Shown: positions 1 through 32,309 of the stretch, one piece after another | Layout of the letters: every line of letters starts with the position of its first letter | Numbering within the stretch: the first letter of the stretch is position 1 | Source of the DNA: Limisphaerales bacterium | GTDB taxonomy: Bacteria; Verrucomicrobiota; Verrucomicrobiia; Limisphaerales; BOG-1460 | Assembly (NCBI GenBank): GCA_003159675.1 | Contig: PLQC01000075.1 | Location: 1-32,309 of the forward strand | Length of the DNA stretch: 32,309 nt | Direction of reading: 5' to 3' | Translations under genes and position numbers: made by a program | Notes under the pieces: generated by a model | What the model was told of the DNA's origin: nothing | Databases searched by the model: none | What the model saw: the letters and a program-made list of their open reading frames with translations, nothing else

Positions 1-35
1 TATTAAGATGTGACCCCAATTTGTGACCCCAATTT
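1..35. repeat. left terminal copy of the window-edge inverted repeat
   Basis: Positions 10-35 contain two tandem copies of a 13-nt unit, GTGACCCCAATTT. The reverse complement of positions 3-35 is found at 32277-32309 with a single mismatch. The repeat lies inside the open frame of the leftmost gene, so that gene is either interrupted or ends within the repeat. I infer a dispersed short repeat at which the assembly stopped. No transposase is encoded beside it, so the mobile family cannot be named from this window. Confidence 0.8.
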
Positions 36-859
36 GCCAGCCCCCATTTGTGGGCGCGCCGCTCGGCGTCGCAATTTGTCTCCCACTCCTCCGTCCGTTC
101 GCCCTGGAGCCGGCGCACGTCTTCATTTTGTGGTGGCGAATGCCGATACGGCGTGCGGCGATATTGACAGCCCGGCAGCGAGCAGTTTTCGCACGGAATC
201 AACGTCGCCAGATTCCGCACCCTGTCCAGGTGCCGCGTCACGCCGAACACCGCCAGCAGCGATTTCTTCGGCCGCAACATCCCGGTGTCCAGCACGTGAA
301 TGTCGCCGGGAAAATCGCGTCCCGACTTCTGCCGGATCAGTTGCCATAGTTTGATTTGATCGGAGATGTCCCAGCCCGAATAGCCCGGACTGTAATGCGG
401 CAGGACCGCCATGTCGTTTTGATCGGCCCATCCGCAGATGCGGCCGCTGGCAATGGTCACCAGATGTTCGACCACCGCCGAGCCATACATTTCCACGAAG
501 AAGTATTCGTCCGGTTTTCCCTCCTGCCAGAGTTGCCGCGCCTTCTCCTCGCATTCCTTTCCGGCGCTTACCGCAACGAGCACCGCCGTATGGGCCCGGG
601 CGGCGACGAACTGGTCGTGAAGTTGTTTCGATGAGAACCCGGCGCCGTGAATGCGCAACCGTTCGTTGGCCAGTTCGAGGTGATCGGCCTGTCGCGCGTA
701 AATCCACGGCCGGCCGTTGGCGGCATACCATTGCCTCACCCAGTCGGCGAGTTCACGGGATCGCCCCTCCCGCACGTGCTGCTTCGGGTATCCCAACAGC
801 CGCGTGTATTCGCTTTCCTGGACGTTGATGTCCGGGTGTTTGTCGGTCAGTTCGAGCAT
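1..859 (-). CDS. MetH activation-domain-like protein, partial (no stop before left edge)
   Basis: This leftward frame begins with ATG at 859, with an AGAGG ribosome site about 9 nt upstream, and stays open to base 1, giving about 286 residues with no stop. The C-terminal half resembles the vitamin B12-dependent methionine synthase reactivation-like proteins found beside corrinoid methyltransferases. It has an SPGYSGWD segment, then a RPKKSLLAVFGVT segment, then a cysteine cluster of the form CENCSLPGCQYRR. In the family these proteins are linked to corrinoid methyl transfer or reactivation; the exact role here is inference. The start lies 26 nt after the stop of the corrinoid reductive activator, so the two probably form one operon. 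The last dozen or so codons are repeat sequence, so the true C-terminus is lost or replaced. Confidence 0.7.
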   Translation of the reverse strand, partial: MLELTDKHPDINVQESEYTRLLGYPKQHVREGRSRELADWVRQWYAANGRPWIYARQADHLELANERLRIHGAGFSSKQLHDQFVAARAHTAVLVAVSAGKECEEKARQLWQEGKPDEYFFVEMYGSAVVEHLVTIASGRICGWADQNDMAVLPHYSPGYSGWDISDQIKLWQLIRQKSGRDFPGDIHVLDTGMLRPKKSLLAVFGVTRHLDRVRNLATLIPCENCSLPGCQYRRTPYRHSPPQNEDVRRLQGERTEEWETNCDAERRAHKWGLANWGHKLGSHLN

Positions 860-885
860 GTCAAAGCCTCTTCAAGCCAGACCGG

Positions 886-2599
886 TCATTGTGCTGAACC
901 CTCCAGTGTCTTGGGGGATTCGGCGGGGTTGAACTGGCAGCCTTCGACAAAATAATCGAAAAAGTGCGGGTGCGCTTCCAGACGGCAATGGGTCACGCGT
1001 TTGACGAGGTTTTCCAATTCCATGCGTTTCGTGCGTGACAACAACGCCATGCAGGCGCCTTCAATCGAGGCGTTGCCCACCTGCAGGATTTTGGAATCGG
1101 CAATGTTCGGAATCAGCCCGATCCGTTTTGAGGATTCCACGTTCAAGTGCCGGCCAAAACCGCCGGCCAGGTAAAAAATGTCCAGGTTGTCAAACCGGAT
1201 TCCATATTGCTGGAAAACGATCTGCAAGCCGGCGACGTTGGCGCCCTTGGCCTGGGCCAGTTCGTTGATGTCGCTTTCCGTGAAATAGACCGGCGGGTCG
1301 CCGCGCTGGTCCACGACGATGCTGTCTTCGCCGTTTTCAAAGCGTCCCAAGGCGTTGATCCGGTTGTGCTTCAACAGTTCGCTCAACAGGTCTATCAGGC
1401 CGGAACCGCACATGCCTTCCGGCGGACCGCCGCCGATCACCTCCGTGGAAAATGAGCCGTCCGCGTTGAGCTTCACTTTTTCAATCGCGCCCGGCAGTCC
1501 CGGCATGCCGCAGGAAATTTTGCCGCCTTCAAACGCCGGTCCGGCGAGACAGGAAGCGGCAAAAAGTTTGTGCCGGTTGCCGACAATCAATTCTGTTGGT
1601 GCCGATGTCCATGATGGCGATGAGCCGTTCCTCATTCGCCACATCCACCGCCAACATGCACGCAGCGGCGTCGGCACCGACGTGACCGCTGATGATGGGC
1701 ATGCCATAAGCGCGCGCTTTGGGATGCAGCGGCAGCAACAATTTGTTTGCCGGTTCGGCCAGGCTGGTCGTGGTCCGGTGGCCGTCCGCCATCTCCAGTT
1801 CGGTGCTGGAACGGTAGGGACTTTGCCCGATGGAATAAACGTTCAGGCGGAAGAACATGTCGCGCATGGTCGAGTTTCCCGCAACGACCATTTCGTAAAT
1901 CGTCTTCGGGTCCACGGGAAATTCCTCGATGGCATGGGTGAGATACCCGGCCAACGTCCTTTGCAGCAGGTGACCGCCTTCCTCCGTGTCGTAATGAATC
2001 CGTGACATCACGTCCGACCCGCCGAACCGCTGGGGATTTTCAAAGGAAGCGTCGGCAATAACCTCGCCGGTTTCCAGGTTCAGGAGCCGGAGCACGACGG
2101 CGGTGGTGCCCAAATCCATCGCCAGCCCGTGAATGGGACCGGTCGAGCGGGCGATTTCCGCGCCGTCCAAAAGAATCCGGTCGCCGTCGCGGGTCACCGC
2201 CGGCTCGAGCTTCAGCTTTTGATTGCCGCCGGGAAGATGCAGCGCATCGCGTTCAATTCGCATTTCGCCGCGCCGCATCGTGTGGCAGCGGACGATACCG
2301 GAATCCTTGACGATGCGGCAGGAGCAGGACAATCGGAAGTTGCCTTCCAGATGTTTCTCAGCCGGAACCCGGGCCGAAAGGCAATCCATTCCTTCGGTGA
2401 CCTCCACCACACATTCCTTGCAGTTGCCCTGCTTGCGGCAGGAAGTCGGCACGTTGATGCCCAGCGATTCGGCATAATCGAACAACGAAATGCCCGGCGC
2501 GACGTCACGTCGTTGATTATTGAAATGCAGTTCGACGCTCATGTGGCCGCCTTCGATTTTTGTATGCGGTTCAATAGGATAAACGGCGTCGTTGGCCAT
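886..2599 (-). pseudogene. RACo/RamA-type corrinoid reductive activator, frameshifted
   Basis: This is an ATP-dependent reductive activator of corrinoid proteins, which returns Co(II) to Co(I) in methyltransferase systems. The N-terminus is a 2Fe-2S ferredoxin domain with cysteines in SCRKQGNCKEC and a later CSC. It is followed by an ASKHA-like ATPase region (DUF4445 type) containing MDLGTTAVV and DIGTN, and a C-terminal part containing GGGPPEGMCGSGLIDLL and YLAGGFG. The reading frame breaks at 1594-1597. The first frame runs from ATG 2599 through DIGTN and the second resumes at TELIVGN and ends at 886. Adding two bases would restore DIGTNTELIVGN, the expected family sequence, so a dinucleotide loss in an ACACA stretch is likely. 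The restored protein would be about 570 residues, normal for the family. It could be a true pseudogene or an assembly error. An internal ATG just before SVELHF is an alternative start. Confidence 0.85.
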
Positions 2600-2683
2600 A
2601 CTCTAGCATTAAATTCGGGTCTTGAACATAATCATCGGCTGTCTTAACCATACGTCCTGACATAGCCCGGAACCCTGCTCTAA
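2600..2683. promoter_or_regulatory. divergent intergenic region of the corrinoid locus
   Basis: These 84 bases separate the leftward corrinoid activator from the rightward homocysteine methyltransferase, so promoters for both must lie here or inside the genes. The stretch is A+T-richer than its surroundings. I see no convincing -35/-10 pair and no B12 riboswitch-like structure that I could support by eye. Confidence 0.35.
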
Positions 2684-3584
2684 TGATGAAAAATCACTTC
2701 AAGAAACCCTGCTGGAACGCCGTCTCGTTTGCGACGGCGCGATGGGCACTCAACTGATGCTGGCCGGCCTCGAAAGCGGCGCCTGTGGCGAGGTTTGGAA
2801 TCTCACGCACCCCGAACGTGTCCAGGCCATTCAGCGGCGTTACGCGGACGCGGGCGCGGATTGCATCATCACCAATACCTTTGGAGGAAGCCGGATCATG
2901 CTGAGGCGGCACAACCACGCTGATGACTTGCGCGCCATCAACCAGGCGGGAGTCCGCATCGCGCGCGAAGCGTTTGCCGGGCGCGAAGGTTATGTGCTTG
3001 GGGACCTCGGTCCACTCGGTGCGATTCTGGAACCGTACGGCGACCTGTCGTAACAGGAGGCCCGGGCCGCTTACGAAGAACAGGCCCGGGCGCTGGTCGA
3101 AGCCGGCGCGGATGCGATCATTATAGAGACACAAACATCGCTTGACGAAATCGGAATCGCCATTGACGCTGCCAAAGCCGCCGGGGCTCCGTGTGTCATC
3201 GCTTCACTTGCCTACGATTTATCCGCAGACAAGACGTTTTATGTCACGATGATGGGCGTCTTGCCCGCGCAGGCCGCCGGGTTTATCGAGGAACGGGGCG
3301 CGAACATCGTGGCATTGAACTGCGGCACCGGCATGGACATGACCGGCGCCGCGAAAGTTTCGAAAATCTATCGGGAACACTGCAAGTTGCCGGTCATGGT
3401 GCAGCCCAATGCCGGTCTGCCGGTGCTGGAAAAGGGACGGGCTGTTTACAAACAATCACCCGCCGACATGGCGGGTGGGGTGGCCGAAGCGCTGGCGGCC
3501 GGCGCCAACATCATCGGTTCCTGTTGCGGCAGCACCCCGGAACACACCCGCGCGATTCATCAGGTCGTCGCAGCATTCAATTAG
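2684..3584 (+). pseudogene. homocysteine S-methyltransferase family protein, two lesions
   Basis: This zinc-dependent family transfers a methyl group to homocysteine (MetH N-domain, BhmT, MmuM type). The main frame shows DGAMGTQLM at its N-terminus, TNTFGGSR, the zinc ligand cysteine in ALNCGTG, and the paired cysteines in GSCCGSTPEH. There is no separate cobalamin or pterin domain. Two defects are visible. The natural ATG ATG at 2684-2689 is out of frame with the body; one extra A in the A4 run at 2689-2693 would join them. An in-frame TAA at 3051-3053 then splits the protein after GDLS, while the same frame continues in homologous sequence (QEARAAYEEQARALVEAGAD) to the stop at 3582-3584. 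Length without lesions would be about 300 residues. Its position opposite the corrinoid activator suggests a corrinoid-linked methyl transfer role. Confidence 0.8.
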
Positions 3585-3634
3585 TGCAAATAAATCAGCC
3601 CGTGGACAGTGGGCGTCGTGTGGGAACATTGTCT

Positions 3635-3888
3635 CGGCATGCGCACGAAGTTGGAATAGGTGACTCCTTATTTTCCGCGATTCGCATCGTGGCTGATTAT
3701 GCCTACGTACTCGTTAGAGCCGGAGACAAGCAACTCTGCGGCATCATTACTGCGACCGACCTGACAGAACAGTTTCAGAAACTTGCTGAACCGTTCCTGC
3801 TGGCCGGTGAAATTGAAAATGGAGTTCGGCGAATGCTTTACGGACGTTTCACAAAAGAAGAGCTATGCGCCGCAAAGGTTGCAAAAGA
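3635..3888 (+). pseudogene. fragment of a CBS-domain protein
   Basis: A stretch of about 80 codons reads as the end of a CBS domain and the helix that follows: YVLVRAGDKQLCGIITATDL, then EPFLLAGEIENGVRRMLYG. There is no credible start codon: upstream, the frame runs into the wrong frame of the homocysteine methyltransferase. Downstream it dissolves into low-complexity repeat sequence. Base composition is lower in G+C than the flanking genes. I read it as a remnant of a gene brought in with accessory DNA. Its original full-length function cannot be told. Confidence 0.55.
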
Positions 3889-4448
3889 ATCGTCGCACGG
3901 CTGTGTTGAAATCCCCTGCCTCCACTCGCCGCCCCACTTTGTGAGAAGCGGAACCTTTATCGCTACCCGGAACCTCCCGCCCGGTCGCGGCGTGTCAGGC
4001 AGGGCGCATCACTCCGTGTGCGCCGTCGTTGGCGTGCGGACGAGCGGCGGCCAGAGAACGGCCCGCCCTGCCAAACATTCCATTCGAGAATCCCAACGGG
4101 ATTCCATCATTCAGCCCAGGGTTGGAGCGGAGCGACTACCCTGGGTCGTCGTCCAAAAAATCATCAACCCCAACGGGGTTGGATCGCCGTTTCCGTTTCA
4201 CCGCGATTTGATTCAACCCTCTCAGGGTTGATTTCAATTTGTGATGCACCACCCAGCGTAGCCCCTCCTTCGTCGCGGCAACGCCGGGAGGACCTGCGGG
4301 AATAGACGGTCGGTTCTTATGGTTGACTCGTGAGATGGAGTTTGTCGCTTGAACTTTGTCGAGGCTTGACGGAAACTCCCACCTCCATGAGAGCTCAGGC
4401 GTTTTTATCAACAGCTCAGTGCTCCGCACTTATCTCCGCTCCAAAAGT
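3889..4448. other. gene-free stretch with dispersed repeats
   Basis: No frame here resembles a protein. The middle (4089-4230) is occupied by a set of short palindromes described separately. The final 100 bases before the oxidoreductase start must contain its promoter, but I cannot single out a clear one. Confidence 0.5.
4089..4230. repeat. palindromic repeat cluster (CCCCAACGGGG type)
   Basis: Four inverted repeats follow each other. They are AATCCCAACGGGATT at about 4090-4103, CCCAGGGT at 4115-4122 paired with ACCCTGGG at 4138-4145, the perfect CAACCCCAACGGGGTTG at 4165-4181, and CAACCCTCTCAGGGTTG at 4214-4230. From memory, similar blocks are scattered through genomes of Verrucomicrobiota and relatives. 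They would fold into successive hairpins in RNA. They do not encode a recognisable protein, although several frames stay open across them. Confidence 0.75.
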
Positions 4449-5573
4449 ATGAAAGCACTACCGCGTCGCAGATTCATCCGACAGACCCTGTCAGCCGCGC
4501 TGGCCGCGCCTTTCATCAGCACCGTTGTGACGCGCGCGCTGGCGCAGGCGGCGGAGAAGAAAATCGGTTTCGCCCTTTGCGGTCTTGGCAGTCTGAGCAC
4601 GCATCAAATCGCTCCCGCGCTGCAACATACCAAAAACTGCCGGCTGACGGGAATCATCACGGGCACACCCGCGAAGGCGGAGAAGTGGAAGGCGCAATAC
4701 AACATTCCCGGCCGGAACATCTATAGCTACGAAACGATGGCGAAGATGGCGGACAATCCGGACATTGACGCCGTTTATGTGGTCACGCCCAACGCGCTGC
4801 ACGCCGAGCACACGATCCTGGCGGCGAAGGCGGGCAAGCACGTGTTATGCGAGAAGCCGATGGAGGCGTCGTCCGAGAAATGCCAGGAGATGATCGACGT
4901 TTGCAAGGCAGCCAACCGTCTGCTGGCGATTGGCTACCGTTGCCGGTTTGAGCCGCACAATCTGGAGTGCATGCGACTTGCGCGGGAGAAGGTATTCGGG
5001 GATCTGCGGATCATCCAGGCCTGTTTCGACATTCACCTCGACCTGCCCTCCGGCGCCTGGCGGTTCAACAAGGCCTTGTCCGGGGGCGGCGCGCTCATGG
5101 ATGTGGGCATTTACGCATTGCAGGCCACCCGTTTCATCACCGGCGAGGAACCCATCGCCGTCTCCGGGATGGAAACCAAGACCGACCCGGTGAAATTCAA
5201 GGAAGTGGACGAGACGGTGGTATGGCAGGCGAAGTTTCCGAGCGGGGTGATTGCGGATTGCAGCACCAGTTATAACTCGAGCCTTGTCGGGGGTTACCGG
5301 GCGGTCGCGGACAAGGGATGGTTCCAGCTCGACCCGGGATTTTACTACGATGGCAACCGTGGCCGGCGCAGTGACGGCGAGGAAATACGGTATCCCGAGG
5401 TTGATTCCCTCGGGGAATTCTACCAATTTGCGGCGGAGATGGATGATTTCGCGCAGTGCATCCTGGGCGTCAAGGCGACCCGGGTGCCAGGCGAAGAAGG
5501 CCTGCGCGACCTGAAGATCCTGACGGCGATCTACAAATCCATCAGGACCGGAGAGACGGTGAAACTGGGATAG
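4449..5573 (+). CDS. Gfo/Idh/MocA family oxidoreductase with Tat-like leader
   Basis: This is an NAD(P)-dependent sugar oxidoreductase-like protein of 374 residues. The leader (RRRFIRQTLSAALAAPF) has the twin-arginine look and suggests export in folded form, as for glucose-fructose oxidoreductase. The Rossmann fold begins with GFALCGLGSLS near residue 40. The family EKP motif is at 135-137. The C-terminal domain has a GYRCRFEPHN segment near 162 and GGGALMDVGIYALQ near 212-225, matching the glucose-fructose oxidoreductase branch. The ATG at 4449 is chosen because it places the twin arginines at the N-terminus; the frame is open further upstream without similarity. It converges on the mannosylglucose phosphorylase with an 8-nt gap and probably acts on a sugar of the same locus. 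The substrate is unknown. Confidence 0.9.
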   Translation: MKALPRRRFIRQTLSAALAAPFISTVVTRALAQAAEKKIGFALCGLGSLSTHQIAPALQHTKNCRLTGIITGTPAKAEKWKAQYNIPGRNIYSYETMAKMADNPDIDAVYVVTPNALHAEHTILAAKAGKHVLCEKPMEASSEKCQEMIDVCKAANRLLAIGYRCRFEPHNLECMRLAREKVFGDLRIIQACFDIHLDLPSGAWRFNKALSGGGALMDVGIYALQATRFITGEEPIAVSGMETKTDPVKFKEVDETVVWQAKFPSGVIADCSTSYNSSLVGGYRAVADKGWFQLDPGFYYDGNRGRRSDGEEIRYPEVDSLGEFYQFAAEMDDFAQCILGVKATRVPGEEGLRDLKILTAIYKSIRTGETVKLG

Positions 5574-5581
5574 GGTTGCCG

Positions 5582-6775
5582 CTACGAGCGTTTGTTTCCG
5601 CCTGACAATCGCAGGTTTTTTTCGATCAGCCGGCAGCGTTGGTCCACGCAGAGGGAGGAGCGCATGCCGTCTTCCGGCGTGTTCAGCACGTAATCGAGCA
5701 ATCCGTCCACCGTGCTGGTCGCGACGTGGGTGCGGGTGTCGGAGGAGCCGTAGTAAATGAAAACGTCGCCGTTCTTGCGGGCGACCCAGCCATTGGCAAA
5801 GACCACATTCGAGACATCGCCCACCCGCTCCTCGCCTTCCGGGGCGAGGAAATAACCGCCGGGAGACTTGATGAGTTTGGCGGGGTCGTTCAGGTCGCAC
5901 AGGAAAAGATAGAGGACGTAACGCATGCCGGCGGCGGTGTTCCGCACGCCGTGCGCCAGGTGCAGCCAGCCCTTGCTCGTCCGTATGGGGGCCGGGCCCA
6001 GGCCGTTCTTGCCTTCCTTGAGCGTGTGGTAAAAGCGCGGGTCGATTATCTGTTCCCGTCCGATGACCGCGTTCTCGATGTCATCGCACAAACCCCAGCC
6101 GATGCCGTCGCCGGTGCCGGTGGCCGCAAAGTCGGTCATGGGGCGGGTATAGAGCGCGTATTTCCCTTTGACGAATTCCGGATGGAGGACGCAGTTGCGC
6201 TGGTGCTGGGAGTTGGTCTTGAGATCGGGCAACCGTTCCCATTTCACGAGGTCCTTGGTGCGTGCGATGCCGCAACGGGCGATGGCGGCGGACAGATCAC
6301 CCGGTTTGGAGTCATCGTGACGCTCGGCGCAGAACAGGCCGTACACCCAGCCGTCCTCGTGGCGGACGAGGCGCATGTCGTACAGGTTTGTTTCCTGCGG
6401 TTCGTAGTCAGGCATCCGGACCGGGTAATCCCAAAACCGGAAGCCGTCCACGCCGTTTTTGCTTTCGGCGATGGCGAAGAACGACTTGCGATCCCAGCCC
6501 TCGACGCGGCCCATGAGGACGATATTGCCGTTCCACTCCATGGCGCCGACATTGAACACGGCGTTGATGCCCATCCGCGTCATGAGGCGCGGGTTTGTGG
6601 CGGGGTTGAAATCGTATCGCCAGGAAAGCGGTGTGTGGTCGGCTGTGAGAACGGGCCGTTCGTAGCGGTCGAAGATGCCATTGCCGTTCTGTTGCGGGCG
6701 ATTGCGCCGCCGGATGAGTTGCGCGTGCCGCTGGCGGAGCCGCTTCAGTTTTTGGTTGAAGGATTTTGTGGTCAT
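5582..6775 (-). CDS. GH130 4-O-beta-D-mannosyl-D-glucose phosphorylase
   Basis: This is a cytoplasmic inverting phosphorylase that splits beta-1,4-mannosyl-glucose with phosphate into mannose-1-phosphate and glucose. All 397 residues align by memory with the characterised mannosylglucose phosphorylases of about 390 residues. Matching segments are GNGIFDRYERPVLTADHTP, RVEGWDRKSFFAIAES, the catalytic aspartate in LYDMRL (Asp133), FCAERHDD, HPEFVKGKYALYTRP, GWLHLAHGVRN and YYGSSDTR. There is no signal peptide. Together with the 2-epimerase at 9869-11080 it completes the bacterial mannobiose pathway. It is transcribed divergently from the Tat-exported mannanase-like gene at 6991. Function is well supported; mannosyl-oligosaccharide phosphorylase is the main alternative within GH130. 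Confidence 0.93.
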   Translation of the reverse strand: MTTKSFNQKLKRLRQRHAQLIRRRNRPQQNGNGIFDRYERPVLTADHTPLSWRYDFNPATNPRLMTRMGINAVFNVGAMEWNGNIVLMGRVEGWDRKSFFAIAESKNGVDGFRFWDYPVRMPDYEPQETNLYDMRLVRHEDGWVYGLFCAERHDDSKPGDLSAAIARCGIARTKDLVKWERLPDLKTNSQHQRNCVLHPEFVKGKYALYTRPMTDFAATGTGDGIGWGLCDDIENAVIGREQIIDPRFYHTLKEGKNGLGPAPIRTSKGWLHLAHGVRNTAAGMRYVLYLFLCDLNDPAKLIKSPGGYFLAPEGEERVGDVSNVVFANGWVARKNGDVFIYYGSSDTRTHVATSTVDGLLDYVLNTPEDGMRSSLCVDQRCRLIEKNLRLSGGNKRS

Positions 6776-6990
6776 GTCAATTCAATGCTTCCGTTTGAAG
6801 GTAGGATGAAGTCGGGCGGTGACAATGTCATCAAAAATGGCTACAACGGAATTCTTCGGGCCACTTGATCGGTTCGTCCGCGGTGTGCTAATGCTGGAAC
6901 GAAGCATGACGCCTGTCGCCGAAATCACGGAGAGGGGCGTGTCGCCGAATTGCCGCAACAATCACCCATTAGAAACCTGGAGTTTGGGCC
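6776..6990. promoter_or_regulatory. divergent promoter region of the mannan genes
   Basis: This stretch of 215 bases lies between the start codons of the GH130 phosphorylase (leftward) and the GH5 enzyme (rightward). It must carry both promoters. A GGAG ribosome site lies at 6979-6982, before the GH5 ATG. Short dyads such as ATGCT...AGCAT near 6890-6910 are visible but too weak to call an operator. No gene is apparent in it. Confidence 0.4.
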
Positions 6991-8364
6991 ATGATCCACA
7001 AGCATACTTCGCGAAGAACGTTCCTCAAGACCACCGCCCTGGCGCTGCCGCTGGTCGCAGCCGGATACGCCAGCGCCCAGACGAACTCCGCGCGCCCGCG
7101 AAGAAGCGCCGGCGATTTCGTCGGCGTTCGCAACGGCAGGTTCGAATGGCGGGACCGGCCCTACTTCTATGTCGGGACCAACCTGTGGTATGGCTGCTAT
7201 CTCGGCGACCCGGCGCTGGCGGGCGGGCGGCAGCGGCTCGTGCGTGAACTCGACCGCCTGCAACGGATCGGCGTGACGAACATCCGTCTGCTGGCAGGCT
7301 CGGAAACTTCGCCCCTGGCAGGCTCGATCCCGCGCGGCACCAAACGCGGCGCGCGTGATTGGGACGAGGACCTGCTTCGCGGACTGGATTTTTGCCTGGC
7401 CGAAATGGCGAAGCGCAAAATGCGGGGGATTCTGTTTGTGTCCAACTATTGGCAGTGGTCCGGCGGCTTCGCACAGTACGTCCGCTGGGTGACGGGAGAG
7501 ACCATCCCCGACCCGGACCGGCCGGTGATGGCCCGTGGCGACTGGCACGCCTTCATGCAATTCTCCGCCCGGTTTTATACCCTGCCGGCTGCGAGCGAGC
7601 TGTATCGCGCCTACGTTTCGCAATTGATACAGCGCCGCAACACCGTCAACGGGCAGATCTACCGCCATGACCCGGCCATTATGACCTGGGAGCTGGCCAA
7701 CGAGCCGCGTCCCGGCACCGACGACGCCAAAACGGTCGATGATGTCCCCATTTTCGCCAAATGGGTGGACCAGACGGCCAGGTTCATTCACGACCAGGAT
7801 CCGAACCATCTGGTCTGCACCGGCTCGGAAGGCATTTGGGGCTCCCTGAAGAAGCCGGAGGTTTTTGTCGAGGTGCACAAGACCCCGGCGATCGATTACG
7901 TCACAGTACACATGTGGCTGAAGAACTGGGGCTGGCTCAAGGACCCCCAGCTTTCGCCGGAATACGAAAGCGCCGCGGCGAGGGCGAAGGACCACGTGGA
8001 ACAGCACACCGTGCTGGCGACAGACACGCTGCACAAGCCGCTGGTTTTAGAGGAATTCGGGTTGCCGCGCGATCATGAGAAATATGAACCAGAGACGCCC
8101 ACGGCGGCGCGCGACGATTATTATGGCCGGATGTTCCAGCAGGTGGCGGATTCCTGCAAGGCGGGCCGGGCGTTACAGGGCGCCAACTTCTGGACCTGGG
8201 GCGGTGAAGGCCGGCCGGGTGTCGGCAAACCGGATTCAGCCACGGGGCTGACAGGCGATCCGCCCTGCGAACCGCAGGGGCTCAACTCGGTGTTCGATAC
8301 GGACAAAAGCACCCTGGCGATGATCTCTCAAGCCAATGCCAAATTGGGCGCGCTGGCGGGATGA
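6991..8364 (+). CDS. GH5 endo-beta-mannanase-like protein, Tat-type leader
   Basis: This is a secreted or periplasmic beta-mannan-cleaving enzyme of 457 residues. Residues 1-30 are a Tat-like leader (SRRTFLKTTALALPLVAAG) cut near ASA-QT. The catalytic domain starts near residue 42 with FVGVRNGRFEWRDRPYFYVG, the usual opening of GH5 mannanases. The acid/base glutamate is Glu238 in TWELANEPR and the nucleophile is Glu355 in LVLEEFG. GH5 subfamily 7 (beta-mannanase) is the best reading, supported by the adjacent phosphorylase and epimerase. ATG 6991 has a GGAG at suitable distance. It converges with the GH28-like gene, with an 8-nt gap. A different mannosidase specificity within the GH5 mannanase group is possible. 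Confidence 0.88.
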   Translation: MIHKHTSRRTFLKTTALALPLVAAGYASAQTNSARPRRSAGDFVGVRNGRFEWRDRPYFYVGTNLWYGCYLGDPALAGGRQRLVRELDRLQRIGVTNIRLLAGSETSPLAGSIPRGTKRGARDWDEDLLRGLDFCLAEMAKRKMRGILFVSNYWQWSGGFAQYVRWVTGETIPDPDRPVMARGDWHAFMQFSARFYTLPAASELYRAYVSQLIQRRNTVNGQIYRHDPAIMTWELANEPRPGTDDAKTVDDVPIFAKWVDQTARFIHDQDPNHLVCTGSEGIWGSLKKPEVFVEVHKTPAIDYVTVHMWLKNWGWLKDPQLSPEYESAAARAKDHVEQHTVLATDTLHKPLVLEEFGLPRDHEKYEPETPTAARDDYYGRMFQQVADSCKAGRALQGANFWTWGGEGRPGVGKPDSATGLTGDPPCEPQGLNSVFDTDKSTLAMISQANAKLGALAG

Positions 8365-8372
8365 TGGAACGC

Positions 8373-9872
8373 TCAAGGCTGTTGGGCCCGGGCCGTTTTG
8401 GGCAGCGCCCCCAGCGTGACGTCATCCAGTTTCAGGTCCTCGACGTCGGCCTTGTCGAACGCTTCACCGTAAACCCGATCCGAAGGTTCCCCCCACCCCA
8501 CCTCGGTGTCGCGTAGTGAGAGTCCCTTGACATGGCGCGCATAAATCCCCGCCAGCTTGCTTTCAAAAACGCCCTTGAACACTCCCGCGGGACGCAGATC
8601 GTAAAAGCCCCCCGGCACATCGCTGGTCTTCGCCAGCTCGAGGCGGACGTTGTCGAACACAATGTTTTCCAGGGGACGATTCGTCCAGCCCTGGAGGAAA
8701 ATTCCGTTTTCGCTGTGGCAAAGAATGTTGCTGAACCGGATGTTGCGGACGTGGCCCAGCTTCGTTTGTGGCGTCCTTGGGAACAGGCTGATATGAACGG
8801 GCTCGGCGGCGCCCCACCATTTGTGAGGCGAGAAGCGTGTTTCGACGGTGATATTGGCGAAGAGGACGTTTTCGATGTCGCCTTCGTCCCGGCTTTGGAT
8901 GCACAACCCTCGATTGCTGTGGGACACGACGCAATCGGCGAACACGATGTCGCGGGCGCCGGGTTGGGTGTAAATCTCGTCCACCTTCAGGGCGCAGCTT
9001 CGCGACGCGACGATGCAACCCGTGACGGTGATGCGGGCCGACCCGCCATAGGAGGCGAAGTTCGGGGTGTTCTTGATTACAATGCCGTCGTCGGCGGCTT
9101 CGATGGAGCAATTGGCGACGCGAACGTCGCGGCAATGGTCGATGTCGATGCCGTCGTTGTTCGCCACGTCCCACGCGTTGCGGATGCTGATGGAGTCGAT
9201 CGAGACCTCCTCGCAGCCGACCAGATGGACCGTCCAGCTTGGGGCGTTCCGCAAGGTGACATCGCGCAGGCGAACCCGCTCGCAGCCGATGAAAATCACC
9301 ATCATCGGTCGTCCGCCGTGCGTTTGCGGCTGGGTCGGTAGTTTATCAAATGGCCACCAATTGCCGGTGAAAGACTCGGGCCACCACCCGTCCTTGTTGA
9401 CGTTGCCGCCGGCCTCTTCATCGGCCAATTCCTGCCACACGGCGCGGTCGTTGCCGTCCAACACGCCGGTGCCGGAGACCGTGAGGCCCCGGGCATCCTT
9501 CGCGAACAGCAATGCGCCCGGTTTGCCGTAGGCGCGCCAGTCCGGGCTGCCTTTAAGAACGGCGGTGCCGGCAAGGTGGAAATCGATTCCGCTGCGCAGG
9601 GTGATCGCGCCCGATAGAAAGAGCTTGCCCGACGGCAGGAGCACCTGTCCCCCGCCCTGTTCGCCGCAGGCATCCACGGCCTTCTGGATAGGCACGGTAT
9701 CGTCGTTCGTGCCGTCTCCCCTGGCGCCGTAATCGAGCACGTTGAAGATGCCGACGCTGCTCTCGGCGGAGGTGTTGACGGCGATGAGCATCGCCGCAGC
9801 CAGGATTGCAGCGAACACGGGAAGCAGTGGGTGCGGCGGACACGACGGCTTTCCGTGGTTTCGGCTTGTCAT
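8373..9872 (-). CDS. GH28 (polygalacturonase)-like exported protein, divergent
   Basis: This is a predicted right-handed beta-helix protein of 499 residues. A hydrophobic signal segment (about residues 16-36) precedes FNVLDYGARGDGTNDD, the standard opening of GH28 and related pectate-fold enzymes. It keeps NNDGIDID and ADDGIVIKN, corresponding to the NTD and DD motifs with catalytic aspartates. The GHG motif is replaced by a segment reading ASRSCALKVDE, and the RIK motif appears as CIQ. A changed substrate or weakened catalysis is therefore likely. The ATG at 9872 overlaps the TGA of the epimerase by 4 nt (ATGA), which fixes the start and shows translational coupling. Its role beside mannan enzymes is unknown; removal of side groups or a pectin-type substrate in the same plant material is a guess. 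Confidence 0.82.
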   Translation of the reverse strand: MTSRNHGKPSCPPHPLLPVFAAILAAAMLIAVNTSAESSVGIFNVLDYGARGDGTNDDTVPIQKAVDACGEQGGGQVLLPSGKLFLSGAITLRSGIDFHLAGTAVLKGSPDWRAYGKPGALLFAKDARGLTVSGTGVLDGNDRAVWQELADEEAGGNVNKDGWWPESFTGNWWPFDKLPTQPQTHGGRPMMVIFIGCERVRLRDVTLRNAPSWTVHLVGCEEVSIDSISIRNAWDVANNDGIDIDHCRDVRVANCSIEAADDGIVIKNTPNFASYGGSARITVTGCIVASRSCALKVDEIYTQPGARDIVFADCVVSHSNRGLCIQSRDEGDIENVLFANITVETRFSPHKWWGAAEPVHISLFPRTPQTKLGHVRNIRFSNILCHSENGIFLQGWTNRPLENIVFDNVRLELAKTSDVPGGFYDLRPAGVFKGVFESKLAGIYARHVKGLSLRDTEVGWGEPSDRVYGEAFDKADVEDLKLDDVTLGALPKTARAQQP

Positions 9873-11080
9873 GACTGCATTGTGTGCAACCGGTGCAGTG
9901 TTTCCAAGCACATCCGCGAGCCGTGATACGGGCCCTTCCATTCGCTGACCTTGGGGAGTTTCGGGTCGGGGCGACCGTCCTCGTTGATGCGCCAGAACCA
10001 TTCACCGTGAACACGGTCCACGAGACGGTTTTCGATAAAATCGTAAGCGCGGATCGAGGCATCGAGGTACTTCGACTCCCTGGAAAGCTGGAACGCGTTA
10101 AGGAACCCGATCACGGCCTCAGCCTGCGGCCAGCATTCCTTGCCTGGATCGATGATTTTTCCGCCCTTCCCTTCGTAACAGAGCGCGCCGTCGGGGGCGA
10201 CGCCCTCCCGGAGCGCCGTCTGGGCCATCGGCAGCGCCACGGTCCGCACGTGATCGAGCAGCGCGGGATCTCCCAGCACTTCGGCCGCTTCGCAGAGCAG
10301 CCAGGTCCCTTCGATGTCATGGCCGAAGGTGTAGGTGTCCGACCGCACGCGCCATTGTTCGTCGAAGAAGTGGTTGAAGTGATGCGTGCGCGGGTCGAGG
10401 ATGCGCTTCTCGAAGAGCCCGATCAATTCGCGCAACCGCTGTTCGAGCCTTGGATCCTTCCAGACCCGGTACAAATTGGTGTATGCCTCCAGAACGTGAA
10501 GGTGATTGTTCATCGATTTCTTCTCGTTCATGTCCTTGTCGCTGAGCCGCGCGTCCGCGGCGGCCTCCGACCAATCGCGCCGGCGCACCTCGAGGTAGCC
10601 GCCGAATTGGGGATCGTGCGCATGCCGTTCGATCGACTCGAACAGTTCGGTGGCGCGCGCCAGGGCCGGCGGCGCATTGAAGGCCTGGTGATATTCCGCG
10701 AGCGCGTAGATGTAAAACGCCTGGCCGTAGATTTTTTTGGAATCGTCGGTGACCCGTCCGGCGTCGTCCAACCGCCAGAAGGCCCCGCCGAACTGCGCGT
10801 CCCAGAACCGGTTCATCACGAAGTCGAAGGCGCGATCGGCCATGTGTTTGAAGAGCAGGTCGGGGCGTTTCCGGTGGACGGCCGAGAAAGCCCACAGGAT
10901 GCGGCTGTTCACGATAAGCCCCTTGGGCTGGGTGCGGTCGGGTTTGAGATCGTTGGAAAGGCAGGCCATCCAGCCGCCCTGTTCGCGGTCCACCGCGGGC
11001 CCGCACCAGAATGGCATGAGGTGGCCGAACAGTTGATCGCTGACACGCTGGGAAAAGGCTTTCAACTCCTGTGAATTCAT
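9869..11080 (-). CDS. AGE-family cellobiose/mannobiose 2-epimerase
   Basis: This is a cytoplasmic 2-epimerase of 403 residues, of the cellobiose 2-epimerase group (EC 5.1.3.11). In mannan pathways the group converts beta-1,4-mannobiose to mannosyl-glucose. It has no signal peptide. Visible family motifs of the alpha6/alpha6 barrel are LIVNSRILWAFS (54-65), KIYGQAFYIYALAEY, EKKSMNNHLHVLEAYTNLYR (187-205), the catalytic-histidine segment FGHDIEGTW (His254), WPQAEAVIGFLNA and WKGPYHGSRMCLE with the second histidine. These distinguish it from N-acylglucosamine epimerases. It is followed directly by the GH28-like gene (4-nt overlap) and preceded by a hairpin-rich spacer after the second GH5 gene. 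With the GH130 phosphorylase it gives the complete mannobiose route. Confidence 0.93.
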   Translation of the reverse strand: MNSQELKAFSQRVSDQLFGHLMPFWCGPAVDREQGGWMACLSNDLKPDRTQPKGLIVNSRILWAFSAVHRKRPDLLFKHMADRAFDFVMNRFWDAQFGGAFWRLDDAGRVTDDSKKIYGQAFYIYALAEYHQAFNAPPALARATELFESIERHAHDPQFGGYLEVRRRDWSEAAADARLSDKDMNEKKSMNNHLHVLEAYTNLYRVWKDPRLEQRLRELIGLFEKRILDPRTHHFNHFFDEQWRVRSDTYTFGHDIEGTWLLCEAAEVLGDPALLDHVRTVALPMAQTALREGVAPDGALCYEGKGGKIIDPGKECWPQAEAVIGFLNAFQLSRESKYLDASIRAYDFIENRLVDRVHGEWFWRINEDGRPDPKLPKVSEWKGPYHGSRMCLETLHRLHTMQS

Positions 11081-11098
11081 GGGAAGCCTCCTGGCAAA

Positions 11099-11166
11099 GG
11101 AGCGCGGACAGCCATGTCCGCGAGGTCAGCCGGTTGGGTTCGCGCGGACAAGGCTGTCCGCGCTCC
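11099..11166. repeat. nested double-hairpin repeat (GCGCGGACA...TGTCCGCGC)
   Basis: A perfect 15-nt inverted repeat, GGAGCGCGGACAGCC at 11099-11113 and its complement at 11152-11166, frames the element. Inside, CGCGGACA/TGTCCGCG (11103-11122) and GCGCGGACA/TGTCCGCGC (11142-11163) form two hairpins with 4-nt loops. It lies between the second GH5 gene and the epimerase in the same transcription direction. It could terminate, process or stabilise the operon mRNA, but lacks a U-tract, so a plain terminator is unlikely. Related sequence appears near 17114 and 17187. Confidence 0.8.
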
Positions 11167-11176
11167 ACCGGGACCG

Positions 11177-13018
11177 CTAATTTTTCTCCGGCGCATACGT
11201 GATTTCCACCCGGCCGATTTGCGTTTCACCGGTCAGCTCGATTTTCAGGAACTTGAAGTCCGGACCCACATTCCCGGCCTGGTAAAGGACCGGCTTCCAA
11301 TATTTGTAATCCCCGGGCCCCTGGAAATGGAGACCCTCGGCGGCGCTGATGTCATGATAAACCTTGCCGTCGGCGGACCCGGCGAATTTCAGGTCCGCGA
11401 CGTCGTGCGGAAAGAAGGCGAACACGCGAAACCCCTGGACCGAGGTAGGAACCTGATACACGAGGGCGTCGCCGGCGTTGCCGGCGGCGCGATAGGCGTC
11501 TTCCTTTGCCTGGCGGCTGTTGCGCGTTTGAATCGCCAGGCCGCCCTCGATGGCGTGGACTTTTGAAAAATCAGCCAGTTCATCGACCAGGGTGCCATGG
11601 GTGACCGGGACCGGACCGAACAAGTTCGAAGGTTCCGAGACGCCGGTGGTGTTGGCGGCGCGGACGCGATAATACCACTGGCTAGAAGACACGGCCTGAT
11701 CCGCAAACAGGGGGCGATATTGCGCCAAGCTCTCATCAATGCCATCCCCGGCCACGAACCAGGGTCCACTGGACTTCGGCGCTCTCTCGACCGTGTAGCT
11801 TGAGGCGCCGACGGAACCCTGCCAGGAGATGGCCGCGACGTCGGTGATCGGGAGCAATGTCGGCGGCGCGGGAACCGGCACGGGCGGCTCGGCAATTTCG
11901 CGGATCTCGAACGCGTAATGGCGGACCATGGCGAGGAGATTGATCTCGTCATACAGGGCGCCGATCGGTGAACCGGGCCAATGGAAGGCTTTATACTGGT
12001 TGCCTCCGGACGGTTCGCTGTGCCAGTAGAAACCGCCGTCGCGATCGTGGAAGCGGAGGCTCCAGAGCAGCCCGCCCGAGGTGTGGGTTTCGACGATCGC
12101 CTTGATCGCCTCCTCCATTTGTGACGTGCTGACGAATCCGAATTCGCCGATGACGTATGGCTTCCGTCCCTTGGCCTTCGCCGCGTTCTCGCGAATCAAC
12201 TGGGCGAAGGACTTCTTCGTCTTCGAGCCCGGGTAATGGTGTGTGGTGACGATGTCCACTTCCGGCATGGCGAGGGACTCGGGGCGCAGCTCGTTGGCAT
12301 TGAAGCCGTCCATCACCAGGTGGTTGGTATCGAGGCTCTTGATGTACGCGGCGATTTGCCGCGTCCAGGGAGCCGGGGACTGGAGTTCATTTCCGGTTTC
12401 CCAGCATAGAATGGCCGGATCATCGGAGTAAACGATGCCGGTCAGCGTGTTGGTTCGCAGGAGCACGAACCGGATGGTTTCCTTGAAATCGGCGATGATT
12501 TGTGGATCCGTCCAGAAATCATCCTTCAGCTTACCCCGAAAACCGGCGTATTCGGCCCGGCCACCCTGCCAGATCCAATTATCCACCAGGGGGATGATGA
12601 GGCGGATTCCGTGTTCGTTGGCCGCCTGAATGACCTGGTCCAGTGTGCGGAACGCCTCTTCGTTGAAACGGCCCGGACCGAGCACATGGCGCGGCACGCC
12701 CGGCGCATCGTTGGTGCGGTGCACGGAGATGACGTAAGTGCGCACCACGGTGCCGCCCATCTGGCGAACCGTCGCCAGCGCATCGTTGATCTCGAAACGG
12801 TCCGGCAGACGCCACGGATTGAGTTCCGCGAACGGCAGGTCGTCCTCGATGAGTTGCAGATTCGGGATGTCCCAGGAGATGAAACGGAATGGCTTGTCGC
12901 CTTCAAACAACCGGTCGCCGCGCGCGGTGATGAAATCGCGGGAGACGGGCTCGGCGCGGACGATGGCCGAGGCGAAAAGGAGAAGGCATCCAACGGAGAA
13001 CAGGTTCAGGTTTTTCAT
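11177..13018 (-). CDS. GH5 mannanase-like enzyme with C-terminal accessory domains
   Basis: This is an exported glycosidase of 613 residues. A Sec signal peptide (residues 1-22, SVGCLLLFASAIVRA) is followed by a GH5 TIM barrel to about residue 365. The acid/base is Glu211 in CWETGNEL and the nucleophile is Glu292 in YVIGEFGF. The opening ITARGDRLFEGDKPFRFISWD fits the mannan endo-1,4-beta-mannosidase branch. Residues about 377-462 look like a fibronectin type III-like module (SWQGSVGASSYTVERAP). The last 140 residues resemble a beta-sandwich carbohydrate-binding or discoidin-like domain. The ATG at 13018 is preferred over a TTG 21 nt earlier because it starts the signal peptide. It follows the response regulator gene in the same direction, leaving 117 nt for a promoter. 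It probably acts outside the cell to release mannobiose. Confidence 0.85.
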   Translation of the reverse strand: MKNLNLFSVGCLLLFASAIVRAEPVSRDFITARGDRLFEGDKPFRFISWDIPNLQLIEDDLPFAELNPWRLPDRFEINDALATVRQMGGTVVRTYVISVHRTNDAPGVPRHVLGPGRFNEEAFRTLDQVIQAANEHGIRLIIPLVDNWIWQGGRAEYAGFRGKLKDDFWTDPQIIADFKETIRFVLLRTNTLTGIVYSDDPAILCWETGNELQSPAPWTRQIAAYIKSLDTNHLVMDGFNANELRPESLAMPEVDIVTTHHYPGSKTKKSFAQLIRENAAKAKGRKPYVIGEFGFVSTSQMEEAIKAIVETHTSGGLLWSLRFHDRDGGFYWHSEPSGGNQYKAFHWPGSPIGALYDEINLLAMVRHYAFEIREIAEPPVPVPAPPTLLPITDVAAISWQGSVGASSYTVERAPKSSGPWFVAGDGIDESLAQYRPLFADQAVSSSQWYYRVRAANTTGVSEPSNLFGPVPVTHGTLVDELADFSKVHAIEGGLAIQTRNSRQAKEDAYRAAGNAGDALVYQVPTSVQGFRVFAFFPHDVADLKFAGSADGKVYHDISAAEGLHFQGPGDYKYWKPVLYQAGNVGPDFKFLKIELTGETQIGRVEITYAPEKN

Positions 13019-13135
13019 GAAATACTTCCGCACTGGCAAACGCCCGGCGCCTTCGCCGGCGCTGGCGCAGCCTCGATGTGACTTGTAACGGGCATTAGGG
13101 CGATGAACTCGAGAAAACCACCCTCGACCCGGCGC

Positions 13136-13804
13136 TTAAAGCGAATCGCCCAGGGGCATGTGGGCGAATTTTGCCACAGCCTGCGCACGGGACCGCACGT
13201 GAAGTTTTTCGTAAATCCGGCGGATATACGTGGTCACCGTGGTCACGCCAATCCCGAGCGATTCCGCGATTTCCTTGTAGAGATAGCCCCGTCCCAATAG
13301 TTCCAGCACCTCGCGCTCCCGCGGAGAGAGGTCCGCCGCGCCGTCCGTCTCGGCCATCGGGCGCCGAAAAGACTGCACCACTTTTCGGGCAATATTGCTG
13401 CTCATGGGTGAGCCGCCCGCATGAACTTCCTTGAGGGCACCGAGCAGCTCGATCCGCGGGGTCTGCTTCAACAAGTAACCGCTGGCCCCGACGGCGAGCG
13501 CGTTGAAAATGTGGTTGGTATCCTCGTACACCGTCACGATCACGAATTGCGTGTTGGGCAGAATCAGCTTCATCCGCCGGACGCATTCGATGCCGCTCAT
13601 CCCCGGCAGGTTGATATCCACCAGCACGACATCCGGCTTTTCCTGCGGCAAACCGACCAAGGCACTTTCGGCGGTGCCATGCTCGCTGACGCAACGGAAA
13701 CCTTCTCCGCGACGAATCCAGGCCGCCAATATCTCCCTGGCCGGCACATCGTCTTCAATTATGGACACAGCGATACTCACGACAGTTTTATCATACCTAT
13801 GCAC
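13136..13804 (-). CDS. NarL/LuxR-type response regulator
   Basis: This is a DNA-binding response regulator of 222 residues. The receiver domain has acidic residues in SIIEDDV, the phospho-acceptor Asp63 in LVDINLPGMSG and the conserved lysine in GYLLKQTP. The C-terminal LuxR helix-turn-helix reads LSPREREVLELLGRGYLYKEIAESLGI and continues with VTTYIRRIYEKL. It lies 53 nt downstream of the propeller sensor kinase on the same strand and 117 nt upstream of the GH5 gene, so it is the likely partner of the kinase and a candidate regulator of the mannan genes. The frame starts with GTG at 13804; a second GTG at 13780 fits the usual length before the receiver domain equally well. Confidence 0.9.
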   Translation of the reverse strand: MHRYDKTVVSIAVSIIEDDVPAREILAAWIRRGEGFRCVSEHGTAESALVGLPQEKPDVVLVDINLPGMSGIECVRRMKLILPNTQFVIVTVYEDTNHIFNALAVGASGYLLKQTPRIELLGALKEVHAGGSPMSSNIARKVVQSFRRPMAETDGAADLSPREREVLELLGRGYLYKEIAESLGIGVTTVTTYIRRIYEKLHVRSRAQAVAKFAHMPLGDSL

Positions 13805-13857
13805 ACCGACAAAGGCGTGTCGTCAGTTTTAGGGACAAACTTCATCCGCCAGGCCCT

Positions 13858-16800
13858 TCATGTCGAAAGGACGGCGACCGCCACCACAAACTTTACTTCG
13901 GTTCCCCGCCCGGGGGCGCTCTGGATTTCGCAGTGTCCGCCGACTTTTTCCAGGCGGAGTCGCATATTGGCCAAGCCGTGGCCATGCACGATGCGGCTCG
14001 GCGCGCTGGCCCCGTGCTGTGCGGGCGCTTCCGGACAGAACCCGACGCCGTTATCACGAATCACGAGGGTGAACGCGTCCGGGTCGGTTTTGAGCGAGAC
14101 ACAGAGCTCGGAGGCTGCGGCGTGTTTCAGCACGTTGTTCAAGGCTTCTTTGAAGGCGAGGAACAGGTTGTGCCGCACTTCGGCGGTGACGGGCCACGCC
14201 GGCAGTTGCTCGGGCACATCGAGCCGGCAGCGGATGTGCAGCGGGCCCAGGAAATCCTGGGCGAATTTGCCCACGTAACTCACCAGGCTGTCCAGCGTGT
14301 CGTGCTGGGGATTGACCGCCCAGACGATCTCGTCCATGGCGCGGGTCAGCTCGCGAGTCGTGCTGTAGATTCGTTCCAACTGGATTGCGGCGTGCTGGGG
14401 ATTGTCCAATTCCCCGAACACGGACTGGCTGAGAAGCGAGATGCGCGTCAGGCTCGCGCCCAGGTTGTCGTGGATGTCCTGGGCGATGCGGGAGCGCTCG
14501 CGTTCGATGGCGCGCTGGCGTTCCACGCGTTCGAGCTTGCGGTGCATCCGCCGGCGTGTGACGAACAACACGCTTCCCGCAAGGAGCGCCGCCGCGGCCA
14601 GCGCGGTCGGCACGCGAAACCACCACGTCTGCCAGAAATACGGCTGCACCGTGAACTCCAGTGCGGCGCCGACCAGGTTCCAGACACCGTCGCTGTTGCA
14701 CGCGACGACGCGGAAGGTGTAATGGCCCGGTGGAATATAGCCGTAGTTCACGGCCCGCTTTGACCCGCCGTCCATCCACTCGGTCTCCAACCCTTCGAGA
14801 TGGTATTGAAAGCGGACTTTCTCCGGAGCGACAAACGTCAGCGCGGTGTAGCGGAATTCAAACCGCTGAGGGCCGGGCGGAATCCGCAAGGGAGCGCTGT
14901 CGTCCGGCGCTTTCGCCACCGCGCGGCCGTCCACGAGCATCTTTTCGATGACAACCGGCGGAGGCAATGGGTTGGCCTTGGCGCCGTTCGGGTCCACCAC
15001 CGCCAGGCCCTTGCTGGTCGGGAACCAGAGGCGGCCGTCCTTCGTCTTGCAGCCCGCCGGCTGCAGTCCGCCCGAACATTCCAGCGTCGGCATCCCGTCG
15101 CCCTTGCCGTAACTCAGACACCGCACGGATTTGGTCTGGCCGTCCAGGCAACGATTCAACTCTCCCTTTTGGATTCGAAAAATGCCTCCGTGCGAGCTGA
15201 GCCAGAAATTGCCGCTGTCATCCTGCTCGATGTCGCAAATGAAATTGTTGGGCAGCCCCTGGCTCGTGTTGATGGAGGAAAACTGCCCATGCTTGAACCG
15301 GTTCAATCCGCCGCCATAAGTTCCGATCCACATCGCGCCGTCTGAATCCAGATGCAGACACTGGACATAGTCGCTCGATAGGCCGTCGCGCTTTCGGAAT
15401 TGTCGGACCTCGTTCCCGTGCAGCCGGCCCAGGCCGCCGGCCAGCATGCCGAACCACAAGTCTCCCGAGCCGTCTTCCACCACCGCCCGGACGTCCGGCA
15501 GGTTCAATCCCTTCTGCCTCCCGAACCATGAGATCCCATTGGTCGCGTAGCGCAGGATGCCCTCACCGGTGCCCACCCATGTCACCCCGTCCTTTGCGTG
15601 CAACAGGGCCGTCGTGGGCACGGTGAGATTCTCCAGTCCCGCCGGAGGCGCGAAATGATCGCCCTGCTGGAGGAACAGGCCGCCGCCCCAGGTTCCCGCC
15701 CAGATGCGACCCTGCAAATCCTCGGAAACCGACCAAACAAACTGGTTGGAGAGCCCGTTGTTTTCCCCGAAATGAGACCATTCGCCCTCGAACAGGCGAT
15801 ACAAACCCGCGCCTTCGGTGCCAATCCACAGCGCTCCGTCGTGCGCCGCCGAAACGGACAGCACCACCCTGCCCTGCCATTGATCCGGCGCATTCACTGT
15901 CGCAATGTTTCCCGCGCGCAGAGCCACCAGCCCGCCGCTGCCCGTGCCAGCCCACAGCGTGCCTTCGCGGTCCTCCGACAGCGAACGCACCCAATCGTGC
16001 GGGAATCCGTTCTTACGATCGAAATGAATGACGCCGCGATGCGGAAAAATCAGATAGAGCCCCCGGTCCAGGGTTCCGACCGCCAGGCATCCCGACCGGG
16101 TCTCAATGGCCGTGGTGATCGAACCTTGATTCCATGGGCTTGCTCCCAGGTCGTCCGTCAATTCATGCCCGTCCCACTTCCGCACCCGCCCGTCGCTCAC
16201 AATCCACAGTCCGCCATCATCACTCGCGCAAATCCCGGAGACATACCCTCCCACCGACTCGCCGTCAGGTGCGATCGGAACCAATTGATTCTTTTCGAGC
16301 TTGAACACCTCCCCGCCATTCAATATCCACAACTGTCCGCGATGGTTCCGTACCAAGGCGGTCACACTGGCCGGAGTCCCCGCGTTGGGAGCGGAAATCA
16401 CTTCGCCGTCGAGCCCGACCAGTCTGCCATCGTCCTTGAACATCCAGATTCTGCCCGACTCGTCGGCGCTGATCCCCAGGATCTTCCTGTTTTCGTTGTC
16501 CCCTTTGGAAGACACCGCCTGAAAATGGCCGGCCCGGTAATACGTGACCTCCCCCGTTTCATGCCCGATCCACAGGATGCCGTTGTCATCCTCAAATAGG
16601 CTCACCACGCGGCTGCTACCCATTTCCGGGGTGTTCTTCTGGTCGCTTTCGAACACCGTGAAGCTGGCGCCGTCAAATCGCGCCAGACCGTCGTACGTGC
16701 CCAGCCACAGGTAACCCTCCTGCGTCTGCACCACCGCCGTCACCGCGTTCTGCGGCAGGCCGTCCTCCGTCTGCCAGACGCGTATGAAATAGTTCGGCAG

Positions 16801-17016
16801 CGGCGGAGTCGCGCCGAACAGGCGCAGGCTCACACAGCCGAGAACCGCCGCGTAGCCGCCCACCCGCGCGACCCGGCGAGCTCGACTCTGCACCCGCCCG
16901 GGTCGGAAGCAGAATGCCTTGATCCCGCGGCGGAAAGCCGGCAGCGGCTGGACCGGCTCGAGCGGTCTGCGGAGGATCGCCCACACGCGCTCCAGAAGTG
17001 GCAGAGGCGCAAACAC
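13858..17016 (-). CDS. two-component propeller sensor histidine kinase (Reg_prop, Y_Y_Y, HisKA_3)
   Basis: This is a 1052-residue membrane sensor kinase built like the periplasmic sensing half of the hybrid systems that control polysaccharide loci in Bacteroidota, but without fused receiver or AraC domains. After a hydrophobic N-terminus (near residues 45-65) come many propeller repeats, each with an LWIGT-like strand (YLWLGTYDGLARF, LWIGHETG, LWAGTGSGGL, MWIGTYGGGLNRF). A Y_Y_Y domain (FQYHLEGLETEW) follows, then a transmembrane segment (FRVPTALAAAALLAGSVLFV). The cytoplasmic HisKA_3 box has His849 in IAQDIHDNLGASL. The ATPase domain has the N box ALNNVLKHA, and DNGVGF and GHGLANMRLRL. The start is GTG 17016. 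Adjacent response regulator and glycosidases suggest it senses a mannan-derived oligosaccharide; this is inference. Confidence 0.92.
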   Translation of the reverse strand: MFAPLPLLERVWAILRRPLEPVQPLPAFRRGIKAFCFRPGRVQSRARRVARVGGYAAVLGCVSLRLFGATPPLPNYFIRVWQTEDGLPQNAVTAVVQTQEGYLWLGTYDGLARFDGASFTVFESDQKNTPEMGSSRVVSLFEDDNGILWIGHETGEVTYYRAGHFQAVSSKGDNENRKILGISADESGRIWMFKDDGRLVGLDGEVISAPNAGTPASVTALVRNHRGQLWILNGGEVFKLEKNQLVPIAPDGESVGGYVSGICASDDGGLWIVSDGRVRKWDGHELTDDLGASPWNQGSITTAIETRSGCLAVGTLDRGLYLIFPHRGVIHFDRKNGFPHDWVRSLSEDREGTLWAGTGSGGLVALRAGNIATVNAPDQWQGRVVLSVSAAHDGALWIGTEGAGLYRLFEGEWSHFGENNGLSNQFVWSVSEDLQGRIWAGTWGGGLFLQQGDHFAPPAGLENLTVPTTALLHAKDGVTWVGTGEGILRYATNGISWFGRQKGLNLPDVRAVVEDGSGDLWFGMLAGGLGRLHGNEVRQFRKRDGLSSDYVQCLHLDSDGAMWIGTYGGGLNRFKHGQFSSINTSQGLPNNFICDIEQDDSGNFWLSSHGGIFRIQKGELNRCLDGQTKSVRCLSYGKGDGMPTLECSGGLQPAGCKTKDGRLWFPTSKGLAVVDPNGAKANPLPPPVVIEKMLVDGRAVAKAPDDSAPLRIPPGPQRFEFRYTALTFVAPEKVRFQYHLEGLETEWMDGGSKRAVNYGYIPPGHYTFRVVACNSDGVWNLVGAALEFTVQPYFWQTWWFRVPTALAAAALLAGSVLFVTRRRMHRKLERVERQRAIERERSRIAQDIHDNLGASLTRISLLSQSVFGELDNPQHAAIQLERIYSTTRELTRAMDEIVWAVNPQHDTLDSLVSYVGKFAQDFLGPLHIRCRLDVPEQLPAWPVTAEVRHNLFLAFKEALNNVLKHAAASELCVSLKTDPDAFTLVIRDNGVGFCPEAPAQHGASAPSRIVHGHGLANMRLRLEKVGGHCEIQSAPGRGTEVKFVVAVAVLST

Positions 17017-17080
17017 GCTCTAAAGTCTGTCGAATGCGCAGGGACGGCGCAAGTCAAACCCGGATCCGTGCCGGGCCGAG

Positions 17081-17242
17081 CGCATCTTGAGGGAGTGTTG
17101 TCCAAACCGGGCGGAGCGTGGACAGCCAGGTCCGCGCGAATCCCGGATGCACGAGGATGGCAGGAATTCCCGCGAGCTATCCCCTGCGCGGACTCAGCGG
17201 TCCGCGCTCCGAGTCTTTGGGCAACACGCCCTCAAGATGCGC
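17081..17242. repeat. MITE-like imperfect inverted repeat
   Basis: The 26-nt end at 17081-17106 (starting CGCATCTTGAGGGAGTGTTG) is the reverse complement of 17216-17241 apart from two positions. Inside are a second pair of arms related to GGAGCGTGGACAGCCAGGTCCGCGC and GCGCGGACTCAGCGGTCCGCGC. The whole could fold as a hairpin of about 160 nt. No coding capacity is seen. The right half, 17205-17242, recurs at 27323-27360. It looks like a small non-autonomous or REP-like dispersed element. Confidence 0.7.
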
Positions 17243-17547
17243 CCCCTGCGGCCCCGAAACCGACCCGCGCGCTCTGCTGCTATGGCCGGGCAAAAGACAA
17301 AAGAAGGCTGGCCTTCGCGGCACGCCCGTCGGTTCGTTGCCGGTCCGCGGCGCCGATTCTTTCCACGGCCGGACCCGGCGGACGGCCGCCGGGGAGGCGG
17401 CGCGCGGGCGCCCGGGGGCCTGGAGCGCGAGCGGGTTTGCGACCGAAGTATCAGCACGAGAACAGACGCGGAAGACCCCGAAAACAGGCACGATCCTGAC
17501 ACCCACCCCCCGCGGCCGCGCCGGCCACAACCCCGGCGTGGTAAGGG

Positions 17548-17566
17548 ATTCCCCTACCTTGGGTAG
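17548..17566. promoter_or_regulatory. possible operator: ATTCCCCTA plus CTACC-TTG-GGTAG dyad
   Basis: A 5-nt inverted repeat with a 3-nt spacer (17554-17566) overlaps the 9-mer ATTCCCCTA at 17548-17556. It sits about 70-90 nt before the start of the AraC-type regulator. The same 9-mer lies within a stronger palindrome at 23078-23098, upstream of the unknown gene at 23154. A shared regulator-binding site is a possibility, not a demonstration. Confidence 0.3.
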
Positions 17567-17636
17567 TCCATTTGGCTAGTCAGCACCCGGAGGCACCCCA
17601 ATTGTTGTTTCCATTGCTTTAACCTAATTTGCTCCC

Positions 17637-18692
17637 ATGCAAACAACTTTTGTAAGGCAAGAAATGGTGAGTCGGACGGATGAGGGCGATCTTAGGGGGA
17701 GTGCGGCGGGCGACGGGCGGATCCCGTCTCGCGCCGGTGATTTCAAGAAGGCGCCGGTGCTGCGGCCGAAGAACCCTTACGCGGCGCCCTCGGCCAACGG
17801 CAACGGCAACGGCCACGCCAATCGGGCGCTGGTCGAGGCCCTGGTCGGCTCGAAGATTTACCAGGAATACGAGCGTGCTTTCAGCGAGACGACCGGTCTG
17901 CCGGTGGCGTTGCGGCCGGTGGAATCGTGGCAGTTGCCGCACCACGGCAAGCGCAATGAAAGCCCGTTCTGCCAGATTCTGGCCCAACGAAGCCGCGCGT
18001 GCGGCGCGTGTTTGCAGGTGCAGGAAGCGCTCTCCCAACGGGCGACCCAGGAACCGTACACCGCGACGTGTTCGATGGGGATGTGCGACACCGCCGTGCC
18101 GGTGCGGTTGGGCGACCGGCTCATCGGATTTCTCCAAACCGGCCAGGTTTTCCGCAAGAAACCGACCCCGCTCCAGTTCGAGCGGGCCTCCAAACAGGTC
18201 GCGGAATGGGGCGTGGATCTGGATCGTGAACATTTGAAGCAGGCGTTCTTCGGCACGCAAGTGGTGCCGCAGAAGCGCCACGACTCGGTGGTCAAGCTGC
18301 TGACGATCTTCGCTCAACACCTTTCGATGCTGAGCAACCAGGTCGTGGTGCAACAGGACAACGCCGAGCCCCCGGTCATCACCCGGGCAAAGGAGTACAT
18401 CCACGAGCACCAGACCGAGGAGCTGTCCCTCGGCCAGGTGGCGAAGTCCGTGAATACGAGCACGTTTTACTTCTGCAAAATGTTCAAGAAAGTGACCGGC
18501 ATTAATTTCACCGATTACCTCTCGCGCGTGCGGATCGAGAAATCCAAGAACCTGTTGCTGAACCCCAATCTGCGCGTCAGCGAAATCGCCTTTGAAGTCG
18601 GTTTCCAGTCACTCACCCACTTCAACCGTGTTTTCAAGAAGATTCTCGGACAATCTCCGACGGAATATCGGGCCCAATTGCTGGGCAAATAA
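17637..18692 (+). CDS. AraC-family regulator with PocR-like sensory domain
   Basis: This is a transcription factor of 351 residues. After a poorly ordered, Asn/Gly-rich N-terminus (residues 1-65) comes a PocR-type domain (about 70-230) with the typical cysteine pattern: FCQILA, ACGACLQ and ATCSMGMCDTAVPV, then GFLQTGQVF. The C-terminal 100 residues are a double helix-turn-helix of AraC type (LSLGQVAKSVNTSTFYFCKMFKK and SEIAFEVGFQSLTHFNRVFKK). PocR domains bind small ligands in regulators of anaerobic or B12-linked catabolism; the ligand here is unknown. ATG 17637 gives the longest form. ATG 17664 has a better ribosome site (AAGG about 8 nt upstream) and may be the real start. It is followed by a hairpin and the sensor kinase cluster on the same strand. 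Confidence 0.88.
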   Translation: MQTTFVRQEMVSRTDEGDLRGSAAGDGRIPSRAGDFKKAPVLRPKNPYAAPSANGNGNGHANRALVEALVGSKIYQEYERAFSETTGLPVALRPVESWQLPHHGKRNESPFCQILAQRSRACGACLQVQEALSQRATQEPYTATCSMGMCDTAVPVRLGDRLIGFLQTGQVFRKKPTPLQFERASKQVAEWGVDLDREHLKQAFFGTQVVPQKRHDSVVKLLTIFAQHLSMLSNQVVVQQDNAEPPVITRAKEYIHEHQTEELSLGQVAKSVNTSTFYFCKMFKKVTGINFTDYLSRVRIEKSKNLLLNPNLRVSEIAFEVGFQSLTHFNRVFKKILGQSPTEYRAQLLGK

Positions 18693-18700
18693 ACTGATTT

Positions 18701-18719
18701 GGGCGCCTCCGTGGCGCCC
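18701..18719. terminator. hairpin after the AraC regulator, no U-tract
   Basis: A perfect 7-nt stem, GGGCGCC/GGCGCCC, with a 5-nt loop begins 8 nt after the regulator's stop codon. No run of T follows, so an intrinsic terminator of the classical kind is doubtful. mRNA 3'-end stabilisation is an alternative. Confidence 0.35.
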
Positions 18720-18836
18720 GTTACCCCCAAAAGCCTCCTCCAGCCGCGGGTGGAAGCGCCCGCGACTCTGCTTTTTCAGGGATTGACTTCGGGATTGGAA
18801 TTGAGGACGGGTTCTCCAATACTGCCGCCGTTCCGC

Positions 18837-20474
18837 ATGGCCGATTACACGCACATGACCAGGGCCGCGCTCGTCGCGCGCCTCCGGTCGCTCGAATCGA
18901 AAAAAAGACGCCCCGGCAACCAAAGCGCCCCGCCGACGAAGCTCCCAACGGCACTGTCCGACAGCGAAGAACGGCTGCGGGCAATTCTCGAGACGGCGGC
19001 GGAGGGCATCATCACCATCGACGACCGCGGCCGCATCGAGTCCTTCAACCGCGCCGCCGAAATGATTTTCGGCTACAAAGCCGGGGAAGTCATCGGCAGG
19101 AACGTGAGCCTGTTGATGCCCTCGCCGGACCGGGAATGCCACGACAGCTACCTTGCGAATTACCAGCAGACCGGCACGGCCAAAATCATCGGCATCGGCC
19201 GGGAGGTCGCCGCCCGCCGCAAGGACGGATCCACTTTCCCGATCGACCTTTCCGTGAGCGAGATGCGCCTCGCCGACCGGCGCTTGTTCACGGGATTCAT
19301 CCGCGACGTCACCGTGCGCAAGCGGGCCGAGGAACAGTTGAGGCTGTTGTCCGAGGCGCTGGAATCGACGGCCAACGGGATAGCGATCACCGACACCGAC
19401 GGGCAGATTCTCTGGGTCAACCCGGCCTTCACCCGGCTGACGGGCTACGACCGGGATGAAGTGGTGGGCCGGAATCCGCGCATCCTCAAATCCGGAAAGC
19501 ATCCACCGGAACTCTACCGCGAGCTATGGGAGACCATCCGGCACGGCCAGTCGTGGCACGGTGAGATGGTGAATCGCCGCAAGGACGGTTCGCTTTACCC
19601 CGAAGAAATGACCGTCACCCCGGTTCGCGCGGGCGACGGCGACATCACTCACTTCGTTGCCGTCAAACAGGACATCACCGAACGGAAGCGGGCCGAGGAA
19701 AAGCTGGCCGCGCTGGCGCAGACCCTCGCCGAAAAGAACAAGGAACTGGAGACGATTGTCTATGTGGCCTCGCACGATCTGCGCTCGCCGCTCGTCAACA
19801 TTCAAGGGTTCGGCAAGGAACTGGCCCTGGCCTGCGGCAGGCTGCAGAAGCTCGCGCCGGACTTGAAACCCGACGCCGGCTCCGCGGAACTGGGACAACT
19901 CCTCTCTCAAGAGATTCCGGAGGCCCTTGAATACATCCAGGCGGGCGTTGCAAAAATCGACTCGCTGTTGTCCGGCTTCCTGCGGTACTCGCGCCTGGGC
20001 CGCGCCGCGCTCAAAATCGAGCGCCTCGACGTGAAAACCATGCTGTCCGGCATCGCCCAGGCCATGGAGTTTCAGATCAAACAGGCCGGGGCGACGTTGC
20101 AGGTCGGGACGGTGCCGGACTGCCTGGGCGACGCCACGCAAATCGACCAGGTCTTTTCGAACCTGCTGGACAACGCCGTCAAGTACCTCGATCCCGAACG
20201 CCCCGGCCTGATCTCCGTGACGGGCCGCATCGAGGAAGACCGCGCGATTTACACCGTTCGCGACAACGGCATCGGCATCCCGCAGGGACATCAGGAAAAA
20301 ATCTTCGAGATTTTCCACCGCTTGAATCCCTCGCACGGCACGGGAGAAGGGCTGGGGCTGACGATCGCCCAGCGCATTCTTGAACGCCACAACGGCAGTA
20401 TCCGCGTCGAATCCGGGCCAGGAGCGGGCACGGCCTTTTTTGTTTCCCTCCCCGCCCCCGCGCAGGCAACATGA
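18837..20474 (+). CDS. PAS-PAS sensor histidine kinase with FixL-like first PAS
   Basis: This is a soluble kinase of 545 residues with no membrane segment. PAS1 spans about residues 42-165 and PAS2 about 170-290, each ending in a DxTxRKRAEE linker. A HisKA domain has His313 in VASHDLRSPL. The ATPase domain has QVFSNLLDNAVKYLD, DNGIGIP and GEGLGLTIAQRILERHNG. PAS1 contains RECHDSYL and IIGIGREV; His102 and Arg122 are spaced exactly as the haem ligand His200 and Arg220 of Bradyrhizobium FixL, though the FixL Arg206 position is Asn108. Oxygen or redox sensing is thus possible but unproven, since many PAS domains share this pattern. ATG 18837 starts MADYTHMTRAALVARLRSLE; the frame is open 138 nt further upstream. 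It ends 4 nt before the next start. Confidence 0.88.
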   Translation: MADYTHMTRAALVARLRSLESKKRRPGNQSAPPTKLPTALSDSEERLRAILETAAEGIITIDDRGRIESFNRAAEMIFGYKAGEVIGRNVSLLMPSPDRECHDSYLANYQQTGTAKIIGIGREVAARRKDGSTFPIDLSVSEMRLADRRLFTGFIRDVTVRKRAEEQLRLLSEALESTANGIAITDTDGQILWVNPAFTRLTGYDRDEVVGRNPRILKSGKHPPELYRELWETIRHGQSWHGEMVNRRKDGSLYPEEMTVTPVRAGDGDITHFVAVKQDITERKRAEEKLAALAQTLAEKNKELETIVYVASHDLRSPLVNIQGFGKELALACGRLQKLAPDLKPDAGSAELGQLLSQEIPEALEYIQAGVAKIDSLLSGFLRYSRLGRAALKIERLDVKTMLSGIAQAMEFQIKQAGATLQVGTVPDCLGDATQIDQVFSNLLDNAVKYLDPERPGLISVTGRIEEDRAIYTVRDNGIGIPQGHQEKIFEIFHRLNPSHGTGEGLGLTIAQRILERHNGSIRVESGPGAGTAFFVSLPAPAQAT

Positions 20475-20478
20475 GGGC

Positions 20479-20931
20479 ATGAAAACGGCACGTGAAGTGG
20501 TGATACTCATCGCCGAAGATGACGCGGGCCATGCGCGGTTGATCGAAAAGAACCTCGCGCGCGCGGGCCTGCACAATGGCATCCAGTGGTTCGCGGACGG
20601 GCAGGCCATCCTGGACTTTCTCTTCCGCCGCGGATCCGGCCGGCGCCGCGCCGTGGATGTGCCCTGCCTGCTCCTGCTGGATATCCGCATGCCGCGCGTC
20701 GATGGCGTCGAAGTATTGCGCCAGATCAAGGCCGATCCCGAATTGCACAAGGTTCCCGTCATCATGCTGACGACGACGGATGATCCGCGCGAGGTCCAGC
20801 GGTGCCATGAAATTGGATGCAACAGCTACATCGTGAAGCCCGTGGATTACGACAAGTTTGCGGATGCCATCAAAAGCCTGGGACTTTATATTTCCCTCGT
20901 TGAGATTCCCGACATCAATGGTGGCGGGTGA
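20479..20931 (+). CDS. single-domain Rcp1-like response regulator
   Basis: This is a stand-alone receiver of 150 residues without an output domain, of the type paired with phytochrome-like kinases in cyanobacteria (Rcp1). Acidic pocket residues are in ILIAEDD (12-15), the phospho-acceptor is Asp68 in LLLLDIRMPRVDG, and Lys120 lies in SYIVKPVDY. The MLTTTDDPREVQRCHEIGC segment is typical of the group. The ATG at 20479 follows the kinase stop by 4 nt, with GAGG just before it, so translation is coupled. With no DNA-binding part it probably relays phosphate to, or competes within, the adjacent kinase system. Confidence 0.9.
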   Translation: MKTAREVVILIAEDDAGHARLIEKNLARAGLHNGIQWFADGQAILDFLFRRGSGRRRAVDVPCLLLLDIRMPRVDGVEVLRQIKADPELHKVPVIMLTTTDDPREVQRCHEIGCNSYIVKPVDYDKFADAIKSLGLYISLVEIPDINGGG

Positions 20932-20949
20932 TTGACAGAAGCTAGTCGT

Positions 20950-22431
20950 ATGCAGGGCGGCGCGAACCAGCGAACCATTTTCATCGTGGACGACGACCGC
21001 GGCCTTCTGCGCCTCATCGAGAAGGCGTTGCAGCGGGAGGGATTCCGCACCGGCAGCGCCCTTTCCGGCCGGGAGGCGCTGACGTGGCTGGCCGCGAATG
21101 ACGCCGACCTCCTGTTGCTGGATCTGAAACTTCAGGACATGGAAGGCAAGGAACTCATCCGACGGCTGTCGGAAACCCGGCCCCTGCTTCCCTTTGTCGT
21201 CATCACAGGACAGGGCGATGAACGCGTCGCGGTCGAAATGATGAAGGGCGGTGCGAAGGACTACCTCGTCAAGGACGTCGAGTTCCTCCAGTTTGTGCCC
21301 GAGGTGGTCAAACACGTCCTCGAGCAGATCGAAACAGAACGCCGCCTCGCCGCGGCCGAGGAGCGGGTGAACCTCGTCGAAAGCGTGGTGGAGCGCGGAT
21401 TCAGCGCCGTGCTGATTGCCGATGCGGACTTTCCCGATCCGCGGATTCTCTACGTCAACCCCAGTTTTACACAACTGACCGGCTATTCGCCGGAGCGGGT
21501 GACGGGACAACCGCTGAGCGCGTTAGGCGGATTGAGCGCCGTCCAGGAGCGGCTGCGGCAGGGGCTCCCGGAACAGGAACCCTTCCTGGAAGGCGTTTCC
21601 ACCTATCGCATCGCCGACGAGGAGCACTGGGTCGAATGGCGCGTCGGACCGGTCCGGGACAAGGGCGGTCGCATCACCCACTGTCTGGTGATCCTGCGCG
21701 ATATGACCGAGCGCAAACGGCTCGAGAAGGAGATTCTGGAAATCAGCGATCGCGAACAGCGCCGCATCGGACAGGACCTGCACGACGGCCTGTGCCAGCA
21801 ACTCGCCGGGATCGAATTCATGAGCCAGGCGCTCGAACAGAAGATCGCGCCTCGATCCAAAACCGATGCGAGGCGCGTGGGTGAGATCGCCGGACATGTG
21901 CGCGAAGCCATCCGCCAGACGCGCCTGCTCGCGCTCGGCCTTTCTCCCGTCACCGTCGAATCGGAAGGCCTCATGGCCGCGCTCCAGGAACTGGCATCCA
22001 ACACGGAAAAAGTCTTCCAGGTCGGCTGTCGCTTCGAGTGCCAGGCCCCCGTGCCGGTACGGGACCCCGCCGTGGCGACCCATCTCTTCCGCATCGCACA
22101 GGAGGCCGTGTCCAATGCCATCAAACATGGCAGGGCCAGGCAAATCGTGATTCGATTGGCCCAGCAGCAGAAGCGCCTGCTGCTGGCCGTCAACGATAAC
22201 GGGAGCGGTTTCCCCCAAATTCCGCCGCGACAAAGTGGAATGGGCTTGCGCATCATGCAATCCCGTGCGGGAATGATCGGCGGAACGCTGGCCCTGGACA
22301 ACAACCCGAAGGGCGGCGGACGCGTCCTGTGCGCCGTCGCGCTCAGCTCCAATTCTGAACAGAAAGCGAACGCAAGTGGCCCCAAGAAAAAACAACTCCA
22401 AGGCGAAAAAGCGGATTCTGATCGTCGATGA
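20950..22431 (+). CDS. REC-PAS-HisKA_3 hybrid histidine kinase
   Basis: This is a soluble kinase of 493 residues with its receiver at the N-terminus (about 8-125): Asp58 in LLLLDLKLQDMEG and Lys108 in YLVKDVEF. A short coiled linker leads to a PAS domain (about 150-255, ending ILRDMTERKRLEKE). A HisKA_3 dimerisation box follows with His278 in IGQDLHDGLCQQLAGIEFM. The ATPase domain shows FRIAQEAVSNAIKHG, NDNGSGF and GMGLRIMQSRAGMIGG. ATG 20950 is chosen. A TTG at 20932, directly after the stop of the preceding gene, is an alternative start. The N-terminal receiver may accept phosphate from the upstream PAS-PAS kinase, and the NarL-type regulator downstream is the natural output, so a relay is plausible. 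Confidence 0.9.
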   Translation: MQGGANQRTIFIVDDDRGLLRLIEKALQREGFRTGSALSGREALTWLAANDADLLLLDLKLQDMEGKELIRRLSETRPLLPFVVITGQGDERVAVEMMKGGAKDYLVKDVEFLQFVPEVVKHVLEQIETERRLAAAEERVNLVESVVERGFSAVLIADADFPDPRILYVNPSFTQLTGYSPERVTGQPLSALGGLSAVQERLRQGLPEQEPFLEGVSTYRIADEEHWVEWRVGPVRDKGGRITHCLVILRDMTERKRLEKEILEISDREQRRIGQDLHDGLCQQLAGIEFMSQALEQKIAPRSKTDARRVGEIAGHVREAIRQTRLLALGLSPVTVESEGLMAALQELASNTEKVFQVGCRFECQAPVPVRDPAVATHLFRIAQEAVSNAIKHGRARQIVIRLAQQQKRLLLAVNDNGSGFPQIPPRQSGMGLRIMQSRAGMIGGTLALDNNPKGGGRVLCAVALSSNSEQKANASGPKKKQLQGEKADSDRR

Positions 22432-23056
22432 CCATCCGATGATGCGCCAGGGTCTGGCCCAATTGATCACGAGCGAGCCGGACCTGATGGTGTGTTGCGA
22501 AGCCGACACGGCGGGCCAGGCGCTCGACCTGGCGGCGGCCCAAAAGCCCGATCTCGCGCTGGTGGATATTTCGCTCCCCGACAAGAACGGACTGGAGTTG
22601 ATCAAGGACATTCACGTGCTGTGTCCGAAGGTCCTGATCCTGGTGGTTTCCATGCATGACGAATCCCTGTACGCCGAACGCGTGCTGCGAGCCGGGGCGC
22701 GCGGCTATATCATGAAGCAGGAAGGCGGCAAGAAACTGGTGGAGGCGATCCGCCAGGTCCTGAGCGGGCGCATTTATGTCAGCGAAAAAATGTCGGCACG
22801 CATCCTGGAAATTTTTTCCGGACGCCGCTCCGAGAATGCCGGGTCGTCCGTCGAACGATTGTCCGACCGGGAGTTCGAAGTGTTTCAACTGATCAGCGAG
22901 GGAAAAGGCACGCGCGAAATCGCCGGCCACCTTCATCTCAGCGTGAAAACAGTCGAGGTGCATCGCGCCAACATCAAGGAGAAACTCAAAGTGAACACCG
23001 CCACCGACCTGATCCGCTACGCCGTTCGCTGGTCCGAGGCGCAGGTCGGGTCTTAG
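22376..23056 (+). CDS. NarL/FixJ-type response regulator
   Basis: This is a DNA-binding response regulator of 226 residues. After a basic N-terminus (PRKNNSKAKKR) the receiver shows ILIVDDHPMMRQGL, Asp64 in LALVDISLPDKNGLE and Lys114 in GYIMKQEGG. The LuxR helix-turn-helix is LSDREFEVFQLISEGKGTRE with VKTVEVHRANIKEKL. It starts with GTG 22376 and overlaps the end of the hybrid kinase by 56 nt, a tight coupling that supports a cognate pair. It is the only DNA-binding output of this kinase cluster apart from the AraC regulator upstream. Confidence 0.9.
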   Translation: MAPRKNNSKAKKRILIVDDHPMMRQGLAQLITSEPDLMVCCEADTAGQALDLAAAQKPDLALVDISLPDKNGLELIKDIHVLCPKVLILVVSMHDESLYAERVLRAGARGYIMKQEGGKKLVEAIRQVLSGRIYVSEKMSARILEIFSGRRSENAGSSVERLSDREFEVFQLISEGKGTREIAGHLHLSVKTVEVHRANIKEKLKVNTATDLIRYAVRWSEAQVGS

Positions 23057-23077
23057 CACTTCAAAACCCCTTAGTGG

Positions 23078-23098
23078 TTCTAGGCAATTCCCCTAGAA
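23078..23098. promoter_or_regulatory. palindrome TTCTAGG-N7-CCTAGAA upstream of unknown gene
   Basis: Two perfect 7-nt arms with a 7-nt spacer lie between the NarL-type regulator and the next gene, 56 nt before its GTG. The half-sites and spacing would suit a dimeric DNA-binding protein such as the LuxR-type regulator encoded next to it. The spacer and right arm contain ATTCCCCTA, also found at 17548. There is no T-tract, so I prefer operator over terminator. Confidence 0.4.
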
Positions 23099-23153
23099 TT
23101 GTTGCGCCCATTTCCGGGTTGCCAGACTCAGGCCCACGCGCAGGGTGAAGTGA

Positions 23154-23729
23154 GTGAAAGCAACCGTTCACGAGGGGATCCCCGTGGTCGCGGGAGGCAG
23201 GTCCAAACCGGCCTTCCGGGTGGTGATGGCTTACGACGATTTCGCATCCGGCAAGCGGGCCATGGACGCCTGCCACTTCCTGGTCTCCCAGTTCGGCGGC
23301 GGCGCCGAATTGCGCAGCACCATGTGGAAGTTTGACGTGCTGCGCAGCACCAAGCTCAACCAGATCGCCGTGGACGATGCCATCGAAGCGGACGTAATCA
23401 TCGTCGCCAACGCCCGGAACGGGGGATTGTCCGATGCCGTCAAGACCTGGATCGCCGGCTGGGTCCCGCGGAAGCAGGGACAGGCGGCGGCGCTCGTGGC
23501 GCTGATTGACTTCACAGGTGAGGACGTCCAGGCCGCCGTCCTGGCGCAGGCCTTTCTCAAGGACGCGGCCGCCGAGGCGAAGATCGATTTTCTCCCGCAG
23601 GAAATCCCGTTTCCGGAAAGCAGCCTGCCGCCGGTCTCGGTCGCGCAGGCCGCCGAGGCACCCCGGAAGGCCTCGATTCCGCCCTACAACCGGACGCCGA
23701 TGCTTGAGGGCTGGGGAATCAACGATTGA
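23154..23729 (+). CDS. protein of unknown function linked to signalling genes
   Basis: I do not assign a family to this 191-residue soluble protein. The N-terminal 130 residues look like a compact alpha/beta domain: FRVVMAYDDFASGKRAMDA, then TMWKFDVLRSTKLNQIAVDD, then ADVIIVANARNG, then ALVALIDFTGED. This is reminiscent of a Rossmann-like or receiver-like fold without receiver aspartates in order. The tail (140-191) is Pro/Ala-rich and ends in IPPYNRTPMLEGWGIND. The start is GTG 23154, preceded by a weak GGGTGAAG. It sits 97 nt after the NarL-type regulator in the same direction, with a palindrome between, so it could be a target or an accessory of that system. Confidence 0.7.
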   Translation: MKATVHEGIPVVAGGRSKPAFRVVMAYDDFASGKRAMDACHFLVSQFGGGAELRSTMWKFDVLRSTKLNQIAVDDAIEADVIIVANARNGGLSDAVKTWIAGWVPRKQGQAAALVALIDFTGEDVQAAVLAQAFLKDAAAEAKIDFLPQEIPFPESSLPPVSVAQAAEAPRKASIPPYNRTPMLEGWGIND

Positions 23730-23876
23730 CAGACCGCGGTCGGGCTTGATTAAGGACTTAAGCCCAGCCTCGCGTTTGTGTCCATGCCGGAAGAATATCC
23801 CGCTAATCATTTTCGGCAAGAATTCGCTGCATCACTTCCGTCTTGTTAAAACGGTAGAATTAAGAAGGCTAGAAGG

Positions 23877-24335
23877 ATGAAGACTGCACAAATCGGAAGA
23901 TGTGGCGAGTTGCTTGTTCAATACAAACTTCTATTGCGCGGCGTTGAGTCCGCGCCAATGACGACAGATTCCGGTGTTGACTTGGTCGCGTATTCGCCAC
24001 TGAACGGCAAGGCAGTAACAATTCAGGTGAAAACCAACCTGAAGTCCAAACCGGGTGGCGGGAAAGGTAAGCATGGCCTGGACTGGTGGATTTCTGAAAA
24101 TAGCCCAGCCCAATACGCTGCGCTTGTGGACTTATCTTCTGACCGGATATGGCTGTTGTCTCACGATGAGGTAAGCAAGCTAGCTCAGCAGAAATCGAGT
24201 GGTCGTTATCACCTTTACATGTATATTGATCCGACCGTCAAGCCTTCAAAGACAGGGCGTTTTGTCCACAGCTACGAGTTTGAAAAATTCCTCCTCGAAA
24301 ACTGCGCCCATGAGGTTTTCGGAGCAACAATTTGA
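23877..24335 (+). CDS. PD-(D/E)XK nuclease-like small protein, A+T-richer
   Basis: This is a protein of 152 residues with the core pattern of restriction-endonuclease-like folds: Gly-Glu at 10-11 (CGELLVQYKLLLRG), Asp35 in DSGVDLVAY and Gln50-Val-Lys52 in VTIQVKT. This matches the E...D...(E/Q)xK layout of the superfamily. A conserved-looking WWISENSPAQYAALVDLSS follows and fits families such as DUF4365-like nucleases. The ATG has AGAAGG directly upstream. G+C is visibly lower than in neighbours and codon use differs, suggesting recent transfer. No methylase or defence partner stands beside it. DNA cleavage activity is inference. Confidence 0.72.
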   Translation: MKTAQIGRCGELLVQYKLLLRGVESAPMTTDSGVDLVAYSPLNGKAVTIQVKTNLKSKPGGGKGKHGLDWWISENSPAQYAALVDLSSDRIWLLSHDEVSKLAQQKSSGRYHLYMYIDPTVKPSKTGRFVHSYEFEKFLLENCAHEVFGATI

Positions 24336-24559
24336 AATCAGCGCATAGTCAGACAAACAGCCCAGAAACAAAATAATCACACGCGACCGGTGGCGCGCCT
24401 GCAAAAAACGGTTAATGTTTGGCAAACAGAGGGAAGTCCGCAGCGCGTGCGCCTGCGAACTTTCCCAGGTTGAGGCAGGTTCGCTTCACGCCGCGGTGAA
24501 TTGAGCGCGCCGACACTGAATAATGACAGGCATTTTTCTGAATCTTTTTGAAATCTTGC
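24336..24559. other. intergenic, nothing recognised
   Basis: This stretch of 224 bases lies between the nuclease-like gene and the acyl-CoA synthetase/GNAT gene. It should hold the promoter of the latter, but no clear promoter, hairpin with T-tract or RNA gene is visible. Confidence 0.4.
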
Positions 24560-27322
24560 ATGCAAACCTTAGCTGACTCCAACCCCCAGCCGGTCGAGTC
24601 CGCCCATGACATTTTGAGGGCGCGCAGACATCCGCTGGATTCCATTTTTTCACCCAAAGTAATCGCCGTCATCGGCGCCACCGAAAACCCCGGCAGTGTC
24701 GGACGGACGGTCTTCCAGAATCTCGGCCGTGGCGGATTCGACGGTGTCGTGTACCCGGTCAACCCCAAGCGCGCCTCGGTCTTGTGCGTGAAGGCATTTC
24801 CGAGCATCTCGGCCGTGCCGGAAAAGGTGGACCTGGCGGTCATCTGCACTCCGGCGAAGACGGTGCCGGGCATCATCCAGGATTGCGTCAAGGCCGGGGT
24901 GGCGGGCGCCATCATCATTTCCGCCGGCTTCAAGGAAACCGGTCCCGAGGGGGCGGCTCTCGAACAGAAGATCCTTGCCGAAGCGCGCCGCGGCGGAATG
25001 CGCATCGTCGGCCCGAACTGCCTCGGCGTCATGATGACCGCCAACGGCCTGAACGCCACGTTCGCCAGCACCATCGCCCGGCGCGGCAATGTCGGTTTTC
25101 TGAGCCAGAGCGGCGCCTTGTGCACCGCGGTCCTGGACTGGAGTCTGAAGGAAAACGTCGGTTTCAGCGCATTCGTGTCCATCGGCTCCATGCTCGATGT
25201 CGGTTGGGGCGATTTGATTTACTATCTCGGAGACGACCCGAACACCAAGAGCATCGTGATTTACATGGAGACCATCGGGGATGCCCGTGCGTTCCTGTCG
25301 GCCGCCCGCGAAGTCGCGCTGACCAAGCCGATCATCGTCATCAAGCCCGGCCGCACCGCCGGCGCCGCCAAAGCCGCCGCCTCCCACACCGGCTCGCTGA
25401 CCGGCAGCGACGACGTTCTCGAAGCCGCGTTCAAGCGCTGCGGCGTATTGCGCGTCAACAACATCTCCGACCTGTTCTACATGTCGGAAGTGCTGGGCCG
25501 GCAGCCCCGGCCCAGGGGCAATCGCATGACCATGATCACGAATGCCGGCGGTCCGGGCGTGCTGGCCACGGACGCGCTCCTGACCAGCGGCGGCGCGCTC
25601 GCAGAAGTGTCGGCAGGCACCATCAGCGAACTGAACAAAATCCTTCCCGCCGCCTGGTCACACAACAACCCCATCGACGTGCTCGGTGACGCCAGCGCGG
25701 AGACTTACGCCAAGACACTCGAGATTTCAGGCCGCGATCCGAATAGCGACGGCTTGCTTGTGATCCTCACACCGCAGGCCATGACGGATCCCACCGCCAC
25801 GGCCGAGAAGCTCAAGGCGTTTGGGCACATCGAAGGCAAGCCCGTGCTCGCAAGCTGGATGGGCGGCGCCGATGTCGCCGCCGGCGAGAAGATCCTCAAC
25901 GACGCCGGAATCCCGACTTTTCCGTATCCCGACACCGCGGCGCGGGTGTTCACGTCCATGTGGCGCTACGCGGATAGTCTCCGGGCGCTCTACGAAACCC
26001 CGGTGCCGTCGGCCGACCCGGACGATCTGGCTTCGGGCCGGTCCAAAGCCGGGAAGCTGATTGAATCCGTGAAAAACGCGGGCCGGACGATCCTGACCGA
26101 GGCTGAATCCAAGGAACTGCTCGCCTGTTACAGCATCCCGACCGTCGTCACCAAGATTGCCACGACCGAAGCCCAGGCCGCCAAACTGGCGGTTGAAATC
26201 GGATTTCCGACGGTCCTGAAGCTGTATTCCGAGACCATCACGCACAAGACCGACGTGGGCGGCGTGCAATTGAACCTCCAGAACGAGGCGGAGGTCCGGC
26301 AGGCGTTCAAGGCCATCAAAGCCGCCTGCACGGAAAAGGCGGGCGCGAAACATTTCCAGGGTGTGACGGTGCAGAAGATGATCAAATTGAGCGAAGGCTA
26401 CGAAATCATTCTGGGCAGCAGCATCGATCCCCAGTTCGGCCCGGTGCTCCTTTTCGGCATGGGCGGCCAGCTCGTTGAAGTGTTCAAGGACAAGGCCCTC
26501 GCCCTGCCCCCGCTCAACACCACCCTCGCCCGCCGCATGATGGAGACAACCAGGATCTATCATGCGCTCAAAGGCGTGCGCGGCCGCAAGCCGGTGGATC
26601 TCGCCGCGCTCGAAAAAATCATGGTCGGCTTCAGCCAGCTCGTCGCCGAACAGCCGTGGATCAAGGAAATCGACATCAACCCCATGTTCGCCTCCGCCGA
26701 CGACTTGGTCGCGCTCGACGCCCGGGTGATCCTGCACGACGCGAAGACGGAGGAAGACAAGCTGCCCCGGCTCGCCATCCGCCCCTACCCGACGCAATAT
26801 GTGTCCCCGTGGAAGCTGAAAGACGGCACAGCGATCACGATTCGTCCGATCCGGCCTGAAGACGAGCCCTTGCTGGTGAAGTTCCATGAAACGCTCTCCG
26901 AGGAGAGCGTGTATCACCGGTATTTCAACCAGATCAAACTGGACCAGCGCATCGCGCACGAGCGGCTGACGCGAATCTGCTTCAACGATTACGACCGCGA
27001 AATCGCGCTGGTCGCCGAGCGCAAGAATCCGAAGGGCGGCGCGGTTGAAATTGTCGGCGTGGGCCGGCTGAGCAAGGCGCGTGGGCGAAACGAAGCCGAA
27101 TTTTCGCTCCTGATCAACGACCAGTGGCAGCGGCATGGCCTCGGCACGGAATTGCTCAAACGACTCGTGCACATCGGCCGCGACGAGAAGCTGGCGCGCA
27201 TCACCGCCATCGTGCTGGCTGACAATTACGGCATGCAGCATGTCAGCAAAAAGGTCGGCTTCAAACTCGAGCACGATTCCAGCAAACGCGACTTCAAGGC
27301 CGAATACATTCTGAAATCCTGA
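24560..27322 (+). CDS. acyl-CoA synthetase (NDP-forming)-GNAT fusion, Pat-like protein acetyltransferase
   Basis: This 920-residue protein has the architecture of Pat/YfiQ lysine acetyltransferases, which regulate AMP-forming acetyl-CoA synthetase. A CoA-binding Rossmann domain (about 26-150: [18 protein letters not shown]) is followed by the succinyl-CoA ligase-like domains with [16 protein letters not shown] and [12 protein letters not shown]. An ATP-grasp domain (about 510-735) has [20 protein letters not shown] and [15 protein letters not shown]-terminal GNAT domain (about 755-920) has [11 protein letters not shown] and the acetyl-CoA loop [15 protein letters not shown]. His276 sits where ADP-forming acetyl-CoA synthetases carry the phosphorylated histidine, so the synthetase half may be catalytic. 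ATG 24560 is chosen; a TTG 12 nt upstream also exists. No ribosome site is clear. It is monocistronic by spacing. Confidence 0.92.
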
Positions 27323-27360
27323 CGCTCCGAGTCTTTGGGCAACACTCCCTCACGATGCGC
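27323..27360. repeat. half copy of the 17205-17242 repeat
   Basis: These 38 bases match 17205-17242 in the same orientation with two mismatches. The copy starts at the base after the stop codon of the Pat-like gene, so it forms the very beginning of that gene's 3' untranslated region. The other arm of the inverted repeat seen at 17081 is absent here. Confidence 0.8.
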
Positions 27361-27505
27361 CCGGGGCGAAGGGACCGCTCAAAAAGCTTCCACCCGCCGC
27401 CCTTTTGGGAAATAATGCAAACGCATCCCAAGGCAGACACCGCCTTTGGACCATGCTTTATACTGGATCAACTCATGAGCGATTCGTCCAAAAAAGCGAA
27501 TACAA

Positions 27506-29947
27506 ATGAAACATCCCAAAGGGCCGGGCAGCCATGGCATGAACCCGCCCGAAAACCCGATGGCATTCGGTGCGCCCGGCATCGAACCCTGCTGGACTTC
27601 CAGCGCGAAGGAAGGCTTGGGCACCGCTTATCATACAAGCTGCCGGCTCTGGTTCACGCTCAGCCATGGCATCGTCAACGAGATTTACTACCCCTCGGTT
27701 GACACACCGAACACGCGCGATTTTCAGTTCCTGATCACCGACGGGGAAACGTTTTGCCATGAGGAAAAGCGCGACCTGAGCCACCGGATCGAATACCCGG
27801 AACGCGATTGTGTTTTCTACCGCCTCACCAACTCGGAGCCCAACGGGCGTTACCGGCTGATCAAGCACGTCCTTGCAGATCCACACCGGTCGGTGCTGCT
27901 CGTGCATACCCGGCTCGAAGTCATGGATCCATCCCTGCGCGGCAGGTTGCACCTCTACGCACTGCTGGCGCCGCATATCGCGCGTCATGGGGCCGGCAAC
28001 TCCGGCTGGTGTTCCGAAATCAACGGCAACCAACTGCTCCATGCGGAACGCAAGGACATCCATCTTGTCATGGGTTGCAGCGCAGGTTTTTCGCGGCGGT
28101 CGGTCGGGTATGTCGGTGCCAGCGATGGTTGGCAGGATTTGACGAATCATTTCAAAATGGACTGGGAATTTAGCGGGGCGGAAGACGGCAACATCGCGCT
28201 GACGGGCGAAGTCGATCTTCGCGCGGGTGGCGAATTTACGATCGCCATTGCTCTCGGAGGGAGCTGCCAGAGCACGATGGCGAAGATGCTGCAATCACTG
28301 GCGGAGCCCTTCGAAGTTCATCGCGAGGCCTATGTCCGCCAGTGGCAGCGCACGGTCGTCAATCCGAAGTATGATTTCAGCCGGCACACCTCGGACAGCG
28401 GTCATCTGTACCGGCTCAGCCGCTGCATCCTGCTCGCCCACGAAGACAAATTGTTTCAAGGCGCACTGGTGGCGTCGATGAGCATCCCCTGGGGCGAAAC
28501 GAAGTGCGACAACGATCTGGGCGGTTATCATCTGGTCTGGACGCGCGACCTGGTGCAGAGCGCGACGGCATTGCTGGCGACGGGCCAAACCGGGACTCCG
28601 CTGCGCGCCTTGATCTGGCTCGCAGCCGTCCAGCGGCCGGACGGCAGTTTCCCGCAAAACAGTTGGATCAATGGGAACGCGTACTGGTCCGGTGTGCAAC
28701 TGGATGAAATTGCCGCCCCGATCCTGCTGGCGTGGCGGTTGCGCAACAACGACACCTCGCTGGGGCGGTTCGATCCTCGCGTCATGATTTTTGGTGCCGC
28801 AGCCTATCTCATGCGGCAGGGCCCGGTCACCGCGCAGGAACGCTGGGAGGAAAACGCCGGCTATTCACCCTCGACGCTCGCCACGGTGATTGCCGGCTTG
28901 GTGTGCGCCGCGGAGTTCGCCAAGTGTGCCGATGAAATGCGCACGGCCGGGTTCATTCTGGACTATGCCGACTGGCTGGCCGCGCACATCGAGGAATGGA
29001 CCGTGACCACGTGCGGCGAGCTGGTCGGGGGTTTTCCGCGCCACTACATGCGGATCAATCCCACGGATCCTCTGGCGCCCGATCCGCACGCCGATCCCAA
29101 CACAACGATGCTCGAAGTCGGCAACGCCGGCGGCCTTCATCCGGCAAGAAACATCGTGGGCGGCGATTTTCTTCACCTGGTGCGTCTGGGCATTCGTGCG
29201 GCGGATGACCCCGTCGTGCGCGATTCGATCGAAGTGATCGATCGCGTGCTCAAACGCGATCTGCCGCAAGGCCCCTGCTGGCGCCGCTACAACCACGACG
29301 GCTATGGGCAGAAGGAGGACGGCAGCGCCTTCGATGGCACGGGCGTCGGCCGGTCCTGGCCGATATTGACCGGCGAACGCGGTCATTACGAACTCGCCGC
29401 CGGGCGCGATCCGCTGCCCTTCATTTCGGCGATGGAAAAATTCGCCAACGAAGGGGCGATGATCAGCGAGCAGTTGTGGGACGCCGACGACCTGCCGGAG
29501 AGAGGGATGAGGCGCGGCCAGCCGACGGGTGCGGCCATGCCGTTGTGCTGGTCGCATGCCGAATACGTGTCGCTCGTGCGCAGTGCTCACGACGGCATCT
29601 GCTTCGATCGCGTCGAACCGGCATTCCAGCGCTATGTTGTCAACCCGGTGCGAAGCCTGCATGAAATCTGGAACTTGCGCCATCCGGTTCGGCGGATGTC
29701 CCCTGGAAAAATATTGCGCGTCATCGTCACCGCGGAGGCCACGGTCGTGTGGTCGGAGGATCGCTGGGCGAACACCAGGACCTCGGACGCCACCCTGGTG
29801 GGCCCGCTCAATCTGTGGTTTGTGGATTTTCCGACGAAGAATCTGCCGGTCGGTTCGGTGATCGAGTTCACCTTTTTCTGGAAGGACACCCAGCGCTGGG
29901 AAGACAGGAATTACTCCGTCAGCGTCGGCGTCACAAGCTTTGGGTAG
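27506..29947 (+). CDS. GH15 glucoamylase-like glycosidase
   Basis: This is a protein of 813 residues without a signal peptide, so probably cytoplasmic and acting on alpha-glucans such as glycogen or maltodextrin. The N-terminal beta-sandwich (about 25-300) opens with GAPGIEPCWTSSAKEGLGTAY and LSHGIVNEIYYPSVDTPNTRD. The alpha6/alpha6 barrel follows with GGYHLVWTRDLVQSATALLA, the general acid in RWEENAGYSPSTLATVIAG, and the general base in ISEQLWDADDLPERGM. A C-terminal beta-domain ends the protein. Length and order fit bacterial glucoamylase / glucodextranase-like GH15 proteins. ATG 27506 is the first in frame; ATG 27539 is an alternative. No link to the mannan locus is evident. Trehalase or dextran specificities within GH15 cannot be excluded. 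Confidence 0.9.
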   Translation: MKHPKGPGSHGMNPPENPMAFGAPGIEPCWTSSAKEGLGTAYHTSCRLWFTLSHGIVNEIYYPSVDTPNTRDFQFLITDGETFCHEEKRDLSHRIEYPERDCVFYRLTNSEPNGRYRLIKHVLADPHRSVLLVHTRLEVMDPSLRGRLHLYALLAPHIARHGAGNSGWCSEINGNQLLHAERKDIHLVMGCSAGFSRRSVGYVGASDGWQDLTNHFKMDWEFSGAEDGNIALTGEVDLRAGGEFTIAIALGGSCQSTMAKMLQSLAEPFEVHREAYVRQWQRTVVNPKYDFSRHTSDSGHLYRLSRCILLAHEDKLFQGALVASMSIPWGETKCDNDLGGYHLVWTRDLVQSATALLATGQTGTPLRALIWLAAVQRPDGSFPQNSWINGNAYWSGVQLDEIAAPILLAWRLRNNDTSLGRFDPRVMIFGAAAYLMRQGPVTAQERWEENAGYSPSTLATVIAGLVCAAEFAKCADEMRTAGFILDYADWLAAHIEEWTVTTCGELVGGFPRHYMRINPTDPLAPDPHADPNTTMLEVGNAGGLHPARNIVGGDFLHLVRLGIRAADDPVVRDSIEVIDRVLKRDLPQGPCWRRYNHDGYGQKEDGSAFDGTGVGRSWPILTGERGHYELAAGRDPLPFISAMEKFANEGAMISEQLWDADDLPERGMRRGQPTGAAMPLCWSHAEYVSLVRSAHDGICFDRVEPAFQRYVVNPVRSLHEIWNLRHPVRRMSPGKILRVIVTAEATVVWSEDRWANTRTSDATLVGPLNLWFVDFPTKNLPVGSVIEFTFFWKDTQRWEDRNYSVSVGVTSFG

Positions 29948-29948
29948 T

Positions 29949-30089
29949 ACGGGCGACTCGCCCGTCTCGTCCGGTGACTCGCCGGACGGAATGGAGAGAG
30001 TCGTCCAGTTGCAACTCACGCCCGAGTGTCGGCTGTCGTCCGGCTCTTCCGGCCGGCGAGTCGCCGGCCGGCACAGGCTGCTAGCCTGT
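29949..30089. repeat. cluster of palindromes with a GACTC/GAGTC core
   Basis: Three palindromes share the core: ACGGGCG-ACT-CGCCCGT (29949-29965), TCCGG-TGACTCG-CCGGA (29970-29986) and a 23-nt perfect one at 30049-30071 with arms CCGGCCGGCGA. A fourth, ACAGGCT-GCT-AGCCTGT, follows at 30073-30089. The block starts right after the stop of the GH15 gene and lies between convergent genes (GH15 and gcvT). It could act as a two-way transcription barrier or be a dispersed REP-like element. Confidence 0.8.
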
Positions 30090-30141
30090 TCCACCCATTC
30101 CTTGGCTCGGGCGTGTCAAAAAACCGGACTCTGGGCGCGCG

Positions 30142-31308
30142 TCAAATCGAATCAGTTACCCTTTGAGGAGCTTGACCCCTTCGGTAGATTGGCTTCTGCA
30201 CGACCACTGCGGGCGGGCGCTTGCCCCGAATCTCAATTTCAATGGCCGTGCCCGGCGTCGCCAGGTCCGGCGGCATATAGCCCAGGCCGATGCCTATGCC
30301 CAGCGACGGACTCTGCGTGCCGCTGGTGACGTCGCCAATCTTTGCGCCGCAGGCCCAGATCGGATACTGCGGACGCGGCGGCGCCGACTTGTCCGTCATC
30401 TTGAAAGCGACGCATTTCCTGGACACGCCCGTCGCCTTTTGTGCGGCCAGGACGGAGCGTCCGACGAATTCACCCTTGTCCAGCGCGACGAAAAACTCGA
30501 GCCCGGCTTCGATGGGCGTCGTGTTCTCGTCCAATTCATGTCCATAGAGCGGATAGCAGGCTTCGGTGCGCAGCGTATCGCGGGCGCCGAGGCCGCAGGG
30601 CTTGATGCCAAACGGCCGGCCGGCAGCCAGGATGCCGTCCCAGAGTTGCCGGATCGAATCGTCGCGTCCGACGATCTCGAAGCCGTCCTCGCCTGTGTAA
30701 CCGGTCCGTGACACCAGCACGTTGGCGTGTCCGCAAGCGAAGCCCGCGATCTGGTTCTTCTTCAAGGCGGTGACGCGGTCCACGCGTGTGCCCGAGCCCG
30801 AGCACGCGGAGCCCGGTATGCAGGCATCGATGAATTCCACCACACGCGGACCCTGCACGGCGACGGCGGCGTATTGGTGAGAGGCATCCGTCAGGCGCAA
30901 TTCTTCGCGCCCGGGGAATTCCGCGGCCCGCGCCTGCAGCCATGCGACGTCCGCCTCCGTGCGCGACGCATTGACGACCAGCAAATAGACTTCCCCCGAA
31001 AGCCGGTAGGCGTACAGGTCATCGATGGCGCCGCCCCGTTCGTTGCACAGCAATGTGTACTGGCCGCCACCGGGAGCGATTTTATCGATGTCGTTCGTCA
31101 GGACGGAATTCAGGAACCGGGGGGCGGCGCTGCCGCTGACCGTGATCTCTCCCATGTGCGAGATATCGAAAATGCCGGCGGCCGTTCGCACCGCCTGGTG
31201 CTCGTCCATAATGCTCGTGTATTGCACCGGCATTTCCCAGCCGCCGAATTCGACAAGCTTGCCGCCCAGGTTCTGGTGCGCGGAGAACAGAGGTGTCCGT
31301 TTCAACAT
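30142..31308 (-). CDS. gcvT: glycine cleavage system T protein (aminomethyltransferase)
   Basis: This enzyme transfers the aminomethyl carbon from lipoyl-GcvH to tetrahydrofolate, giving methylene-THF and ammonia. All 388 residues match the family. TPLFSAHQNLGGKLVEFGGWEMPVQY is at the N-terminus, followed by AGIFDISHMGEI, the catalytic aspartate region in GGAIDDLYAYR, VSRTGYTGEDGFEI, GLGARDTLRTEACYPLYGHEL and GEFVGRSVL. The C-terminus extends about 10 residues past the usual end (RRGQAPQRVTDSI). Typical operon partners gcvH and gcvP are not present in the window. It lies 79 nt downstream of the reductase gene on the same strand; the two may be cotranscribed. Confidence 0.96.
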   Translation of the reverse strand: MLKRTPLFSAHQNLGGKLVEFGGWEMPVQYTSIMDEHQAVRTAAGIFDISHMGEITVSGSAAPRFLNSVLTNDIDKIAPGGGQYTLLCNERGGAIDDLYAYRLSGEVYLLVVNASRTEADVAWLQARAAEFPGREELRLTDASHQYAAVAVQGPRVVEFIDACIPGSACSGSGTRVDRVTALKKNQIAGFACGHANVLVSRTGYTGEDGFEIVGRDDSIRQLWDGILAAGRPFGIKPCGLGARDTLRTEACYPLYGHELDENTTPIEAGLEFFVALDKGEFVGRSVLAAQKATGVSRKCVAFKMTDKSAPPRPQYPIWACGAKIGDVTSGTQSPSLGIGIGLGYMPPDLATPGTAIEIEIRGKRPPAVVVQKPIYRRGQAPQRVTDSI

Positions 31309-31387
31309 GGGGCGCAGGATGCAGGATGGGGGATGCAGAATAAAGAACCAAACGACCGGCCGCGGGTCCGTTCGACCCCCTTCTCCG
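31309..31387. other. short gcvT leader with GGATGCA-type direct repeats
   Basis: This 79-nt spacer contains GCAGGATGCAGGATGGGGGATGCAG just upstream of gcvT, a short run of GGATG(C/G) direct repeats. I see no glycine-riboswitch-like fold that I could support by eye. Confidence 0.35.
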
Positions 31388-32101
31388 TCATCCCCATTTC
31401 TCGGTCTTCATCCGGCTTTTCTCCAGGCCGAGCTCGAAAAGCAGCCCTTCGGCAAACTCCACCAGTGAGTTGGGGCCGCAGGCATAAAAATAGGTGCCGG
31501 CCGCATCAACCATCTGCTGTTTGATCCACGCCGCATCGATGCGGCCCCGACGGCCCGGCCAGGGATCCCCTTCCGCCAATCGCGTGCAGGTCACGTGAAA
31601 CTTGAAATGGGGATTGTCCCGTTCCAACCGACGGAATTCTTCGTTGAAAATGACGTCCTTCGCCGTCCGGACGCTGTAGAGGATTGTGATTCTTGTTTCC
31701 AGGCCGCGGCGCGTCGCTTCCCGCACAAATGCCCGGAAGGGAGTGACGCCCGATCCGCCGGCGGTGCAGATCAGGTGAGTGTTCGCCTCGTACACCGGCA
31801 GGAATTTTCCCGCCGGCGGCAGGACCATCAATCGCTGGTCCGGCTTGATCCAGTCCACCAGCCGTGTGCCCATCTTGCCATCGCGCCGCACGGTGAATTC
31901 GTAAAACCCGCGATCCAGCGCACACGAGGAAAGCGAGTAAGCCCGTTTGTAGCCGGGCTCGTCGGGCCAGTAGCAGGTGATGAACTGGCCGGTCTTGAAG
32001 TTCACGTCGTAACCCGCCGGCCAGTTCAGCCGGATGGTCTTGGTGTCGGAAGCCTCGACCGCGACGGCGCCGACAATCATTTCTGTCGCTTCACGAGCCA
32101 T
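31388..32101 (-). CDS. ferredoxin--NADP(+) reductase-like FAD oxidoreductase
   Basis: This is a flavoprotein reductase of 237 residues moving electrons between NAD(P)H and a one-electron carrier. The FAD domain has RAYSLSS with the preceding FKTGQFITCYW. The nucleotide domain has CTAGGSGVTPFRAFVREA, ILYSVRTAKDVIF and the C-terminal YACGPNSLVEFAEGLL. There is no attached ferredoxin domain, and the length is that of the compact FNR/phenol-hydroxylase-reductase type group. The partner is not in the window. One candidate is the 2Fe-2S corrinoid activator at the far left, but this is speculation. The start ATG at 32101 begins MAREATEMIVGAV; translation of the leading region is unambiguous. Confidence 0.9.
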   Translation of the reverse strand: MAREATEMIVGAVAVEASDTKTIRLNWPAGYDVNFKTGQFITCYWPDEPGYKRAYSLSSCALDRGFYEFTVRRDGKMGTRLVDWIKPDQRLMVLPPAGKFLPVYEANTHLICTAGGSGVTPFRAFVREATRRGLETRITILYSVRTAKDVIFNEEFRRLERDNPHFKFHVTCTRLAEGDPWPGRRGRIDAAWIKQQMVDAAGTYFYACGPNSLVEFAEGLLFELGLEKSRMKTEKWG

Positions 32102-32276
32102 AAATAGTGGAAATCCGCGTGTTAGTAACCTTGATTGGGTAACGTGTCAAAGAAACGTTCGCTTTGCCGCTCGCCGAGTCACAGACCGAAGCTCAGGTTT
32201 CATCGTCGAACCGTGCTCACTAAGGGACGCGTTTGATTTTTCCAAAGGTCTTGAGAAGAAGGATGCTGTGAGGAGT
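32102..32276. other. upstream region of the reductase, nothing recognised
   Basis: These 175 bases precede the leftward reductase gene and run to the right-edge repeat. They should contain its promoter. No gene, RNA or clear promoter is visible; a rightward open frame here overlaps the reductase start and looks like chance. Confidence 0.4.
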
Positions 32277-32309
32277 AAATTGGGGTCATAAATTGGGGTC
32301 ACATCTTAA
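32277..32309. repeat. right terminal copy of the window-edge inverted repeat
   Basis: This 33-nt sequence contains two tandem AAATTGGGGTCA(C/T) units followed by CATCTTAA. It is the reverse complement of positions 3-35 with one difference. It is intergenic here, whereas the left copy lies inside a gene. Confidence 0.8.

Follow-up and report, generated by a model that had tools for sequence, protein, structure and literature searches.

GH28 catalysis relies on three aspartate residues and is inverting, and to our knowledge all the activities described for this family are directed at pectic polymers. We know of no GH28 component in the pathway that combines a mannobiose epimerase with a mannosyl-glucose phosphorylase, and no report of a GH28 protein within a mannan cluster was found among the titles and abstract openings listed for the literature on GH28 with mannan. 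This bacterial pathway for beta-1,4-mannan was reportedly described by Senoura et al. in 2011. The named GH28 groups nearest to the protein considered here, P0001, are PglB of Agrobacterium (NCBIfam NF051861; Atu4560) and the rhamnogalacturonidase BT4146 (NCBIfam NF049898). Its best sequence matches are the Thermotoga maritima exo-polygalacturonase 3jur and the galacturonidase 5olp, which have the same catalytic Asp columns. PglB is involved in polygalacturonic acid degradation according to the excerpted text of PMC6683767, which cites Mathews et al. 2019, and the excerpt of PMC8952511 supports, in part, an inverting GH28 chemistry carried out by catalytic Asp residues. In the fungal survey contained in that excerpt (PMC8952511), polygalacturonases and xylogalacturonases strictly conserve His223, which rhamnogalacturonases lack, and subsites -1 and +1 of the fungal enzymes include Ser229, Arg256 and Lys258.

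The window, that is the whole stretch of 32,309 nucleotides that was analysed (contig PLQC01000075.1 of assembly GCA_003159675.1, from a Limisphaerales bacterium), contains an epimerase, a GH130 phosphorylase, a mannanase and an exo-mannosidase, which are all the enzymes of the pathway mentioned above (Table 1). Judged by their closest solved relatives, the neighbours of P0001 form a bacterial beta-1,4-mannan pathway, and the set of epimerase, mannosyl-glucose phosphorylase and mannanase by which we recognised a mannan cluster is present. The regulator-propeller histidine kinase may be the mannan sensor or regulator of the cluster; of the loci holding its relatives, G210 has a GH28 gene and G233 has none. 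The window contig is not obviously foreign, since its housekeeping gene GCV_T has up to 79% identity to genomes of the same order. Two further features of the window lie apart from this subject. A RACo-type reductive activator appears to be split over two overlapping minus-strand frames (886-1707 and 1529-2599), one with the Fer2 domain and middle region and one with the C-terminal ASKHA domain, as a frameshift or an assembly error would produce, and a plus-strand GH15 gene with a glucodextranase N domain (27506-29947) is not obviously in the mannan cluster.

Table 1. Coordinates of the mannan cluster genes and of the features of P0001 in the window
Feature	Position	Strand	Basis
GH130 4-O-beta-D-mannosyl-D-glucose phosphorylase	5582..6775	minus	closest solved relative 3was, 2e-173
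GH5 exo-beta-mannosidase, Man5A type	6991..8364	plus	closest solved relative 1uuq, 2e-109
GH28-fold protein P0001, 499 aa	8373..9872	minus	Pfam, AlphaFold2 model, Foldseek and VIA-align fold match
Cellobiose/mannobiose 2-epimerase	9869..11080	minus	closest solved relatives cellobiose 2-epimerase 9l8i and 3wkf, E about 1e-104
GH5 endo-beta-1,4-mannanase with C-terminal extension	11177..13039	minus	best match endo-beta-mannanase 1rh9, 4e-26
Two-component regulator-propeller sensor histidine kinase	13858..17016	minus	profile match; strong relatives in phosphorylase loci G210 and G233
P0001, likely Sec signal peptide, residues 1-38	9759..9872	minus	judged by eye; ortholog N-termini hydrophobic by eye
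P0001, NTD-type motif N238-N239-D240, catalytic Asp column	9153..9161	minus	alignment
P0001, DD motif D261-D262, catalytic Asp columns	9087..9092	minus	alignment
P0001, SCALKVDEIY, residues 292-301	8970..8999	minus	Ser292 at the His column; D298-E299 at G-S of IGS; Tyr301 inserted
P0001, CIQ at the RIK position, residues 324-326	8895..8903	minus	alignment
P0001, WWGAAE, residues 352-357	8802..8819	minus	[WF]WG..E common to the scan relatives

The plus-strand frame over the region of P0001 is interrupted by stops; shorter plus-strand frames are also listed within it, and an alternative, longer start of P0001 is possible at 10001. Its match to the Pfam profile PF00295 (67.4 bits for a cut-off of 22.9, E 1.5e-18) places the protein in GH28. 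The AlphaFold2 model, computed from 51 sequences taken from the window and from a genome scan with the WWG..E pattern, is of high quality (pLDDT 90.8, pTM 0.91), and this structure prediction, proposed as a check by an earlier reading of the sequence alone, returned a GH28-like fold. Indeed, the best Foldseek match is 3jur (7e-19), with 5olp also among the best, and VIA-align aligned 342 residues of the model with the plant polygalacturonase 7b8b (Z 40.3, rmsd 2.1) and gave Z 37.0 for 3jur and Z 36.1 for 5olp. The top five VIA-align rows are all GH28 proteins, and the right-handed beta-helix of P0001 is closest to solved enzymes of this family. Alginate C-5 epimerases come just behind (Z 36.9); because they match the model as well as some GH28 proteins do, the fold alone leaves the activity unfixed and the assignment to GH28 rests on sequence and fold jointly. 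P0001 is a variant of GH28, and the fold itself is not new.

The residues of P0001 were mapped by sequence alignment, taking as reference sequences of the same order that keep the motifs, e.g. L016 and L004 (GHG[LM]SIGSE ... GIRIK). The sequence-only reading had reported that the NTD- and DD-type motifs survive, that GHG is replaced and that RIK reads CIQ, and the alignment bears out all three observations. The His column is occupied by Ser292 and the RIK position exactly by C324-I325-Q326, so that P0001 has neither the His of GHG nor the Arg and Lys of RIK that would be looked for in a polygalacturonase, whereas 3jur has the His and a basic RIK column (it reads RLK). The Ser of IGS in L004 and L016 aligns with Glu299 and the preceding Gly with Asp298. 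As for the fungal subsite residues, Ser229, Arg256 and Lys258 align with E299, C324 and Q326, respectively, and Ser229 is presumably the Ser of IGS in the numbering of the Aspergillus motif GHGLSIGS. Ser292 and Gln326 are kept in all 11 members of the clade to which P0001 belongs (described below), and position 324 varies between Cys, Ser and Ala. Two basic residues stand near the lost columns, namely K296 (11/11 in the clade and 67/70 in the other scan loci) and R321 (present in all of them), and they could do part of the work of the missing residues.

The columns of D240, D261 and D262 are invariant in the clade (11/11) and in the other scan loci (70/70), and the dN/dS values of 0.05-0.16 obtained for the gene (six pairs compared) indicate purifying selection. 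The loss of several substrate-binding columns would fit a non-catalytic beta-helix that merely binds carbohydrate, but three intact catalytic Asp columns under strong purifying selection make this reading barely credible.

Relatives were collected with one pattern around WWG..E run over genome contigs, which returned 211 stretches, 151 of which encode a relative, and the best 80 of these 151 were kept; the invariance of WWG..E among them is by construction, and relatives devoid of it would escape the scan. In the best 80 of the 151 relatives, all of which were used for the counts of the His, RIK and D-E columns, we found no His at aligned residues 290-295, no Arg at column 324 and no Lys at column 326. 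A His or Lys that was shifted but present, the outcome that would have spoken against the earlier reading, was thus not seen at these positions, Lys296 and Arg321 standing nearby. The loss is also far from exceptional. Two Agrobacterium sequences that exceed the NCBIfam PglB cut-off of 600 (L098, 696.7; L114, 608.2) are among the relatives without GHG and RIK, and L002, a gene of the same genome as P0001 that scores 585.9 for a cut-off of 500 with the rhamnogalacturonidase BT4146 model, lacks both at these columns. We therefore rejected a unique motif loss in P0001, as it is common to the best 80 of 151 relatives and to at least one other GH28 branch. The suggestion that the loss of GHG and RIK points by itself to a new specificity has to be abandoned for the same reason, PglB members and the BT4146-type L002 being without both motifs and fungal rhamnogalacturonases being without the His in the excerpted survey (PMC8952511). 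A changed substrate is plausible for the clade of P0001 on other grounds, namely its own specific changes together with its context. A GH28 of another subgroup on the Bacteroides finegoldii plasmid L043 (7890-9350) is also without GHG and RIK; it sits among GH76, GH97, GH2 and GH38 genes and is a second case of GH28 beside mannan-type enzymes.

The clade contains P0001 and ten scan loci (L044-L053) with 59-77% identity and a support of 100/100; we know of no activity reported for any of its members. In the tree, which kept 68 rows, it stands apart from the PglB clade, from a haloarchaeal clade and from a broad clade of 27 rows. It was also recovered in an earlier tree, for which 24 loci had been dropped as near-duplicate or redundant, together with L005, L027 and the weakest hits; in both trees some branches are long, among the outgroups and for L092. 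The phylogenetic check asked for by the sequence-only reading thus sets it outside the group formed by PglB, a named pectinase. In a sample of 387 genomes of the phylum (E up to 1e-100), one further relative was found in G477, with 46% identity; it keeps G-T-E, and no mannan genes were seen near it. This gene is directly adjoined by a NotI-type restriction enzyme and a D12-class DNA methyltransferase (L167, 10364-12259). No relatives were found in viral contigs.

A distinctive feature of the clade is a segment in which D298, E299 and the inserted Tyr301 are present in 11/11 members, whereas none of the 70 other scan loci has D-E at 298-299 or any residue at 301. In these, position 298 is Gly in 67/70 and Glu in the remaining three (L089, L091 and L100), and position 299 is Thr or Ser in 70/70. 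Seven aromatic residues (F123, W146, W164, W173, F175, W234 and F272) are likewise conserved in 11/11 members and lacking in the other loci, in a list that the close kinship of the members (9/11 from one genus) inflates; W112 is not specific, a Tyr occupying its position in PglB-like rows. In group comparisons that omitted L089, L091, L096, L097, L100 and near-identical Haloferax rows, the clade has Met at position 190 and Ala at position 355 (11/11 each), and at each of these positions Lys or Arg is found in two of the three groups that were compared. A neutral substrate might have been deduced from fewer basic residues, but the count did not bear this out, with 23 conserved basic columns in the clade versus 15-19 in the other groups (L104 being counted twice in the pgl group); the substrate can therefore not be told from charge alone.

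These columns bear on the possibility that P0001 hydrolyses mannans bearing uronic acids, or a pectin-mannan cross-link, with a retained carboxylate pocket for which K296, R321 or R328 would supply the basic residues. The near-universal K296 and R321 are compatible with it, as are R291 and K351, conserved basic residues gained by the clade. R328 is replaced by Leu in L044-L046, Met190 and Ala355 are present throughout the clade, D298 and E299 add negative charge, and no alpha-glucuronidase or uronate-pathway family was found among the cluster proteins scanned, all of which lead us to consider such a substrate improbable.

A more serious contender is a genuine pectinase, similar to PglB or to rhamnogalacturonidases and acting in exo mode on galacturonan or rhamnogalacturonan oligosaccharides, that would be housed in a mannan operon because pectin and mannan co-occur in plant walls. 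PglB, the top NCBIfam match of P0001 (251.6 bits), resembles it in the subgroup pattern, in the Asp columns and in the loss of GHG and RIK, also seen in the Agrobacterium sequences above its cut-off, and has the reported role in polygalacturonic acid degradation given above (excerpt of PMC6683767); K296, R321 and, in most sequences, R328 could bind a carboxylate. Some neighbours of the wider subgroup agree with this reading: among six annotated plasmid examples, the Rhizobium locus L042 adjoins GH88 and the haloarchaeal loci L038 and L040 adjoin oligogalacturonate lyase, while L039 and L041 adjoin transport and oxidation genes, so that pectin is the likely setting for part of the subgroup. Yet the score of P0001 lies far under the PglB cut-off of 600, and that with BT4146, the next match, is 129.9 bits for a cut-off of 500. 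PglB keeps G-T-E without the inserted Tyr and no mannan-cluster genes were found alongside its members, the PglB and mannan clades are separate and each fully supported, and the signature found only in the latter falls in the very segment of the canonical His. The BT4146 type, judged from L002, shares the absence of GHG and RIK with P0001 but is devoid of the WWG..E stretch and belongs to another branch. Moreover, the source genome has other GH28 genes with His and R.K elsewhere. Taking these points together, we regard a pectinase as possible but rather unlikely. Three of the other GH28 genes (L003, L004 and L008) lie within about 25 kb on contig C119 and keep the His and the R.K motif (RIK, RFK, RMK), and the source genome seems to keep there a separate pectin locus.

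The tie to mannan use that had been read from the overlap with the epimerase proved to be conserved. A census of the clade GH28 and of the phosphorylase (each at E up to 1e-90) covered 320 genomes of the order and found the former in 10, the latter in 25 and both in 9 (Fisher p 2e-10), which means that the phosphorylase accompanies 9/10 genomes with the clade GH28 versus 16/310 without, counts that are non-independent and confounded by descent, as 9 of the 10 holders are from one genus. Within this genus (49 genomes), the phosphorylase is still found in 8/9 genomes with the GH28 gene versus 8/40 without (p 2e-4), and the epimerase in 7/9 versus 10/40 (p 5e-3). Of the 9 genomes with both genes, 8 have GH28 and phosphorylase on the same contig, no more than about 7 kb apart; the exception is G221, where they lie on separate contigs. 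At the level of proteins, 8 of the 11 clade members are encoded at most about 7 kb away from a mannosyl-glucose phosphorylase gene, with genes for mannanase, mannosidase and epimerase around them (scan loci L044-L050, L052 and L053 and the loci from genomes of the order being one data set, not two).

The genes are variously arranged. The epimerase precedes GH28 in G210, G211, G218 and the window, the phosphorylase precedes it in G202, G204 and G207, and in G229 a GH26 gene separates phosphorylase from GH28; some of the clade loci further contain GH26 mannanases, GH27 alpha-galactosidases or a GDSL esterase. The earlier reading described the GH28 gene as coupled to the epimerase. Stop and start overlap by four bases in the window (ATGA, 9869-9872), and in L044-L046, which have the same gene order, a plausible GH28 start comes about 170-240 nt after the epimerase stop, so that the adjacency is conserved and the overlap is not.

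If the GH28 gene merely travelled with the cluster within one genus, such linkage would be uninformative on the substrate. This bystander reading draws on the 9/10 holders that belong to that genus and on 18 of 26 phosphorylase places where no GH28 was present in the stretch seen (some stretches end at contig ends), which make the GH28 gene optional, as well as on clade members in other settings. Indeed, L051 is beside an arabinofuranosidase gene, and in G215 and G221 the GH28 gene is flanked by two GH2 genes in place of mannan genes; the best solved relatives of these GH2 enzymes mostly carry the name beta-galactosidase. Against it, co-occurrence persists within the genus, linkage is kept despite different gene orders and the source genome comes from another family of the order than the genus that holds the other nine, and we consider a mere bystander very improbable. 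The block of G215 (L148, 4066-13640) and G221 (L146) reads GH2, GH28, a 588-aa protein (in G215), a 347-aa protein and GH2; no Pfam match was found for the 588-aa and 347-aa proteins of G215, the former having a very weak GH36-like match (E 0.03), and the block possibly includes an undescribed glycosidase.

Beyond the clade, no epimerase, GH130, GH5, GH26 or GH27 gene was found near the 70 wider relatives L054-L123 (phmmer with reference proteins, E 1e-12), in a search where many stretches end at contig ends and distant family members may escape. One of these relatives, L079, belongs to Natronoglomus mannanivorans, a haloarchaeon named for mannan use, and its stretch likewise gave no match to these five families.

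The recruitment of a divergent GH28 clade to a mannan locus is thus confirmed, and the oddity seen in the window is conserved. We would put at about an even chance the reading in which P0001 is an exported, catalytically competent GH28-fold accessory glycosidase that acts on a side chain or cross-link during beta-1,4-mannan use. From the established chemistry of the family and the intact D240, D261 and D262 columns, we infer that P0001 would cleave an alpha-linked branch by hydrolysis with inversion, outside the cytoplasm in view of the signal peptide judged by eye. Removal of the branch would clear the backbone for the GH5 and GH26 mannanases and for the exo-mannosidase; the resulting mannobiose or mannosyl-glucose would be imported and epimerised by the enzyme of the overlapping gene, and the GH130 phosphorylase would split the epimerised product into mannose 1-phosphate and glucose. 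An exo-action is suggested by a long insert (residues about 143 to 187) similar to that of the exo-enzyme 3jur, inserted loops underlying the exo mode according to the excerpt of PMC8952511.

As to the branch itself, our tentative guess, which is more likely wrong than right, is a neutral alpha-galactosyl branch, e.g. alpha-1,6-Gal, or Gal-beta-1,2-Gal-alpha of beta-galactoglucomannan. That the clade has left pectin altogether to remove such neutral branches from beta-mannan, possibly the disaccharide branch of beta-galactoglucomannan, is similarly doubtful. A non-pectic switch of this kind would have been made through Ser, Glu, Cys and Gln at the His, Ser, Arg and Lys positions of the uronate site, together with an aromatic-rich exo-loop. 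Beta-galactoglucomannan has Gal-beta-1,2-Gal-alpha-1,6 branches on a backbone of Glc and Man, as stated in the excerpts of PMC11662442 and PMC10735049, and could hypothetically suit both a pathway that ends with mannosyl-glucose phosphorolysis and the GH2 neighbours in G215 and G221. An alpha-galactosidase role proposed because no other such enzyme was present is weakened, since GH27 matches, two of them strong and full-length and one weaker, lie on other contigs of the source genome and a GH27 alpha-galactosidase is found in 4 of the 8 loci with GH28 and phosphorylase, so that this job is already covered.

Our results suggest a shift from pectin to decorated mannan in part of the GH28 family. 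With the clade GH28 as a conserved partner of the mannan pathway, automatic "polygalacturonase" labels would be wrong for at least this clade, and a larger share of the subgroup without GHG and RIK may be mislabelled as well. The clade of P0001 also offers a testable case of substrate change in an inverting beta-helix enzyme, and P0001 may be a debranching enzyme so far missing from the breakdown of plant mannans by environmental Verrucomicrobia.
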